Counted from the stretch's first letter, positions 1 through 64,000 are shown. The stretch is DNA of 64,000 nucleotides from Rikenella microfusus DSM 15922 (GCF_000427365.1 NZ_KE386488.1:248001-312000); one strand, 5' to 3'. The notes: generated from the letters alone by a model not told the origin. Numbers and translations are program-made.

Positions 1-954
1 GGTTGCCCCGTAGACCCGCCCGTCCTCCGTCCGGCGGAATACGGCGTCGATATGCTCTGTCTTGAGCCTGGCGACTAACGAACGCTCGGACGTGGAGTTA
101 GCTTTAGCCCGGTCTATAGCCTGCCGGATCTGCGCCAGCCGTTCGGGGTTCTCCTTCAGCTTTTCGCTATTCCGCGCAAACCGCTTTTCCAATGACTTTC
201 ACCCGAACACCTCGCCGAGCCTGCTGGACTTAAACGGCGTTCCGATGCGCTAACCGTTGTCGTTCAACGCTCCGTACATAAGGCCATGATAAGGGCCTTT
301 CTCTGTCACACCCTTAACCTCGTCGATGCGGATGTTGTAAAGCTCCAGCAAGGTATTCAGTTCCGACAGCGAACGGACGTTGTACCGCTCGATCAGCGTA
401 CGGGCCGTGCGTTTGACTTGCTCCTTCACATTCCCGGCTGGATAGTCCACGCGCTTTAGTTCGGCGATTTCTTGTTTCGTGTCGCTTTTGGTGGGCGGGT
501 GAAGCCCGTACTTCTGTTCCATTTCCCGGCAGTGGGCGATGGCCCGTTTCAGGTCGAAACGGTACGGGATTTCCTGTCCGTTTTCGTCCACCCGCACGGA
601 TACGATGTGCATGTGCTTCCGGTCGATGTCGGAATGTTGGAAAATAATGTAGGGTTGTTCGCCATAGCCCATGCGCTGCATAAACTCCTGGGCCAGAATA
701 ATCATCTGGTTCGCCGTCAGTTTGTCTTTGGGCGACGGGTTGAGCGAGAAGTGGATAACCGGCTTCTTAACGTCGGTATTCAGGTCTGCATAGTATTTGA
801 AGGCTTCGGCGCACTCGTCGATATGGAGCTTGCCGCCGGGACTCTCCGGAATGCCCTGAGATCAGAGCAGTTTACCGTTGCTTGCTTCGACTTTAATGTT
901 GTTGTAGGCCAGCACGCCGTATACGTTGCTGCCATAATCGACGGTAGGGATCAT
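1..954 (-). pseudogene. Relaxase (Bacteroides MobB-like), nonsense-mutated, cut by window edge
   Basis: In one reading frame from ATG 952-954 down to base 1 the translation matches the N-terminal part of Bacteroidota mobilization relaxases. It has the VYGVLAYN start region, a KPVIHFSLNP strand and the metal-binding IDRKHMHIVSVRVDENG region. Such enzymes nick oriT and pilot the strand during conjugative mobilization. The frame is interrupted by TGA at 862-864 (codon 31), TAG at 250-252 and TGA at 199-201, with no frameshift, so the protein is not made whole. The stretch from 705 to 250 alone would encode 151 aa. It follows the mobA-like pseudogene by 3 nt, the usual relaxosome gene order. The C-terminus lies outside the window. 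Confidence 0.85.
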
Positions 955-957
955 CGG

Positions 958-1410
958 CTATTCGGGATTCTGTGTAGTGACTTTATGCTCCTTCTGCCAG
1001 GCGCGAAACTTCCCGATCAGGGCTATCACCTGCTGTATCAACTGCTCCAATTTCTGCGTTTCTCCCGCCAGTTTGTAGAGGAAAGCCAGCGCTTTCTTCT
1101 CCCCGTAAATGGAGTGAATCGCCTTCACGCATTGGTTATAGTTGTTTCCTATCGCCCTGAATTGGGAATAAAACTCGGTCAGGCGGACGTAAAAATCGAA
1201 CGTGTTTTTGTCCTTCGTGACGACCGTAAAGTCTCAGCCGAATATCCTCGCCCGGATAAAATCGGCGGCGTTGCGGGCCTGTGTTCTGCGGAACATAGCC
1301 AGGAATTTTTCATTTTCCTCGTCGTTCAAGGCGACGTAATAGCGATGTATTCGCGGATCGGCCAGCACGATATTGCCGGCCTGATTTCTTGTTTGATGTC
1401 CTTTTCTCAT
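958..1410 (-). pseudogene. Mobilization accessory protein (MobA/MobC-like), broken by one TGA
   Basis: The frame from ATG 1408-1410 to TAG 958-960 (150 codons) resembles the small DNA-binding relaxosome proteins that precede relaxases in Bacteroidota mobilizable elements. Family-like stretches are HRYYVALNDEENEKF, a ribbon-helix-helix-like ARNAADFIRARIFG and the later NYNQCVKAIHS with EKKALAFLYKL. An in-frame TGA at 1234-1236 (codon 59) separates the DNA-binding half from the helical half, and the same frame continues cleanly after it. Only a 58-residue N-terminal piece could be made. The assignment is by motif recognition. Confidence 0.8.
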
Positions 1411-1477
1411 AAAACAACATTTTAACGGTTCGACTTGGGAGAACCGGCCCGCACCCCGAATGGTTTTCGGGGGTGGC

Positions 1478-1540
1478 CTTTCAGCGGGTGGATCGTCATT
1501 CACCCGCTGAAAGTACCCCTCGCTATATGCTTGCGCATAT
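1478..1540. other. Candidate oriT of the mobilizable element
   Basis: A perfect 13-bp inverted repeat, CTTTCAGCGGGTG (1478-1490) and its complement (1501-1513), with a 10-nt loop lies 68 bp upstream of the mobA-like start. It is followed by a smaller inverted repeat, ATATGC/GCATAT (1525-1540). An inverted repeat beside a nick region directly upstream of mob genes is the normal oriT layout in Bacteroidota mobilizable elements. No nick site is proven. Confidence 0.4.
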
Positions 1541-2070
1541 TAAAATCCGGCCGGGGCCGAATTGGAGGTATTCGGGTGCCTGTTTCCTGTGCGGGAAACG
1601 GCGGGGATGGTTCTCACGGGACAAAAGTAGGGGGGGGGTATAATCAAGTTGTACTGTTTGCGATCCCGCCAACTCCCGCCAAACCCTGACTTCACGCGCC
1701 ACCTCTGCAAAGAGCGGTACAATGTCGGGAGATTGTCGTTTCATTTGCAATTGAAAGAACGTCTAAAAAGCCTTTGATAAACACGTCAGCACAAACGGAC
1801 GAGAGGACAGTCGTTCGTAAAACCGAACGAAAGGCCATACGGACGGATCAATGCCATTCCGTACTTATTTCCGATAAGAAGTTCGGACGGCAGTACGTCC
1901 GAAAGTGAAAACGAACGAATTTCCCGACAGCTATACGGATAGATAGCTATACTGCTATGGGATAAATCAAATTCTGAACGAACAACCATTATTCATTGCA
2001 CCTGTTTTCGCCACTTCCGGCCAAACCTCGCCATGAGACTCCACGGTGTACTGATTGCGGGATAGGCCGT
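1541..2070. other. Non-coding stretch of the mobile element remnant
   Basis: No convincing gene is seen. It contains a short inverted repeat TCGTTCG...CGAACGA (about 1811-1831) and short open frames without family resemblance. It may once have held the element's regulatory or attachment region. Confidence 0.4.
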
Positions 2071-2078
2071 TATCTTTG
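2071..2078 (+). promoter_or_regulatory. Bacteroidota -7 box upstream of HTH genes
   Basis: TATCTTTG fits TAnnTTTG and sits 25 nt upstream of the ATG at 2104. No clear -33 TTTG is visible. Confidence 0.5.
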
Positions 2079-2103
2079 CCCGTGAACCAAAATAGATTGC
2101 ATT

Positions 2104-2391
2104 ATGGGAATCGTCTGTATCGACGAGAAGGTATGAACCGCCTTGCTCGGAAAGATCGAGACGTTGGGCGCACAAGCCCGGAGGTTAGAGAAACGCTACC
2201 AGCCGACAACTAAAGAGCCGTGAATCGACAGTCAGGATGTATGCCAAGCATTAGGCATCACCAAACGGACGCTGCAATCCTACCGGGAGAAAGGGATCAT
2301 TCCATTTTCCCGCGTTGGGGGCAAGTTCTTCTACCGGGAGAGCGACATGGCCGCTTTCCTGGAATCGAAAACCAAACGGCGGGAGGTGTAG
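2104..2391 (+). pseudogene. Excisionase-family helix-turn-helix protein, two internal stops
   Basis: Read from ATG 2104 to TAG 2389-2391 this is a typical small Bacteroidota element HTH protein. An N-terminal helix (ALLGKIETLGAQ) is followed by DSQDVCQALGITKRTLQSYR and a wing SRVGGKFFYRESDMAAFL. TGA codons at 2134-2136 and 2221-2223 interrupt it. The second lies just before the HTH where relatives have Trp (EPW-x-DS), so TGG to TGA is the simple explanation. A restart inside the frame might still yield the HTH, but no good start follows the second stop. It is separated from the next HTH gene by 2 nt. Confidence 0.75.
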
Positions 2392-2393
2392 CT

Positions 2394-2696
2394 ATGGCAA
2401 TGGACTATCTGACCAAGGAGAGCGAAGAGGTAAGACAAGCCTTATCCTCGCTCGACCGTACCGAACGGGTTTTGCAAGGAGCGGAGGCCAACTACATGCC
2501 TTCAATCAAAGGGGAACGCTACCTGACCGGGGCGGAGCTCTGCGAATACCTGCATATCTCGCCCCGGACGCTGCAAACGCTCCGGGATATCCGGCAAATC
2601 ACCTACACGGCAGTCAGCGACCGGGTGTTCCTCTATCCAGAATCGGGAATACGGGAGGTACTGGAACGGAATTGCAGGGAGGCTGTCTCTGACTAA
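2394..2696 (+). CDS. Helix-turn-helix DNA-binding protein, excisionase-like
   Basis: This intact frame of 100 residues carries the MerR/excisionase-type HTH common in Bacteroidota integrative elements: YLTGAELCEYLHISPRTLQT at about residues 42-61, then a short wing ending VFLYPESGIREVL. The start ATG 2394 follows the stop of the broken paralogue at 2391 and replaces longer readings that run into that gene. Such proteins usually act as recombination directionality factors or regulators for the neighbouring integrase, which here is convergent at 2754-3977. The exact role is inferred from context. Confidence 0.8.
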   Translation: MAMDYLTKESEEVRQALSSLDRTERVLQGAEANYMPSIKGERYLTGAELCEYLHISPRTLQTLRDIRQITYTAVSDRVFLYPESGIREVLERNCREAVSD

Positions 2697-2700
2697 ACAA

Positions 2701-2734
2701 AGGGCCGACGTGGTTTACTTATCCAGTCGGCCCT
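2701..2734. terminator. Bidirectional hairpin terminator
   Basis: AGGGCCGAC (2701-2709) pairs perfectly with GTCGGCCCT (2726-2734), followed by CTTTG. It lies between the convergent HTH gene and integrase and probably ends both transcripts. Confidence 0.7.
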
Positions 2735-2753
2735 CTTTGTTATCCAATGCTAT

Positions 2754-3977
2754 CTACTGTGCTATTTTGAACTTATCCCCGATCTTCATCATCTCGCGAC
2801 TGATATTGGTTTCTGAGATTTTTGCGTAGTGCCGGGTCATGTTCACGTTCGTATGGCCGAGAATCTTGGCCAGCACGTTGATCGGCATCCCGTATTCGAT
2901 CGCCACGCAGGCGAACGTATGGCGGGCTACATGGGTGGTCAAGGTCTTGCCGATATTGCAGATGTCCGCGATCTCTTTCAGGTAAGCATTCATCTTCGTA
3001 TTGCTCGGTATGGGCAGCATCTTGCCCTGCTCCCTGCATTTCGCATCATGCTCGTACTTGCGCAGTAGCCTAATCGCATAAGACAGCAAGGGAATGCGAC
3101 TCATTACCGACGTTTTCTCTCTCGGCTTGTGTATCCATACCGTTCCGTTTTCAGCGGTCGTGATATGCTTTTTTCGCCGGTGGTCAGCATCGGTAAAAGC
3201 CAGTCCTGTGAAACAACAGAACGCAAACACATCCCGTATCCGCTCCAGCCGCTCGTTCGGCATTGGCTTCACAATCATCTGCTCCAACTCGGCTTGGGTC
3301 AGGTGATCTTTCGCCTTGTTGTGCTCCTCTTTCAGTTTGTAATATTTAAACGGATTCTTTTCAATCCACTCGTTCCTTATCGCGTATAGGATAAAATTTT
3401 TCAGGCAACAGAGTAGATTGACCGCTCCGTTGTTCTTGCAGTTGTGGGCCGTTTGCAGAAAGGTGTTGAAACCGTCGATGTATTCATAACTGACCGATTC
3501 CAACGGCAGATCGTTCTTTTTGTATTGGGACTGTGTATATTCCCTCAAGTAGCGCAAAAGGCGATGGTACTTGTTTGCCGTAAGCTGAGTAATGCGAACG
3601 CCGACCTCCGCTTGCCGCTTCTCGCAGTATTTGTCGAGTTCAGATAAGAACTGTTTCGTGTTTTCGTAAGGATTGACAAGCCGCTGCTTCATGGCGAAGC
3701 AGTTGGGTTCTTTGCCCTCTTTGATAAGCCCGTCGTAGGCCGCGAGAATACTGGCCCGGTAGCTGGCTAAGATGTCGTTGATCTGCACCGATATCTTATC
3801 CCGGCACAGCGACCGTTCGGCTTTCTGGTTCCATTTCTCGGGTTCGATCTGGCATCGGGTGTAGATTTCGGTGGATTGCCCTCGTGTGGTGATGCGGACG
3901 TAGATGGGGGCTTTGCCTTTGCGGGTGATCTTGGTCTTCTTGCAGAAGAAAACCACGCAGAACGTTCTCTTTTCCAT
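2754..3977 (-). CDS. Tyrosine recombinase (Bacteroidota mobile element integrase)
   Basis: The 407-residue protein has the three-part layout of Bacteroides-type integrases: an N-terminal arm-binding domain (CVVFFCKKTKITRKGKAPIY), a SAM-like core-binding domain around residues 110-215, and a C-terminal catalytic domain. Visible catalytic positions are HVARH (H-x-x-R), GHTNVNMTRHY with the second histidine, and the tyrosine nucleophile in HYAK. The usual first arginine after TGL is replaced in TGLAFTDAD, as in some IntDOT-like Bacteroidota integrases. It would integrate and excise the element whose mob genes lie to its left. The gene is full length, unlike those mob genes. Confidence 0.93.
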   Translation of the reverse strand: MEKRTFCVVFFCKKTKITRKGKAPIYVRITTRGQSTEIYTRCQIEPEKWNQKAERSLCRDKISVQINDILASYRASILAAYDGLIKEGKEPNCFAMKQRLVNPYENTKQFLSELDKYCEKRQAEVGVRITQLTANKYHRLLRYLREYTQSQYKKNDLPLESVSYEYIDGFNTFLQTAHNCKNNGAVNLLCCLKNFILYAIRNEWIEKNPFKYYKLKEEHNKAKDHLTQAELEQMIVKPMPNERLERIRDVFAFCCFTGLAFTDADHRRKKHITTAENGTVWIHKPREKTSVMSRIPLLSYAIRLLRKYEHDAKCREQGKMLPIPSNTKMNAYLKEIADICNIGKTLTTHVARHTFACVAIEYGMPINVLAKILGHTNVNMTRHYAKISETNISREMMKIGDKFKIAQ

Positions 3978-4300
3978 GATGCTGTACGTTTTTGATGATT
4001 AATACGTTTACAGCATAGAAATGTTGCGGGGCAAGATATTGCAGGAGAGCGTAATAACCGTCATTCGTGACCCATTTCAGGATTGGTTCCGAAAGGTCAC
4101 TAATTAGGTTTAGAAACCTTGCATTTGGTTGCTTCTTCATGCAACCGCCTGAAAAGAAAAAATCCTTACATATCATTGATACATAAGGATTTTTCATCTT
4201 ATTACAGCCTCTTTTTCAAGGCGTCTGGAGCGGACAACGGCGCTCCCCCTCATAGGGGGCCCTGGGTCGCTCGCCGAAGTCTCCGTTTTCCGAAAACAAG
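3978..4300. other. Integrase upstream region with inverted repeat, possible element end
   Basis: No gene is seen. AAAATCCTTA (4159-4168) and its complement TAAGGATTTT (4184-4193) form an A/T-rich hairpin between the integrase and the tRNA genes. It could be a terminator or part of an attachment region. No direct repeat of it was found inside the window. Confidence 0.35.
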
Positions 4301-4330
4301 AAAGCCGGCAATCGTTTGATTACCGGCTTT
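4301..4330 (-). terminator. Terminator downstream of tRNA-Gly
   Basis: AAAGCCGGCAATC and GATTACCGGCTTT form a 13-bp stem with one mismatch around a GTTT loop, starting 8 nt beyond the tRNA 3' end. Confidence 0.65.
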
Positions 4331-4337
4331 CCCTATG

Positions 4338-4410
4338 AGCGGAAAACGAGACTCGAACTCGCGACCCCAACCTTGGCAAGGTTGTGCTCTACCAACTGAG
4401 CTATTTCCGC
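4338..4410 (-). tRNA. tRNA-Gly (GCC)
   Basis: Full cloverleaf on the minus strand: acceptor GCGGAAA/TTTCCGC, D-stem GCTC/GAGC, anticodon stem CAACC/GGTTG with loop TTGCCAA, and T-arm GCGAG-TTCGAGT-CTCGT. The discriminator base is T and CCA is not encoded. Confidence 0.97.
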
Positions 4411-4502
4411 AGTAAATAAATATTTGTACGATAGTGTGTGTGATGCGGCAACTTGCCAAGGTCGGGGATCCTGTTTCTCTTGAAACGCCGTCCCGCCGTT
4501 TC

Positions 4503-4540
4503 GGGCAAGGTTGTGCTCTACTTTCCTGAGCTATTTCCGC
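4503..4540 (-). pseudogene. 5' half of a tRNA-Gly copy
   Basis: On the minus strand GCGGAAATAGCTCAG, an altered D-loop, then GTAGAGCACAACCTTGCC repeat the tRNA-Gly sequence up to the anticodon. The 3' half is missing, so no cloverleaf is possible. Confidence 0.75.
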
Positions 4541-4545
4541 AAAAC

Positions 4546-4563
4546 GAGCTGTTGACGAGGATT
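4546..4563 (-). repeat. 18-nt copy of the tRNA-Thr 3' end
   Basis: The 18 bases are identical to 4763-4780, the 3' end of tRNA-Thr plus one flanking base. On the minus strand it precedes the partial tRNA-Gly by 5 nt, so the two fragments together look like a Thr-Gly gene junction. Confidence 0.75.
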
Positions 4564-4763
4564 ACTGCGCCTCACTTTGTGAGGCTGGTTATCCTCTCCG
4601 CGCCCCGTTAGTGTTTTTTCGAATTCTTCTGAAAATAGTATTCTGCGAATCCTTGCGCCGTAATCGATCGATTGTTGCCAAGTAAACTCGACACAACGAT
4701 CGCTTTCGTCGCAACCCTCTTCGAGGTTGCATTTTCAAAAGCATTCAAAAAACTCTCGATCAG

Positions 4764-4835
<72 letters not shown>

Positions 4836-4982
4836 AAAAAACTCTCCTCTCTCCGCCCCGCAAAAACCGCCGGGGCGATTGACGAGTGCAAAGGTAGATA
4901 AAAAAACAAAAACCGCAACCCCCGACACATAAATTTTGCGGAAAAATTTTCAGTCCTCCGCCGACAGCCCTGAGAACCAGCC

Positions 4983-6227
4983 CTATTCCAACGCCCGGCG
5001 AATATCCGCCAAAAGGTCCTCCGCGTCCTCCAGCCCCACCGACAGACGGATCGTACACGGCGAAATATCCATCTCCCGGCGCACCTGCTCGCTGAACGTC
5101 CCGAAAATCGTACTCCACGGGTGGATGGCCAACGACTTGTTGTCGAACAAGTTCGTCGCCCGGCAGATCGACTGCAGACGATCCAGGAACCCATAGCAGG
5201 CGGCCTGCGACGCCAGATCGAAAGTCAGCATCGCCCCCGGCGCCTCCCCGAACTGACGTAAAGCCACCCCGTAAAAACGGTTCGACGGCAATCCCGGATA
5301 ATTCACCGCCGCAATGCCCGGCCATCCATCCAAAGCCCGCGCCACCTCCGAAGCCGTCCGCGACGCACGCGCATAACGCACCTCCAGCGTCTCCAGCCCC
5401 AACGATTGCTGCCAGGCCGCCTGCGGCGTCATATACGCTCCCAGATTCCGGTGCACCTCCCGCCGGAGCTTCGCCGTGAACGCCTCGCGCGGAGCCACGC
5501 CGTACACCTCGGCCGCCCGCGCCAGCTTCGGCCGAAGACTCCAGTCGAACGTCCCGTAATCGACCAACAGGCCTCCCAACCCCGTACCGGCCGCCAGATA
5601 TTTGGTGCTCGAAACGACCTCGAGATCGACCCCGAACTCCCGCGCCCGGAATGCCGGGAACGGTACGACCGTCGTATCCGCCGCCAACGGCACGCCCGCC
5701 GCCCGGCACACCGCCGAGAGAGCCGTCAGATCGGCCACCTCCAGCTGCGGATTAGTGATGATTTCCAAAAATACCGCGCACGTATCGCCGTCGATGGCCG
5801 CCGCCACCGCTTCCGGGTCCGTCATGTCCGCGAACCGGGTTTCGACGCCGAAATCCGCCAGCGTCGAAGCCAGCAGCGAGTAAGTATTACCGAACAGGTG
5901 CGGCGAGGCAACCACATTGTCGCCCGCTCGCGCCAGCGTCAGCAGCAGATTGGCGACAGCCGCCATGCCCGAATTGAACGCCGTGACGCCCAACGCGCCT
6001 GTCGCCTGCCGCACACGCCGCTCGAAATATTCCACCGTGGGATTGGTAATACGCGAATAGGCGTGGTCCGCCGTACGTCCCGTAAAAGCCAGCTCCATCG
6101 CCTCGGCAGTCGGAAAACCATAGGCTGCGTTTTGGTACACCGGCATATTCAGCGCCCCGTGCGGATCGGGTTTGCCATAAGGCGTAGCGAGCACTTCGGC
6201 CGTAAATCCTCTTTTTTTACCGTCCAT
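4983..6227 (-). CDS. metY: O-acetylhomoserine sulfhydrylase / Cys-Met metabolism PLP enzyme
   Basis: The 414-residue protein belongs to the Cys/Met metabolism PLP-dependent enzymes, which form homocysteine from O-acetylhomoserine and sulfide (or act as a related gamma-synthase or lyase). The PLP lysine is K209 in SSTKY, the PLP-contacting aspartate is D184 in ADTT, and the SRITNPT stretch at 58-64 is typical. HPWSTIFG near the C-terminus also fits the O-acetylhomoserine sulfhydrylase branch. The length is near normal. It is monocistronic, with a -7 box 23 nt upstream, and converges on nothing; the tRNA-Thr gene lies downstream. Substrate choice within the family is inferred. Confidence 0.85.
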   Translation of the reverse strand: MDGKKRGFTAEVLATPYGKPDPHGALNMPVYQNAAYGFPTAEAMELAFTGRTADHAYSRITNPTVEYFERRVRQATGALGVTAFNSGMAAVANLLLTLARAGDNVVASPHLFGNTYSLLASTLADFGVETRFADMTDPEAVAAAIDGDTCAVFLEIITNPQLEVADLTALSAVCRAAGVPLAADTTVVPFPAFRAREFGVDLEVVSSTKYLAAGTGLGGLLVDYGTFDWSLRPKLARAAEVYGVAPREAFTAKLRREVHRNLGAYMTPQAAWQQSLGLETLEVRYARASRTASEVARALDGWPGIAAVNYPGLPSNRFYGVALRQFGEAPGAMLTFDLASQAACYGFLDRLQSICRATNLFDNKSLAIHPWSTIFGTFSEQVRREMDISPCTIRLSVGLEDAEDLLADIRRALE

Positions 6228-6249
6228 TTTCCTGAATATCTTGAAAGCG

Positions 6250-6257
6250 CAAATATA
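6250..6257 (-). promoter_or_regulatory. -7 box for metY
   Basis: Minus-strand TATATTTG fits TAnnTTTG, 22 nt before the metY ATG. Confidence 0.55.
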
Positions 6258-6479
6258 ACGATTTTCCGCAGCCGCCGACCGGTCGCCTGTCGAATCATAC
6301 CGTCGTTTCGAGGAGAGGGAGCAGGTCGGATGCCCGGAAAGGAGCCGAATAAAAAAACAGCCCTACGGTTAAATGCCGTAATATCTCGGCTTTACGCTTC
6401 CCGAAGCGGCGGAGACGCTTGGATGTGCAAGCCGGCAAGTCTTATGAATCGCGGAAACTCATTTCATTTGTAATGGTGC

Positions 6480-6570
6480 CGCCCGGAGCCAGCGAGGACA
6501 AGACCGAGCTTTGCGAATGTTGCAGCCTTTCGCCAAAGACAGCTCCGGGCTGGCCGTTACACGGCGGACG
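6480..6570. repeat. Module C repeat, degenerate
   Basis: It begins GCCCGGAGCCAGCGAGGA and ends AGCTCCGGGCTGGCCG, the inverted ends typical of module C (best copies at 41711, 57791 and 62101). The interior is shortened and diverged. Confidence 0.6.
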
Positions 6571-6573
6571 ATT

Positions 6574-6704
6574 AACCGTACGATTTTTATTGATGCGATT
6601 CGCAAGAATCGCCGGCTTTCGCGGTGCCTTCGGGTGCTCCGACCGGGAGTTGGCTCCGATGGGGTGGGCGCAAAACCGAAAAAGTAAAACAGTTTAACCG
6701 TACG
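6574..6704. repeat. Module A repeat, diverged copy
   Basis: It is bounded on both sides by AACCGTACG. Inside are a TTTTTATTGATGCGATTC hairpin (GCGATTC/GAATCGC) and a GGGGTGGGCGCAAA tail, as in the copies at 41948, 50959 and 63631. The central stem is diverged here. Confidence 0.7.
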
Positions 6705-7203
6705 TTTCTATAACGGATCGCAGCCTGCGAAGATCGGGAACGAGCCTTGCGAGCAAGCGGGCCGCTACAGCGGAAAGCTCCGGCCAAGTGCAACCTGAAA
6801 GTCGTGGTACAGTTAAAACTGCACTTCCGCATTAACGGACGGAACGCAGTCTTGCGAAAGCCCGGTGCCGCTCGCACTCGAACCTGCCTGCAACTACCAC
6901 CATTCTTCTCCGGCTGCAGTCCCTTGGCAAACAAATATAGGATTAACCAACCATGGAACGACCTCTTGGTAACGCAGACCCCCGTACTGCGAATACCCTG
7001 ACCGGAATTTCTCCTTGTCGCAGGTGGCGGCGCGAACCGAAAGAATCATGCCGTGGAAGATAGTATATATACCAAAAATATACCGGTTCCATCCGTTCGG
7101 GTACCGAACCTCGGTATTACGTCCGCAGTTCTGAAAAGAAGATGCCCTTACGATAAACGGACGCCGCACGGGTCCGAAAGAAGCGGAAACGATCCGATAT
7201 GTT
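6705..7203. other. Repeat-derived intergenic DNA
   Basis: No gene is seen. It contains part of module E (GCAGCCTGCGAAGATC then GAACGAGCCTTGCGAGC, to about 6767), a D-like piece (GGTGCCGCTCGCACTCGA near 6869) and the right end of a class F element (near 7037-7085, ending in GTATATATACC). All are degenerate. Confidence 0.5.
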
Positions 7204-8511
7204 CTACGGCACCAGCGTTCCCATCCCCGACGCCGCGCTCCATCCGAAGCGCGAGCGGTAAGCCTCCAGCGACACCGGCGTCGAATTTCGCGGCAGGTAA
7301 CACGACACCCCGCAATGCGTATTGACCCTCAATTCATTGAACAGCACCGGCGTAGCCGCCGCATAGACCACCGCCCCGGCCAGCGCCGCACGGAACGACG
7401 CCACCAGCGGATCATCCTCTCCCCAGGTGCGCACCACAAAATCCTCCAGGTCATAAAACGTATCGTGAAATTTGACAGACCGGCGGCCGTATTGCTGACC
7501 CGCATACGAGATGCCGGCTGCCGGCAGTCCCGCGTCGCACAACGCCTTGACCGCCCCGGCCAGCGACGGCAGCTTGTCGCTGCGCACCACCCCCACCGTC
7601 GCGCTCCGGTACGCCCCCGACCGGGCGTCGTAATATTCGTAAAACTCGCGGCCGATCGCCTCCGCATCCGTCCGCGGGGCGAACATCGCTTCCATCATCC
7701 GCGCATACGGGAAGCCGTCGGCCAGCGTCTCGGCCGCCGAAGCGATCAGATAATCCGTATGGTCTTTCAGCTCCCACGCCAGTTCGATGCTCGCCATATG
7801 GCACGCATCGAACAGGATGAAATCGAACACGGTCCCGGCCGGGAGCGCCCGCGCCAGCTCGTCGATCTCCATTTCGTTGTTTCCGTGGCTGCCGCTTTGG
7901 CCGAACGAATAGGCTGTCGTCCCTTCGTCCGAAACCGCCGCTCCCCCCGACGAGGCCATTCCTGCCAGCTTCGAACCGGCCCACAGCGGATCGTCCGCCG
8001 GGGGCAGCGCGGATTTCAGCGGCTGCCCCGCCCCTTTCGGCAACCAGCCCGACCCGTGCGACCAGAAGACTAACGCATAGCTTTCCGCCGGGGCCAGCTT
8101 CATGGCATCCTCCACTACCCGGCCCATCACCGCCGGATCGGTCGGATCCGATTCCCGGTCATAGGTTTTCAGCACCCGGCTCGAAATAGTCGTCTGGTCA
8201 TCGTCCCGCGAAATCAGGAGCAACCGGGGCCGTTCGTCGTAATCCGTTCCGCCCGATGCGTAACCGCTCGCGGCTGCCGGCGGGTAGAGGAAAACCACCA
8301 GGCGGCCGTCGTATCCTTCGCTCCAGGCCGCTTCCATTTCGTTGATATCGCCCTCGGCATAACTGTACAGGTTATTATCCGCCACCATATATTCGATCAC
8401 CGTACGGTTCTTTCCGGGCAGCGGCACCTCCGGCCCTTTTTTTTTCTCGCACGCCGTGAATGCCGCGGCCAGCGCCGCCAGAGAGAAAAAGATCGCAATC
8501 CGTTTTTTCAT
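7204..8511 (-). CDS. Clostripain-like (family C11) cysteine peptidase, lipoprotein
   Basis: The 435-residue product starts with a lipoprotein signal (MKKRIAIFFSLAAL..., lipobox FTAC, C21), so it is probably anchored to the envelope. The catalytic domain shows the C11 histidine H152 in WSHGSGW and the nucleophile C237 in FDACHM, preceded by a hydrophobic strand (FDFILFD). The family cleaves after basic residues and is common as secreted proteases in gut Bacteroidota. ATG 8509-8511 was preferred to the upstream ATG (8533-8535) because it gives a standard signal peptide and because a -7 promoter box overlaps that upstream start. It is a single-gene unit. Confidence 0.9.
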   Translation of the reverse strand: MKKRIAIFFSLAALAAAFTACEKKKGPEVPLPGKNRTVIEYMVADNNLYSYAEGDINEMEAAWSEGYDGRLVVFLYPPAAASGYASGGTDYDERPRLLLISRDDDQTTISSRVLKTYDRESDPTDPAVMGRVVEDAMKLAPAESYALVFWSHGSGWLPKGAGQPLKSALPPADDPLWAGSKLAGMASSGGAAVSDEGTTAYSFGQSGSHGNNEMEIDELARALPAGTVFDFILFDACHMASIELAWELKDHTDYLIASAAETLADGFPYARMMEAMFAPRTDAEAIGREFYEYYDARSGAYRSATVGVVRSDKLPSLAGAVKALCDAGLPAAGISYAGQQYGRRSVKFHDTFYDLEDFVVRTWGEDDPLVASFRAALAGAVVYAAATPVLFNELRVNTHCGVSCYLPRNSTPVSLEAYRSRFGWSAASGMGTLVP

Positions 8512-8532
8512 ACCTGCATATCGAAACTTCCG

Positions 8533-8565
8533 CAAAGATACGCTTATTCCGCCAGAAAGCGCAAA
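8533..8565 (-). promoter_or_regulatory. Promoter of the C11 peptidase gene
   Basis: On the minus strand TTTG (8562-8565), a 21-nt spacer and TATCTTTG (8533-8540) match the Bacteroidota -33/-7 pattern. The -7 box is 21 nt before the chosen ATG. Confidence 0.7.
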
Positions 8566-8824
8566 CGGCCTTAGGCCCGGGTACCGACTTACATACTCCG
8601 TACGGGCCGGGTCGATAGATACGACTTTGCCCGAAATCGGGTAATGATCTCTCCCGGACGATCCTACGGACTACCGGGCGCTCCGACCGGCAGTTTTTTG
8701 CGGACAGGGCATGGCAATAAGTTTTAAATCAGATGTTTATCTAAAATAGAATAGGCTGTATATACCGACCATATCCCCTGCGGATCATTATCGGCCGCCA
8801 TTTATGTTTGAAGAAAATAGCGCA
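8566..8824. other. Intergenic DNA with a class B repeat fragment
   Basis: GATACGACTTTGCCCGAAAT followed by GGGTAATGATCTCTCC (about 8620-8660) is the left part of a class B element. The right half is not recognisable. No gene is seen. Confidence 0.5.
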
Positions 8825-8900
8825 AATCCAAAAAATATTACTATATTTCGACAGAAATCCGACCCGGTGTCGGGTTCGTTCACTAATAAAAACAAGCACC
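8825..8900 (+). promoter_or_regulatory. Conserved leader region of NVEALA unit 1
   Basis: These 76 bases are nearly identical to 10588-10662 in front of the second peptide gene. The block holds ATATTACTA and TATATTTC (a near -7 box), a small stem ACCCG-GTGT-CGGGT and an A-rich run into the ATG. Its conservation suggests a shared promoter and 5' UTR. Copying along with the leader-peptide codons is the alternative. Confidence 0.6.
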
Positions 8901-9185
8901 ATGAAAAAATCGACCAAAAGCCTGCTCTTCGGAGTATTGGGAGCCGCGGTACTCGCCGGCGCTTACCAGAACTACCGCATGTCGCAAACGGAAAAGATCG
9001 CCTCCAATCTTACTCTGGACAATATTGAATCATTGGCTCTGATAATGGATTGTTATGCAGAAGCCACTTGTCCGAGCGGCGCTGTCATTCATTGTTCAGG
9101 CGGAAGTTCTTGTGAAAGCGGACCGAACGAGAGCGGCGGCTCGTATGTGATTTGCGACGGGAAATACGGCTCGTCTTGCAACTAA
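8901..9185 (+). CDS. NVEALA-type exported cysteine-rich small protein, unit 1
   Basis: The 94-residue product has an N-terminal hydrophobic signal (LLFGVLGAAVLAG) and a degenerate NVEALA motif (NIESLA, about 41-46). Its C-terminal region has six cysteines spaced C-x5-C-x7-C-x5-C-x13-C-x7-C. The first 39 residues are identical to those of the second peptide (10663-10980), while the mature part differs, keeping only the cysteines and a few positions such as VICDG. The function of this family is not established. Export and disulfide or other cross-linking are inferred. A longer frame from 8808 reads through the conserved leader and is rejected because ATG 8901 gives the same start as the paralogue. 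A propeller lipoprotein follows. Confidence 0.88.
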   Translation: MKKSTKSLLFGVLGAAVLAGAYQNYRMSQTEKIASNLTLDNIESLALIMDCYAEATCPSGAVIHCSGGSSCESGPNESGGSYVICDGKYGSSCN

Positions 9186-9198
9186 TGACTTTAAACCG

Positions 9199-9228
9199 GC
9201 GTAGCGAACGAACGACTCGTCGCTACGC
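9199..9228 (+). terminator. Hairpin between peptide 1 and propeller 1
   Basis: GCGTAGCGA (9199-9207) pairs with TCGCTACGC (9220-9228). There is no long U-tract. It could be a leaky terminator or processing signal separating the peptide from the downstream lipoprotein. Unit 2 has a hairpin at the same place. Confidence 0.45.
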
Positions 9229-9377
9229 TATTGCGTAAACTCGATTAACCCGCCCTGTTCGCCGGCATTTTTAGGTCCGGCACTCAACGGCCCAGCGACC
9301 CGACAGACTGTCCTCCCCGAACCGGTTCGGTATATCGAAATATACAATTTTCTTTTCCCCATTTAACCGAACAAGAC

Positions 9378-10397
9378 ATGCGGATCATATCATTTATTAT
9401 CGGTCTCGGTTCGCTTCTGCTGGCAGCCTGCGGGGGTCCCGACTGTAAAAAGGCCGAAATCGTAGAACTCGGGCCGGGCGACAAAACCATCCACTCCTTT
9501 TCGGATTCTTCGTTTTTCAGCGACATATCCTGTATCGAGACCGACGGAACCGGAAGCATATATGTACTGGACCGCAAACGAAGCCAAATCATTCGCCTTG
9601 ATGAAGATATGCGGCTCCTTTCCGTGATCGGACGTCAGGGACGCGGGCCGCAGGAGATCGGCGCCGCTATCAGTTTTTCCGTCCGCAACGACACTGTTTA
9701 CGTCGGCGACGCCTACAAACGGGGCGTTCTGATGTTCACTCCTTCCGGTGAATGGTGCGGGATGATCGACATGAAAGAGGCGTTTCCCTACTTCAAACGG
9801 TTCAGCGTGCGCGACGAAGGTTCGATATGTTTCGCCGCCTGCTCCGGACAGGAGCGTACCTCGCTGGCGGAATACGACCGCCCAAGCGCTGCAATGACCC
9901 GCTTCGGCCAGTGGACCGACTTCGGTACGCCCGCCAAAAACGACATGCAGAACAAACGTTCCGTTTTTTTCCGCGACGGACAGTATATCGCGGTACCGTG
10001 GTCGATTCCCGTCGTGGAATTTTACGATGCCGCCACCCTCCGGCCGACCGGAACGCTGGACCTGTCGGAAGTGACTCCGGTGAAAGAAATTTACCTGGAA
10101 ATGACAGCCAACCGCGAAATCCGGGAGTCGCCGAACATGTGGTATGTCTTTATGGAGGATACCTATCTGAACAGAGACAAATTGTATGTATTGCTCAATC
10201 CGGACGAAGGAACCGCCGATGAGTTCAAGACTGGCAGCGTGGTGTTGGAAATCGACCTCTCCGGTCCTGAACGGTTCGTCAGCCGGAAATTTTCTCTCCC
10301 CGGCGAGCATCTTTCGCGGATCGGCGTAACGAATAACCGTTTGTACGGTTTCTCGCCGGACGACGCTTCGCTGAGGCGTTACCCGCTGCCGGAATAA
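9378..10397 (+). CDS. Six-bladed beta-propeller lipoprotein, unit 1
   Basis: The 339-residue product starts with a lipoprotein signal (lipobox LAAC, C18). It then shows repeated propeller-blade patterns such as GSIYVLDRKRSQIIRLD, NDTVYVGDAYKRGVLMF and DKLYVLLNPD, as in the 6-bladed beta-propeller family that commonly accompanies NVEALA proteins in Bacteroidota. It is clearly homologous to the lipoprotein at 11038-12039 (shared SDSSFF, GRGPQ/GHGPQ, RESPNM/AESPNM and a final RRYPLP/KRYPLP). It is probably surface or periplasm exposed. A role as receptor, immunity or processing partner of the adjacent peptide is a guess. It lies 192 nt after peptide 1. Confidence 0.88.
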   Translation: MRIISFIIGLGSLLLAACGGPDCKKAEIVELGPGDKTIHSFSDSSFFSDISCIETDGTGSIYVLDRKRSQIIRLDEDMRLLSVIGRQGRGPQEIGAAISFSVRNDTVYVGDAYKRGVLMFTPSGEWCGMIDMKEAFPYFKRFSVRDEGSICFAACSGQERTSLAEYDRPSAAMTRFGQWTDFGTPAKNDMQNKRSVFFRDGQYIAVPWSIPVVEFYDAATLRPTGTLDLSEVTPVKEIYLEMTANREIRESPNMWYVFMEDTYLNRDKLYVLLNPDEGTADEFKTGSVVLEIDLSGPERFVSRKFSLPGEHLSRIGVTNNRLYGFSPDDASLRRYPLPE

Positions 10398-10587
10398 ATG
10401 CCGGTCTGTCCGCCGGTTTCCGCCGCCCGCTGTTCGGGAATGACATCCGCAGGTTCCCGGTGCTATCGCCTTTCTCTGCCGATAAACTTCGGTAAAGAAC
10501 TGTTTATTATCGAGCCCGATTATATATCGGCCAGCCATTCGGATAACGCCAATCGGTTTTTATTTATATTTAGAACTAATTATTGTA

Positions 10588-10662
10588 AATCCCAAAAATA
10601 TTACTATTTCGACAGAAATCCGACACGGTGCCGGGTTCGTTCATTAATTAAAAACAAGCACC
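10588..10662 (+). promoter_or_regulatory. Conserved leader region of NVEALA unit 2
   Basis: Near copy of 8825-8900, with ATATTACTA, TTTCGACAGAAATCCGAC and ACAAGCACC just before the ATG. Differences are a 2-base deletion in the TATATTT stretch and a few substitutions, one of which weakens the small stem. Confidence 0.6.
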
Positions 10663-10980
10663 ATGAAAAAATCGACCAAAAGCCTGCTCTTCGGAGTATT
10701 GGGAGCTGCGGTACTCGCCGGCGCCTACCAGAACTACCGCATGTCGCAAACGGAAAAGATCGCCTCTAACCTGACCTTGGCCGATCTCGAAGCGATGGCT
10801 TTCGAGGAACCGATCGAACCCGATTTGTGGCAACCCGGAGACAACTGCGAAGCACGTACAACATGCAGCAACGGTGCTGAAATCTTTTGTACAGGCACAT
10901 CTTCGTGTTCGAGTGGCAAAGATGACGACGGACTGAAATTTGTAATCTGCGATGGCAATATGTCTGCTTCCTGTCTCTAA
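10663..10980 (+). CDS. NVEALA-type exported cysteine-rich small protein, unit 2
   Basis: The 105-residue paralogue of 8901-9185 has identical residues 1-39, a degenerate NVEALA motif (DLEAMA), and a longer acidic linker (EEPIEPDLWQPGDN) before the cysteine region. The six cysteines keep exactly the spacing C-x5-C-x7-C-x5-C-x13-C-x7-C, with C-SNG and VICDG-like context, although most other mature residues differ. It is presumably exported and oxidised outside the cytoplasm. The molecular role is unknown. The downstream lipoprotein starts 57 nt after the stop, across a hairpin. Confidence 0.88.
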   Translation: MKKSTKSLLFGVLGAAVLAGAYQNYRMSQTEKIASNLTLADLEAMAFEEPIEPDLWQPGDNCEARTTCSNGAEIFCTGTSSCSSGKDDDGLKFVICDGNMSASCL

Positions 10981-10990
10981 TAATTCGCTT

Positions 10991-11018
10991 TGCTCCCGTT
11001 TTGCTGCGAACGGGAGCA
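10991..11018 (+). terminator. Hairpin between peptide 2 and propeller 2
   Basis: TGCTCCCGTT (10991-11000) pairs perfectly with AACGGGAGCA (11009-11018), followed by TAATTTTT. It has the form of an intrinsic terminator or attenuator placed between the two genes of unit 2. Confidence 0.6.
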
Positions 11019-11037
11019 TAATTTTTCAGATACGATT

Positions 11038-12039
11038 ATGAAATTGAATCTTTACCTCGCAATAATCGCCCTGTCGGGTCTGACGGCATGTTCCCAGGCT
11101 CCGAAAACGCAGATCGAATATGTCGAACTGTTTTCGGACAAAACGATGCAACAACTCTCCGACTCCTCGTTTTTCAACCATGTTGCTTGTATCAGCGAGT
11201 ACGAAGGGGATATCTATATGTCCGACCAGAAACGGTGCCAGATATTCCGGCTGGATTCCAACCTGAACCTGCTAAGGACGATCGGCATGGAGGGACACGG
11301 GCCCCAGGACTTCGGCTATATCGAAAATTTCGTCATCCACCAGGATACGATTTTCGTCGGCGACGTGACCAAAATGCGTATTCTGCGCTTTTCCACCGAC
11401 GGGCAATTCTGCGGAGCGGAAAATCCGGACGAAAAAATCCCCCTCAACTACCGCTTTACCATGGATGATAACCATATTTACTACACACGTAACGAGGGGA
11501 TACCTGATAAATCCATGGTGGACTATTGTCGCGATTCGACTGCAAATAAACTCCGGAGATTCGGGCAGGCCACTGATTTCGGGCATCCGCACAAAACCAA
11601 ACGCCAAAACGCGCGTCATGTTCATTTATATAACAATACTTTGGTAACTGTGCCGACTTCTATTCCCGTCATCGAAATTTACGATTTAAAAGGCAATACG
11701 CTTCGATCTGCGGACATTGCCGGAATCCCGATCGTAAAGGATATGTATTATAAAATGACGAATGATCGTAGGATAGCTGAATCTCCGAATATGGCTTATC
11801 AAATATTTCTCGACTCGTATGTATATCGCGACCGCTTGTATATCCTCTCAAGCGTTTACAATAACGAAAGGCTCGACCATTCTTCTCTGCTCGAATTCGA
11901 CCTTTCGAACGGCGGAGCCGAATGGGTGCGCCAGTATGACTTCCCTGATTTCGTGCAAAGATTCTGTATTACGGACGATTATATCTATGGATTCGTTCCC
12001 CAAAGCTCCTCGATCAAACGCTACCCCCTGCCCGCTTAA
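11038..12039 (+). CDS. Six-bladed beta-propeller lipoprotein, unit 2
   Basis: The 333-residue lipoprotein (lipobox LTAC, C18) is homologous to the product of 9378-10397. Blade-like repeats include GDIYMSDQKRCQIFRLD, QDTIFVGDVTKMRILRFS and DDYIYGFVPQSSSIKRYPL. ATG 11038 was chosen over the ORF opening at 10990 because it yields a proper lipoprotein signal and lies beyond the attenuator-like hairpin. A thioredoxin-like lipoprotein follows 13 nt later and is likely co-transcribed. Function within the peptide locus is unknown. Confidence 0.88.
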   Translation: MKLNLYLAIIALSGLTACSQAPKTQIEYVELFSDKTMQQLSDSSFFNHVACISEYEGDIYMSDQKRCQIFRLDSNLNLLRTIGMEGHGPQDFGYIENFVIHQDTIFVGDVTKMRILRFSTDGQFCGAENPDEKIPLNYRFTMDDNHIYYTRNEGIPDKSMVDYCRDSTANKLRRFGQATDFGHPHKTKRQNARHVHLYNNTLVTVPTSIPVIEIYDLKGNTLRSADIAGIPIVKDMYYKMTNDRRIAESPNMAYQIFLDSYVYRDRLYILSSVYNNERLDHSSLLEFDLSNGGAEWVRQYDFPDFVQRFCITDDYIYGFVPQSSSIKRYPLPA

Positions 12040-12052
12040 ACGAGACACGACC

Positions 12053-12595
12053 ATGCGCAAGATATATCCGGTACTCGCCGCCTTTCTGCTGGCGGCCTGC
12101 GGTAATCTTTCTACGAGCACGCCGAAATCTTCGCCGGAGGCCGAAGCCGCCCGCCGCGCCGATTCGGCATACGCGCAATACGAGACGATGATCCGCGACT
12201 TTCTGGTCGGGAAACGGGTCGCTTCGCTGGCTGCGCTCGTCGCCCCGGATACCCTGCCGCACGGTCCGAGCGTGCTCCTGATCTACCACGGCATGGACTG
12301 CGGCAGCTGTCTGGACGCGGGTTTCGCATCGTTACTGCGATTGCGCGGCGCAGGTATGCCCTGCACGGTGGCGGCCGCGGATGCGAATCCGTCGGTAGCG
12401 CAGGAACGTTACCGTTACCGCGATTATATCTACACCGACCGCAACGATCTGCTGCGGCGGGAGTTGAGATACGTCAGCACTCCGATTCTGCTGTTGCTGG
12501 ACGACTCGCTGCGGATCGTCGATATCTACAAACCCGCATCCGGGACGGAAGCCGCCGCCGGACGATTCGAGAAAGCCTCTTCTTCCCTTCGCTGA
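12053..12595 (+). CDS. Thioredoxin-like lipoprotein with CGSC motif
   Basis: The 180-residue product begins with a lipoprotein signal (lipobox LAAC, C16). After a helical segment it has a strand VLLIYHGMDCGSC carrying C83-x-x-C86, in the position of a thioredoxin active site, and a later cis-Pro-like TPILLLLDDS strand. This fits a small thiol-disulfide or thioredoxin-fold protein of the envelope. It is 13 nt downstream of the second propeller gene and so probably belongs to the NVEALA operon. It may oxidise, isomerise or reduce the six-cysteine peptides, which is an inference from context. A longer frame from 11819 overlaps the propeller gene and is not credible. Confidence 0.8.
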   Translation: MRKIYPVLAAFLLAACGNLSTSTPKSSPEAEAARRADSAYAQYETMIRDFLVGKRVASLAALVAPDTLPHGPSVLLIYHGMDCGSCLDAGFASLLRLRGAGMPCTVAAADANPSVAQERYRYRDYIYTDRNDLLRRELRYVSTPILLLLDDSLRIVDIYKPASGTEAAAGRFEKASSSLR

Positions 12596-12813
12596 CAGGG
12601 CTGTCGGCGGCGCTGCCGGGTGAAAATATCGCCGCGAACGCAGCATCGGCCGCACGACCGGCGATAGTTTCCCGTCCCGTTCTGCCGCCCCGGATGCGAA
12701 GCCGGCCATCCCGCACGGACGGCGCCGGCTAAAATCGCAGCGCCGGTTTCGCGTTAGCGGTCGAGCGGCGGATTTCCCGTACGAACGGCCGGGAAGCGGT
12801 TCGGCCCCGGCCG

Positions 12814-14433
12814 CTAAAAATGAATGCCATCGCCTTTGCCCGACTTTTCGCGGCGCGGCACGCGGTACGGCGAACCGTCCGGCCAGCGGCACCAGCGGCC
12901 CGTGGTTTTGACACGGGGTACCTGGGCGTCCATCCGCTTCAACTCGTCGGTCAGTTTTTTCGCCATCCGTTCGCGCCGTTTGTCCTGAGTCGGATTCGCC
13001 CCGTGGTCGATCTTCTCGAAAATGTCCTCCCGCAGGTTGAAAAGCATCGTCCGCCCCGTATCGTAATAATAGATGAGTTTCCAGTCGCCCTGCCGGATCG
13101 CGCTGTACGGCCCGATACCGTCTCCCGCGGCGTCCCACATGTTCGGAAAATGCCAGACGAGCGGCCGTTTGCGCCTGATCGCCGCATCGCCCCCGATAAG
13201 TGGTACGAGACTTTGCCCGTCGATCCGCTGTACGGTGCGGACTTTCTCCGTTCCGGCGATTTCCAGCAGGGTCGGGAACAGGTCGTAGATGGCGACCGGT
13301 ACCGTGCAATGCGTATGGGCATCCGCCACGGTCGGCCATTCGACCATCATCGGGACTCGAATGCCCCCTTCCAGCGGAGAACCCTTGCCGCTGCGCAGCG
13401 GCCGGTTCTGGGTCCCCGGTCTGCCGCTCCGTCCCCAGGCCGCGAGGCCGCCGTTGTCCGAGAGGAAGATCACGACCGTGTTTCGGTCGATGCCTTTCGC
13501 CCGGAGGTAATCCCTCAGATCGCCCAGACTCTTGTCCATTCCCTCCACGAGCGCGGCGTAGGCCGCCTCGGTCGGGTCGAGTCCCCGCTCGATGTAAGCG
13601 GGGTAGTAACGCATGTCCCGGTCGAAGGGCACATGCACGGCGTAATGGCTCATATAGAGGAAAAACGGCCGGTCCAGCATCAGGGCCGTGTCGATCTGTT
13701 TTTTCGCCTCGCGCGTCAGCGCTTCGGTAGCGAAGATGTCTTCGCCCCAGTAGGCTTCCAGATCCGGTATCGCGTTGAGCGGCTGCTCTTCCCAGCCAGG
13801 TATGTTGCCGAAGTTCTTTTCGCCCAGATACGATGCCGGGCTGCCTGCCGCATGGCCCGCAATGTTGACGTCGAATCCCAGGGTCAGCGGGTCGGCCGCA
13901 GGGGTGCCGAGCGCTCCGAAATGGGCTTTCCCGACGAGCGAAGTGCGGTATCCGGCCCTGCGCAGCAATTCGGGCAGCGGAGTCGCGCAGGTGGTTCCGG
14001 GCACGCCCGGCTGCGCGGCGATGCCGTTCACGCTCCAGGCCGGCCACTCCAGTACGGGGTTTTCCGGGTCGGGGCCTTCGTCCTTGCGGAGCGTCCAGTT
14101 GGTGACGCGGTGGGCGGCCGGATTCATGCCGGTCAGCAGGCTCACCCGCGAGGGGGAACTGACTGAGGCGGCGTACGCGTCGGTGAATTTGACGGCGCGG
14201 CGGGCCATCCGTTCCATATTGGGCGTGCGGTAGGTTCGGTTCAGCGGCGTGGTGTCTTTCCAGAAAGGTTCCGAGGTGTCCTGCCAGCCCATGTCGTCCA
14301 CCAGAAAAAGGAGGATATTGGGGCGTTCGCCCTGCCGGGGAGCGGGCGTTCCTGCCGTACGGTTTTTGCCGGCGGCGGGCTGGGCGAGGAGTGCGGCGGC
14401 GCCGAAAGTTGTCAGAAGCAAACGATGATTCAT
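12814..14433 (-). CDS. Sulfatase, Ser-type, exported
   Basis: The 539-residue arylsulfatase-family protein has a signal-like N-terminus. The first metal-binding aspartates are D46-D47 in LVDDMGW, and the formylglycine signature is S92-S-P-S-R. Because the modified residue is serine rather than cysteine, maturation would need a radical-SAM anaerobic sulfatase-maturating enzyme, which is not in this window. FLSDNGG and YMSHYAVHVP are further family features. It probably removes sulfate from host or dietary glycans in the periplasm. The substrate cannot be read from the sequence. ATG 14431-14433 gives a normal signal peptide. It converges with the NVEALA locus. Confidence 0.93.
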   Translation of the reverse strand: MNHRLLLTTFGAAALLAQPAAGKNRTAGTPAPRQGERPNILLFLVDDMGWQDTSEPFWKDTTPLNRTYRTPNMERMARRAVKFTDAYAASVSSPSRVSLLTGMNPAAHRVTNWTLRKDEGPDPENPVLEWPAWSVNGIAAQPGVPGTTCATPLPELLRRAGYRTSLVGKAHFGALGTPAADPLTLGFDVNIAGHAAGSPASYLGEKNFGNIPGWEEQPLNAIPDLEAYWGEDIFATEALTREAKKQIDTALMLDRPFFLYMSHYAVHVPFDRDMRYYPAYIERGLDPTEAAYAALVEGMDKSLGDLRDYLRAKGIDRNTVVIFLSDNGGLAAWGRSGRPGTQNRPLRSGKGSPLEGGIRVPMMVEWPTVADAHTHCTVPVAIYDLFPTLLEIAGTEKVRTVQRIDGQSLVPLIGGDAAIRRKRPLVWHFPNMWDAAGDGIGPYSAIRQGDWKLIYYYDTGRTMLFNLREDIFEKIDHGANPTQDKRRERMAKKLTDELKRMDAQVPRVKTTGRWCRWPDGSPYRVPRREKSGKGDGIHF

Positions 14434-14568
14434 CTCCGTGGTTTTAGCTGAAATCCGGAGCAAGTTACGAATTCCGGTTTACAATCCGGGTACAAAAACA
14501 GGGCCGCTGCCGGACGGCTTCGCGGCGTCGCCTATCGTCCGGGACAGGCCTCCGGCTGAAAAAAAGAA

Positions 14569-14707
14569 GGCGACTATATACGACTTTACACAAACCCCGT
14601 TTCGGCTCTGCGCCGGACAGCATGAGGCGGTGCAAACCCGGGCAAAAGACCCGGAGGGTCCGGTGCGAGCCGAAAAATCATGCCGTGTAAAATAGTATAT
14701 AATTACC
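14569..14707. repeat. Class F miniature element with 8-bp target duplication
   Basis: The 139-bp element has related inverted ends (GGCGACTATATACGACTTTA and GGTAATTATATACTATTTTA). It is flanked by the same 8 bases, AAAAAGAA, at 14561-14568 and 14708-14715. The interior has hairpin arms (CGGTGC... and CCCGGGCAAAAGACCCGGAG) but no coding capacity. It looks like a non-autonomous transposable element. Confidence 0.8.
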
Positions 14708-14772
14708 AAAAAGAATCCTGTAAAAATACATTGTCGAGCCGTATCCCGCCCGGCAATCCGCCGAAGAGCCGT

Positions 14773-17349
14773 TCAGACATCCAGTTTCACGACGGTGATC
14801 CCCGCCCCGCCGAACTCCTCGTGTTCGTCCGCGGCCGACAATACCAGCGGCACCGTTTTCAGATAGCGCCTCACCTCCTCTTTCAACGCCCCTGTGCCCT
14901 TGCCGTGCAGGATCGTGACCTGCGGGAAACCGAGTACGATCGCTTCGTCTACGAACGACTGCACCTCCTGCAACGCCTCCGCCGCACGCATACCCCGGAT
15001 ATCCAGCTGCTGTCTGAAATTGAGCCGCCGTTTCGACGTATCGTAACTTTCGGCCCCGGCCGAGCCGCCCCCCGAACCGAACGCCCCGAACGAATCGCTT
15101 CCCGCAGCCGCGCCGTTCCGGCGGATCTTCCTGAACTCCGCATGCGGCACGATTTCCAGCCGCGCCTTGTCCACCACCGTCGTCACATGGCCGAACGCCA
15201 CCGTCGCCTTGTTCGTCCCCTGCAAGGCCAGCACCTCTCCGACGGCCTGCTGGCCCTTGAGCCGGACGTGGAAACCCGGTTCGATTTCACGCGGTTTTTC
15301 CAGCTTTTTAGACACCGCATCTCCCTGCTGGTCCGCCTCTTCCGAGGCTCGTTGCGCTTTGCGCTCCTTGCGCCGCGCTTCGCGCTCCCGCAGCTGCCGC
15401 ATCTTGCGCTCGATCGCATCCTCTCTTTCCGACAGGGAGACCGTCTCGCTCCCGGCGATCAGGCGGCGGAACTCGTCGAAATCGGTACGCGCAGTCCGCG
15501 TGCGCTCTTTTTCGGCCTGAGACTCTCGGATCTCGCGAATCGTGTTCTCGATTTTACGGTTCGCTTCGGCCAGCAGCTTTTCCGCCTCGGCCCGCGCTTC
15601 GGCCAGTATTTTCGTCTTTTCGGCCTGTATCTGGGATAACTGCCATTCATACTGCGCCGCCGTGCGGTCGATGTTCTTTTCGGCCAGCCGGATGCGTTCC
15701 CGTTTCGACTCCCAGTACCGTTTGTCGCGGGCCGCTTCGCGGATGTGTTTTTCCGCATTGGCCTGCGCCGAGCCGATTTTCTCCTCCGCCGAACGGATGA
15801 TCGCTTCGGGCAGCCCGATTTTCCGCGCGATTTCGAACGCGAACGAACTGCCGGGCCGCCCCATCTCCAGCCGGAACAACGGACGGATATTTTGCAGGTC
15901 GAACGCCATCGCGCCGTTTTCGATCCCCTGCGCCCCCGCCGCGTAGTATTTCAGGTTCGCATAGTGGGTCGTAATCACGCCCCGCACGTGCCGTTCTTCG
16001 AGCTGTTGCAGCACCGCTTCCGCGATGGCCCCGCCGGTGCCGGGTTCGGTGCCGGAACCGAACTCGTCGATCAGCACCAGCGACCGGTCGTCGGCATGCC
16101 GCAGGATCGTTTTCATGTTGATCAGATGCGACGAATAGGTCGAAAGATCGTTGTCCAGCGACTGCTGGTCGCCGATGTCGATAAACAGGCTGTCGAAAAT
16201 CCCCATCCGCGAGTCGCCGTCGGCCGGCACCAGCCAGCCGCATTGCAGCATGTATTGCAACAGGCCCGCCGTCTTGAGGCAGACCGATTTCCCGCCGGCG
16301 TTCGGCCCCGAAATCAGGAGGATATATTTCTCCGGGGTCAGGGCCAGGTCGAGCGGTACGATCGGTTTGCCCTCCTTCTTCAACGCTTTTTCGAGCAACG
16401 GATGCCGGGCCTGCCGCAGGCGCATCTGCGGGCCGTCGGCCAGCTCCGGCAGCACGGCGTCCATGCCCAGCGCGTAACGCGCCTTGGCCTGGATGAAATC
16501 CATCCGCACTAAGTATTCGCCCGCAGCCAGCAGCAGCGGCAGCTCCGGGCGGAGCAGGTCGGCGAAAGCGGTAAGTATCCGGACGATTTCGCGCCGCTCT
16601 TCGTTCTCCAGCTCCCGCAGCTCGTTGTTCAGCTCCACCACTTCGATCGGCTCGATATAGGCCGTGCGCCCCGTCGCCGATTCGTCGTGCACCAGCCCTT
16701 TGATCTTACGCTTATTGACCGCCGCCACGGGGATCACCGTGCGTCCGTCGCGCACCGATATTTCGCTGTCCGGATCGACCAGCCCGGCCGCCTGAGCCTG
16801 CCGCAGGATCGCCTGGAGGCGTTTGTCCACCTGTCCCGCCTTTTCGCGCAGCGTCCGGCGGATTTGCGCCAGCTCCGCCGAGGCGTTGTCGCGCACCGTT
16901 CCCGTATCGGGGTCGAGGATACGCGCGATTTCGCGCCGCACGGCCGAAAAATCCTCCACCGGTTCGGTCAATGCTCCGAGCAGGGGATACGGGTCGTTCC
17001 CCTCCGCGCGTTTGCCCCGGAAAAAAGCGGTCAGCCCCGCCAGCAGTTCGAGCGCTTTCGCCAGGTCGGTCATCTGGGCCGGCTCCAGATAGGTGCCTTC
17101 GATGCGTATCTTGCGCAGGAATCGGTTCATATCGGTATATCCGCTGCCCGGATAGTCGCTTTCGAGCATCAGGACGTCCCGCATTTCGGCGGTTTCGCCC
17201 AGCGTCCGGGCCAGCGCGGTACGGTCGGAGGTGAAGGCCGCTTCGCGCACCAGTCGCTGCGCGGCTTCGGTTCCGCACAAAAGCGAAACGGCGTCCCGGA
17301 TCTTGTCGAATCCGATCCGCTGCTCAAAATCTTTCGGATAAATCATCAT
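14773..17349 (-). CDS. mutS2: Endonuclease MutS2
   Basis: The 858-residue protein has the MutS2 layout. An N-terminal core/clamp region is followed by an ABC-type ATPase with Walker A GPNAGGKS (348-355) and Walker B VLIDEFGSGTEP. A long basic coiled-coil insertion spans about 510-640, and a C-terminal Smr nuclease domain has LDIRGMRAAEAL and HGKGTGALKEEVR. It lacks the MutS mismatch-recognition domain. MutS2 acts in suppressing recombination and, in some bacteria, in rescuing collided ribosomes. It is divergent from rmuC, with separate -7 boxes. ATG 17347-17349 or the next codon could be the start. Confidence 0.96.
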   Translation of the reverse strand: MMIYPKDFEQRIGFDKIRDAVSLLCGTEAAQRLVREAAFTSDRTALARTLGETAEMRDVLMLESDYPGSGYTDMNRFLRKIRIEGTYLEPAQMTDLAKALELLAGLTAFFRGKRAEGNDPYPLLGALTEPVEDFSAVRREIARILDPDTGTVRDNASAELAQIRRTLREKAGQVDKRLQAILRQAQAAGLVDPDSEISVRDGRTVIPVAAVNKRKIKGLVHDESATGRTAYIEPIEVVELNNELRELENEERREIVRILTAFADLLRPELPLLLAAGEYLVRMDFIQAKARYALGMDAVLPELADGPQMRLRQARHPLLEKALKKEGKPIVPLDLALTPEKYILLISGPNAGGKSVCLKTAGLLQYMLQCGWLVPADGDSRMGIFDSLFIDIGDQQSLDNDLSTYSSHLINMKTILRHADDRSLVLIDEFGSGTEPGTGGAIAEAVLQQLEERHVRGVITTHYANLKYYAAGAQGIENGAMAFDLQNIRPLFRLEMGRPGSSFAFEIARKIGLPEAIIRSAEEKIGSAQANAEKHIREAARDKRYWESKRERIRLAEKNIDRTAAQYEWQLSQIQAEKTKILAEARAEAEKLLAEANRKIENTIREIRESQAEKERTRTARTDFDEFRRLIAGSETVSLSEREDAIERKMRQLREREARRKERKAQRASEEADQQGDAVSKKLEKPREIEPGFHVRLKGQQAVGEVLALQGTNKATVAFGHVTTVVDKARLEIVPHAEFRKIRRNGAAAGSDSFGAFGSGGGSAGAESYDTSKRRLNFRQQLDIRGMRAAEALQEVQSFVDEAIVLGFPQVTILHGKGTGALKEEVRRYLKTVPLVLSAADEHEEFGGAGITVVKLDV

Positions 17350-17384
17350 TTCAGGTCCATATTTCCAATCGCCGCCAATCGGTA

Positions 17385-17392
17385 CAAAAATA
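17385..17392 (-). promoter_or_regulatory. -7 box for mutS2
   Basis: Minus-strand TATTTTTG, 35 nt before the start codon. Confidence 0.5.
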
Positions 17393-17458
17393 GCACCTTC
17401 GGCTGAAATATCGCATGCGGACGGGGGCCGTGCGCGCTTGCCATTGCGATTATAATCG

Positions 17459-17466
17459 TACTTTTG
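17459..17466 (+). promoter_or_regulatory. -7 box for rmuC
   Basis: TACTTTTG fits TAnnTTTG, 74 nt before the rmuC ATG. Confidence 0.45.
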
Positions 17467-17540
17467 CAGACGAAGCCCGCCAGAATGCCGCCGGACGGCG
17501 GACGGCCCGGATACGGCTTACCTGAAAACGACAGCCCCGT

Positions 17541-18989
17541 ATGGATATCATAGCGATTACGACGATCGTCTCTTTGGCGGCCATAGCCGCCGCCCTCTTT
17601 GCCAGACTGCGGTCGGAACAGGCCGCCGCCCGGCGCACCGCTCAGGAGAACGAACGCCTGCTGAGCGAGAAAGAACAATGCCGGGAGGCCTTGCAGGAGG
17701 CCCGGACCCGGTCGGCGGAACAGCAGGCCGCCGCCGACCGTACCCTCGCCGCAGCGCAAACCGAAGCCGCCCGGCAGCTGGCCGAGACCCGCGCCGAAGC
17801 CGACAAACGGTTAGCCGAAGCCCGCGCCGAAATCCGCATCTGGTCGGAACGGTTCGAAACCCAGACCGCCGAACGCGGAAAACTCGAAAAACAGTTTACG
17901 GATTATTTCCAAAACCTTGCGAACGACATTCTGGAAGACAAAACCAAACGTTTCACCGAAACCAACCGGCAAAACATCGGCGACCTGCTCCGCCCCCTCG
18001 GCGAGAATCTCGAAAAATTCCGCCAGCGCATCGAACAGGAAGCCGCCGAGCGCAAAGTGCTGGAAGCCGAAATCCGGCGGCTGCACGAAACGAGCAACCA
18101 GGTGAGCCGCGAGGCCAACAACCTGGCCGCCGCCCTGCGCGGCAACAGCAAGGCGCAGGGCGACTGGGGCGAAATGATCCTCGAAACCCTGCTCGAAAGT
18201 TCCGGCCTGCAAAAAGGGATCCACTTCCGCGTGCAGGAAGACTTCCGCACCGAGGAGGGCGCCCACGTGCGCCCCGACGTGGTGCTCCTGCTGCCCGGCG
18301 ACAAACAGATGGTCATCGACTCGAAGGTATCGCTGACGGCCTACGCCGCCTACGCGGAAGCGGACGGCGCCGACGGGATCGCCCGCAAGGCGGCCCTCGC
18401 GGCCCATGTGGCCTCGGTGCGCAAACACATCGACGAACTGGCCGGGAAAAGCTACCAGAAACTGACCTCCGCCTCGCCCGATTTCGTCATCATGTTCGTG
18501 CCCAACGAGCCGGCTTTCCTCGTGGCGCTGCAAAGCGATCCGAAACTGTGGGACGACGCCTACCGCCGGAAGGTGATCCTGAGCAGTCCTACCAACCTGT
18601 TCGCGATCCTCAAGATCGTGGACGACCTCTGGCGGCGCGACAGCCAGGACCGTTATGCGCTGGAGATCGCGCGGCAGGGCGGCGCCCTGTACGACAAATT
18701 CGTCGGGTTCGCCGAAAACTTCCTCGCCGTGGGCGACGCTCTGGGCCGCACCGACAAAGCCTACCGCGCCGCGCTCGGGCAGCTCCGCGAAGGAAACGGC
18801 AACCTCGTGCGACGGGCCGAATCGCTGCGCAAGCTGGGTGTCAAGGCGGCCAAGAAGATGCCGGCCGCGCTGGCGCCGCTGGACGACGAAGAGACGGCGG
18901 AAGAAGCGGACGGCAACGTTCTTCCCGATTCGTCGTCTTCCGCCGGCGGAGAAACCGGGAATACCGACGAGACGGAACACGGACGATAA
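17541..18989 (+). CDS. rmuC: DNA recombination protein RmuC
   Basis: The 482-residue protein has an N-terminal membrane-spanning segment (IIAITTIVSLAAIAAALF) and a long Ala/Arg/Glu-rich coiled coil to about residue 190. The conserved RmuC nuclease-like core follows, with GNSKAQGDWGEMILETLLE, VRPDVVLLLPGDKQMVIDSK and FVIMFVPNEPAF. RmuC limits inversion and recombination at short repeats in E. coli, which is notable next to MutS2 in a repeat-rich genome. The acidic C-terminal tail of about 40 residues is variable. Confidence 0.95.
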   Translation: MDIIAITTIVSLAAIAAALFARLRSEQAAARRTAQENERLLSEKEQCREALQEARTRSAEQQAAADRTLAAAQTEAARQLAETRAEADKRLAEARAEIRIWSERFETQTAERGKLEKQFTDYFQNLANDILEDKTKRFTETNRQNIGDLLRPLGENLEKFRQRIEQEAAERKVLEAEIRRLHETSNQVSREANNLAAALRGNSKAQGDWGEMILETLLESSGLQKGIHFRVQEDFRTEEGAHVRPDVVLLLPGDKQMVIDSKVSLTAYAAYAEADGADGIARKAALAAHVASVRKHIDELAGKSYQKLTSASPDFVIMFVPNEPAFLVALQSDPKLWDDAYRRKVILSSPTNLFAILKIVDDLWRRDSQDRYALEIARQGGALYDKFVGFAENFLAVGDALGRTDKAYRAALGQLREGNGNLVRRAESLRKLGVKAAKKMPAALAPLDDEETAEEADGNVLPDSSSSAGGETGNTDETEHGR

Positions 18990-19590
18990 CGGCCTGCGGC
19001 AAACCGCCTTCTGCCGCTCCCGTCCGCCCCGCAGCCCCGGCTCGCTGCCGCCCGTTCGGGTTGCGCTCTCCTTTTCGAGGACGAACGCAAAGTCGAAAAA
19101 TACGATTGCGTAAACCGGACCGGATCATATATTTCGGTACCCGAACCTGTTCGGCAGTAATTTTCCGCTATCGGCACCGCGGCGCCGCTCGAATCGAATA
19201 TGGCAAACCCGGGCAAAAGACCCGGAGGGTTCGGCGCAGGCCGAAAAACGCCGGTAAAAACGATCGGTATATCTATATAATCGGGTCGTAAAATTCTCCC
19301 TGCCCGCCCGGTACTGCGGCCTGCCCCCTCGGAAGCACGAGCGCGACACGTGTCGTCTGCGACGGAAAAACTTGGTACGGACGAAAATTTCAGTTATCTT
19401 TAAAGTTCGGTAACTTAGTACGGCTTCGCCCCCGAACCGGCAACAGTTCCGGACGGCCTCCCGAACCGGTCCCGACAGACAGCCCGGCCCGGCCTCGCAG
19501 AGACGGACACCGGCCGAACAGCATCGGGCCTTCCGGGGGCGGATACAGTTACCGGAATTTCGAACCGACTACTAACCAAAACCAACCGTT
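18990..19590. other. Intergenic region with class F fragment
   Basis: No gene is seen. About 19198-19288 is the right half of a class F element: CCCGGGCAAAAGACCCGGAG, then GATCGGTATATCTATATAAT. TATCTTTA at about 19393-19400 resembles a -7 box but is some 190 nt before the next gene. Confidence 0.5.
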
Positions 19591-20484
19591 ATGACAGGAA
19601 AATTTACCCCGGCCCGGATATTCGCGGCCGCAGCCGCTATGCTGGCATGTTTTACGGCCGTTTCGTGCGGGACAGCCCCCGCTGCGGACGGGACGGCCGA
19701 CTCCTCGCAGCTGCGTGTGATGACTTTCAATATCCGCTATGCGAATCCGGACGACGGCCCCGATTACTGGGACAACCGCCGCGAAGCCGTCGTCCGCATG
19801 GTGAAAGAGATCAAACCCGGCGTTATGGGGATACAGGAAGGGTTGGCGCCCCAGGTGGCGTTCCTCGACTCAGCCCTGACCGGCTACTCGTACGTCGGCG
19901 TGGGCCGCGACGACGGCAGGCAGGCGGGCGAATACGCGGCCGTGTTCTACGACGACTCGTTGTACGCCCCGGTAGCCGACGGCCACTTCTGGCTGAGCGA
20001 GACGCCCGACAGCGCGGCCCTCGGCTGGGATGCCGTGTGCATCCGTATCGCCACCTGGGTGAAATTACAGGAAAAGGCCACCGGACGCGAGTTTCTGGTG
20101 TTCAACACGCATTTCGACCATGTCGGAGTCGTGGCGCGGCAGCAAAGCGCGAAGTTGCTGCTGAACCGCGTACACGAATTCGGCGATTCGATCCCGACCG
20201 TCATTATGGGCGATTTCAACTTCCCGGTGACCGATTCGTCGCTGGCGCCGCTCATGAACGCCCCGACCTTCTGCGAGGTACGCGGATCGGCCCGGACCAG
20301 ACCTCAGGGCGACTCGCTGCCCCAGGTAACCTACCGGGGTTTCGGGCACGGCGAACCGGGCGAACTGATCGACCACATTTTCTGCCAGAAATTCGTGCCG
20401 GAATCGTATGAAATCATCACGTCCGGTTACGGTGTGCCCTACCTGTCGGATCACATGCCGGTACTGGCGGTGCTGAAATACTGA
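19591..20484 (+). CDS. Endonuclease/exonuclease/phosphatase-family lipoprotein
   Basis: The 297-residue product has a lipoprotein-like signal (FTAVSC, C26). The EEP fold follows: LRVMTFNIRYANPDDG, the metal-binding glutamate in GIQEG, NTHFDHVG, MGDFNFP and the C-terminal LSDHMPV histidine motif. Members hydrolyse phosphodiesters or phosphomonoesters and include exported nucleases, sphingomyelinases and sugar or lipid phosphatases. The envelope location argues against a role in DNA repair, but the substrate is unknown. A strong terminator follows. Confidence 0.9.
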   Translation: MTGKFTPARIFAAAAAMLACFTAVSCGTAPAADGTADSSQLRVMTFNIRYANPDDGPDYWDNRREAVVRMVKEIKPGVMGIQEGLAPQVAFLDSALTGYSYVGVGRDDGRQAGEYAAVFYDDSLYAPVADGHFWLSETPDSAALGWDAVCIRIATWVKLQEKATGREFLVFNTHFDHVGVVARQQSAKLLLNRVHEFGDSIPTVIMGDFNFPVTDSSLAPLMNAPTFCEVRGSARTRPQGDSLPQVTYRGFGHGEPGELIDHIFCQKFVPESYEIITSGYGVPYLSDHMPVLAVLKY

Positions 20485-20502
20485 CCGCCGCACGATTCCG
20501 GG

Positions 20503-20542
20503 CAGCGGGCCGTCCCTTTTATCAGAAAGGGACGGCCCGCTG
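20503..20542 (+). terminator. Strong hairpin terminator
   Basis: CAGCGGGCCGTCCCTTT (20503-20519) pairs perfectly with 20526-20542 around a 6-nt loop, 19 nt past the EEP stop codon. Confidence 0.85.
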
Positions 20543-20674
20543 TCCGTTCTCTCCCGGCCGCCCCGATCCGTGCCCGCACAAGACACGTCGGCACAAGACA
20601 AGAACAGCCCCCACGCGGAGCCGTAAAAAAGTGGGAAAAAGAGAGCTGGCAGACAGACCTCCGGGAATTAGTGT

Positions 20675-20682
20675 TAAATTTG
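20675..20682 (+). promoter_or_regulatory. -7 box for tamB
   Basis: TAAATTTG fits TAnnTTTG. Transcription would start near 20689, which makes the TTG at 20690 an unlikely start and favours GTG 20744. Confidence 0.5.
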
Positions 20683-20743
20683 CAAGGCGTTGTCTGTCAC
20701 GACCTGCGGGCAGAGAGACGGCGCAGACCAGATTTTCCTTTCC

Positions 20744-23700
20744 GTGATCCTCCGTATCGTCAAAAAAACCGTCCGCCTGCTCCTGACAGTGCTCTCCACC
20801 GCCGTGATCGCGGCGGTAGCGCTGCCGATCCTCGCCGGACTGCTGTTGCAGGTCGGAGTGATCCAGAACTATGCGGTCGGACAGCTCACGAAGTGGCTTT
20901 CCGAAAAGGGCGGCACCGCCATTTCGATCGACCGCGTGGATATCGGCTTCTTCAACCGGGCCGTCCTCGAAGGTATTTACGTACAGGACCCCTCCGTTCC
21001 GCAGGACACGCTGCTCTACGCCCGCCGGCTCAGCGTCGGGATCGACGGCATCAACTTCTTCAACGGAAACATCGCACTCGGGGCGGTATCGCTCTCCGAC
21101 GGCGTGCTGCATATCGCTAAAGATTCGACCGGCGTCACCAACCTCAGACGCATCACCGAACGGTTTCGGGCGAAAAAGCCCCGCAAAATCAACCTGCGCC
21201 TCTCGGCGCGGGAGCTGGACCTCGTCGGCATGCGTTTCACCTTCCGGCAATTCGACCCGCCCGCGCGGGAACACGGCGTCGATTTCCGAGACCTCGACCT
21301 GCGGCAAATCCATTTCCAGGCCCGCGGAATCGCCGTGCGGAACGATTCGGTCGCCTGTCGTATCGAACACCTGACTTTCCGGGAAAAAAGCGGCTTCCAT
21401 CTGCAACATCTGGCTACGGAGAAAGCGGCCATAAGCGGCACGGGGCTGCGCTTCGCGGAACTGCGGATCGAGTCCGCCCTGTCGATGCTCCAGTTCGACC
21501 GGCTGGAACTGCTCAGCGACGACTGGTCGGCCTGGCGCGACTTCACGCACCGCGTGCGGATAGACGCAGCCCTCGGCCCCTCGTCGCTGGCCTACCGTAC
21601 CGTCGCGGCCTTCTCGCGCCGGCCCGCTGCGATCCGGACGGCCGTCGGGTTCGAAGGCGCGACGGTCGAAGGGCCGGTGGCCGCCCTCAAAGGAAAGATC
21701 CGGAACGCCCGCTGGGGCGGTACCCTGCTGGATGCCGACTTCGACATCTCCGGGCTGCCGGACGCGAGCCAGGCCTGGTTCCGGATGAAACTCGGACGGC
21801 TCGAAACCGATGCGCAGGACATCCTGACGACCTATACCGACCTTTCGGGCGGCAAATCGCTCGAAAACCTGCGCCCGATGCTGGAACGGGCCGGGCGGAT
21901 CGGTTTTTCGGGGACGTTCGACGGCCTGCTGCGGGATTTCACGGCTACCGGACGCCTGACCACCGACCAGGGAGCCGTGGACGGCCGTCTGCAATTCATG
22001 CCGGCGGCACGGCGCGGCGCCATCCGCTTCCTCGGCCGCGTGGAGACGGAAGGATTCGGCCTCGGCGCCCTGCTGGGCACCTCCGGCGTGGGAAGCGTCT
22101 CGCTGGTCGCCGGCGTGGACGCAGTGGCGGCGCCCGGCGAACTGGCCCTGACCACCGACGCCGAAATCAGGCAACTGCAATTCAGGGAATACGATTACAA
22201 CGGCATCCGGATGAACGGCCGTTTCGCCGGCCGGACGTTCGACGGACGTATCAGCTCGTCCGACCCGAACCTGGACTTCACGACCGAAGGGCGGTTCGAC
22301 CTGAGCGGGAAAGTTCCCGCCTACGATTTCGAGATGGATCTGCGGCGGGCCGACCTCGCGGCGCTCCGGCTGAACCGCCGGGACACGGTTTCCCGGCTGG
22401 CCATGCGTTTCAGGGCGCACGCCGCAGGCACGACTCTCGACGACATCGACGGTTCGGCCACGATCGACAGCCTGAGCTACGTAAACCACATCGACACGGT
22501 ACGTACCGGCACGATCCGTTTCGAAGCCCGCAATACGGAGCGCAGCAAACGGCTGACGATGCGGTCGGACTTCGCCGACGCGGAGCTGAGAGGAAGCGAC
22601 AGTTACAGCAATATCTTCCGCTTCTTCGGCCAGTCCCTGAAACGCTACCTGCCCTCCATGCCCTCGGCCGGCGCCGACGGGGACGCGCCGCAGGCACAGG
22701 CACGCGCCTCGGCGCGAGAAGCGCCGGACTCGGCGGGGACGGTCTCCGGCAACAGCTACTACCTGGTGAAAGTGGACGTGAAAGAGGCGAACAACGTGGC
22801 CGCGATCTTCGTGCCGGGATTGGAGATCGCTCAGGGTTCGTCGCTCGCTTTCCTGTTCAACCCCTATCTGAACGACTTCAGTCTGAGCGCGAAATCGGAT
22901 TATATCCTGCGGCGGAACTTCTACGCGGGCGGCCTGATGGTGGAGTGCCGCAACCAGGGCGACTCGGTGTCGATCTACGCTTCGGCCGAACAGTTCGGAA
23001 TCGGGACGGCCGATCTGCCGAACCTGTCGGTGGTCGGGGGTATCCGCGACAACCGGATTTCGCTGGCGACGCGGTTCCACAACCCGGAGAACGGGTCGAA
23101 CGCGCTGGTGAGCACCACCACGACTTTCGTCCGTCCGGCGGAAGGGCCGCCGCAAATGGACGTGGCGCTGAATCCCACGACCTTTTCGGTCGGCGGGCAA
23201 CTATGGTATATCGCGCCGAGCCATGTGGTGCTGGATTCGCTGGGGATCGACTTCCGCCGTTTCCGGCTTCGGGGCGAGGGGCAGGAGCTGGCCGTGGACG
23301 GCCGCGCCTCGGCTTCGGAGAGCGACACGCTGCGGGTCAGGATGCGGAATTTCGATATGTCGCCGCTGACGCAGCTGGTGGCGCGGCAGGGATACCGCAT
23401 CGCCGGGCGCATGGGCGGCGAGGCGACGTTGGTGGCGCCGTTCGGCGCCTTGCAGTTCGGGGCCGACCTGCGGATGGATTCGCTGGCCCTGAACGACTAT
23501 GCGCTGGGCGCCGTCGGATTCCGCAGCGCATGGGACAGGCCCCGCCGGTGGGTGCGTTTCGAGGCCTCCACGCCGCAGGGAGAAACGCCCGTGCGGGGCG
23601 TTTACGACAGCGGCGGGAAACGCTACCGCGTCGATTTCGATTTCCCGCGTTTCGACATGTGCCTGTTGGAACCGCTGCTGCAAGGAGTATTGGAAAAGAC

Positions 23701-25456
23701 AACGGGTACGGCACGCACGAAACTGGTGATGACGGGCGGCCCCGAAGGGGGGCCGGTACTGAACGGAACGATCGACGTGGAGCGGTACGAGGCCACGGTA
23801 GCTTATACGCGGGCCCGTTACCGGCTGGCCGGCCCGGTAACGGTAACCGGCAACCGGTTCGAATTGCCTCCGGTGCCGCTTTCGGACGGAGACGGCGGGG
23901 CGGGGACGATCTCGGCCTGGTTCGACAGCCGGTATTTCAGGCACCTGCGGTTCGGCGTGAAGGCGGATTTCCGGGATTTTCTGTGCCTGAACACGACGGA
24001 GGCGGACAATCCGGACTTTTACGGGAAAATGTACGGTACGGGGACTTTCTCGGTGACGGGGGACGACAGCAAGACGATGCTGGACGTGCGGGCGGAAACG
24101 GCTAAAAGCTCGACTTTCGTACTGCCGCTGTCGGATGTCTCGACGATTTCGGAAGCGGATTTCATCTCGTTCGTGCAGCCGCGGGAACGACAGCGGCCGG
24201 CCGACCGCGTGCAGTCGTTCCGTCAGCAGCTGCGCCAGGCACGCCGCCAGCGGGCCAAAAGCGAACTGAACGTGGACCTGAACCTGTCGGTACTGCCCAA
24301 TACCGAAGGGCAGATCGTAATGGACCCTCGGCTGGGCGATGCGATCAAAGGACGCGGAAACGGCCGTTTCCGGATGAATATCGTGCCCGACCGCGACATT
24401 TTCACGATGGACGGCCAGTTCGACATTTCGGAGGGGACGTACCTGTTCACGCTGTACGGGGTGCTGGCGAACAAATACTTCGTGATCCAGCCGGGCAGCT
24501 CGATCCAGTGGACGGGCGACCCGGCCGACCCGTTGGTGAATGTCGATGCGGCGTACCGCGTGCGGACGTCGCTCCGACCGCTGCTCGGCAACACCCAGGG
24601 GAACGGTACGGGAAACGGCAACGTGAACGTGAGTTGCGGCATCCACCTGACGGAGCACTTGTTCAACCCGACGGTACAGCTCTCCATCACGGCGCCGGGG
24701 GCCGATCCGGAGACGAAAAACCTGCTGCGCAACCTGCTGAACACGGAGGAATCGACGACGATGCAGTTCGCCTACCTGATGCTCTCGAACAGTTTCATGC
24801 CGGACGACCAGACCAACGCGATCGGCACGATGAGCGGTTCGCTGGCGGGGATCGCGGGCATGGAGTTCCTCTCGAACCAGATCAGCAACCTGATTTCGGG
24901 ATCGAACTACAACATCCGGTTCGGTTACCGGCCGTCGAGCGAGCTGACCTCGGAAGAGGTGACTTTCGACGTGGGGGCGGACATCATCGCGAACAAACTG
25001 TCTGTCGAAGTGGGGGGTAATTACGATGTGGGCCAGAAAGGAGCTTACACGACCACGAACAACCCCCTCTCGGTGGACGGTTACGTAACGTGGGTGCTGA
25101 ACAAATCGGGTTCGCTGAAGGTCAAGGGTTTCACGCGCACGATCGACCGTTTCGACGAATCGCAGGGGTTGCAGGACAACGGGGTGGGGGTCTATTACCG
25201 GCAGGAGTTCCAGAGCTGGAAAGACCTGAAGGAACGTTACCGCCGCTGGCGCGAGGCGGCGCGGCTGAGACGGGCGGTGCGTCAGGAAAAACGTTTCGAG
25301 AGACGGCAGCTGAAAAAGGCGGGCGCTTTCGTGCCGGAGCGTGAAACCGTACCTGTCCTGCCTGCGGACGCAGCGGTTCCGGAAAAGGCAGGTACGCCGC
25401 AGCGGGAGGAAGGTGCCGCACAGTCGGACGGCAAGGATGTTCCCCGTCGGGAATAA
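20744..25456 (+). CDS. tamB: Translocation/assembly module TamB-like (AsmA family) protein
   Basis: This very large protein (about 1570 residues) has an N-terminal membrane anchor (LLLTVLSTAVIAAVALPILAGLL) and AsmA-like repeats that predict a long beta-rich groove. Its C-terminal TamB/DUF490 domain contains EGTYLFTLYGVLANKYF and WTGDPADPLVNVDAAYRVR. TamB-type proteins span the periplasm and move lipids or help outer-membrane protein insertion. The start is uncertain: GTG 20744 directly precedes the anchor and gives a leader of about 55 nt, whereas TTG 20690 would be leaderless. The basic C-terminal tail (about 80 residues) follows the porin-like end and may be variable. Confidence 0.92.
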   Translation: MILRIVKKTVRLLLTVLSTAVIAAVALPILAGLLLQVGVIQNYAVGQLTKWLSEKGGTAISIDRVDIGFFNRAVLEGIYVQDPSVPQDTLLYARRLSVGIDGINFFNGNIALGAVSLSDGVLHIAKDSTGVTNLRRITERFRAKKPRKINLRLSARELDLVGMRFTFRQFDPPAREHGVDFRDLDLRQIHFQARGIAVRNDSVACRIEHLTFREKSGFHLQHLATEKAAISGTGLRFAELRIESALSMLQFDRLELLSDDWSAWRDFTHRVRIDAALGPSSLAYRTVAAFSRRPAAIRTAVGFEGATVEGPVAALKGKIRNARWGGTLLDADFDISGLPDASQAWFRMKLGRLETDAQDILTTYTDLSGGKSLENLRPMLERAGRIGFSGTFDGLLRDFTATGRLTTDQGAVDGRLQFMPAARRGAIRFLGRVETEGFGLGALLGTSGVGSVSLVAGVDAVAAPGELALTTDAEIRQLQFREYDYNGIRMNGRFAGRTFDGRISSSDPNLDFTTEGRFDLSGKVPAYDFEMDLRRADLAALRLNRRDTVSRLAMRFRAHAAGTTLDDIDGSATIDSLSYVNHIDTVRTGTIRFEARNTERSKRLTMRSDFADAELRGSDSYSNIFRFFGQSLKRYLPSMPSAGADGDAPQAQARASAREAPDSAGTVSGNSYYLVKVDVKEANNVAAIFVPGLEIAQGSSLAFLFNPYLNDFSLSAKSDYILRRNFYAGGLMVECRNQGDSVSIYASAEQFGIGTADLPNLSVVGGIRDNRISLATRFHNPENGSNALVSTTTTFVRPAEGPPQMDVALNPTTFSVGGQLWYIAPSHVVLDSLGIDFRRFRLRGEGQELAVDGRASASESDTLRVRMRNFDMSPLTQLVARQGYRIAGRMGGEATLVAPFGALQFGADLRMDSLALNDYALGAVGFRSAWDRPRRWVRFEASTPQGETPVRGVYDSGGKRYRVDFDFPRFDMCLLEPLLQGVLEKTTGTARTKLVMTGGPEGGPVLNGTIDVERYEATVAYTRARYRLAGPVTVTGNRFELPPVPLSDGDGGAGTISAWFDSRYFRHLRFGVKADFRDFLCLNTTEADNPDFYGKMYGTGTFSVTGDDSKTMLDVRAETAKSSTFVLPLSDVSTISEADFISFVQPRERQRPADRVQSFRQQLRQARRQRAKSELNVDLNLSVLPNTEGQIVMDPRLGDAIKGRGNGRFRMNIVPDRDIFTMDGQFDISEGTYLFTLYGVLANKYFVIQPGSSIQWTGDPADPLVNVDAAYRVRTSLRPLLGNTQGNGTGNGNVNVSCGIHLTEHLFNPTVQLSITAPGADPETKNLLRNLLNTEESTTMQFAYLMLSNSFMPDDQTNAIGTMSGSLAGIAGMEFLSNQISNLISGSNYNIRFGYRPSSELTSEEVTFDVGADIIANKLSVEVGGNYDVGQKGAYTTTNNPLSVDGYVTWVLNKSGSLKVKGFTRTIDRFDESQGLQDNGVGVYYRQEFQSWKDLKERYRRWREAARLRRAVRQEKRFERRQLKKAGAFVPERETVPVLPADAAVPEKAGTPQREEGAAQSDGKDVPRRE

Positions 25457-25721
25457 ACGGGTTTCCGGCAGGCGCTGTCGCCCCGCTCCGGGACTGAATC
25501 TCTTTCGAATGTCGCGGACGATCGTCCCGCGCAGGATCTGTTTCCGCCCGGTTATGCACCGCCGTACCGAATGCGTTCCGAATCGCGAACCCGGATTGCG
25601 GTCGGCTCGGCGCCCTGCCGCATCAGGTTACGCAAGCCCGGAGGAAAGCCCCGGGGAGGGGCCGTCGCGGGCCGATAGCGGAAAATCGGCTCCGAGGCAG
25701 TACGATAGGGGGAACCTGATT

Positions 25722-26132
25722 TTATTCGTCCGTTTCCATATCCGGCAACTCGCCGAACTCCGCCAGCAGTTCCTCTATGTCGCGCCGCTCTTTTTTCGTC
25801 GGCCGGCCCATGCCCCGGTCCCGAACGGCGAAAGCTCCCGCCCGGGCCATTTCGAGTTTCAGCAACTCTTCCTGCGGAGTCACGTCTTCGATATACCGCG
25901 GCACGTTTTTGGCCGGCTGCCGGTTGGCGACCGGTTCCAGAATCCGGAAACTGTACACCACCGGCATCCGGCGTACCGATACCACTTCGCCTGTACGCAC
26001 CTCGCGCGAAGGCTTGACCGTCGTCCCGTTCACCAGCACGCGATTACTCTTGCAGGCCTCCGCCGCGTCGCTGCGGGTCTTGAACAACCGTACCGCCCAC
26101 AACCATTTGTCTATCCGGATTCCGTCTGCCAT
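25722..26132 (-). CDS. S4-domain RNA-binding protein (Hsp15-like)
   Basis: The 136-residue protein starts with an S4 RNA-binding domain: IRIDKWLWAVRLFKTRSDA, then NRVLVNGTTVKPSREVRTGEVVSV. A basic linker and acidic tail follow, as in the heat-shock Hsp15 family that binds 50S-peptidyl-tRNA complexes. ATG 26130-26132 was chosen because the longer frame (from 26186) translates the TIR of the adjacent class B repeat. The repeat element starts 30 nt upstream, so it may carry or displace the promoter. Confidence 0.9.
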   Translation of the reverse strand: MADGIRIDKWLWAVRLFKTRSDAAEACKSNRVLVNGTTVKPSREVRTGEVVSVRRMPVVYSFRILEPVANRQPAKNVPRYIEDVTPQEELLKLEMARAGAFAVRDRGMGRPTKKERRDIEELLAEFGELPDMETDE

Positions 26133-26161
26133 AACAATCAGAAAAGTTCCATGTAAATATA

Positions 26162-26335
26162 GGTAAGTATATACGACATTACCCAAAATCGGGCAATGAT
26201 CTCTCTAAACGGCCCTGCGGTGCCGCCGGGCGCTCCGGCCGGGAGCCGCTTTTGCCCAAAAGGGGTGGGCGCGGGCCGAAATATACTGAAAATCAAGTGT
26301 GCATATGATATAGGGTAAAGTCGTATATACTTACC
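26162..26335. repeat. Class B miniature element with 8-bp target duplication
   Basis: The 174-bp element has ends GGTAAGTATATACGAC... and ...GTCGTATATACTTACC. It is flanked by TAAATATA at 26154-26161 and again at 26336-26343. It is non-coding, with an internal hairpin (CGGTGCCGCCGGGC...). It is a near copy of 57601-57773 and is probably a mobilised non-autonomous element. Confidence 0.85.
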
Positions 26336-26343
26336 TAAATATA

Positions 26344-26977
26344 TTGTACGCCCTTTGCCCCTTGCGCTGCGTTCGATTCTCCGTCTCCCGACTATGCGCT
26401 TCGGCATACCGGAGCCGTTCGGCGGTCATTCCCCCTCGTTCCGACCCGGCGACGGCCCCTCCGCGTCTTTTGCCCGGGTTTGCGCCGCCTTATGCCGTTC
26501 GGCGCGGAGTCGAAAGCAACGCTGATAATTACGCACAAACAGCACATAATTGAAGATAATTATATACTATTTCATGTCGCATTATTTTGGGGTACTATCC
26601 CAATTCGTGTTGTTGCAGGAAAGTTGCGCTCTTCGGGATACCCCGAAGAGCGTCGGCCCGCAGCCGCCCGATGCGGAGGGCCGCTCTGCCCGCTTGCGCC
26701 AGCTCGCATCCTCCGCCGGCTGCGGACCGGCTAATCTTACCCCCCCAAGAGGATGATTCCTTTATTTTTTCGACCCGCGACGGCCCCTCCGGGTCTTTTG
26801 GGCAGTTTTGCACCGCCTTATGCCGTCCGGGCCGAAACGGGGATGCCGGAAAACCGGTGTACAGTCGTATATAGTCGCCTGATCGGGTTCCGTTTTTACC
26901 GCTCCTTCCGCCCCCGGTGTGAATAAGACCGGGCGGCTCCGCAGGAGCATCCGCCGGAAACGCGCCCGGAAATCCCC
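26344..26977. other. Intergenic DNA with class F fragments and an orphan hairpin
   Basis: No gene is seen. Class F pieces in reverse orientation occur at about 26448-26510 and 26771-26879 (the latter ending CAGTCGTATATAGTCGCC). CGCTCTTCGGG (26627-26637) pairs with 26642-26652 in an isolated 11-bp hairpin. Confidence 0.5.
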
Positions 26978-27523
26978 TCACCGCGATCCGGCCAGCCGGC
27001 GGAAAAACTCCCACAAAACCACTCCGCCGCTTACGGCTACGTTCAGCGAATGTTTCGTACCGACCTGCGGGATTTCGACCGCACCGCGGCACAGGTCCAC
27101 GACCTCCTGCCCCACGCCGTCCACTTCGTTGCCGAAAACCAGCGCGAATCTGTCGCTGCCGCCGAAATCCGCCCCGTCGAGCCGGTCGAGCGGCACCGCG
27201 CCGCGCACCTGTTCGACCGCCAGCACGGCGTAACCTTCCGTGCGCAGCCGCGCGACGGCTTCGACGGTCGAGGGGGCGTATTCCCACGCTACGGTCAGTT
27301 CGGCGCCCAACGCGCTCTTGTGTATTTCGCGTGAAGGAGGGGTCGCCGTGATGCCGCACAGCACGATCCGTTCGATGCCGAAAGCGTCGCCCGTGCGGAA
27401 AAACGCCCCCACGTTGTTGGCGCTCCGCACGTTATCCAGCACCACCGTCACCGGCAGTTTCTCCTGCGCCGCGAACTCTTCGGGCGTGGGACGCCCCAGC
27501 TCTTCATTCGTTATTTTCTGCAT
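26978..27523 (-). CDS. TrmH-family (SpoU class) RNA 2'-O-methyltransferase
   Basis: The 181-residue protein is a minimal SPOUT methyltransferase. It shows VVLDNVRSANNVGAFFRTGDAFG (motif 1), FALVFGNEVDGVGQ (motif 2) and IPQVGTKHSLNVAVSGG (motif 3, the knotted SAM-binding site). It lacks an N-terminal RNA-binding extension, like the short TrmL/TrmH-type enzymes that methylate tRNA or rRNA ribose. ATG 27521-27523 was chosen because the residues before it in the longer frame are Arg-rich and unlike the family. The RNA target cannot be read from sequence. Confidence 0.9.
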   Translation of the reverse strand: MQKITNEELGRPTPEEFAAQEKLPVTVVLDNVRSANNVGAFFRTGDAFGIERIVLCGITATPPSREIHKSALGAELTVAWEYAPSTVEAVARLRTEGYAVLAVEQVRGAVPLDRLDGADFGGSDRFALVFGNEVDGVGQEVVDLCRGAVEIPQVGTKHSLNVAVSGGVVLWEFFRRLAGSR

Positions 27524-27704
27524 GTCGTCTCTGTTTCGGTGCCCGTCGCCCGGTGTCCGCCGCAGGGCGGAACGGCGGAAAACAAAACGACCCCGGCGAC
27601 GGTCGTTCATGCAAAAATAACGCGAAAAACGGAAATCGGCCAGGCGTCGTATCGGAAAAATCGTTATCTTTCATCGGAAAAACCAACCTAAAACCCAAAC
27701 GCTT

Positions 27705-29921
27705 ATGAGTTCGAACATTCCTATGATCTTCTGGCTCGTACCCGCGGCCGCGCTCATCGCGCTCGGATTCGCGCGTTATTTCTTCGTCCGCATGAAGCGG
27801 CAGAGCGAAGGCTCCGAGACCATGCGCACCATCGCCGGCCACGTCCGCAAAGGCGCCATGGCCTACCTCCGCCAACAGTACAAAATCGTGGGGATCGTTT
27901 TCCTCGTTCTCTGCGCCTTTTTCGCCGTGCTGGCCTACGGATTCGGGGTGCAGAACCCGTGGGTGCCGTTCGCTTTCCTCACCGGCGGCTTTTTCTCCGG
28001 CCTGGCGGGGTATATCGGCATGAAGACCGCCACTTACGCCTCGGCACGTACCGCCCAGGCCGCTTCCGAGTCGCTCGACCGGGGGCTGAAAGTCGCCTTC
28101 CGGAGCGGGGCCGTGATGGGGCTGGTGGTCGTCGGCCTCGGGCTGCTGGACATTTCGGCCTGGTACCTGGCCCTGGAATGGTTCTATGACGACGTGGCCA
28201 CGACCCAGAAACTGGTCATCATCACCACCACCATGCTGACCTTCGGCATGGGAGCCTCCACGCAGGCGCTCTTCGCGCGCGTGGGCGGCGGCATCTACAC
28301 CAAAGCCGCCGACGTCGGGGCCGACCTGGTGGGGAAAGTCGAAGCCGGGATTCCCGAAGACGATCCGCGCAACCCGGCGACCATCGCCGACAACGTGGGC
28401 GACAACGTGGGCGACGTGGCCGGTATGGGGGCCGACCTGTACGAAAGCTACTGCGGCTCGATTCTGGCGACGGCCGCGCTGGGGGCTTCGGCCTTCGCCA
28501 TCGCGCCGGAGATGCAGCTCAAGGCCGTGCTCGCGCCGATGCTCATCGCCGCCGTGGGGATACTGCTCTCCATTATCGGGATTTACTTAGTCAAAACGAA
28601 AGAGGGGGCGACGATGAAATCGCTGCTCAAGGCGCTGGGGCTCGGTGTGAATACCAGTTCGGTACTGATCGCCGCGGCCACGTTCGTGATCCTCTGGCTG
28701 CTCGGGCTGGAAAACTGGGTCGGCATCTCGTTCTCGGTCATCTCCGGATTGGTGGCGGGCATCATCATCGGCCAATCGACCGAATATTACACCTCGCAGT
28801 CGTATAAGCCGACGCGCAAGGTGGCCGAAAGTTCCAAAACGGGACCGGCGACAGTGATTATCTCCGGCATCGGGCTGGGAATGCTCTCCACCGCCGTGCC
28901 TGTCATCACCATCGCGGCGGCGATCGTGCTGGCTTTCCTGTGCGCCATCCATTTCGACGTGGCGAACATGCTTACGGCGCAGAACCTGTCGCTGGGGCTG
29001 TACGGCATCGGGATCGCGGCGGTGGGGATGCTCTCCACGCTGGGGATCACGCTGGCGACGGACGCTTACGGCCCGATCGCGGACAACGCGGGCGGCAATG
29101 CCGAAATGAGCGGTCTGGGGCCGGAGGTACGCAAGCGTACCGATGCGCTGGACGCGCTGGGGAATACCACGGCGGCGACGGGCAAGGGTTTCGCCATCGG
29201 ATCGGCCGCGCTGACGGCGCTGGCGCTGATGGCCTCTTACCTCGAAGAGATCAAAATCGGCCTTCAGCATATCGGGGTGAAGACCATCGAGGTGCTGGGC
29301 CGTGCGGTGCCGGTCGAAACGGCCACGCTGCCCGATTTCATGGAGTATTACCAGGTCAATCTGATGAATCCGAAGGTACTGATCGGGGTCTTTATCGGTT
29401 CGATGATGGCTTTCGTTTTCTGCGGCCTGACGATGAACGCGGTGGGACGCGCGGCGCAGAGCATGGTCGAGGAGGTGCGGCGCCAGTTCCGCGAAATCAA
29501 GGGCATCCTTACGGGCGAGGCGACGCCGGACTATGCGCGGTGCGTGGCCATTTCGACCAAAGGGGCGCAGCGCGAGATGCTGCTGCCGTCGATTCTGGCT
29601 ATCGTGGCTCCGGTGGTAACGGGGATCGTCTTCGGCGTGGCGGGCGTGCTGGGACTGCTGGTAGGCGGTCTGGGCGCGGGCTTCGTGCTGGCGATCTTCA
29701 TGGCCAACTCCGGGGGAGCATGGGATAATGCCAAGAAATATATCGAAGAGGGCAACCTGGGCGGCAAAGGTTCGGATGCGCACAAGGCTACGGTCGTGGG
29801 CGACACGGTGGGCGACCCGTTCAAGGATACCAGCGGGCCGTCGCTGAACATCCTGATCAAGCTGATGAGCATGGTGGCTATCGTGATGGCGGGGCTGACA
29901 GTGGCGTACAGCATTCTGTAA
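27705..29921 (+). CDS. hppA: Membrane-bound K+-dependent pyrophosphatase (ion pump)
   Basis: The 738-residue, many-pass membrane protein couples pyrophosphate hydrolysis to Na+ or H+ pumping. Signature regions are [40 protein letters not shown], and near the C-terminus [10 protein letters not shown], then [20 protein letters not shown]. The [10 protein letters not shown] segment has alanine where K+-independent enzymes have lysine, pointing to the K+-dependent class, which in Bacteroidota often pumps Na+. It stands alone, with TATCTTTC upstream and a strong terminator downstream. Confidence 0.96.
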
Positions 29922-29933
29922 TACCCGGCCTGT

Positions 29934-29993
29934 CCGACGAAAGATGCGGCTCCGCAGGGAACTATTTCCCTGCAGAGCCGCATCTTTCGTCGG
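29934..29993 (+). terminator. Long hairpin terminator after hppA
   Basis: CCGACGAAAGATGCGGCTC (29934-29952) pairs with 29975-29993, and an inner stem GCAGGGAA/TTCCCTGC continues it. There is a small bulge and a 3-nt loop. Confidence 0.85.
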
Positions 29994-30085
29994 CAGGGCA
30001 CACGGCCTTATCATCTTTTATCTCCGTTCGACTGTACAGGGGATACGACTCCGGTCGTCTTTTCGGAGAAAGGGGAATCATTTTA

Positions 30086-30246
30086 CCCGATTATATACTT
30101 CGCTATACCCATTCGTTTGCGTCGATACTTGTTCGGCTCGCGCCTCTTTTGCCCGGGGTTTGCACCGCCTCGTGCCGTCCGGCGCCGAGCCGACCGGGGA
30201 AGTATGTGTCCGGTCATATCTGGTATATCGGTGTATATAATCGGGC
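30086..30246. repeat. Class F-like element with near-perfect 8-bp target duplication
   Basis: Both ends read inward CCCGATTATATAC (the right end on the other strand). Flanks are TCATTTTA (30078-30085) and TTATTTTA (30247-30254), which match in 7 of 8 bases. The interior carries the F-type CGCCTCTTTTGCCCGGGG and CACCGCCTCGTGCCGTCC segments. Confidence 0.65.
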
Positions 30247-30263
30247 TTATTTTAATAGTACAG

Positions 30264-30369
30264 TTATTTACCAAGGGTCGCAGCCTGCGGAGACCGTGAA
30301 CGAGCCTTGCGAGCGAGCGGGCCTTCGCGGGGCGAGGCTGCGGCCCGCGCGACCTTAAGGTCGCAAAGC
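30264..30369. repeat. Module E repeat
   Basis: It runs from ATTTACCAAGGGTCGCAG to AGGTCGCAAAG. It contains GAACGAGCCTTGCGAGCG and the palindromic CGCGCGACCTTAAGGTCG end. It matches 48492-48595 closely. Confidence 0.75.
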
Positions 30370-30721
30370 ATATCCCTGCCATTTAACCGTAGGATTCATT
30401 TAGCCACGGACGCCTGGGAGGTCGCCCGGACGAAAATAGCCATACGATTAAAAACAAGTTTCCGTTCCGGCGAACGGGTGTACTCTCCCACAGAGGAGGG
30501 AGGGATGCCGTCGGGCCTTGAGAGCCGGGCAATATTTACCTGGATTACAGGGGCGCCCGGCCATCGGAACGACCCGTTTTTGGACGATTGACGGCGGAAT
30601 CCTGCCGTTCCCCGCACGCCGCCTCCGGTCCGGAATGCGCCCCGCCCGACCGAATACCGTGCAGGCCGGTTTCTCTGCCGAAAAAACCGCAACCGGGTTT
30701 CCTACTTCCGGAAAAAAACAC

Positions 30722-30729
30722 TATTTTTG
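30722..30729 (+). promoter_or_regulatory. -7 box for the TPR gene
   Basis: TATTTTTG fits TAnnTTTG, 34 nt before ATG 30764. Confidence 0.5.
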
Positions 30730-30763
30730 CCCACAGTTTCAAAAAACCGATACAACACAAACC

Positions 30764-31468
30764 ATGGCAGAAACCAATAAGAACCGGCGTACCCAGGATC
30801 CCGAACTGGTCATCGAACAGGGGCTCGGCCGTTTCGAACTCTTCATCGAACGCAACGGGAAAGCGATGCTCATCGCCCTGGGTGCCATCATCGTCCTCGT
30901 GGGCGGGTACTTCTCCTACAAATACCTCTATCTGGCCCCCCGGGCCGAAAAGGCGTCGGCCGCCATGTTCGAAGCCCAGCACCAGTTCGAACGCGACTCT
31001 TTCGCCCTGGCTCTGAACGGCAATGCCTCGTTCGACGGTTTCCAGACCATCGCCGATGAATACGGCAATACCCCGCAGGGAAATCTGGCCAATCATTACG
31101 CCGGTCTGTGCCACCTCTACCTGGGTGAATACCAGAAGGCCATCGACGCTTTCGAGGCCTATGACGCTGTGACGGACAACGCCGCCGGCACCCTGATCGC
31201 CGCCCAGAACATCGGACTGACAGGCGACGCCTACGTCGAACTGGGCCGGCTCGAAGAAGGCGTGAAATACTACGAACGCGCCGCCGCCTACAGCGACAAC
31301 CTCGCCACCGCTCCCGTCTATCTGCGGAAAGCGGGCCTGGTCAATGAAAAACTCGGCAACCTGCAAAAAGCCCTCGAGCAATACGAAACCGTGCGCAACG
31401 ACTACCCGCGCAGCATGCAGGCCCGCGACATCGAGAAATTCATCGCCCGCGTACAGCAACAGCTCTAA
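30764..31468 (+). CDS. TPR-containing membrane protein (YfgM-like)
   Basis: The 234-residue protein has a short cytoplasmic N-terminus, one membrane segment at about 34-53 (AMLIALGAIIVLVGGYFSY) and TPR repeats outside it (for example GLCHLYLGEYQKAIDAFE, GDAYVELGRLEEGVKYYE, GLVNEKLGNLQKALEQYE). The layout resembles YfgM-type periplasmic TPR proteins that work with the secretion machinery. ATG 30764 lies after a -7 box, and the longer frame from 30518 has no family resemblance. It precedes ribH. Confidence 0.88.
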   Translation: MAETNKNRRTQDPELVIEQGLGRFELFIERNGKAMLIALGAIIVLVGGYFSYKYLYLAPRAEKASAAMFEAQHQFERDSFALALNGNASFDGFQTIADEYGNTPQGNLANHYAGLCHLYLGEYQKAIDAFEAYDAVTDNAAGTLIAAQNIGLTGDAYVELGRLEEGVKYYERAAAYSDNLATAPVYLRKAGLVNEKLGNLQKALEQYETVRNDYPRSMQARDIEKFIARVQQQL

Positions 31469-31576
31469 CCGGCCGGGCCGGCCGGAGAGAGGGGACAAAG
31501 AGAGGGGGTGATAAAAGAGAGGGAGACAAAGGAAGAGAGGGGGGAGAGCCGCAAGCCCCCGGCGCAAGGACGACGG

Positions 31577-31612
31577 ATACGGCCCGGACGGTTCAAGACG
31601 GCCGGGCCGTAT
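31577..31612 (+). terminator. Hairpin between TPR gene and ribH
   Basis: ATACGGCCCGG (31577-31587) pairs with CCGGGCCGTAT (31602-31612), followed by TTG. It may be a terminator of the TPR gene or an attenuator in front of ribH. Confidence 0.5.
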
Positions 31613-31670
31613 TTGCGTTTCCGCACCCGGTTCCGGCATACACACATACACTTAACATACCGCATATTCA

Positions 31671-32204
31671 ATGGCCTCTAATCTGAAAAACCTCTCCGTT
31701 TTCGACCGGCCCGTACCCTCGGCCGCCGAAATGTCGTTCGGTATCGTCGTGGCGGAATGGAACCATGCCATCACCAGCGCCCTGCTCGAAGGCGCCGTCG
31801 CCACCCTGCACGCCGCCGGCTGCCCCGACGAAAAGATCAGCGTCAAATGGGTGCCCGGTACTTTCGAACTCGCCATGGGCGCCCAATACTTCGCCGAATA
31901 CACCAACGTCGATGCCGTCATCGTGCTCGGCTGCGTCATCCAGGGCGACACCCGCCACTTCGACTTCGTATGCCAGGGCGTCACCATGGGCGTACAGCAG
32001 ATGCAGCTCAGCTGGAACATGCCCATCGCTTTCGGCGTGCTGACCACGAACGACCAGCAGCAAGCCCTCGACCGCGCCGGCGGCAAGCTCGGCAATAAAG
32101 GCGACGAAGCCGCTGCGACCGCTATCAAAATGGTCGCCCTGCAACGCGAGATGGAGATGGAAGACAACGGCGAACCCGCCCCGGCCCGCGCCGTCGTGAA
32201 CTGA
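31671..32204 (+). CDS. ribH: 6,7-dimethyl-8-ribityllumazine synthase
   Basis: The 177-residue enzyme makes the riboflavin precursor 6,7-dimethyl-8-ribityllumazine from the pyrimidine and butanone-phosphate substrates. Visible motifs are VVAEWNHAIT, VPGTFELAMGA, the active-site region CVIQGDTRHFDFVC and the C-terminal GNKGDEAA. No FMN riboswitch is evident upstream. The purine-rich stretch 31490-31555 and a hairpin lie between it and the TPR gene. Confidence 0.96.
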   Translation: MASNLKNLSVFDRPVPSAAEMSFGIVVAEWNHAITSALLEGAVATLHAAGCPDEKISVKWVPGTFELAMGAQYFAEYTNVDAVIVLGCVIQGDTRHFDFVCQGVTMGVQQMQLSWNMPIAFGVLTTNDQQQALDRAGGKLGNKGDEAAATAIKMVALQREMEMEDNGEPAPARAVVN

Positions 32205-32602
32205 CCGATACGATCGGCGGAGGGGCCTGATCATCGGATACGACTTCGGCTCCGCCCCGGCAACGATCTCCGAATCGGTCCTGCGGCGGCATGCGGCCTG
32301 GAAACGGGCCATCGACGGGCCGCCATATTCGATTTCGAACAAAGCGCAGATCGTTCCAAACACCACTTGCCGCAGCCGGGAATCGGTCGGCCGAAGAAGA
32401 TTACGATCGGGGCCATACAGGGCAGGATTATTACGATTTTGCCCAAAATCGGGTAATCGTCTCCCCGAATCGGCTCGCGGGGCCGAACGGCATTCGAACC
32501 GGTTTTTTCTGCGCTTAATGAAGGCGGGCGCGGGCCGAGACAGACTGAATATCAGGTGTGCATATCGAACAGGGGAAAATCCTGCATACGTACCGCTGCT
32601 TA
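32205..32602. other. Intergenic DNA with degenerate class B element
   Basis: About 32428-32592 resembles class B: TTACGATTTTGCCCAAAATC at the left, GGCGGGCGCGGGCCGAGACA in the middle, and GGGGAAAATCCTGCATACGT at the right. The ends are eroded. No gene is seen. Confidence 0.5.
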
Positions 32603-32649
32603 AACGGATAAAGGGATTGCGTGAAAAACGCAATCCCTTTATCCGTTTT
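32603..32649. terminator. Orphan 21-bp perfect hairpin
   Basis: 32603-32623 (AAACGGATAAAGGGATTGCG...) pairs perfectly with 32629-32649 around a GAAAA loop and is followed by TATTCC. No gene ends within 250 bp on either side, so its terminator role is uncertain. Confidence 0.55.
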
Positions 32650-32936
32650 ATTCCTCCCGCGGATTTCGTGATATGTGGCACCGGGGGCACTCGCGGAATC
32701 GGGATGCCGATCCGAAATGCCGTACCCGTTTTCGGTTCCTCGTTCGACAAAAAGGTTCGGCCCTTTGTCCGTATCCCGAAAGAGCCGCACCGCTTTTCGA
32801 AACCGTAGTCGGAATTAGACAAGACGCCGTCCGCGTCTGTTCTTGCCGGAGTTCTCTTATCCTCCTCATCTGAGGGGCGCCGTCGTTTTCCCGGATACGG
32901 GCAATCCCGGCATACCTCTCGGCAAAGAATACGAAA
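32650..32936. other. Unassigned intergenic DNA before ferritin terminator
   Basis: No gene, known repeat or RNA was recognised. Confidence 0.35.
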
Positions 32937-32966
32937 CGGGCCGTGCTGCTATCAGAGCACGGCCCG
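32937..32966 (-). terminator. Terminator of ferritin gene
   Basis: CGGGCCGTGCT (32937-32947) pairs with AGCACGGCCCG (32956-32966), 25 nt beyond the ferritin stop codon. Confidence 0.75.
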
Positions 32967-32990
32967 CACGAAATCCGCGGAAGGGAGGAT

Positions 32991-33500
32991 TTATTCGGCC
33001 GCCGGCGCCGCATAAACGCGCCCGCCCAGCTCCTTGTCGATCATATACAGCCCCATTTTGCTGCCTTCTACCATATTCAGCTGGTCCAGAATATCGCGGA
33101 CGTTTTCCTCTTCTTCGACCTGCTCGTTCACGAACCACACTAACTTATTGGCCGTGGCGAAATCTTTCTCCTCATCCGCGATACGGCACAGCCCGTCGAT
33201 CAGCGCCGTAACTTTCTGTTCGTGCGCCAGCGTGTCGCGGAACATCGCCAGCGGCGACTCCCATTCGGTCGGCACTTCGGCGATCGGAGACAGCGCGATA
33301 CGGCCGCCGCGGGCCAGCACATAATCGATGAAGAGTTGAGCATGGTCTTGCTCCTCCTTGAACTGGATCGCGTACCAATTAGCGATCCCTTTGTAGCCCT
33401 TGGCCGAAGCATCGAGCGACATCGAAAGATAAAGATACGCCGACCACAATTCGGCATTGATATGCGCATTCAGCGCATCCTGCATTTTGGTGCTTAACAT
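32991..33500 (-). CDS. ftnA: Ferritin (non-heme iron storage)
   Basis: The 169-residue four-helix ferritin has iron-site residues in HINAELWSAYLYL, KEEQDHAQLF and EQVEEEENV. It stores iron and limits oxidative damage, and in anaerobic Bacteroidota is typically induced by oxygen. ATG 33498-33500 gives the normal N-terminus (MLSTKMQDALNAH). The longer frame adds residues from the repeat-proximal region. A class B element begins about 20 nt upstream on the other side of the start, within the expected promoter region. Confidence 0.95.
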   Translation of the reverse strand: MLSTKMQDALNAHINAELWSAYLYLSMSLDASAKGYKGIANWYAIQFKEEQDHAQLFIDYVLARGGRIALSPIAEVPTEWESPLAMFRDTLAHEQKVTALIDGLCRIADEEKDFATANKLVWFVNEQVEEEENVRDILDQLNMVEGSKMGLYMIDKELGGRVYAAPAAE

Positions 33501-33521
33501 AGCTATGGATTTAAAAAATAC

Positions 33522-33698
33522 GGTCACTCTACACGACTTTACCCGAACTCAGGCGACGATCTTCCCACCCGGCCCTGCGGTACCGCCCGGCACAGGGGGA
33601 CTGGGGCTTTGCTCTGCTTAAGGGGAGGCGGGCGCGGGCCTAAACATACGGAGAATCAGGTACGCATGCCAATCAGGGTAAAATCGTATATCGTTACC
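33522..33698. repeat. Class B element upstream of ferritin
   Basis: The ends are GGTCACTCTACACGACTTTA and (complement of the right end) GGTAACGATATACGATTTTA. The interior is CCCGGCACAGGGGGACTGGG and GGCGGGCGCGGGCC. The flanking 8 bases do not match, so the copy is older or rearranged. Confidence 0.7.
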
Positions 33699-33955
33699 CA
33701 AAATAAAACGTCCGGTTTCGGGTACGCAAATATACGGATTTTCCCGGCAGGCTGTCCCCGGAATTCCTCCGAAATTATCCCCGGCGGCCCGTCCGCTTTT
33801 CCCGCCCGATACCTGTCTGTCCGGGTTTCGCGCCGGCACCTCCCGGCAGCTCCGCCCGGACGTGCCGCATACGATTCCGGGACGCAAAAGCGGGAACGTC
33901 CCGAACGACCCTCCCCCCGTCCCGACCTCCGCCCCCCTGCCTGCCGGAGCCGGAC

Positions 33956-35074
33956 TCACTGCTTGTATTTCAACCGCGAACGTGTGATCGTACTTTCCTG
34001 GATCGGTTTGTGCGGCTTCGAGGCGATATTGAAATTCAGCCCGAATCCCACCGACTGGTAGATCTGCAAATAATCCCACGGTTTGGGAATCCGGCCCTGG
34101 TCGCGTTTCTCCTGCGCCTTCGGCGTCGTGATCTGGTCGTTGTAGATCATATTGACGATCACCGACGCCGTGATCACGTCCGTGAATTTGAAGTTCACCG
34201 TATTGTTCCACGTAGCCGACGGCGGCAGCTCATAGTTCCAGAACCCGTCGAGTTGCGTGGCGTACTCGATTTTGTTCTTGGCGAACTGGGTCTTGTAAAT
34301 GATACGTGCCTGCGCACCGATCTGGGCCTTGAATTTCGGGTTCTCTTTGGCCGGATCGATACCGAGCCCCCCTTTGCGCGCCAGGGAGTCGTTCAGCACG
34401 AAGATGAATTTACCGGCGATGGGCGACAAAAAGATATTGATTTTTTTGCTCGGCGGTTCATAGGTGAAACCGCCCGATATTTCGATCGTGCCCGGAGCCA
34501 TGAACGACGATTTCCACACTTTGGGCGCATCTTTCGGATAATCGTAGCTTTTGGAGAACTGCGATTTCCAGATCAGCGAGCTGGAGAGTTTCCAGCGTTC
34601 CGAGATATTCCAGCTCGGGGTGACCGACAGGTTGAAGTAGTCCACGTTCTTGCGTGTTTCTCCCGTCGTGCGCATCAGTCCGTATTTGGCGTCGAATACC
34701 GTCTTGATACTGAACACCGGGGCCGTGTAGTTATGTTCGAAAATAAGCGAAGCCAGTCCCGAGAACGAATTGTCGCCCCCCTGCTGCCAATTGGTGAAAC
34801 TGACCTGCGTGACGCTCAGGCCCGGCTTGATCGTATAACTGTTCCGCTGTTTGGAACGCAATTTGCGAAGATACTTGTCGTAAGCATCGCTGTATAGCTC
34901 GAACCTCAGTTCCGTGGTCGGTTTGGCCGGTTTGATCAGCGTGTCGGGCACCGTTTCGAGCGGTACGGCCTGTTTCTTCGGATTGAACTGCGCCGACGCC
35001 GGCCCTGCCGCCAGAAACAGCAATGCCGCCGCCAGCCATGGATTTTTAAGCAGAATGTGTAGCTTTGTAATCAT
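33956..35074 (-). CDS. DUF3078 family exported protein
   Basis: The 372-residue protein has a cleavable signal (LAAALLFLAAGPASAQ) and the DUF3078 pattern: WQQGGDNSFSGLAS, IKTVFDAKYGLMRT and several strands ending in aromatic residues (for example YQSVGFGLNFNI). This suggests an outer-membrane beta-barrel-like protein restricted to Bacteroidota. The molecular function is unknown. ATG 35072-35074 replaces a longer frame lacking a signal, and a -7 box lies 42 nt upstream. It is divergent from nfo. Confidence 0.88.
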   Translation of the reverse strand: MITKLHILLKNPWLAAALLFLAAGPASAQFNPKKQAVPLETVPDTLIKPAKPTTELRFELYSDAYDKYLRKLRSKQRNSYTIKPGLSVTQVSFTNWQQGGDNSFSGLASLIFEHNYTAPVFSIKTVFDAKYGLMRTTGETRKNVDYFNLSVTPSWNISERWKLSSSLIWKSQFSKSYDYPKDAPKVWKSSFMAPGTIEISGGFTYEPPSKKINIFLSPIAGKFIFVLNDSLARKGGLGIDPAKENPKFKAQIGAQARIIYKTQFAKNKIEYATQLDGFWNYELPPSATWNNTVNFKFTDVITASVIVNMIYNDQITTPKAQEKRDQGRIPKPWDYLQIYQSVGFGLNFNIASKPHKPIQESTITRSRLKYKQ

Positions 35075-35116
35075 AATCTTCAGACGGGCAGCAAGTCCCC
35101 GGCAACCGTACGAATG

Positions 35117-35124
35117 CAAATTTA
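35117..35124 (-). promoter_or_regulatory. -7 box for the DUF3078 gene
   Basis: Minus-strand TAAATTTG fits TAnnTTTG in the short divergent gap with nfo. Confidence 0.5.
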
Positions 35125-35142
35125 TAAAAATAACCGATAGCC

Positions 35143-36009
35143 ATGAAATATTTCGGAGCACATGTCAGCGCATCCGGCGGGGTCGAAAACGCCCCCCTCA
35201 ACGCGCGGAAAATCGGAGCCGGGGCTTTCGCCCTCTTTACCAAAAACCAGCGTCAATGGGTGGCGGCGCCTCTCTCCGCCGCGCAAATCGACGCTTTCCG
35301 GGCCAATTGCGAGGCTGCCGGTTACCGGCCGTTCCAGATCCTGCCCCACGACAGCTACCTGATCAACCTGGGCCATCCCGACAAGGCCGGACTTCAAAAA
35401 TCGCGCCAGGCGTTCAACGACGAGATGAAACGCTGCGAGCTGCTCGGCCTCGACAGGCTCAATTTCCATCCGGGCAGTTCGCTCAAAGAGATCGCGGACG
35501 AGGAGTGCCTCTCGCTGATCGCCGAGTCGATCGACCTGGCTCTGGAAGCGACCGAAGGCGTAACGGCCGTGATCGAGAATACGGCCGGACAGGGTTCCAA
35601 CCTCGGCTGGAAATTCGAACACCTCGCCTACATCATCGACCGCGTGCAGGACAAGAGCCGCGTGGGCATCTGCATCGACACCTGCCATGCCTATTCGGCC
35701 GGTTACGACCTCAGTACCGCCGCGGCCTGCGAACGGACTTTCGCCGAGCTCGACCGGGTGGTGGGCCTGAAGTACCTCAAGGGTATGCACCTGAACGACG
35801 ATATGAAAGCTCAGGGGAGCCGCGTAGACCGCCACGCTCCGTTGGGCGAAGGGACGCTGGGGCTGGAAGCGTTCCGCTACATCGCCGCCGACCCCCGTTT
35901 CGACGACATGCCGCTGATCCTCGAAACGCCGGACGAAAGCCGCTGGCCCGACGAAATCGCACAGCTTTACGGCTTTGCAGGAGAGGCGGGACCGGGTACC
36001 GGCATATAG
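35143..36009 (+). CDS. nfo: Endonuclease IV (AP endonuclease)
   Basis: The 288-residue TIM-barrel enzyme cleaves DNA 5' to abasic sites in base excision repair. Family residues include GAHVSASGG, the Zn ligand histidine in [17 protein letters not shown], the glutamate in [38 protein letters not shown] and ILETPDE. All metal-ligand regions are present and the length is normal. Confidence 0.96.
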
Positions 36010-36419
36010 TCGGAAACCTTGGTATGTCCGAATATACGGGGATTTGTCCGGGGGCGGGGATCATTTGGGCTTCCCGGCTATGTTCCGATATACCGATCGT
36101 TTTCGCCGACGCTTTTTCGGCCCATGCCGCCCCCCTTTGCGACAGGGAGAGTTTCCGGTCGGTCTTTTGCGGTACGGGACTTTTATTATCAGGAGAACGA
36201 CCTGTCCGTCGGTTCATCTTAGGATGATACGCACCGGCCGGAGCCAGCGAGGACAGCCTGCATATCTTCATCGGAGGCGGCACCGGCCAGACAAAAGGGA
36301 GCCGTCTGGAAAATCCTGCCGTCATATGTCGGCACAGGCGAGATTCCGAACCGCCATAAAATTGCCGCAGGAGAATAACGACACGCCTCAGTTGCCGCAC
36401 ACCGTGCCGCCCGTCGCGG
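36010..36419. other. Intergenic DNA with repeat traces
   Basis: GGCCGGAGCCAGCGAGGACA at about 36236-36255 is a module C end. The part at 36020-36130 is loosely similar to class F interiors (AGGGGGCGGCATG-like on the minus strand). No gene is seen between nfo and recF. Confidence 0.4.
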
Positions 36420-37523
36420 CTACAACTCAGTGAACGTTCCCCCGCCGACCCCGAACAGCTTGTAATTCTCCGTCATTTTCGCCAAAATCCCCTCCAGCCG
36501 CACCTTGTTGCTGTCCGTAATGAAAATCTGGCCGAAACGATCCGACGACACCATTCCGATCAGCTGTTCCACCCGTGCCATATCCAGCTTATCGAACACA
36601 TCGTCCAACAGCAGGATCGGTTTTACCCCCCTCAACTCCCGGATAATGTCGAACTGTGCCAGCTTCAGCGCCAGCAACATCGACTTCTGCTGCCCCTGCG
36701 AACCGTATTTGCGGATCGGGAACCCCATAATCTCCAGCTTCATGTCGTCGCGGTGCACCCCGCAATTCGTGAACCCGCAGATCCGGTCCCTCTCCCGCGA
36801 AGCCGCCAGCAGCTCCCCGAAAGGCGCCTCCGCCAGCTCCGAACGGTACGACACCTCTACCTCCTCCCGATCCGACGACAAGACCGCGTAATACTCCGCC
36901 ACCTTCGGCGCCAGCCTCCCGACCATCTCCGCCCGCTTGCGGTACACCAGCGTCCCCGTCTGCTCCAGCTGCATGTCCAGCACCTCCAGAATCTCGTCGA
37001 ATCCCGTCAGAGGCCCCGTTTTGAGCAACCGGTTGCGCTCCTGCAACAGCCGGTTGTACTTCACCATCGCCGTCAGGTACTCCCGGTCCGTCTGCGAAAG
37101 GAACGAATTGAGAAACCGGCGGCGCTCCTCGCCCGACTCGTGGATCAACGCCGTATCGCCCGGCGATACCATCACGATCGGCAGCAGTCCGATATGCTCC
37201 GTAACCCGGTCGTACTCCTTGCCGTTCCGTTTGATGACCTTGCCGCCGCCCCGCCTGAAGCTGCACACCACCGCCTCGCGCCGCTCTCCTCCGCCGAGCG
37301 AATAGCGGCCGTCCAGCATGAAGAAATCTTCCCCGTGCCGGATCGATTGCCCGTCGGTCAGCCCCACCGCGCTCTTGCTCATCGACAAGTACCACACCGC
37401 ATCCACCAGGTTCGTCTTCCCCGTGCCGTTGTCCCCCACCAGGCAATTCACATTGGCCGAGAACTCCAGCTCCGCCTCCGGTATATTTTTAAAATTCAGT
37501 ATCGAAATCCGTTCCAGAAACAT
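36420..37523 (-). CDS. recF: DNA replication and repair protein RecF
   Basis: The 367-residue SMC-like ATPase has Walker A GDNGTGKT (30-37) and the signature SQGQQKSMLLALKLAQ. Walker B is PILLLDDVFDKLD and the C-terminal loop is FITDSN. RecF with RecO and RecR loads RecA at gaps; recR is also in this window (58330-58920). It lies downstream of the polysaccharide genes on the same strand but has its own -7 box. Confidence 0.96.
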   Translation of the reverse strand: MFLERISILNFKNIPEAELEFSANVNCLVGDNGTGKTNLVDAVWYLSMSKSAVGLTDGQSIRHGEDFFMLDGRYSLGGGERREAVVCSFRRGGGKVIKRNGKEYDRVTEHIGLLPIVMVSPGDTALIHESGEERRRFLNSFLSQTDREYLTAMVKYNRLLQERNRLLKTGPLTGFDEILEVLDMQLEQTGTLVYRKRAEMVGRLAPKVAEYYAVLSSDREEVEVSYRSELAEAPFGELLAASRERDRICGFTNCGVHRDDMKLEIMGFPIRKYGSQGQQKSMLLALKLAQFDIIRELRGVKPILLLDDVFDKLDMARVEQLIGMVSSDRFGQIFITDSNKVRLEGILAKMTENYKLFGVGGGTFTEL

Positions 37524-37549
37524 CTCTGTCCCCCGCGAAAGTTATTCTG

Positions 37550-37557
37550 CAAAGATA
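37550..37557 (-). promoter_or_regulatory. -7 box for recF
   Basis: Minus-strand TATCTTTG, 26 nt before the ATG. Confidence 0.55.
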
Positions 37558-37704
37558 CCTTTTTGGCAACTATATACAATTCTGAGCGGGGAAGTCCCGC
37601 AACGAACGTACCGACCATGCCATCGCCGTCCCGTCCGCAGGGCGGCAAAGAAACGCCGTATCGTAAAAAACGGCGGCGCCCCGCCCGCAGAAGAGAAGGA
37701 CGAC

Positions 37705-39279
37705 TTATCGTCTCCGTTTCGCCACGGCGCCCCGCACCAGCCCCGCCGCCAGCCTGACGAAACAACGCATTCCTTCCGAGCCGGCGTACATCGCCCCCCC
37801 GCAGACCAGCCCGTAAAGCAGCGGAACCGCCAGCGCATTGACCGCCCAGCCGCCCCACGTGGTCATCGGCGGCAGCCAGCCCAGACCGACGACCCACCCC
37901 ACCAGCAACCAGGTCCCCGCAATCAGGGCGAAATACTTGGCCAGCGTCAGCCAATACTCCGCCGACGACTCCTTAAAGCCCCTGCGGTACAGGAAATACG
38001 GCTTCCACAACAGCATGAACAACCCCGTGCTCAGCAACTTGCCCACGATCACCCCCGCCACGCCGTAATGCAGACAGGCCCAGACCGACACCGCCACATT
38101 CAACCCCGCCTCCGTCCAGGCCGCCCATACGTCATGGTACAGCCCGTAGGCATTCAGGAAATATTGCACCGTCTGGCGCACCAGCCCGACGAACAGCGTC
38201 CCCACCAGCATCAGCACGATCAACCCCGAAAACAGCTCGTACCTGTCCGGAGGCAGCCACAGTTCGATGAACGGATTGACCAGCATGTAGAACCCGAACG
38301 CCAGCGTCCCCCCCAACCAGAAATACATGGCATTGAACTGCCAGAATACCAGTTTGATTTTCCCGCGGTCCCCCTCGGCCACCAGATTGCCGACCCCCGC
38401 GTAACTGTTTTGCAGCGTCGCCGTGATAAACGCCGTCACTCGGTTGATGATCAGGGAATAATTCGTATAGAAAGTCACCGCGGTCAGCGAGAGGGTCTGC
38501 GCGACCACCAGTTTGTCCGACTGCGTGAGCACGAAACCGGCGATCCGGTGCGAAAAGATACGTTTCACCCCTGCGAACACCTCCCGGTATTTGCGCACCA
38601 CGCCCCGGCCGAGCCGGGGCGACGAACGCAGCCACGGATAGACCCGCCGCATCACCGCTTCCAGCCACACGGCGAAAACCACCCCGAACACCACCTCCAG
38701 CAACAGCCACGACAGGTAACCGGCTCCCGCCCATTTCAGCAAGGCCATCTGCAACAGCACTTTCGCGATCAGGCACAAGTTGAACACCCTGGCCACCTCG
38801 TACCCTTTCTGGTCCGCCACCAGCAGGTTCTGCTTGTAATTGACCAGATAGCTCAACAGCGTCGTGATCAGGAAGGTGAAATAAGCCGCATAAATCACCC
38901 CCGCGTCCAGGCCCGCGGCGATCTCCCTGGCGAAAATCCACGGAATGAAAACGGCGAAAACCAGGCCCGCCGCCGCGATCAGTATCCCGACCAGACGGAG
39001 CAGCCATCCCAGCAGCGACACCAGTTCGGTCACCCGCTCCCGGTCGTCGCGGAAAAGAGGGGCATACAGCACGTTGGCGATCGCCACCGGAATCCCCATC
39101 TCCGCCAGATTCAGGAACCCGATGTACCCCATCACCGTTTCGGACAGCCCCACCAGATCGTTGCCCAGCGTCTCGAGAAAAATACGCCGCGAAAAGAAAT
39201 TGAGCAGCAGCACCAACATATAAAACGTCAGCGACACCTTCACATTCTTGATGCTGTACGATACCCTCGACATCGGCAA
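37705..39279 (-). CDS. Polysaccharide flippase (Wzx/MATE-like)
   Basis: The 524-residue membrane protein has about 12-14 hydrophobic segments and the polysaccharide-biosynthesis-protein pattern near the N-terminus (FFSRRIFLETLGNDLVGLSE, NLAEMGIPVAIANVLY). It probably flips lipid-linked oligosaccharides across the inner membrane. It starts 10 nt downstream of a GT2 gene, so the pair is likely one operon with the second GT2 upstream. A Wzy polymerase is not seen nearby. Confidence 0.88.
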   Translation of the reverse strand: MPMSRVSYSIKNVKVSLTFYMLVLLLNFFSRRIFLETLGNDLVGLSETVMGYIGFLNLAEMGIPVAIANVLYAPLFRDDRERVTELVSLLGWLLRLVGILIAAAGLVFAVFIPWIFAREIAAGLDAGVIYAAYFTFLITTLLSYLVNYKQNLLVADQKGYEVARVFNLCLIAKVLLQMALLKWAGAGYLSWLLLEVVFGVVFAVWLEAVMRRVYPWLRSSPRLGRGVVRKYREVFAGVKRIFSHRIAGFVLTQSDKLVVAQTLSLTAVTFYTNYSLIINRVTAFITATLQNSYAGVGNLVAEGDRGKIKLVFWQFNAMYFWLGGTLAFGFYMLVNPFIELWLPPDRYELFSGLIVLMLVGTLFVGLVRQTVQYFLNAYGLYHDVWAAWTEAGLNVAVSVWACLHYGVAGVIVGKLLSTGLFMLLWKPYFLYRRGFKESSAEYWLTLAKYFALIAGTWLLVGWVVGLGWLPPMTTWGGWAVNALAVPLLYGLVCGGAMYAGSEGMRCFVRLAAGLVRGAVAKRRR

Positions 39280-39289
39280 TCCCCGGTAT

Positions 39290-40228
39290 TTAGATCCCTT
39301 CGGTAAAATGTCTCCACGCGCTGCGGTTCGCCGCCGCCCACTCTCCGTACCGCCCGCTTTTGGCCGCGTTCCGCGTCAGCCGTCCCAGCCGTTCGTGGCA
39401 CCGGTACCCCGCCTGCGTCAGCGCGTAAACCGCCCGCGCGTAAAACCGGCCGCGCACCTTCCCGTAATAGATGTACTTCGCCTCGGACAACATCCGGAAC
39501 TTGCGTTTCGACACCGCGCAGGACTGCCCTGCCAGATGAACGATCCGCGCCTGCGGCACCGACCACACGCCCCACCCGTCCCGGCGCAGACGCACGCACA
39601 GCTCCATGTCTTCGTAATACATGAAGAAATCCGGGTCGAACGCCGGTTTGCCGTCCAAAGCCTCCCGCCGCACCATCAGGTCCGCTCCGGAGACGTAGCC
39701 CACCCGCCGCGGCTCCGTACCGTAATTGAACCACGTTCCGGCAGGCCATACCAACCGTTTGAAACCTTCGGGCATCAGCCCCGTCAGTTCCCAGCCCAGG
39801 CCGTGCACGGGCGAAAACGACTGGGCCGGCGACACGCCGTCAGCTCCGTACAGGTTCCCGCCCGCGACCGCCGCCTCCGGGCGGCGGTCCAGAAAGCCGG
39901 CCAATATCCCCACGGCGTCGTTGAGCAGCACCGTGTCGGGATTCAGGAAAAACAGGTACTCCGCCCGGCCGTAAAGAGCTTCGAGCCGTTCGACCCCCAG
40001 GTTGTTGGCCCGCCCGAAACCCAGATTCTCTTCCGCCTCCACGCACAACGTCTCCGGAAATTCGCGACGCACCATCTGCGCCGATCCGTCCTCCGAACCG
40101 TTGTCCACCACGACGACCCGGAACCCGCCTTCCTTCTGTCTGTCTGTCTGTGCGAATACCGACCGCAGGCAGTCCCGCAGCAGGTCGCACGTATTATAGC
40201 TGACGATTACGATGCCTGTCCGTATCAT
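39290..40228 (-). CDS. Glycosyltransferase family 2 (rhamnosyltransferase-like)
   Basis: The 312-residue GT-A enzyme begins GIVIVSYNTCDLLRDCLRSV. It has the acidic pair of the nucleotide-binding site in VVDNGSEDGS, FLNPDTVLL, and the catalytic-loop-like YYEDMELCVRLRRDGWG. Its start overlaps the stop of the upstream GT2 by 4 nt (ATGA), implying translational coupling. It probably adds a sugar to a lipid-linked glycan exported by the flippase. The sugar is unknown. Confidence 0.9.
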   Translation of the reverse strand: MIRTGIVIVSYNTCDLLRDCLRSVFAQTDRQKEGGFRVVVVDNGSEDGSAQMVRREFPETLCVEAEENLGFGRANNLGVERLEALYGRAEYLFFLNPDTVLLNDAVGILAGFLDRRPEAAVAGGNLYGADGVSPAQSFSPVHGLGWELTGLMPEGFKRLVWPAGTWFNYGTEPRRVGYVSGADLMVRREALDGKPAFDPDFFMYYEDMELCVRLRRDGWGVWSVPQARIVHLAGQSCAVSKRKFRMLSEAKYIYYGKVRGRFYARAVYALTQAGYRCHERLGRLTRNAAKSGRYGEWAAANRSAWRHFTEGI

Positions 40229-41253
40229 GCCTTTCCGCGCTGTTTTCTAAAGCTCAGGAATATGCCGTAGCACCATAGCAGCAGGCTGAGGTAAAGCCTC
40301 GCCCCGAGCGGACGGAAACGGAACGCCCCCGCCACCAGCCGGCTCAGCGGCTGCAATCCGGCCCCTGCCGTCTCCATATGCTGCACGCCGGTCTCCCACA
40401 AGGCCGCCATCCACCGTTTGCGGTACGCCCGGCCCAGCGGCGAGAGATACAGGTGCTTCATACCGTATACCGCATTGGTTACGGCCTGACGCTCCACATT
40501 GACGTCCCGCGGCGCCCCCGCAAGGTACTGCACGATATAGAGCAGCGAATCCATCTTGGTCCGGGTCATGGCGCTGCGCATGGTCGATCCTTCGCGCAGG
40601 TTGTGCCGGTAGGTGACCTGCCCGAGGGTGGCTATCCGCTCCACGACTTCGTATGCCTGCATGCACCATAACGCGTCTTCGTAGATCAGCCCGTCGCGGA
40701 ATTCCAGCCCGTTTTCCCGGATGAAATCCAGCCTGATCAGTTTGTTGGTCGCGTTGGAAAAGTTGAGCCGGCCGAAATTGCGGACAACGGCTTCCCGACT
40801 GCCATAGACCGGTTCGGCGGGGTTGAAATAGACCGTATCCTCTTTCACCGCGCCCGACGCGGTTACCCGGCGGTAGTTGCCCTGCACCCAGTCCGGAAAA
40901 TCGGCGCATTCCGCGACTGACGCCATCGAAGCCAGAGCACGCGGTTCCAGAGCGTCGTCGCCGTCCAGATAGAAGATATAGTCTCCGGTAGCCACCGCCG
41001 TTCCGGTATTGCGGGCGGCGGCCTGTCCCCGGTTGCGGATATGGCTCACGATATGGAACGATATGCCGCACTGTTTCGCTTCGGGGGCCAGGGCCTCCAC
41101 CGTCGTCATCGAGTCGTCCGTGCCGCAGTCGTCCACCACGATGCACTCCAGGGAGTTTTCCGCCGAATCCCGCCCTCCCGCGAATACCGATCTCAGGCAT
41201 GCTCCGATCCAGGGAGCCACGTTATAAACCGGAATGACGATACTGATTTTCAT
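40225..41253 (-). CDS. Glycosyltransferase family 2
   Basis: The 342-residue enzyme starts MKISIVIPVYNVAPWIGACL. It has VVDDCGTDDSM, the DxD-type DGDDALEP and a later ENGLEFRDGLIYEDALW acceptor-side segment, typical of GT2 enzymes of surface polysaccharide clusters. ATG 41251-41253 was chosen because the residues before it in the longer frame are unlike any GT2. It overlaps the next GT2 gene by 4 nt. Confidence 0.9.
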   Translation of the reverse strand: MKISIVIPVYNVAPWIGACLRSVFAGGRDSAENSLECIVVDDCGTDDSMTTVEALAPEAKQCGISFHIVSHIRNRGQAAARNTGTAVATGDYIFYLDGDDALEPRALASMASVAECADFPDWVQGNYRRVTASGAVKEDTVYFNPAEPVYGSREAVVRNFGRLNFSNATNKLIRLDFIRENGLEFRDGLIYEDALWCMQAYEVVERIATLGQVTYRHNLREGSTMRSAMTRTKMDSLLYIVQYLAGAPRDVNVERQAVTNAVYGMKHLYLSPLGRAYRKRWMAALWETGVQHMETAGAGLQPLSRLVAGAFRFRPLGARLYLSLLLWCYGIFLSFRKQRGKA

Positions 41254-41287
41254 AGGTCGTTTTGCATTGATCTTTCCGTGCGCCGTT

Positions 41288-41578
41288 TCAGCGCACGACG
41301 ATATTCCGTACGATTTTGGCACGCAGCAGGGCGTTGATCTGCGCGGCGAGCTGTTTGCGGCGCATGAAGACTTCGGCGCGTACTGCCGACGACGAGAAGC
41401 TGACGTAGAGCACGCCGTTCCGGATATAGACGTCTTCGGTACAGCGCGCGACATATCCGCCTGCCGCTTCGGCCCACAATTCCACGGCCCGCCCCTCCAT
41501 CGAAGCGGGGCCCAAAGCCCGCTCCCTGAAAAATTCGCCGAGCAATTCGCCCACGCTTTTCGGTTCCGTCCGCCGCAT
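41288..41578 (-). CDS. DUF721 family (DciA-like) protein
   Basis: The 96-residue protein has the DUF721 pattern: SVGELLGEFFRERALG, W-x-EAAGGYVARCTEDVYIRNGVLYVSFSSSAVRAEVFMRRKQL and a C-terminal KIVRNIVVR strand. Relatives in other phyla (DciA) help load the replicative helicase. In Bacteroidota the gene is often near recF, and here the polysaccharide genes separate them. ATG 41576-41578 gives the family N-terminus. It lies 34 nt upstream of the first GT2. Confidence 0.82.
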   Translation of the reverse strand: MRRTEPKSVGELLGEFFRERALGPASMEGRAVELWAEAAGGYVARCTEDVYIRNGVLYVSFSSSAVRAEVFMRRKQLAAQINALLRAKIVRNIVVR

Positions 41579-41710
41579 ATCGGGTATTGATATTTCGGTT
41601 ACAATTATTGGGTCCGGCACTCTCCCTCCCCCTCTTATTCCGCAGAATCCGGTCGCTCGGTCTGCGGTTAGCCGCACCGCCGACCATAAAACAATAAAGT
41701 TAAATATTAT

Positions 41711-41947
41711 GGCCGGAGCCAGCGAGGCCCAAACGAGCTTTGCGAGTTGCAGCCGTTAACTTCGCTTCGCTCGTTTTGCCTGGCGGCTTCCTCGCGCTAC
41801 CTCGCCAAAGTCCGCAAGCGGCCTTTAGGTCTCGGTACGCTGCTCGGTTCCTCCTTGTGCCTCGGCCATTCGTGCGAGCCCGATGGCTCTCGGCTACTGC
41901 GTCGGTTCGCCGGGGGTGGCTCCGGGCTGGCCGCTACGCAGATAAAT
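41711..41947. repeat. Module C repeat, long form
   Basis: It opens GGCCGGAGCCAGCGAGGC and closes GGGTGGCTCCGGGCTGGCCG, with CTACGCAGATAAATAA after it. Between these lie GTTAACTTCGCTTCGCTCG and GAGCCCGATGGCTCTCGG hairpins. Close copies are at 57791 and 62101 and an inverted one at 51223. Confidence 0.85.
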
Positions 41948-42060
41948 AACCGTACGGTTTTTATTGATGCGATTCGAAAGAATCGCCGGCCGTTGCGCCC
42001 AAGTCGCTTTGCGGCTTCGAGGGGTGGGCGCAAAGCCGATATTATGGTATTAAACCGTAC
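41948..42060. repeat. Module A repeat
   Basis: It is bounded by AACCGTACGG and AAACCGTAC. It contains TTTTTATTGATGCGATTCGA, the GCGATTC/GAATCGC hairpin and the long stem GCGCCCAAGTCGC/GGGGTGGGCGC. It directly abuts module C. Confidence 0.85.
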
Positions 42061-42079
42061 ATTAAAATCGTAACGTTTA

Positions 42080-42205
42080 TGTTAGTCTGCGACCTATGGT
42101 CGCGCGGGCCGCAGCCTCCCGCAGCGGAGGCCCGCAAAATCAATCGCTCACGCGATTGTTGCGTTCCCCGCAGGCTGCTGCCCTTGGCAAACATAAAATC
42201 TAACT
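42080..42205. repeat. Module E repeat, variant in reverse orientation
   Basis: It begins TGCGACCTATGGTCGCGCGG and ends CGCAGGCTGCTGCCCTTGGC, the complement of the E start. The middle (AATCGCTCACGCGATT) is replaced relative to the copies at 30264 and 48492. It is the third member of the C-A-E array. Confidence 0.7.
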
Positions 42206-42273
42206 GTACAGTTTGTTACCAGTCGGAGCCCGTGAGTTCAGCCATCGCAGCTCCGTCGGAACGCCGGGACGGG

Positions 42274-43404
42274 TTATTCCAGTTTCCGGAAATAGTACAA
42301 TTCGTGATCCGGCAGCAGTTCCGGATGCAGGATACGCACCAGGTCGGCCAGCACCACATCCGGCCGTACCGCCCCCGATTCCCAGAAATCGCTGCCCCCC
42401 GTCGGCGTGGTCCGGGCGTTGTTGTTATACACGTCGCCCCGCCGCACCACGGGCAGATCGGCGAAGCGCCGGTTGTCGGCCTTGAGCTGCGCCATATTCT
42501 GCGCCATGCCCGGCCCCAACCAGAAATCGGCATCGGCCATCATCAGTAATGCCTTTTCAGCACTCACCGGGCGGCTTACGTCCGTATCCTCCCCTTTGCC
42601 GAGGTAATCGCCCCCCGCATCCTCCAGCAAACGCACCATGTAGCTCCGGTCGCCCGGCAGGTACCACACATCCTTGTACGGCGCATTGAGCATGACCCCG
42701 GGCCGTTTCCCGACCTGCGACGCCACCCGTTCGCCGAGGGTGTTATACTCGTTCTCCGTGTGCATGAACCGCTCCACCGCCTGCTCCATCCGTCCTGCGA
42801 GCAATCCGAACGGTACGATCCATTCGGCACGCCCCAACGGGTCGTTCTCCAGATAGTCGGAGATATACACGACCGGCACGCCCAGCTGCCTCAATTTGGC
42901 CGCCGCCGCATTCTCGCCCGTCAGACCGTACATGAACACGACATCCGGACGCAAGGCGACGATGGTCTCGTAATCGAGATTATTGTCGTATCCCACCTCT
43001 TTCGCTCCGGCGGCATGCACCGCCGGGTTGGTGATGAAATCCAGCCCGGATACTCCTTTCACGGCATCCGCGCGTCCCACGGCATCGAGGAAAGCGACGT
43101 GGGTCGAGGACATGCAGACGGCCGACCGGATCGGCCAGCGGATTTCGCCCGATCGCAGCACGGCGGCGGTGTCGGCCACCAGACGGTAGTCGTACGCCAC
43201 GCTGTCGGCTCCCTGCCACGGATTCATGACACGCAGAACGGGGCCCCGGTCATCGGTCAGCAGCGCGAACCGTTGCGCGTGGCGGGTTTCGTACAACGGC
43301 CGCAGCGTGTCGTCGTCCGTCCGGGACCCGCCGTCGCCGCCGCAGGAGACCGCGCCGGCGAGGACCGAAAGGAGGAAAAGGGAAAAAAGGCAAATGCGTT
43401 TCAT
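42274..43404 (-). CDS. BtuF/FepB-like ABC transporter substrate-binding lipoprotein
   Basis: The 376-residue lipoprotein (lipobox VSC, C21) belongs to the helical-backbone metal or cobalamin/siderophore-binding family. An N-terminal lobe contains STHVAFLDAVGRADAVKGVSG and VALRPDVVFMYG. A long helix and a C-terminal lobe follow (LADADFWLGPG-like segment, GDVYNNNARTTPTGGSDFWE). It would deliver cobalamin, heme or an Fe-siderophore to an ABC importer. No permease or ATPase gene is adjacent, so the partner must be elsewhere. Confidence 0.87.
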   Translation of the reverse strand: MKRICLFSLFLLSVLAGAVSCGGDGGSRTDDDTLRPLYETRHAQRFALLTDDRGPVLRVMNPWQGADSVAYDYRLVADTAAVLRSGEIRWPIRSAVCMSSTHVAFLDAVGRADAVKGVSGLDFITNPAVHAAGAKEVGYDNNLDYETIVALRPDVVFMYGLTGENAAAAKLRQLGVPVVYISDYLENDPLGRAEWIVPFGLLAGRMEQAVERFMHTENEYNTLGERVASQVGKRPGVMLNAPYKDVWYLPGDRSYMVRLLEDAGGDYLGKGEDTDVSRPVSAEKALLMMADADFWLGPGMAQNMAQLKADNRRFADLPVVRRGDVYNNNARTTPTGGSDFWESGAVRPDVVLADLVRILHPELLPDHELYYFRKLE

Positions 43405-43504
43405 AGCTCGGTTCCGTACTTTATGCCGGTAAAGGTAGGGATTTGGAACGGATTTTGCTCTTTAAGAATCGACAATCATTCAACCACACTAAAAACTGTA
43501 TATT

Positions 43505-44092
43505 ATGAAATTCGAACTTCCTGCTCTGCCTTATCCGGTCAATGCACTGGAACCGACCATGAGCGCACGTACCATAGAATTCCACTGGGGAAAACACGAA
43601 GCGGCCTACATCAACAACCTGAACGGCCTGATCGAGGGCACGCCGCTGGAAAACGACACGCTGGAGGAGATCGTGCGCAAGTCGGACGGGCCGATTTACA
43701 ACAATGCGGCGCAGGCGTGGAACCATATCTTTTTCTTTTTCCAACTGGCGCCGAACGGCAAAAAGGAACCGGGCGGAGCGCTTGCCGAAGCGATCGACAG
43801 GCATTTCGGTTCGTTCGCGGCTTTCAAAGAGGCGTTCGCGAAGGCCGGGGCCACGCTTTTCGGTTCGGGCTGGGCGTGGCTGTCGGTGAAACCGGACGGC
43901 CAGCTGGAGATCACGCAGGGGCCGAATGCGCATAACCCGCTCAAAAACGGGGCGGTTCCGCTCCTGACGGCGGACGTATGGGAGCACGCCTATTATCTGG
44001 ATTACCAGAACCGCCGGCCAGATTTCCTGTCCGCCCTGTGGAACCTGGTGGATTGGAAGGTGATCGAGAAACGGTACGAAGATACGCTTTAA
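43505..44092 (+). CDS. sodB: Superoxide dismutase (Fe/Mn)
   Basis: The 195-residue enzyme has the four metal ligands H27 (EFHWGKH), H74 (AWNHIFFF), D157 and H161 (DVWEHAYYLDYQNRRPDF). The ALFGSGWAWL-like segment (LFGSGWAWLSV) is also typical. It converts superoxide to peroxide and oxygen in the cytoplasm. In Bacteroidota such enzymes are often cambialistic, which the sequence alone cannot settle. It stands alone and is divergent from the BtuF-like gene. Confidence 0.96.
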   Translation: MKFELPALPYPVNALEPTMSARTIEFHWGKHEAAYINNLNGLIEGTPLENDTLEEIVRKSDGPIYNNAAQAWNHIFFFFQLAPNGKKEPGGALAEAIDRHFGSFAAFKEAFAKAGATLFGSGWAWLSVKPDGQLEITQGPNAHNPLKNGAVPLLTADVWEHAYYLDYQNRRPDFLSALWNLVDWKVIEKRYEDTL

Positions 44093-44492
44093 AACGGCTT
44101 TTCTCCGGTACGATCAGGGGACCGCGCCTGCCGTCGGAAGACGGGGGCGCGGTTTTCATATAATATGATTGCCGTATCCGGAGGCTTTTCCGGCCGGCTC
44201 AGGCCGGTATGGCACAGGGGACCGGGGCTTTGCTCTGCTTAAGGAGGCGGACGCGGGCCGAAATATACTGAGAATCAAGCACGCATATAAATTAGGGTAA
44301 AGTCGTACGTAGTTACCCAAAGAGTAAAGCCGTGCCTGCCTGAGTCGGATACCTGTCGATCTGCAGACCATTTATCCGCTGCTTTTTCGGCCCGCGCCGG
44401 CCCCTCCGGGTTTGTACCGCCTCATGCCGTCCGGCGCCGGATCGGCAGAGGCAGATTATCGCCGGCCATGTCCGGTATATGAGCGCAGATAA
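44093..44492. other. Intergenic DNA with class B and class F fragments
   Basis: About 44208-44317 is the right two-thirds of a class B element, ending GGGTAAAGTCGTACGTAGTT. About 44370-44480 is a reversed class F fragment (TTTTTCGGCCCGCGCCGGCC then ACCGCCTCATGCCGTCCGG). No gene is seen. Confidence 0.55.
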
Positions 44493-44524
44493 TTGGTCTT
44501 GTCAGGAATTTTTTCGTACCTTTG
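44493..44524 (+). promoter_or_regulatory. Promoter of rplY
   Basis: TTGG (44493-44496), a 20-nt spacer and TACCTTTG (44517-44524) match the Bacteroidota pattern. The leader would be about 100 nt. Confidence 0.6.
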
Positions 44525-44634
44525 CCGCGCTTTCGGCCGTGGAGCCGAAAGATAGGACGTGATGGGGGCGGTCTTCATTGCCGGGGATCGACTGAGTAAC
44601 GTCCCGTTTGTTAATGTTTTTCAACCTTTAAAGT

Positions 44635-45213
44635 ATGAAAACTCTGGAAATCAAAGGTACCCCGCGTACCGAATTCGGCAAGAAGAGCACCGGTGCGGTA
44701 CGCCGCGCGGGCAACGTGCCGTGCGTCATCTACGGCAGCGGCGAAACGATCCATTTCTCGGTTCCGGCTTCGGAATTCAAGCAGCTGATCTACACGCCGC
44801 ACTCTTATTTGGTGAATTTCGATATCGACGGCAAAAAAGAGCTGGCCGTGATGCGCGAAGTGCAGTATCATCCGGTGACGGGCGACGTGCTTCACGTGGA
44901 TTTCTACCGCGTGGACGAAGCCAAACCGGTGGCCATCGACCTGCCGGTGGTGCTGACCGGTAACTCGGAAGGCGTCAAACTCGGCGGTAAGCTGACCCTC
45001 AGCAAACGCAAACTGCGCGTTTCAGCGCTGGTGAAAGACCTGCCCGACACCGTGGAAGTGGACGTGACTTCGCTGGGCCTCGGCAAATCGATCTTCGTGG
45101 GCGACCTGCATATTCCGGGTCTGGCGATCCTGACTCCGGCTTCGACCGCCATCTGCGCCGTCCGTATGACTCGTGCCGCTCGTGGTGCACAGGCTGCCGC
45201 CGCGAAGGCCTAA
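44635..45213 (+). CDS. rplY: Ribosomal protein L25 / general stress protein Ctc
   Basis: The 192-residue long-form L25 has an N-terminal 5S rRNA-binding domain (MKTLEIKGTPRTEFGKKST, RRAGNVPCVIYG, MREVQYHPVTGDVLHVDFY). A C-terminal beta domain (PVVLTGNSEGVKLGGKL) ends in an Ala-rich tail. It binds 5S rRNA in the large subunit. It is followed by pth 122 nt later, a common pairing. Confidence 0.96.
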   Translation: MKTLEIKGTPRTEFGKKSTGAVRRAGNVPCVIYGSGETIHFSVPASEFKQLIYTPHSYLVNFDIDGKKELAVMREVQYHPVTGDVLHVDFYRVDEAKPVAIDLPVVLTGNSEGVKLGGKLTLSKRKLRVSALVKDLPDTVEVDVTSLGLGKSIFVGDLHIPGLAILTPASTAICAVRMTRAARGAQAAAAKA

Positions 45214-45237
45214 ATCCTTAGCAGGCAGTTCGCCGCG

Positions 45238-45269
45238 TTTGTTTTTGCGGTTCCGCTTGCATAACTTTG
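45238..45269 (+). promoter_or_regulatory. Promoter of pth
   Basis: TTTG (45238-45241), a 20-nt spacer and TAACTTTG (45262-45269) match the Bacteroidota -33/-7 pattern. Confidence 0.6.
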
Positions 45270-45335
45270 TTTCCTGCTTTTCCGCCCTTTCGGGGGTGCG
45301 GAGGGGCAGGAACCTTTTTTAATGCGATTCGTGAA

Positions 45336-45902
45336 ATGAAATATCTGATCGTGGGGCTGGGGAATATCGGTGCCGAGTACGCCGAGACGCGCCACAACAT
45401 AGGATTCAAAGTGGCGGACGCGCTGGCCGGCACGGCAGGGGCTACGTTCAGTTCGGACCGCTACGGCGCGGTGACGACGCTCCGCCACCGCGGGCAGGAG
45501 GTTTTCCTGCTCAAACCGTTCACTTATATGAATCTAAGCGGCAAGGCGGTGCGATACTGGATACAGAAAGAGCGCATCCCGGCCGAGAACGTATTCGTGG
45601 TGGTGGACGACATCGCGCTGCCGTTCGGCCATCTGCGGATCCGCAAGAGCGGTTCGGACGGGGGGCACAACGGTTTGAAAAGCATTGCGGAGTGTCTCGG
45701 CGGGCAGAATTATGCCCGTCTGCGATTCGGTATCGGAGGCGATTTCCCGAAAGGGGCTCAGGTGGATTATGTGCTGGGCGAATGGACCGCGCAGGAGAAG
45801 GCACAGTTGCCGGAGTTGCTGAAAACGGCGGGCGAGGCGGTGCTGTCGTTCGTCGCCGAAGGCCCGGACCGCGCGATGAACAGGTTCAATACGAAAAAAT
45901 AG
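45336..45902 (+). CDS. pth: Peptidyl-tRNA hydrolase
   Basis: The 188-residue enzyme frees tRNA from prematurely released peptidyl-tRNA. It has the family start [20 protein letters not shown] with catalytic H20, then [21 protein letters not shown] and GGHNGLKSI. The C-terminal helix ends RAMNRFN. ATG 45336 is preferred over the longer frame because the family begins at this residue. Confidence 0.96.
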
Positions 45903-45961
45903 CGGTCGGTAACTATATACGACTTTTACCCTTTATACGTACTTTTAATTTGAAGATTCAA

Positions 45962-46058
45962 GGCCGGAGCCAGCGGGGCCGCAACAAGCACCGCGCAGTT
46001 GCAGGCCGCCGCCCGGGGTGGCTCCGGCCTGCCCGCTACGCGGATAAATAACCGTACG
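45962..46058. repeat. Module C repeat, short form
   Basis: It runs from GGCCGGAGCCAGCGGGGC to GGTGGCTCCGGCCTGCCCGC, followed by TACGCGGATAAATAACCGTA. It lacks the long interior of 41711. A class B left end (AACTATATACGACTTTTACC) lies at about 45910-45929, so this gap before bioA holds two repeat pieces. Confidence 0.75.
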
Positions 46059-46268
46059 ATTAACTGCAACCTCAGGCTGTACGGACCGGCATTGTCGCCT
46101 CCGGATGCAGCCGGTCAATTGACAATAACCCGTTACCTGCGATCTCCACGGCAACGATTCCGGGACACCCGCCTGAAATATCTCCGGATAACCCCGGCAA
46201 AAAGTCCCGCACAAGGGTTTTCCACCCTAATCCGAACGCTGAAACACGAACCGGACACCGAACCGACC

Positions 46269-47597
46269 ATGAACGAATATCGAGACGAAAAGACGGCAAC
46301 CCTGCTGGAATGGGACCGCCGCCACCTGTGGCACCCCTACACCTCCGCCGTCGAACCGCTGCCCGTCTATCCCGTGCGGCGGGCCGAAGGCGTGCGCATC
46401 GAACTCGAAGACGGCCGGAGCCTGATCGACGGCATGTCGTCGTGGTGGTGCGCCGTGCACGGCTATAACCATCCGCGCCTCAACGCCGCCGCCAAAAGAC
46501 AGATAGACGAGATGTCCCACGTCATGTTCGGCGGGCTGACCCACCGCCCCGCCGTCGAACTGGGGCGCCGGCTGCTGGCTATGGTACCCGGAGCCGACCT
46601 GCCGGAAGACGATCCCTGCAAACCCGAATACGTCTTTTTCGCCGATTCCGGATCGGTATCGATCGAAGTGGCGATGAAAATGGCCATGCAGTGGCAGCAC
46701 TCGCAGGGCCGCTCGGAAAAGAACGAATTCCTGACCATCCGCGGCGGTTACCACGGCGACACCTGGAACGCCATGAGCGTCTGCGATCCCGACGGAGGGA
46801 TGCACAGCCTCTGGCGGGGCCGGCTGGCCGTCCAGCATTTCGTGCCGAGGCCGACGGTGCCGTTCGGATTGCCTTGGGAGCCGGAGGCTCTGGAACCGAT
46901 GCGGAAAGCGCTGGAACGACACGGCGGAACGCTGGCGGCGGTCATTCTGGAACCGATCGTGCAAGGGGCCGGAGGCATGTGGTTCTACCATCCGGAATAT
47001 CTCCGAGGGATCGCGAAACTGTGCCGGGAACACGACGTGCTGCTGATCGCGGACGAAATCGCCACCGGCTTCGGCCGCACGGGACGGATGTTCGCCTGCG
47101 AGTGGGCGGACGCGGTACCCGACATCCTGTGCGTGGGTAAAGCGCTGACGGGGGGCTACCTGACATTGGCGGCCGTATTGGCCGCGGGCCGCGTGGCGCG
47201 GGGCATCGACGGCCCGTTCATGCACGGCCCCACGTTCATGGGCAATCCGCTGGCGTGCGCGGTGGCCTGCGAGTCGCTGACGATGCTGTCGGAAGGGTGG
47301 CTGCTGCCGCGCGTAGCGGAGATGGAAACGATTCTGCGCGACGAACTGGCCCCGCTGCGTGCGCTCATTCCTGCGGGCAAGATACGCGACGTGCGGGTGT
47401 TGGGAGCGATCGGAGTGGTCGAAACGGCCGAACCGGTAGAGATGGCGTCGATCCAGCGGGCGTTCGTGGAAGCGGGCGTCTGGGTGCGGCCGTTCGGCCG
47501 GCTGGTCTACGTGATGCCGCCTTATGTCATTTCGGACGCCGACCTGCGCACGCTCTGCCGGGCGGTGGTCGGCGTCGTCCGCGCCGCCTGTCGCTAA
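46269..47597 (+). CDS. bioA: Adenosylmethionine-8-amino-7-oxononanoate aminotransferase
   Basis: The 442-residue class III aminotransferase of biotin synthesis opens with the BioA-type [14 protein letters not shown]. It has [56 protein letters not shown] and the PLP lysine in [11 protein letters not shown]. The Trp-Trp pair and HPYTS distinguish BioA from other class III enzymes. ATG 46269 follows a 5-kb-typical repeat gap. No other bio genes are adjacent in the window. Confidence 0.95.
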
Positions 47598-47950
47598 TCT
47601 CTTTCCTCGTTTCCGACAGGGGGCCTACGGTACAATTTTCGAAAAACGGAAGCAACTATATACAGCTTCCTGATCGTACACTTTAACGACCGAACATATT
47701 CGGAACGGTTTTCCCTTTCGGCTCGGCGCCGGACGATTTTCATTTGTCCGGCACGGAGACCCGGCGGTTCCGCGAACCGCGAAAAACAGGCAATCGTTCC
47801 GACAACAAACCCGAAAGGTAAACATCGACCTTACTCCAAATCGGGCAATACCCCCTAAAACGATCCTGCTCCAGTTCGAGTACCGAGCGGCACCGGGTCT
47901 CCCGAAGGGGAAGACATCTGGTCTGCCCGCTAACGCGGATACTTATTATT
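47598..47950. other. Intergenic DNA after bioA, repeat traces
   Basis: AGCAACTATATACAGCTTCC (about 47650) and TACTCCAAATCGGGCAATAC (about 47831) look like class B or F ends with the intervening part rearranged. 47860-47940 resembles the middle of module D in reverse. No gene is seen. Confidence 0.45.
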
Positions 47951-47966
47951 TTAACCGTACGGTTAA
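47951..47966. repeat. Perfect 16-bp linker palindrome
   Basis: TTAACCGTACGGTTAA is a perfect palindrome and the fullest example of the linker that separates repeat modules elsewhere in the window. Confidence 0.8.
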
Positions 47967-47990
47967 GATTAAATTTCCGCGTTAGCGGTC

Positions 47991-48060
47991 AGGCCGGAGC
48001 CACCCCAGACGGCGGCCTGCAACTGCGCTGCGCTTGTTTTGGCTTCGCTGGCTCCGGCCA
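47991..48060. repeat. Module C repeat, short inverted form
   Basis: It runs from AGGCCGGAGCCACCCCAGAC to TTCGCTGGCTCCGGCC, with AACTGCGCTGCGCTTGTTTT inside. It is preceded by the D/C-type end TTCCGCGTTAGCGG. Confidence 0.75.
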
Positions 48061-48168
48061 TAAAATTAACCGTACCCATTAAGTTTTCACCTCGTTCATT
48101 TATTTGTAGAGGCTGCAAACCCGTACTTTGATACCAATGTAAAAAGCCGGGAGTATTTTTAAATTAGA

Positions 48169-48296
48169 CTTCCGCGTTAGCGGGCGGGTCGGACGCCTCC
48201 CCATCGGGAGGCCCGGTGCCGCTCGGTACAGGGGGCCGGGCTGTAATTACCCGAGACTTCCCGGGCGTCCGACTCGAATGAAAAATAATCGTACGT
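48169..48296. repeat. Module D repeat
   Basis: It runs from CTTCCGCGTTAGCGGGCGGG through CTCCCCATCGGGAGGCCCGG to the GGGCGTCCGACTCGAATGAA end and a TCGTACG linker. It matches 51088 and 51395. Confidence 0.8.
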
Positions 48297-48320
48297 TTAT
48301 TTCAATGTTCTCCCTTAGTC

Positions 48321-48389
48321 AGGCCGGAGCCACCCCGGGCGGCGGCCTGCAACTGCGCTGCGCTTGTTTCGGCTCCGCTGGCTCCGGTC
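48321..48389. repeat. Module C repeat, short inverted form
   Basis: AGGCCGGAGCCACCCCGGGC...CTGCGCTGCGCTTGTTTCGG...GGCTCCGG is a near copy of 47991-48060. Confidence 0.75.
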
Positions 48390-48491
48390 TGCTCATCGGG
48401 AGGCCTGGTGCCGCTGGGCACTCCAGCCGGACTGCAACTACCCCAAACCACAACCGCTCCCGGGCGTCCGGACTATAAAGAACCATACGGT

Positions 48492-48595
48492 TGTTTACTA
48501 AGGGGCGCAGCCTGTGAGACCGTGAACGAGCCTTGCGAGCAAGCGGGCCTCCGCGGGGCGAGGCTGCGGCCCGTGCGACCTGAAAGTCGCAAAGC
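48492..48595. repeat. Module E repeat
   Basis: It runs from TGTTTACTAAGGGGCGCAGC to TGAAAGTCGCAAAGC, with GAACGAGCCTTGCGAGCAAG and CGGGGCGAGGCTGCGGCCC inside. It matches 30264-30369. Confidence 0.8.
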
Positions 48596-49249
48596 CGAAC
48601 AGGGAAAGTATTTTAACTGTACAATTTTATTCATTTCGGGCAGGCGACCGGGAAACCGCCCCGAGGGTGCGAAGGTTTGCATTGTCCCAAAGGAGCCGTT
48701 TGAATGCATAAGCCGACGATTTTTATGAATCCAATAGTTAAAATCGTAAGGCGATATACGACTGAATACAAACCCCGTTTCGGTTCAGCGCCGGGCGGTA
48801 TGAGGCGGTGCAAAACCGGACAAAAGACCCGAAGGGTCCGGCAACTGCTACGGCCTCTTCGCGGTTCCCGCCTGCGGCAACGACAGCAACATCGCCGCGC
48901 AGCGAACTAAAAGCAATCTTTTATAGAGCGTTCGTAGTTTCGTTACGCAAAGGCGAAATCTTTTCGACTAAAACTATAATTTCAGTCTTTAAAGAATAAC
49001 TCAATATTTTAGGGTACTTCGGTAAGGTCGAAGACAGCAAATAACGGTCCTGAGCTTCCGGACGTTCCGGCCCCTCTCAGGAACGCACTGTCCGCTGCCT
49101 GCCCGAAACCGTTCCTGCCTCCTGCACGCGAAACCCACGCTTTGTGCCGGTGCCCGGCAGGTACCGCAAATTTTCGCACAAAAAAATCCGGGCCTCCCGC
49201 CTTTTCCGAAAAGCAGGAGGCCCGAAAATCCGTCCGCAGGAGAGAGAGA
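48596..49249. other. Intergenic DNA before yebC
   Basis: A class F fragment spans about 48750-48842 (GGCGATATACGACTGAATAC, ..., AAGACCCGAAGGGTCCGG). After 48843 no repeat was recognised. 49191-49237 holds a GGGCCTCC...GGAGGCCC hairpin (about 49189-49223) that could end yebC transcription. No gene is seen. Confidence 0.45.
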
Positions 49250-49984
49250 TTACTCCTCCTTCATATTGTGATAAACGCGCTGCACGTCGTCGTCTTCTTC
49301 GAACCGTTCGATCAGTTTCTCAATCGCCTCGCGCTGCTCGGGCGTCACCTCTTTCTGGTCGTTCGGAATGCGTTCGAACTCCCCGCTCAGGATTTCGTAT
49401 CCTTTCTCCTCCAAGTAGTTCTGTATCCTGCTGAACGCGTCGTAAGCCCCGTAGATGACGATTTCCGGCGTCCCGTCCTCGGTCTCCTCGGTGAACACTT
49501 CGTCCACTCCGTAATCGATCATCTCCAACTCGAACTCGTCGAGGTCCAGCCCTTCGGGCGCCTTGATCTTGAATACCGACTTACGCTCGAACATGAAATC
49601 CAGGCTTCCGGTGGTGCCCAGCGAACCGCCCGCCTTATTGAAATAGCTGCGCACGTTGGCCACCGTACGGGTATTGTTGTTGGTGGCCGCCTCCACCACG
49701 ATGGCGATGCCGAACGGGCCGTAGCCGTCGTACTGGATCTCCTTATAGTCCGTGTCCGTATCTTTCGAGATGGCCCGCTTGATGGCCCGTTCGACGTTGT
49801 CTTTGGGCATGTTCTCCGACTTGGCCGTCTGGATCAGCATTCGCAGCCGCGGGTTGCCCGCCGGGTCGGGGCCGCCCGCCTTGACGGCGATTACGATCTC
49901 CTTGCCCAGCCGGGTGAAGGTCTTGGCCATATTGCCCCAGCGCTTGAACTTACGCGCCTTGCGGAATTCGAAAGCTCTTCCCAT
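49250..49984 (-). CDS. yebC: YebC/PmpR-family protein
   Basis: The 244-residue protein has the family N-terminus MGRAFEFRKARKFKRWGNMA, then ARANNMPKDN-like segment SENMPKDNVERAIKRA. YDGYGPFGIAIVVEAATNNN and GTTGSLDFMFERK follow. YebC proteins act as transcription regulators or as translation factors at difficult peptide stretches. Which applies here is open. ATG 49982-49984 is the standard start, with a -7 box about 50 nt upstream. Confidence 0.95.
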   Translation of the reverse strand: MGRAFEFRKARKFKRWGNMAKTFTRLGKEIVIAVKAGGPDPAGNPRLRMLIQTAKSENMPKDNVERAIKRAISKDTDTDYKEIQYDGYGPFGIAIVVEAATNNNTRTVANVRSYFNKAGGSLGTTGSLDFMFERKSVFKIKAPEGLDLDEFELEMIDYGVDEVFTEETEDGTPEIVIYGAYDAFSRIQNYLEEKGYEILSGEFERIPNDQKEVTPEQREAIEKLIERFEEDDDVQRVYHNMKEE

Positions 49985-50034
49985 AACTCTATTCGGTTCA
50001 GTGAGGTTTAGTTGAAACTGTTTTACAAGTGCCG

Positions 50035-50042
50035 CAAAGGTA
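50035..50042 (-). promoter_or_regulatory. -7 box for yebC
   Basis: Minus-strand TACCTTTG, 50 nt before the start codon, with TTTC 20 nt further upstream. Confidence 0.5.
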
Positions 50043-50245
50043 GCGGTTTTCCGGCAAAAAAAGAAAGTCACCTTGCGCGAGACTTCGCGTCGTTCCTCTT
50101 TTTGCCGCCGGCGCCCCGTCCCGGAAATTCCGGCCCGGATTTCGCGTCTCCTGTTTCCGAACGCCCGCAGCGTCCCGCCGGAAGGAAAATCGCAGCGATC
50201 CCGCCCGAAATCTCACTGCTGCGCGGTAAACTGCCGAATAAATAC

Positions 50246-50253
50246 TATCTTTG
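50246..50253 (+). promoter_or_regulatory. -7 box for the porin-family gene
   Basis: TATCTTTG, 26 nt before the ATG at 50280. Confidence 0.55.
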
Positions 50254-50279
50254 AAAGTTAAAACCAATCTACGACCGCT

Positions 50280-50897
50280 ATGCAGATCACCAAACGTCTT
50301 CGGACGATCGCCGGCGTCCTGTTGCTCGGCATCGGGGCATACCCTACCGCATCCGCGCAAGGTTTCTACTGGGGTCCCCGTGCCGGACTGAACGTCAGCA
50401 CCGTCACCAAAACCACCTATGCCAAAGCCCGTGCGCGCGCGAATTTCGGGCTGATGGCCGGTTACAAGCTGAACGACATCGTCGGCCTGCAAGCCGAAGC
50501 CCTCTATTCGCTCCAGGGCAGTAAAATGACCAACAGCGACCATATCTATTCGTACAACTACATCAAAATACCCGTTCTGGCCAAACTCTACCTGATCGGC
50601 GGCCTCAACATCGAAGCCGGGGTTTCGTTCAACTGGCTCGTGAGGGCGCAGGACAAGTGGAGCAGTACCGTTTACGATATCCACGGCACCCCCACCGGTA
50701 CGGTCAGTCACAGCCAGGATCTGATGGGCGACAGCAAGACGTTCGACCTCACCATTCCGGTGGGACTCAATTTCCAGTTCCCCCGTCTGTTCGATATCGG
50801 CGTGCGATACGACATCTCCACGGTACGCATCCCCGACGAGCGGTCGAACCATGCCAAAAGCAGCAACTGGTCGGTCAGCGTCGGACTGAGATTCTGA
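50280..50897 (+). CDS. Outer-membrane beta-barrel (porin family, PorT-like) protein
   Basis: The 205-residue product has a signal peptide ending TASAQ, then an eight-stranded-barrel pattern of alternating strands. These include YWGPRAGLNVSTV, FGLMAGYKLNDIVGLQAEALYSLQGS, YIKIPVLAKLYLIGG and a C-terminal SVSVGLRF ending in Phe. This matches the small OmpA-like/PorT family of Bacteroidota. Function is unknown beyond outer-membrane location. A repeat array follows. Confidence 0.88.
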   Translation: MQITKRLRTIAGVLLLGIGAYPTASAQGFYWGPRAGLNVSTVTKTTYAKARARANFGLMAGYKLNDIVGLQAEALYSLQGSKMTNSDHIYSYNYIKIPVLAKLYLIGGLNIEAGVSFNWLVRAQDKWSSTVYDIHGTPTGTVSHSQDLMGDSKTFDLTIPVGLNFQFPRLFDIGVRYDISTVRIPDERSNHAKSSNWSVSVGLRF

Positions 50898-50958
50898 CGG
50901 AACGGCCAGGCGCCGGCCGTCGCCCGAACCGGGCTGACCAAGAGAGAACTTTACATAA

Positions 50959-51076
50959 AACCGTAGGGTTTTTATTGATGCGATTCGAAAGAATCGCCGG
51001 CCTTTGCGCCCAAGCCGCTTTGCGGCTTCGGGGGGTGGGCGCAAAGCCGAATAGGTAAAACAGTTTAACCGTACGG
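50959..51076. repeat. Module A repeat
   Basis: It runs from AACCGTAGGGTTTTTATTGA to AGTTTAACCGTACGG, with stems GCGATTC/GAATCGC and GCGCCCAAGCCGC/GCGGCTTCGG plus GGGTGGGCGC. Confidence 0.85.
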
Positions 51077-51087
51077 ATAAAAACAAG

Positions 51088-51196
51088 TTTCCGCGTTAGC
51101 GGGCGGGCCGGACGCCTCCCCACGGGAGGCCCGCAACCCTCGCACGCTCGGGGCGGTCTCCCGGACGTCCGACCCGAATGAAAAATGACCGTACGA
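51088..51196. repeat. Module D repeat
   Basis: It runs from TTTCCGCGTTAGCGGGCGGG to GACCCGAATGAAAAATGACC and the GTACG linker. The middle has CGCAACCCTCGCACGCTCGG in place of the GCTCGGCACTCGAGC of other copies. Confidence 0.8.
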
Positions 51197-51222
51197 TTTT
51201 ATGTAAAGTTCTCCCGATATCA

Positions 51223-51360
51223 GCCCGGAGCCACCCCGGCGAACCGACGCTGCCAGCGAGAGCCATCGGGCTCGCACGAATGGCCGAGCGGCGAGGAGGA
51301 CAACGAGCGAAGCGAAGTTAACGGCTGCAACCTGCGGTCGCGCCCTCGCTGGCTCCGGGC
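51223..51360. repeat. Module C repeat, inverted, intermediate length
   Basis: Read on the minus strand it begins GCCCGGAGCCAGCGAGGGCG and ends GGGGTGGCTCCGGGC, with GTTAACTTCGCTTCGCTCG and GAGCCCGATGGCTCTCGC inside. Confidence 0.8.
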
Positions 51361-51394
51361 GGAAGCAGCAAGTTAAAAGTATGGTTGAATTAGG

Positions 51395-51520
51395 CTTCCG
51401 CGCCAGCGGGCGGGCCGGACACCTCCCCACGGGAGGCCCGGTGCCGCTCGGCACTCGAGCCGGGCTGTAACTACCCGGACCCTCCCGGGCGTCCGACCCG
51501 AATGAAAAATAACCCTACGA
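51395..51520. repeat. Module D repeat
   Basis: It runs from CTTCCGCGCCAGCGGGCGGG to GAATGAAAAATAACCCTACG. It is the fourth module (A-D-C-D) of the array upstream of the TlpA gene. Confidence 0.8.
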
Positions 51521-51657
51521 TTATCCGCAACGCGAAGAGACCCCGGCGAACGGATATTCCGCCCGCAAGCGGCACGAACCGTTCCGGACCCACAATAAGT
51601 TCCGGGCTAACAATCAGTTCCCGGCCGACAATAAAACGAACGAAACGACATATCTGC

Positions 51658-52833
51658 ATGAAAAAACTCGTCCCCGTATTCGCCCTTTCCGCCGCCCTGC
51701 TCGGCGCCTGCTCCGGCAGCGGCGACAGCCGCCTGAGCGTCAGCATCTCCGGTATGCCCGACGACAGCCTGATCTGCTCCTGGTTCACCCCCGCCACCGT
51801 CCGCGAACGGGGCGATATGACCACCGTTCTGGTCGGCGGTACCCGCAACGGCGATAAGACCGAATTCGACATCGACCTGCCCGACGGCGAACACCTCTAC
51901 CGCATATTCCTCGCTCCGCAGAGCTTCCGCGGCGACGGCCCCCGGCAAAACATGGAACTGTTCCTGCTGCCCGGCGAGAGACCCCGCATCGAAGCTGCCT
52001 ACGACGCCAAAAGCAAAGCGATCGAATACACCCTCGAAGGTTCGGCCGACCAGCAACGCTGGCGGGAAGCGACCCGGGCCGTCGAACCGCTCCAGCTGCG
52101 GCTCGACATGCTCAGCGCCACGGCCATGATGATTTCGCCCGACCGCCGGAATCCCAACGACACCGTTTACCTCCAGATACGGCACTTGGGCGACAGTATC
52201 CGGAAGATCAAGACCGATTATATCGTCGCGCACCCGGCCGATCCGGTATCCGGTTTCTTCCTGACCACCCTGCCCAACGACGCCGGTTTCGACAGCCTCT
52301 ATAACCGGCTCGACGAAAGCGTCCGCCAAGGCCCCCTCAAAGAGTGGCTCGACCTGCAAAAAGAGCTGTCCGACAAACTGGTCGCCTCCCGGCAGGCCCG
52401 CGAAACGGTAAAAACGGGAGCCGTCGCCCCCGATTTCACGCTGCCCGACGCTGACGGCAAAGAGTTCGTCCTCTCTTCCCTCTACGGGCAGGGAAAATAC
52501 GTCGTGCTCGACTTCTGGGGCACCTGGTGCGGTTGGTGTATGAAGGGGATGCCCGCCATGAAAGAGGCCTATGCGAAACACCGGACGGCCGTCGAATTCG
52601 TCGGCATCGATTGCGGCGACACGCCGCAGGTGTGGAAACAAACCCTCGCCGGGCAACAGCTTCCGTGGATCAACGTGCGTGCCGCGGACGACGAGGTGCC
52701 CGTGCGCTACGGCATCGAGGGTTTCCCGACCAAAATGATCCTCGATGCGCAGGGCGTCATCGTCGCCCGCTTCACCGGCGAAGATCCGGCTTTCTACACG
52801 ACGCTCGACTCGCTCGCCCGTACGACACGGTAA
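51658..52833 (+). CDS. TlpA-family thiol-disulfide lipoprotein
   Basis: The 391-residue lipoprotein (lipobox LGAC, C18) has an N-terminal beta-rich domain of the DUF4369 type, a helical linker and a C-terminal thioredoxin domain. This last has [20 protein letters not shown] and the active site [10 protein letters not shown] (C291, C294), then a cis-Pro region [11 protein letters not shown]. It acts as a periplasmic thiol-disulfide oxidoreductase. Partner proteins are unknown. ATG 51658 gives the lipoprotein signal and avoids translating the repeat array upstream. lpxD follows after 25 nt, so co-transcription is likely. Confidence 0.9.
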
Positions 52834-52858
52834 ATACAATTCCATACACGATACGACC

Positions 52859-53914
52859 ATGCAATTCACAGCAGAGATCATCGCCGGATACCTCGGCGGT
52901 GCCGTCGAAGGAGACAAGGAGGCCGCGGTAAGCTCCGTCGCCAAAATCGAAGAGGCGGGAGCCGGCGACCTCGTTTTCCTCTCGAACCCCAAATACGAAG
53001 AACACATCTACCGCACGGGCGCCACGATCGCCATCGTGAACCGCGATTTCAAAGCCCAGCACCCGTTACCCGAAGGGCTGACCCTGGTTCGCGTCGATAA
53101 CGCTTACAAGGCTTTCGCCTCGCTGCTCGACCTTTATGTGGCCAACAAACCGAAAAAGACGGGCATCAGCCCGCTGGCTTTCGTCCACCCGTCGGCCACG
53201 GTGGGGACCGACGTCTATATCGGCGAATACGCGGTCGTCGGCGAAGGGGCCACGGTGGGCGACGGAACCGAAATCTGGCCGCAGGTCTATGTCGGCGACC
53301 GGGTACGGGTCGGCGCGGGCGCCAAGCTCTATCCGGGCGTAAAGGTTTACGAAGAGTGCGTGATCGGCGACCGGGTCACGGTACACGGCGGGACGGTGAT
53401 CGGCGGCGACGGCTTCGGCTTCGCCCCGACCGAGGACGGCTCGTTCCAGAAGATCCCCCAGATCGGCAACGTGGTGATCGAGGAGGATGTCGAGATCGGT
53501 TCCAACTGTTCGATCGACCGTGCCACGATGGGTTCCACGCGTATCCGCCGGGGGGCGAAACTGGACAATCTGATCCAGGTGGCCCACAACGTGGTGATCG
53601 GCGAGAGCACGGTGATGGCGGCCCAGGTCGGCATCGCAGGTTCGACCAAGGTGGGCAGCCATGTGATGATGGGGGGCCAGGTCGGAGTCGTGGGGCATAT
53701 CACGATCGCGGACGGGGTCAAAATCGGCTCGCAGTCGGGCATCCCGAACAATATCCCGACACCGGGCGTTACGGTGTTCGGTTCGCCGGCTTATCCCGGA
53801 TTGGAGGGACACCGCATCCAGGCGTCGGTGAAACAACTCCCGGAACTGCGTAAACAGGTCGCGGAACTTGCCAAACAACTCCGTGCCCTCCAGGAGCAAC
53901 TCGCCGCTAAATAA
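52859..53914 (+). CDS. lpxD: UDP-3-O-acylglucosamine N-acyltransferase
   Basis: The 351-residue enzyme of lipid A synthesis has an N-terminal uridine-binding domain. A left-handed parallel beta-helix of hexapeptide repeats follows ([20 protein letters not shown]..., [10 protein letters not shown]), with catalytic H243 in [10 protein letters not shown] and a C-terminal coiled coil. It transfers a hydroxyacyl chain from ACP. It is the only Lpx gene seen here. A palindromic element starts right at its stop codon. Confidence 0.96.
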
Positions 53915-54244
53915 CCGTTCGTTTTTATCGCTACCCGCTCCGGAGGCAACCGTTCTTTTTCTTCAGAAAAAGAACCAAAAAGACTTTCGAGCAGCTGTGT
54001 TTCGCCTCAGTTCGCCGCAGTCTTGTTGCATTGCGGGCTTCTTTGTCCTGTAACGGATAGGGGGCTAATCGGGTATAAATCATATTATACAGTCCCCTAT
54101 TCGTTACAGGACAAACCTTCAAAGAAAAGGGTACCCGGCAGGCTCAGGAGATGCGCCAGCATCTCAAAAAGTTTTTCTGGTTCTCTTTGTTCACAAAGAG
54201 AACAGTCACCTCGAACCTGAACAGTGCAAATAAACGAACGATTG
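53915..54244. repeat. Long imperfect palindromic element between lpxD and ruvC
   Basis: The two halves are inverted copies. The outer ends are ACCGTTCGTTT and its counterpart near 54226-54240. Hairpins GTTCTTTTTCT/AGAAAAAGAAC (about 53950-53973) and GTTCTCTTTGT/ACAAAGAGAAC (about 54179-54202) mirror each other. The inner arms 54042-54063 and 54094-54115 pair over 22 bp with one mismatch. It has no coding capacity and is MITE-like. Confidence 0.65.
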
Positions 54245-54258
54245 TTAAGAGACAGAAG

Positions 54259-54900
54259 ATGATTATACGCAGGAGCCGCGCCCAGCGCGAAGAGCAGGCC
54301 GTCGCCGCCGACCCCATGGAAGGGAAGACTGTGATCGGCATCGACCCCGGCACCAACGTGCTCGGCTACGGCGTGCTGCACATATCCGGCGGCGTGCCCC
54401 GCTGCCGCGTGCTCGGCGTAGTCGCCCTCGGCAAATACCGCGACCGCTATCAGAAACTGCGGCACATCTTCGAGCGCGTCAGCGCCCTCGTCAGGGAATA
54501 CCGACCCGACGAGATGGCCCTCGAAGCCCCGTTCTACGGAGACAACGTGCAGAGCATGCTCAAGCTCGGCCGCGCGCAGGGCGTGGCCATGGCCGCCGCC
54601 CTGGTACAGGACGTGCCCGTCTTCGAATACTCGCCCCGGCGCGTCAAACAGGCCATTACCGGAGAGGGCGGAGCCTCGAAAGAACAGGTCGCCGCCCTGC
54701 TGCAAAAAATACTCGGCATCGGCACCACCCCTAAGGAACTCGACGCCACCGACGGACTGGCCGTAGCCCTGTGCCACTATTACATAGCCTCCAGCCCCCT
54801 CGGTACCGCCGCCGGCGAACGACGCGGCGAAAGCGGTGTCAGCGGCGGCGCCGGAAGCTGGGCCGCCTTTGTCAGCAACAACCCCGACAAAGTCAGGTGA
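54259..54900 (+). CDS. ruvC: Holliday junction resolvase RuvC
   Basis: The 213-residue protein has the RuvC nuclease core with catalytic acids D29 (IGIDPGT), E89 (ALEAPFYGDN) and D162/D165 (LDATDGLAVALCHYY). The family usually starts only a few residues before VIGIDPG, so ATG 54316 (MEGKTVIGIDPG) is an alternative start to ATG 54259. Still longer frames read the neighbouring repeat. The C-terminal tail after residue 180 is Gly/Ser-rich and extended. It resolves four-way junctions with RuvAB, whose genes are not in the window. Confidence 0.93.
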   Translation: MIIRRSRAQREEQAVAADPMEGKTVIGIDPGTNVLGYGVLHISGGVPRCRVLGVVALGKYRDRYQKLRHIFERVSALVREYRPDEMALEAPFYGDNVQSMLKLGRAQGVAMAAALVQDVPVFEYSPRRVKQAITGEGGASKEQVAALLQKILGIGTTPKELDATDGLAVALCHYYIASSPLGTAAGERRGESGVSGGAGSWAAFVSNNPDKVR

Positions 54901-55067
54901 ACGCAGCGAATTGCCGGTGCCGCCTTCTCGCAGGAGTCCGAAGAGGCATGGAGGCGCCGAAAAGCGACCGGCCGACATGCGCAGCCCGCCGGCGAGTTGC
55001 TGAAACGGTTCGAAAAACAGACACAAAGACAGCAAACCAACACACAAACACAATACCGACCTCAACC

Positions 55068-56102
55068 ATGAAAAAAACGTTGCTGCTCGGCGCCGCGGCC
55101 CTGATGCTCGCCGCCTGCGCCAAGAAAGGCTACCAGGTGAAAGCCGTCCTCGACGGCCTCGAAGAGGGCCAGACCGTTTACCTCTCCGTACTGCAAGGCA
55201 AACTGCCCCGCGTGATCGACTCCGCTTCGGTAAGCGGCGGCCAGGCCCTCTTCTCCGGCGAAATCGCCCTGCCGATGCTCGCCCAGCTCACCGTCGGCGA
55301 CAGTGCCGTGCGGCCCGCCGCCCAGTTCTTCCTCGAAAACAGCCCCATCGCCGTGAGCGGCCCCTTAGGAGAACCCGACAGCGTCCAGGTCAGCGGCTCC
55401 GCCGAACAGAACCTCTACAAAAGCTACCTCGACGCCGTGGATACCCTCCGCAGCTATGCGCAGGTAACCGTTTTCGGACGTGATTTCGTCAAAAACAACC
55501 CCGGCAGCGCAGCCGCCGCCTACGTATTTTTCCGCCGCGTCACCCCCGGCATGGAATACCCGGAGATGCGCGAATACGTGGCCGGATTCGACAGTACCCT
55601 GCGCGGCTCGGTCTATCTGCAACTGGTCGAAGAGATGGCCGACCGGCTGGAAAATACCAGCCCGGGGCATAAGTTCACCGACTTCACCCTGCCCGACACG
55701 ACCGGCACGCCCGTAGCCCTCTCGTCCGTCGCCGGACAGGGCAATTACGTGCTGCTCGACTTCTGGGCCTCGTGGTGCCGTCCCTGCCGCATGGAAAACC
55801 CGCATGTGGTAGCCGCCTATAATCAATTCAAAGACAAGGGATTCACCGTATTCGGCGTTTCGCTCGACCGTCCCGACGGCCGTGCCGACTGGCTCCGGGC
55901 CATCGAAAAGGACGGCCTGACCTGGACCAACGTCAGCGACCTCCGGTTCTGGGATTGCGTGCCGGCCGCCGCCTACGGCGTTCGTTCGATCCCCTCGAAC
56001 GTACTGATCGGGCCGGACGGCACCATCGTGGCGCGTAACCTGCGGGGAGAGGCCCTCGTCGCCAAACTGACCGAACTTTATGCCGCTGCCGACGGGAAAT
56101 AA
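55068..56102 (+). CDS. TlpA-family thiol-disulfide lipoprotein with DUF4369-type domain
   Basis: The 344-residue lipoprotein (lipobox LAAC, C17) starts with a DUF4369-like beta domain (YQVKAVLDGLEEGQTVYLSV). A helical segment and a thioredoxin domain follow, with the active site DFWASWCRPC (C237, C240) and the cis-Pro region VRSIPSNVLIGPDG. It probably works as a periplasmic reductant or oxidant. It is the second such protein within 4 kb, after 51658-52833, but is not a recent duplicate. ATG 55068 follows a 167-nt gap after ruvC. Confidence 0.92.
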   Translation: MKKTLLLGAAALMLAACAKKGYQVKAVLDGLEEGQTVYLSVLQGKLPRVIDSASVSGGQALFSGEIALPMLAQLTVGDSAVRPAAQFFLENSPIAVSGPLGEPDSVQVSGSAEQNLYKSYLDAVDTLRSYAQVTVFGRDFVKNNPGSAAAAYVFFRRVTPGMEYPEMREYVAGFDSTLRGSVYLQLVEEMADRLENTSPGHKFTDFTLPDTTGTPVALSSVAGQGNYVLLDFWASWCRPCRMENPHVVAAYNQFKDKGFTVFGVSLDRPDGRADWLRAIEKDGLTWTNVSDLRFWDCVPAAAYGVRSIPSNVLIGPDGTIVARNLRGEALVAKLTELYAAADGK

Positions 56103-56234
56103 TCCGTCCGCCGACCGTTCGGAAAACCGCCCGCACCGGCCCCGTTACGCGGAGCGTCGGGCGGGCGTTTCCGAAAAACCGTGCCGCCTTGCGGCGGCAC
56201 AGCCTTATCTGACGGCAGCAACCGCCGACCGACG

Positions 56235-57500
56235 ATGACCGACAGCCAGAAAAGAGACCTGATCGCCCTCGTATGGGGTCACCGCCTGTTCCGGGACAGC
56301 GACATCGCCGCCCCGGAACAGGCGGTCTGCGTCGAAAACCCGGGTTACGCGCCTGAAGCCGGCCCCGGAGAGGCCGTAACGCCCGGCCCCGACTTTACGA
56401 ATGCCGCGGTGCGGTATGGCGACTCCCTGCTCTGCGGGGCCGTGCGTATCGACAGCCGTTCGTCCCTGTGGCGCGAAAGCGGGGCGATGACCGACCCCGC
56501 TTTCGATCCCGTGTTGTTCCATGTAGTGGGACAGCGCGACCGGGTGCTGGTGCGCGACGGCCGCGAAGTGCGGACGCTGATACTGACGCCGGCGGCGGAA
56601 ATGGAAGCGCTGTACGGACAGATGCTCGACGAAGCGGTTCGCGGCGGCACTGGATGCGCCGGCTTTTTCGCCACCCTTCCCGGCGTGCAGCAGGAACAGA
56701 TCCTGTCGCGGCTTACGGCCGAACGGCTGCGGCGGAAAACGGCCGAAGTGGAGGCCATCCGCCGCTCGCTGGGCGGCTGTTGGGACGAGACCGCCTATGT
56801 CTGTTATCTCCGTTCATTGGGTATGGGCGGGCAGAAACGGTCGTACGAAGCATTGGCACGATCGGTCCCATTACGGTGTCTCGTGCGCTGCGCCGGGGAT
56901 GTACGGCAGGCCGAGGCGTTGCTGATGGGACAGTCGGGATACCTGAACGTGGCGTCGGCTTCCGACCCGAAGATACGGGAGTTGCAGGATATATACCTGA
57001 CGCTGAAAAAAGAGTACGGGCTGCTCCGACCGATAGTGTCGTGGGCCGGCGCGGGGGTAAGACCGGCATCGCTCCCGCCGGCGATGCTCAGCCATGCGGC
57101 GGCATTGCTCGCGCGGGTACCGGTACTTTCCGACAGCCTGAAGGCGGCTTCGGAGAGAGGGATGGCCGCTTTACGCGATCTGTTCGGCTCGGCGGAAACG
57201 GGCATCAGCCCTGCGAAAACGGACCTGCGGATCATCAATTTCGTCATCCCGCTGCTCACGGCAATGGGACGAGACACGGGCGACGCGCAGTTGCAGGAAC
57301 GGGCGCTGGGCCTCTACGAAGAGGTCGCCCCGGAAGCGAACCGTTACACGCGGCTCTGGCAGGAGGCTTTCAACCTGCGGAGCGCGTCGGATTCGCAGGC
57401 GGTGATCCAGCTCTGCACCGAGTATTGCGGCCGGGGCGGCTGCGCGAAATGCCCGGTGGGAACGCTGCGGCTGGTGCGGCTTTGGAAAAAGTTGCGGTAA
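56235..57500 (+). CDS. DUF2851 family protein
   Basis: The 421-residue cytosolic protein matches the Bacteroidota DUF2851 family. It opens with a WGHRLF-like segment, then GDSLLCGAVRIDSRSSLWRES, VLFHVVGQRD and a helical body. A C-terminal CTEYCGRGGCAKCPVG cysteine cluster is present. The N-terminal two-thirds of the family resembles nuclease-like folds, but no activity is established. The four cysteines near the end could bind a metal. ATG 56235 is the family-like start. Confidence 0.85.
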   Translation: MTDSQKRDLIALVWGHRLFRDSDIAAPEQAVCVENPGYAPEAGPGEAVTPGPDFTNAAVRYGDSLLCGAVRIDSRSSLWRESGAMTDPAFDPVLFHVVGQRDRVLVRDGREVRTLILTPAAEMEALYGQMLDEAVRGGTGCAGFFATLPGVQQEQILSRLTAERLRRKTAEVEAIRRSLGGCWDETAYVCYLRSLGMGGQKRSYEALARSVPLRCLVRCAGDVRQAEALLMGQSGYLNVASASDPKIRELQDIYLTLKKEYGLLRPIVSWAGAGVRPASLPPAMLSHAAALLARVPVLSDSLKAASERGMAALRDLFGSAETGISPAKTDLRIINFVIPLLTAMGRDTGDAQLQERALGLYEEVAPEANRYTRLWQEAFNLRSASDSQAVIQLCTEYCGRGGCAKCPVGTLRLVRLWKKLR

Positions 57501-57600
57501 CGGGCTTCCCGCTGTTCTTTGTCCTGCTTCATGCCGGCGGGGCACTTACTTTCTACGCTCGCCAGCGACAGATATGACATTAAACCTACGATTAAATTGA

Positions 57601-57773
57601 GGTAAGTATATACGACTTTACCCGGAATCGGGAAATGATCTCCCTAACCGGCCCTGCGGTGCCGCTCGGCACTCGAATCGGGGCTTTTCTCTGCTTAAAG
57701 GGGTGGGCGCGGGCCGAAATATACTGAGAATTAAGCGGGCACATAATATAGGGTAAAGTCATATATACTTACC
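57601..57773. repeat. Class B miniature element, second copy with target duplication
   Basis: It is 173 bp, with ends GGTAAGTATATACGAC... and ...CATATATACTTACC. The flanks are TAAATTGA (57593-57600) and TAAATTTA (57774-57781), matching in 7 of 8 bases. The interior is nearly the same as 26162-26335. Confidence 0.85.
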
Positions 57774-57790
57774 TAAATTTATATGTTGTC

Positions 57791-57963
57791 GCCCGAAGCC
57801 AACGAGGGTCAAACGAGCTTTGTGAGTTGCAGCCGTTAACTTCGCTTCGCTCGTTTTCCTCCTTGTGCCTCGGCCATTCGTGCAAGCCCGATGGCTCTCG
57901 GCTACTGCGTCGGTTCGCCGGGGGTGGCTCCGGGCTGACCGCTACGCGGATAATTAATCGTAC
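57791..57963. repeat. Module C repeat, long form
   Basis: It runs from GCCCGAAGCCAACGAGGGTC to GGGTGGCTCCGGGCTGACCG and TACGCGGATAATTAATCGTA. It abuts the class B element 57601-57773, only 17 bp away. Confidence 0.85.
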
Positions 57964-58329
57964 ATTTAAATCTATAGTTGTTTACTAAGGGTCTCAGCCT
58001 GCGGGAATAGGGTATCTTACTGCCCGGCTCGAGTGCCGCCCGACACTCAGGTCGGGATTTTTCTTCGTCCGGGAGAGGGGACGCGGGCCGAAATAAGTTG
58101 AAAACCGGACGTACGTATAAAACAGGATAAAATCGCATAGGGTTATCTTATCTGTATAAGCGAGTTATAATAATCCGACTGAATTTGACAGTCTGATCGA
58201 CCATCTGGCGAAAAGCCGTGTGCTGAGTTGTGCGACAACCGGGAGCATCTTGGCAGCTATGCCCCACGGAGGCTGGAGATGAAAATGCAGGAAAGGGGCA
58301 GCCTCCTGTAAGATCTCCCCCTGCCTCCT
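57964..58329. other. Intergenic DNA with E and B fragments, then an unassigned part
   Basis: 57977-58003 is the start of module E (TTGTTTACTAAGGGTCTCAG). About 58010-58153 is a degraded class B right part (GATAAAATCGCATAGGGTTA end). 58268-58306 forms a GGAGGCTG...CAGCCTCC hairpin. No gene is seen. Confidence 0.45.
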
Positions 58330-58920
58330 TTACAGCGGCCGGCGGTTCCTGAGGGCGTGGGTGATGGTCAGTTCGTCGGCGTACTCCAACTCGTCGCCGA
58401 AGCCGATGCCGCGCGAAATGACCGATACGACCACGCCCAACGGCTGCAATTTCTTGGTCAGGTAGTAAGAAGTGGTCTCGCCCTCGATGGTGGTGCCCAG
58501 CGCGAGGATCACTTCGCGGACCCCCAGCCGGCGGATATTGTCGGTCAGCAGATCGACATGCAGGTCGGAAGGCGAAATGCCCTGTATCGGCGAGATCACG
58601 CCGCCCAGCACATGGTATAAACCGTTGTACTGGCGCGTGTTTTCGATCGAGATCAGGTCGCCGACCTGTTCCACCACGCAGATGGTGGTCTTGTCCCGTT
58701 TGGGGTCGGAACAGATGGGGCACAACTCGTCATCCGAGAGGTTGCGGCACTGGCGGCACCAGCGGATGTCCCGCCGGAACTGGTAAACGGCTCCGGCGAA
58801 AAGGTCCACGTCTTCGACATCCTGCCGCAGCAGATGCAACGCCAGCCTGAGGGCTGTCCGCCGTCCCACTCCGGGCAGCTTCGCGAACTCCCCGACCACG
58901 TTTTCCAGCAGTTTCGACAC
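58330..58920 (-). CDS. recR: Recombination protein RecR
   Basis: The 197-residue protein has an N-terminal HhH region (FAKLPGVGRRTALRLALHLL) and the zinc-binding C-x2-C...C-x2-C set (CRQCRNLSDDELCPIC). The Toprim domain has ICVVEQVGDLISIE, LGTTIEGETTSYYL and SRGIGFGDELEYADELT. It works with RecF and RecO in gap repair. GTG 58918-58920 is chosen because it starts the family N-terminus (VSKLLENVV) and overlaps the batE stop by one base (TAGTG). Upstream in-frame codons read batE sequence. Confidence 0.95.
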   Translation of the reverse strand: MSKLLENVVGEFAKLPGVGRRTALRLALHLLRQDVEDVDLFAGAVYQFRRDIRWCRQCRNLSDDELCPICSDPKRDKTTICVVEQVGDLISIENTRQYNGLYHVLGGVISPIQGISPSDLHVDLLTDNIRRLGVREVILALGTTIEGETTSYYLTKKLQPLGVVVSVISRGIGFGDELEYADELTITHALRNRRPL

Positions 58921-59939
58921 TATTCGGTGCCTCCGTTCCTTACGATCGCTTCGATGGCGTTGGAAGTGATCCACCCTTTATTTCCGTCCGAAAGGACGAT
59001 TTCGGTCCAGCCGCCGAGTTGTTCGAGCATCCGCACTTTGGTACCCTCGTGCAGTACGAAGATATCTTTGCTGCCGGCGCCGGGCGAGCTTTTCACGGGG
59101 GCCACGAGGTTCATCACCACGGCTTCGTTGCCGTGCAACAGCCGCGTGCGCTGGAAATGGGCGTAAAAGGTGCAGGCCAGACAGAGCGCGAGCGAGGCCA
59201 GCCCCCCGTAAAAGCCCGATTTGCGCAGAGCCAGCGTATTGGAAAGCAGCCACAGGATAACGGCGGCGAAGGTCGCGCCGAGGAATATCAGCCCCAGCAC
59301 GGCCCACGTGTCGGTGCCGAGGGTCAGGCCGAGGTCGCGCAGCCAGGTCTTGAGAAAAAATTCGGGCACGGCGTCGATCTTGTCCACGATACGGGCGTTG
59401 GCCATAGCGAGGTTGTATTGCGTGTCTTCGTCGGTGGGATCGAGCAGCAGGGCGCGGTTGTAGTTGAGGATGGCTTTCCCCATACGGCCCTGTTTGAACC
59501 AGCTGTTGCCGAGATTGTAGTAGAGTTTGCCGCTGTGTACGCCGCGGGCGAGCAGGGCGTCGTAGAGTTCCACGGCCTGGCGGTAGCTGCCGTTGCTGTA
59601 AGCGGCGTTGGCCTGCGTCCACAGGGTGTCGGCCGGAATATCGTCCAGACTGGCTACGGCGGGCAGGGTGGCGACCGGCACGGCGCCGGTATCGGTAGCG
59701 GCCTGCGCCACGGTGTCGGCGCCGGACGTGCCGGAAACGGCGGCAGCCTGTGCGGCTGTCGGAAGTACGAGCAGCATCACTGCGGCGAGCAACCGCAAGA
59801 CTGATTTATTCTTACGGTCCGCAGCCGGCAATGGCAAAACCGAAGGTTGCGGCCCTTCGCCGGGGGTGGCTGCGGGCCGGCCGCTAACGCGGCTATGGAG
59901 CATACAGGATATATCTTTCTTGTTCATAACCGTCATCAT
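58920..59939 (-). CDS. batE: BatE-like TPR/SH3 membrane protein with repeat insertion near start
   Basis: The ORF encodes 339 residues. After a signal-like hydrophobic segment (LLAAVMLLVLPTAAQA, about 49-64) come TPR repeats (ANAAYSNGSYRQAVELYDALL, YYNLGNSWFKQGRMGKAILN, ALLLDPTDEDTQYNLAMANA). Two membrane segments and a C-terminal bacterial SH3 domain (GTKVRMLEQLGGWTEIVLSDGNKGWI) follow. This is the BatE layout of the Bacteroides aerotolerance operon. The start overlaps the batD stop (ATGA at 59936-59939). Residues about 14-40 are encoded by a module C repeat fragment, placing the signal segment unusually far in. Translation may instead begin later. Confidence 0.85.
   Translation of the reverse strand: MMTVMNKKDISCMLHSRVSGRPAATPGEGPQPSVLPLPAADRKNKSVLRLLAAVMLLVLPTAAQAAAVSGTSGADTVAQAATDTGAVPVATLPAVASLDDIPADTLWTQANAAYSNGSYRQAVELYDALLARGVHSGKLYYNLGNSWFKQGRMGKAILNYNRALLLDPTDEDTQYNLAMANARIVDKIDAVPEFFLKTWLRDLGLTLGTDTWAVLGLIFLGATFAAVILWLLSNTLALRKSGFYGGLASLALCLACTFYAHFQRTRLLHGNEAVVMNLVAPVKSSPGAGSKDIFVLHEGTKVRMLEQLGGWTEIVLSDGNKGWITSNAIEAIVRNGGTE
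59845..59897. repeat. Module C end inside the batE reading frame
   Basis: CGCCGGGGGTGGCTGCGGGC followed by CGGCCGCTAACGCGG matches the right end of module C (as at 41909-41940 and 57917-57950) with few differences. The minus-strand frame stays open through it. Confidence 0.7.
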
Positions 59940-61834
59940 ATCTTATTCTCGAACCGCCCGATCAGGTCGAGGGCGGCATTGTAGGCCTTGTCCATCGGGA
60001 CGCCGGCGGCGGGAGAGTACTGGGCGAATTCGCATTCGGAAATCAGGTTCAGGAACTCCCGCGCCTGCTCTTCATCCATGCCCCTGCGTCCGACCAGTTC
60101 GCCGAGAACGCGTTCTTTGGTCAGGTTGGCCACGTCGATGGCGAGTTTGTCGCCCATGTATCCCCACAGGGCGCGCAGCAATTCTTCGAAGAAAGCGCTC
60201 TCTTTGCCGGCGTTCATATAGCCTTTAGCGCGTTTGAGCCGTCGGAGGGCCACTTTATTGGCTTTTTTGGTTTTGACGCGCACGATGTCGGCCCGTTCGC
60301 GGATGCTCTTTTGCAGATAGACAAGCAGCCCGACGAAAGCGGCGGCCAGCACGAACACGGAGGCGAACCAGCCCCACGACCAGAGGAAAGCACCGCCCTG
60401 CCGCACCAGCCGGGGATCGCCCATACGGATGAAACGGATGTCGGAACCGAGCATCTGGAGGTCCTCTTTGGTCACGCCGGAGACCATGCCGAGGCCGGAG
60501 GCTCCGTTCCCTTCGTCGCGCAATATCCGGATCGGGAAGTCGGGCGTGGTCAGGGTATTGTATTTGCCGGTAGAGGGGTCGAAGTAGGAAAAGCGCACGC
60601 CGGGGATGGTGTAGTCGCCTTCGGCGCGGGCGATGAAAGGATATTCGAAAGTCTTTTCGCCGGTAGTCCCGCGGGCGGTATTGACCAGCCGTTCGTTGGT
60701 CTTCATGTCGAACTGTTCGAAAGCGGCGGGCAGGGTGATGCGGGGGGCTTCGACCAGGGGGAAGTTGCCGATGCCGCTCAGCCGCAGGGTGATCGATCCG
60801 GCGGTATTGGCGGCGAAACGGTCGCCGGTGGCCACGCCGGTCAGCTCGAACTGGCCGACGGCGCCGGTAAAGTCGTCGGGCTGAGGCCGGGGCAGCTCCT
60901 TCACGCGGATTTTCACTACGGGCGAAACGAGCCTGGCGGATACGTTCTTAATCTGGGGAGCGCCGCCGTAGAAGAGGTCGTAGGGCGATCCGGTGGCGGG
61001 CATCTGGGTCACGAGCTGGGCGATGGCGGTGAACTGGGCCTGCTCGATCTCGATGGTGCCGGTGCGCTGGGGATAAAGCAGCCACTGGCGCAGTATCTGG
61101 GTGTGGTACACTTTGCCGCCGAGGGTGGCGCGGCTGTCACCCTGGCCGGAGAGGTCCATCTCCTGCGCCCAGAAACCGTTCAGGGCGGGATATTTGATGT
61201 TTTCGAAACCGGCGATATTCACCTGGGTGTAGATACGGAGGCTGGCCACGACGGGTTCGCCGCGGTAAACGTCGGTTTTATCGACTTCGATGCGCAGGAG
61301 GATGTCGTCGGAGGCGAGGCGGGTCTTGCCGACCGGTTCGAAACCGACGTCGGAAGCGTTACCGCCGCCCGCCCCGGAGCTGCCGCTTTGTTGGCGCGCC
61401 TGCTCGGCGCTCAGGCTTTCGATTGCGGTGGGCCGGGTCTTGTAGGTCTCTCCTCCGACGGTGACGGTGGCGGCGGGAATGTCGATTTTTCCGGTACGTT
61501 CAGCTTTCACCCAATAGGTGTAAGTGACGGTATTGCGGGTCTGGGAGACGCCGTTCACGTCGGACATGAATACGCCGACGGAACGTACCGGGCCGGAGAT
61601 GACGCTCAGCCCGCCGATGTCGGGCAGGCTGAAACGGGCGTCGCTTATGTCGCTTTTCTGCGTGCTGACGGTAAAGGCGATCTTGAAGGGCTGGCCTTCG
61701 GCGGCCTTGAGGGGGGCGTCGATGTCGAATTCGACGTCTGCCTGGGCGCGGACGATGCCTGTGCCGCCGACAAGGAGCAGACAGGCCGTTGCCAACAACC
61801 GGCATAAATATCGATGGAACTTCTGCGTCTTCAT
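59936..61834 (-). CDS. batD: BatD-like protein
   Basis: The 632-residue protein has a signal peptide (LLATACLLLVGGTGIVRAQ) and BatD-type Ig-like repeats: VEFDIDAPLKAAEGQPFKIA, YTYWVKAERTGKIDIPAATV, VASLRIYTQVNIAGFENIKYP and QWLLYPQRTGTIEIEQAQF. One membrane segment near residue 490 and a cytoplasmic C-terminal helical domain follow. Bat proteins help Bacteroides tolerate oxygen, with an unclear mechanism. ATG 61832-61834 replaces a longer, very basic N-terminal reading. It is coupled to batE by a 4-nt overlap. Confidence 0.9.
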   Translation of the reverse strand: MKTQKFHRYLCRLLATACLLLVGGTGIVRAQADVEFDIDAPLKAAEGQPFKIAFTVSTQKSDISDARFSLPDIGGLSVISGPVRSVGVFMSDVNGVSQTRNTVTYTYWVKAERTGKIDIPAATVTVGGETYKTRPTAIESLSAEQARQQSGSSGAGGGNASDVGFEPVGKTRLASDDILLRIEVDKTDVYRGEPVVASLRIYTQVNIAGFENIKYPALNGFWAQEMDLSGQGDSRATLGGKVYHTQILRQWLLYPQRTGTIEIEQAQFTAIAQLVTQMPATGSPYDLFYGGAPQIKNVSARLVSPVVKIRVKELPRPQPDDFTGAVGQFELTGVATGDRFAANTAGSITLRLSGIGNFPLVEAPRITLPAAFEQFDMKTNERLVNTARGTTGEKTFEYPFIARAEGDYTIPGVRFSYFDPSTGKYNTLTTPDFPIRILRDEGNGASGLGMVSGVTKEDLQMLGSDIRFIRMGDPRLVRQGGAFLWSWGWFASVFVLAAAFVGLLVYLQKSIRERADIVRVKTKKANKVALRRLKRAKGYMNAGKESAFFEELLRALWGYMGDKLAIDVANLTKERVLGELVGRRGMDEEQAREFLNLISECEFAQYSPAAGVPMDKAYNAALDLIGRFENKI

Positions 61835-61842
61835 GTATGTGG

Positions 61843-61850
61843 CAAAGTTA
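61843..61850 (-). promoter_or_regulatory. -7 box directly before batD
   Basis: Minus-strand TAACTTTG fits TAnnTTTG but lies only 8 nt before the ATG, so a transcript from it would be nearly leaderless. Transcription from batB is the alternative. Confidence 0.4.
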
Positions 61851-62100
61851 ATCTTTTGCGGTGTTATTTTTTGCGGGCGGGGACTTTTCTTCTTCCGGCC
61901 GGCATTTCTCCGGAAGCCGACCTTTCCCTGCTCTTTTTCGGGTTGTTTCCGGCTTTTTCGGTTTCTTGGCTTTTCTTTGCTTTTTCGGGAGCTTTTGCCC
62001 CGGTCCGTTTGCTGTTCGGCAACGGGTTTCATGCGGACGGCGGTCTCCCGGGCGCCTGCCCGCGATGAATAAAATCGTACTTTTAATTTGCTGATTCAAA

Positions 62101-62274
62101 GCCCGGAGCCAGCGAGGGCTAAACGAGCTGTGCGAGTTGCAGCCGTTAACTTCGCTTCGCTCGTTTTCCTCCTTGTGCCTCGGCCGTTCGTGCGAGCCCG
62201 ATGGCTCTCGGCTACTGCATCGGTTCGCCGGGGGTGGCTCCGGGCTGACCGCTACGCGGACAATTAACCGTACG
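62101..62274. repeat. Module C repeat, long form, in the batB-batD gap
   Basis: It runs from GCCCGGAGCCAGCGAGGGCT to GGGTGGCTCCGGGCTGACCG and TACGCGGACAATTAACCGTA. It is nearly identical to 57791-57963. Confidence 0.85.
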
Positions 62275-62365
62275 ATTATTTTTCATTCGGGTCGGACGTC
62301 CGGGAGACCGCGGTAGTTACAGCCCGGCCCCCTGTACCGCTCGGCACAGGGTCGCAGCTTCACCT
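62275..62365. repeat. Module D repeat, reverse orientation
   Basis: It starts ATTTTTCATTCGGGTCGGAC, the complement of the D end, and continues to CGCTCGGCACAGGGTCGCAG. The GCGTTAGCGG end is missing. It follows module C directly at the AACCGTACG linker. Confidence 0.7.
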
Positions 62366-62523
62366 CGCGAAGACCGATGCTGCCCGGTATTTCAACCGGG
62401 GCGGCAACTGTTCCGGATGCCGGATGGTATGACCGGAAACCATACGGTTTGCCGGTAACCGCCCCGGTCGTGCCGAGTCCGCAGGCCGCATCTCGTCGGG
62501 AATCGACGACGGTGCAAAAATAC

Positions 62524-63540
62524 CTAAGATTTGAACACCGATATGCGGGCCAGCCATCTGTTTTTACGGTCGAGCATCAAAAATTCGGCCAACAGCAGCA
62601 CCAACGCGGCGGCCAACAGATAGTGGAACTGGTCGTTGTACTCCGCAAAAGCCATCGAAGAAAACTCTTTCTTCTCCATTTGGCCGATCTGTTTCAGTAT
62701 CTGGTCGAGGCCGATGCTGCGGTCGGTGGCCCGCACATAGCTTCCGCCGGTCAGCACGGCGATCTGCTGAAGAGTCTGTTCGTCGAGTTTGGAAACGACC
62801 ATTTGGCCGTTTTCGTCTTTCATTGTTTCGCCGTCGATGGTGATGGGGGCGCCCTGGGGAGTGCCGATCCCCACGGTATAGATCACCACTCCGGCGTCTT
62901 TGGCCAGCTGGGCGGCAGCGATGGGGTCGTCGTCATGGCTCTCGCCGTCGGTGACGAGGATGATGGCGCGGCTTTGGTGGCTCTGATCGGAAAACGAACG
63001 GGTGGCGGTCTCGATGGCGCGGGCGACAGAGGTACCCTGCACGGGCACCATATTGGGATTCAGCCCGGAGACGAAACTCTTGGCGGATATGTAATCGGAG
63101 GTGATGGGCAGCTGGATATAGGCGTCGCCGGCGAAAACGACCATCCCGACGCGGTCTTTATCGAGCTGTTCGATCAGCCGGTTCACGGCGTTTTTGGTCC
63201 GTTCGAGCCGGTTGGGGGCGAAATCTTCGGCGAGCATGCTGTTGGATACGTCCACGGCGAGCATGATTTCGACGCCTTTGCGGGTCACTTCGCGGAGTTT
63301 GGCGCCGAACTGGGGCTGGCCCAGAGCGAGTATCATCAGGCTCAGGGCGAGCAGGGTCAGCACGAATTTATTCCTCACGCGTCGGGGCGAGGCTTCGGGC
63401 ATCAGCTCGCGGATCACGTCGGGATCGCCGAAACGGGCCAGACGACGTTTCTGGGCGCGGCGGTAGAGGACATACACGACAATGGCGAACGGTACCGATA
63501 GGAGCAGCCATAGATAATCGGGTTGTGCGAATCTGAACAT
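62524..63540 (-). CDS. batB: BatB-like VWA-domain membrane protein
   Basis: The 338-residue protein has two N-terminal membrane segments (YLWLLLSVPFAIVVYVLY and FVLTLLALSLMILALG). A von Willebrand A domain follows with the MIDAS DxSxS in AVDVSNSM, GMVVFAGDAYIQLPITSDY and ILVTDGESHDDDP. A C-terminal membrane segment closes it. The sequence is closer to BatB than BatA of the Bacteroides aerotolerance operon. batC would be expected next, but 689 bp of repeat-rich DNA precede batD. The batA/MoxR genes would lie beyond the right edge if present. Confidence 0.9.
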   Translation of the reverse strand: MFRFAQPDYLWLLLSVPFAIVVYVLYRRAQKRRLARFGDPDVIRELMPEASPRRVRNKFVLTLLALSLMILALGQPQFGAKLREVTRKGVEIMLAVDVSNSMLAEDFAPNRLERTKNAVNRLIEQLDKDRVGMVVFAGDAYIQLPITSDYISAKSFVSGLNPNMVPVQGTSVARAIETATRSFSDQSHQSRAIILVTDGESHDDDPIAAAQLAKDAGVVIYTVGIGTPQGAPITIDGETMKDENGQMVVSKLDEQTLQQIAVLTGGSYVRATDRSIGLDQILKQIGQMEKKEFSSMAFAEYNDQFHYLLAAALVLLLAEFLMLDRKNRWLARISVFKS

Positions 63541-63630
63541 ATCGTACTATTTTTCTTCGACCGTATTTTGAATCTCCCTCTTCTATTATTCGGCTTCGGG
63601 GGAGCGCACGAAGCCGGATGGGTAAATTTT

Positions 63631-63747
63631 AACCATACGATTTTTGTTGATGCGATTCTTCAGAATCGCCGGCTTTCGCGCCCAAGCCGCTTTTGCGGCT
63701 TCGGGGGGTGGGCGCAAAGCCGATATTATGGTATTAAACCTACGGTT
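63631..63747. repeat. Module A repeat
   Basis: It runs from AACCATACGATTTTTGTTGA to TATTAAACCTACGG, with the stem GCGCCCAAGCCGC/GCGGCTTCGG and GGGTGGGCGC. A second, truncated A tail lies at about 63586-63630. Confidence 0.85.
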
Positions 63748-63748
63748 A

Positions 63749-64000
63749 AGACTAAATTTCCGCGTCAGCGGGCGGGTCGGACGCCTTATGCGGGCAGGGC
63801 ACTTACTTTTTTGCGCGACCAAAAAAGTAAGCAAAAAAGTCGCCGGGAATGCGATTCCCCGCTCCCGACTCCCGTCGGAACGGAAAATCGCACATTCCCG
63901 GGTCAGCAGTCTCTACCCGTACTTCGATACCAATGTAAGAAGCCGGGAGTACTTTTTAATCGTATGGTTTATTTCAATGTTCTTCCTTTGTCAGGCCGGA
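63749..64000. other. Module D start, hairpin unit and repeat junction at window end
   Basis: A D start (TTTCCGCGTCAGCGGGCGGG) at 63759-63778 breaks off into a separate unit holding the perfect hairpin CTTACTTTTTT/AAAAAAGTAAG (63802-63831). From about 63911 the sequence resembles 48117-48160 and 48290-48326, ending with a C start at the window edge. No gene is seen. Confidence 0.55.

What the first reader, a model, noticed from the sequence alone, without database searches (positions are those of the whole stretch)
8825..12595. Tandem NVEALA peptide-propeller locus closed by a thioredoxin-like lipoprotein
Seen: two consecutive units, each with a small exported six-cysteine protein and a six-bladed propeller lipoprotein, followed 13 nt later by a lipoprotein with a CGSC motif. 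Known: NVEALA proteins and six-bladed propeller proteins co-occur in Bacteroidota, but their job is not established. Inference: this may be a secreted disulfide-rich peptide system (signal, toxin or surface ligand) with its own receptor or immunity partners and a dedicated thiol enzyme.
Basis: partly seen in the sequence, partly recalled or inferred. Interest (0 to 1): 0.8.

Follow-up and report, generated by a model that had tools for sequence, protein, structure and literature searches.

The report
Swappable peptide–propeller cassettes behind shared leader
Gut Bacteroidales bacteria carry many small exported cysteine-rich peptides, each paired with its own propeller-shaped lipoprotein; peptide and partner are swapped between genomes as one cassette behind a shared leader, the pattern expected of a toxin with its immunity protein or a signal with its receptor, in a system whose function is untested.

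Summary
In detail: two peptide–propeller units plus a CGSC lipoprotein at window 8901-12595. They are one of 11 loci, with 18 NVEALA-type peptides, in this Rikenellaceae genome. The peptide gene is followed directly by a propeller lipoprotein in 17/18 own, 23/25 same-genus and 82/108 other Bacteroidales cases. Across 118 pairs, mature-peptide similarity predicts similarity of the downstream propeller (r=0.65; 0.38 between families; 0/500 permutations); leader similarity (0.07) and the upstream propeller (-0.01) do not. DNA shows mature peptide, propeller and thiol lipoprotein exchanged as one cassette with the breakpoint at the NVEALA motif. Unpaired 'orphan' propellers are common. A dedicated S26 signal peptidase co-occurs with NVEALA (P=2e-9), and transglutaminase-like and O-antigen-ligase-like proteins recur nearby. 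NVEALA fits the signal-peptidase -3/-1 rule in 142/147 peptides but lies about 21 residues from the hydrophobic core. The thiol lipoprotein has a predicted TlpA/ResA/StoA-type thioredoxin fold. Best reading: a polymorphic exported-peptide system with cognate, probably periplasmic, propeller partners, most like toxin–immunity. Signalling is not excluded; binding, processing and function are all untested. No paper in the searchable library mentions NVEALA.

The parts
8800..9038 (+). duplicated 5' region plus leader of peptide 1, copy of 10562-10800
   Evidence: BLAST self-match 88% identical, ending exactly at the last base of the NIESLA motif
8901..9185 (+). exported NVEALA-type peptide 1: signal region, predicted SPI site S28|Q29, 18-aa propeptide ending NIESLA, 48-aa six-Cys mature part (9039-9182)
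   Evidence: cleavage sites are predictions
9378..10397 (+). six-bladed propeller lipoprotein 1 (LAAC lipobox), paired with peptide 1
10562..10800 (+). second copy of the 5' region plus leader
10663..10980 (+). exported NVEALA-type peptide 2: leader identical in protein to peptide 1 for 39 residues, motif DLEAMA, 59-aa six-Cys mature part
11038..12039 (+). six-bladed propeller lipoprotein 2 (LTAC lipobox), paired with peptide 2
   Evidence: DUF5128 5e-10; AlphaFold model pLDDT 85, Foldseek to NHL propellers and Bacteroides BF0058/BVU_1028 structures
12053..12595 (+). lipoprotein with C83-G-S-C86 motif, predicted thioredoxin fold
   Evidence: AlphaFold pLDDT 83; Foldseek to TlpA/ResA/CcmG/StoA-type oxidoreductases, best E 1.2e-5; CxxC invariant in 43 homologues

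Best explanation
This is one locus of a polymorphic exported-peptide system. Step 1 (inferred): the peptide is exported by Sec and cut by signal peptidase I before a conserved Gln. Step 2 (inferred): an 18-residue propeptide ending in NVEALA is removed by a dedicated S26 signal peptidase that reads the A-x-A motif; in this genome the candidate is encoded elsewhere (C2:2218 kb). Step 3 (inferred): the thioredoxin-fold lipoprotein forms the peptide's disulfides. Step 4 (pairing shown by sequence statistics; binding inferred): the propeller lipoprotein binds its own mature peptide, probably in the periplasm. Mature peptide and propeller are exchanged together as a cassette behind the host's leader (shown). 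The most likely purpose is antagonism between related cells, the propeller being the immunity or sequestering partner (inferred, the weakest step; the cognate-pair system itself I would put at about 0.8).
For: Adjacency in 17/18 own, 23/25 genus and 82/108 order cases. Mature-peptide similarity predicts propeller similarity: r=0.648 between genomes and 0.384 between families, 0/500 permutations; leader r=0.074; upstream non-cognate propeller r=-0.007 against 0.715 for the downstream one. Cassette exchange: L038 and L122 are about 95% identical in DNA from the motif through mature peptide, propeller and thiol lipoprotein, about 50% upstream; at one syntenic site (L034/L079) the leader is 71% identical while peptide and propeller are both unrelated. 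Unpaired propellers: 71, of which 34 resemble a paired propeller of another genome and 39 have no room for a peptide gene. Dedicated S26 peptidase: in 20 NVEALA regions, catalytic Ser and Lys invariant, co-occurrence P=2e-9 over 247 genomes. NVEALA obeys the -3/-1 rule in 142/147, Gln at fixed position -18 in 85/147. NVEALA-propeller pairs on a Phocaeicola plasmid.
Against: No killing, binding or export has been measured. Linked genes inherited as a unit would also give correlated similarity; the leader and upstream-propeller controls show that the linkage is specific to this pair but do not prove physical contact. The rank correlation is small (Spearman 0.08): the signal comes from the few peptide pairs with recognisable similarity. 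A 330-residue propeller would be an unusual immunity protein. Eighteen peptides in a 2.9 Mb genome is many for bacteriocins. The S26 gene is not near the units in the window's own genome, and three of nine NVEALA genomes lack this S26 type. Some 'orphan' propellers may have a peptide my profile missed.
Confidence: 0.45

Rival explanations
1. Peptide signalling or kin recognition: the mature peptide is a signal and the propeller its specific receptor or co-receptor; orphan propellers listen to other strains' peptides.
For: Cognate pairing and cassette swapping are equally typical of signal-receptor specificity groups; many paralogues per genome. In L117 a gene pair that looks like a sensor kinase and a response regulator lies beside a unit (read by eye).
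Against: No transducer recurs next to the units in the maps examined (not every neighbour was typed). The propellers are predicted lipoproteins with no cytoplasmic part, and most lack the acidic surface-export signal.
Confidence: 0.22
2. The propeller is a dedicated chaperone, carrier or modifying partner of its peptide, and the two form a joint envelope structure; the enzyme set (S26 peptidase, transglutaminase-like and O-antigen-ligase-like proteins) builds or decorates it.
For: Transglutaminase-like lipoproteins with invariant Cys and His in 22 of 68 NVEALA regions, Wzy_C/TPR proteins in 11 of 68, S26 in 20 of 68.
Against: Orphan propellers without any peptide gene are hard to explain if the propeller only serves its own peptide; in the window's genome the accessory genes lie at other loci.
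Confidence: 0.2
3. No physical partnership: peptide and propeller are merely linked and travel together on mobile or recombining DNA.
For: Units occur on plasmids and recombine.
Against: The leader, in the same gene as the mature part, is not co-inherited (r=0.074), and the upstream propeller next door shows r=-0.007; pairing persists across families.
Confidence: 0.1

Closest known systems
NVEALA family (Pfam PF14055)
   Same: Leader architecture and NVEALA motif; NCBI annotates the plasmid homologues as NVEALA domain-containing proteins.
   Different: The window's peptides fall below the Pfam cut-off. The papers searched describe no function, partner or processing enzyme for the family.
DUF5128 / six-bladed propeller lipoproteins (PF17170; BF3164 family; PDB 4raa, 3s9j)
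   Same: Fold and lipoprotein type.
   Different: No function found for them; here they vary together with specific peptides.
Bacteroidetocins (PMC6671954)
   Same: About 42-aa Cys-containing peptides of Bacteroidales with a thiol oxidoreductase gene nearby.
   Different: Bacteroidetocins have a short GG leader and an ABC transporter-peptidase; here the leader is a Sec-type signal plus NVEALA and no such transporter was recognised beside the units.
Polymorphic toxin-immunity systems (CDI/VENN-type, from own knowledge)
   Same: Constant N-terminus, swap point at a short motif, variable C-terminus with cognate partner, orphan partner genes.
   Different: Tiny apparently Sec-exported peptides instead of large proteins; a propeller lipoprotein instead of a cytoplasmic immunity protein; toxicity not shown.
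Bacteroidetes Q-rule signal peptidase substrates (PMC5837995)
   Same: Gln after the predicted SPI site at a fixed position in 85 of 147 peptides.
   Different: A second A-x-A-type site 18 residues further on, with a linked S26 paralogue, is not part of the Q-rule.

Membership tests
NVEALA (PF14055) | Pfam gathering score of 27 bits | tested here: not met
   18.5 and 19.3 bits; called NVEALA-type by the leader profile, not filed as a Pfam member
NVEALA (PF14055) | hydrophobic signal followed by an NVEALA-like motif and a Cys-containing C-terminus | tested here: met
   NIESLA and DLEAMA, six Cys each; leader profile 69.9 and 71.0 bits, profile includes these two
DUF5128 propeller (PF17170) | score over the cut-off of 22.9 bits | tested here: met
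   propeller 2: 39.5 bits; propeller 1: 21.3 bits, just below, but 41% identical to propeller 2
TlpA/ResA/StoA thiol-disulfide oxidoreductases | thioredoxin fold with CxxC | tested here: met
   AlphaFold model and Foldseek, best E 1.2e-5; C83/C86 invariant
TlpA/ResA/StoA thiol-disulfide oxidoreductases | redox activity | not testable with these tools
   needs biochemistry
Bacteroidetocins / GG-leader RiPPs | GG leader with PCAT transporter | tested here: not met
   no GG cleavage site at the leader end; no ABC/C39 protein recognised in the neighbourhood maps (not every neighbour was typed)
Polymorphic toxin-immunity systems | variable C-terminal module with linked cognate partner, exchanged behind a constant N-terminus | tested here: met
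Polymorphic toxin-immunity systems | orphan partner genes | tested here: met
   71 unpaired propellers, 34 similar to paired ones elsewhere, 39 without room for a peptide gene
Polymorphic toxin-immunity systems | toxicity neutralised by the partner | not testable with these tools
Signal peptidase I substrates (second site at NVEALA) | small residues at -3 and -1 | tested here: met
   142 of 147
Signal peptidase I substrates (second site at NVEALA) | site close to the end of the hydrophobic core | tested here: not met
   median 21 residues away, hence the proposal of a special S26 enzyme

The most novel reading that the evidence does not exclude
A new class of exported-peptide system in Bacteroidales: Sec-exported, disulfide-bonded peptides matured by a dedicated second signal peptidase at the NVEALA motif, each neutralised or sensed by a cognate periplasmic propeller, with peptide and propeller exchanged between strains as cartridges behind a host-specific leader.
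Probability: 0.4. Interest if true: 0.92.

Novelty: new variant of a known kind. Interest (0 to 1): 0.83.

Why it matters
NVEALA proteins and six-bladed propeller lipoproteins occur in gut commensals and on their plasmids, annotated but without known function. The results turn two unknown families into one testable system: a list of cognate peptide-propeller pairs, a predicted cleavage site, a candidate processing enzyme and a candidate disulfide enzyme. If the peptides are toxins or signals, this is a large, so far undescribed layer of interaction among gut Bacteroidales.

Tried and rejected
Phage or defence origin: no PADLOC or PHROG hits for the window proteins and no phage record with an NVEALA leader. 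GG-leader bacteriocin or RiPP: no GG site and no PCAT recognised. Wider taxonomic range: in 393 Bacteroidota genomes the leader profile hit only three genomes, all Bacteroidales already known. Window-type propeller elsewhere: only one distant hit, 28% identity, in an NVEALA-positive genome and without a recognisable peptide gene on the 3.8 kb held, so the window's peptide class has no recognised relative outside this genome. Viral-contig scan could not run. Literature: NVEALA, PF17170 and DUF5128 are absent from the library; the PF14055 hits are unrelated Plasmodium gene names. The adjacent clostripain-family gene (7204-8535, minus strand) was considered as a maturation protease; no linkage to other units was seen in the maps, so it is not included.

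Full report
Observation. The tandem is a duplication of the 5' region and leader (88% identical DNA) whose similarity stops at the last base of the motif; within the leader the first 39 codons differ only synonymously, while the mature parts (64%) and the propellers (61%) have diverged.

Genome context. The window lies in a Rikenellaceae genome whose genus includes Millionella massiliensis (inferred from matching contig coordinates). The leader profile finds 18 such peptides there, at 11 loci; 10 of 12 Pfam DUF5128 propellers in the genome lie directly downstream of one. One further unit (L044) has a small exported Cys-containing protein without NVEALA in the peptide's place.

Survey. Neighbourhoods from 31 Bacteroidales genomes (68 regions not chosen for the peptidase) were mapped with profiles for peptide leader (N), propeller (P), thiol lipoprotein (T) and S26 peptidase (S). 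The propeller profile was seeded from propellers next to peptides in this genome, so the own-genome count is partly by selection; regions in other genomes were fetched by peptide hits and propellers found independently. N is followed by P in 17/18 own, 23/25 genus and 82/108 order cases, median gap 12 nt in own and genus, 70 nt in the order. N was not found outside Bacteroidales in a sample of 393 Bacteroidota genomes, and in 9 of 247 Bacteroidales, so it is patchy.

Cognate pairing. For 118 N-P pairs, mature-peptide similarity correlates with propeller similarity between genomes (r=0.648; permutations within genomes mean 0.055, maximum 0.216) and between families (r=0.384; maximum 0.252), whereas leader similarity does not (0.074, 82/500 permutations as high). 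In units with another propeller upstream, the downstream one gives r=0.715 and the upstream one -0.007. The effect rests on the peptide pairs with recognisable similarity: mean propeller score rises from 0.04 at peptide similarity below 0.2 to 0.39 at 0.3-0.4 and 0.74 above 0.6; the rank correlation is small because most pairs are unrelated in both. T is less tightly linked to the peptide (r=0.27), as expected of a general enzyme.

Cassette exchange. L038 (this genome) and L122 (same genus) are about 95% identical in DNA from the end of the leader through mature peptide, propeller and most of T, and about 50% upstream; the L122 leader instead resembles that of its neighbour unit. At the syntenic site L034/L079 the leader is 71% identical while mature peptide and propeller are both unrelated. 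Further cross-genome pairs show similar mature parts and propellers over unrelated upstream DNA. Unpaired propellers number 71; 34 resemble paired propellers in another genome, 39 have no room for a peptide gene.

Maturation hub. A distinct S26 signal peptidase clade with invariant catalytic Ser and Lys lies in 20 NVEALA regions that were not chosen for it. Over the same 247 genomes N occurs in 9 and this S26 type in 7 (clean E-value gap from 1e-98 to 1e-49), with 6 shared, P=2e-9 without correction for relatedness. In the window's genome it sits at C2:2218 kb beside an O-antigen-ligase-like Wzy_C/TPR protein. Transglutaminase-like lipoproteins with invariant Cys and His and Wzy_C/TPR proteins recur in 22 and 11 of 68 regions. 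NVEALA has Ala, Ser, Val or Gly at -3 and Ala or Gly at -1 in 142/147 peptides, a median of 21 residues beyond the hydrophobic core, and a Gln at a fixed position 18 residues before the proposed cut in 85/147, as the Q-rule (PMC5837995) would give. Cleavage at NVEALA by this S26 is inference.

Structure. The T model (pLDDT 83) matches TlpA/ResA/CcmG/StoA-type oxidoreductases. The propeller model (pLDDT 85) matches NHL propellers and the uncharacterised Bacteroides structures 4raa and 3s9j. Bacteroides are reported to lack general disulfide machinery, and thiol oxidoreductases near bacteroidetocins were proposed to act on those peptides (PMC6671954); the same reasoning fits T. Only 14 of 177 propellers carry two acidic residues at +2..+6 after the lipid Cys, so a periplasmic location is favoured (inference from the surface-export signal known to me for Bacteroidetes lipoproteins).

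Mechanism and limits. Shown by sequence: adjacency, cognate co-variation, cassette exchange, orphan partners, S26 association. Inferred: export, two-step cleavage, disulfide formation, binding. Least certain: antagonism rather than signalling. Counts rest on ORF calling and iterated profiles, so individual genes may be misassigned. 'No transporter or transducer recurs nearby' rests on the maps and selected family searches, not on typing every neighbour.

Noticed in passing
window 6542-6804, 14562-14716, 26154-26344, 30252-30400, 33516-33702, 41695-42191, 44211-44321, 45939-46063, 47876-48595, 50959-51523, 57593-57963, 62078-62351, 63630-63786: A mosaic family of short dispersed repeats (about 60-250 nt, 70-95% identical, both orientations), also in many other loci of this genome; no Rfam match.
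   Followed up: no
window 7204-8535 (-): Divergently adjacent clostripain-family (Peptidase_C11) lipoprotein, 1.2e-41; a related protease activates Bacteroides toxins (PMC8406203 abstract), but no link to other NVEALA units was seen.
   Followed up: partly
L044 3796-8210 (-): Variant unit in the same genome: small exported Cys protein without NVEALA, propeller, CxxC protein and Wzy_C/TPR protein in a row.
   Followed up: partly
L036, L129 and many Bacteroidaceae loci such as L161, L167, L191: A widespread peptide class with CxGxGSVxCPxxxxKV, often first in its array and followed by a propeller or directly by the thiol lipoprotein.
   Followed up: partly
L107 7496-8365 (-), L108 5804-6667 (-): The thiol lipoprotein is fused to a C-terminal DUF1573 domain; homologues of similar length, about 290 aa, recur in other loci.
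   Followed up: no
L209 (NZ_CP096966.1), L210 (NZ_CP043609.1): NVEALA genes on Phocaeicola vulgatus and Bacteroides fragilis plasmids, next to propeller or BF3164-family lipoprotein genes in the former.
   Followed up: partly
L117 5445-7455 (+): A pair of genes that look like a sensor kinase and a response regulator beside an NVEALA-propeller unit; seen once only.
   Followed up: no
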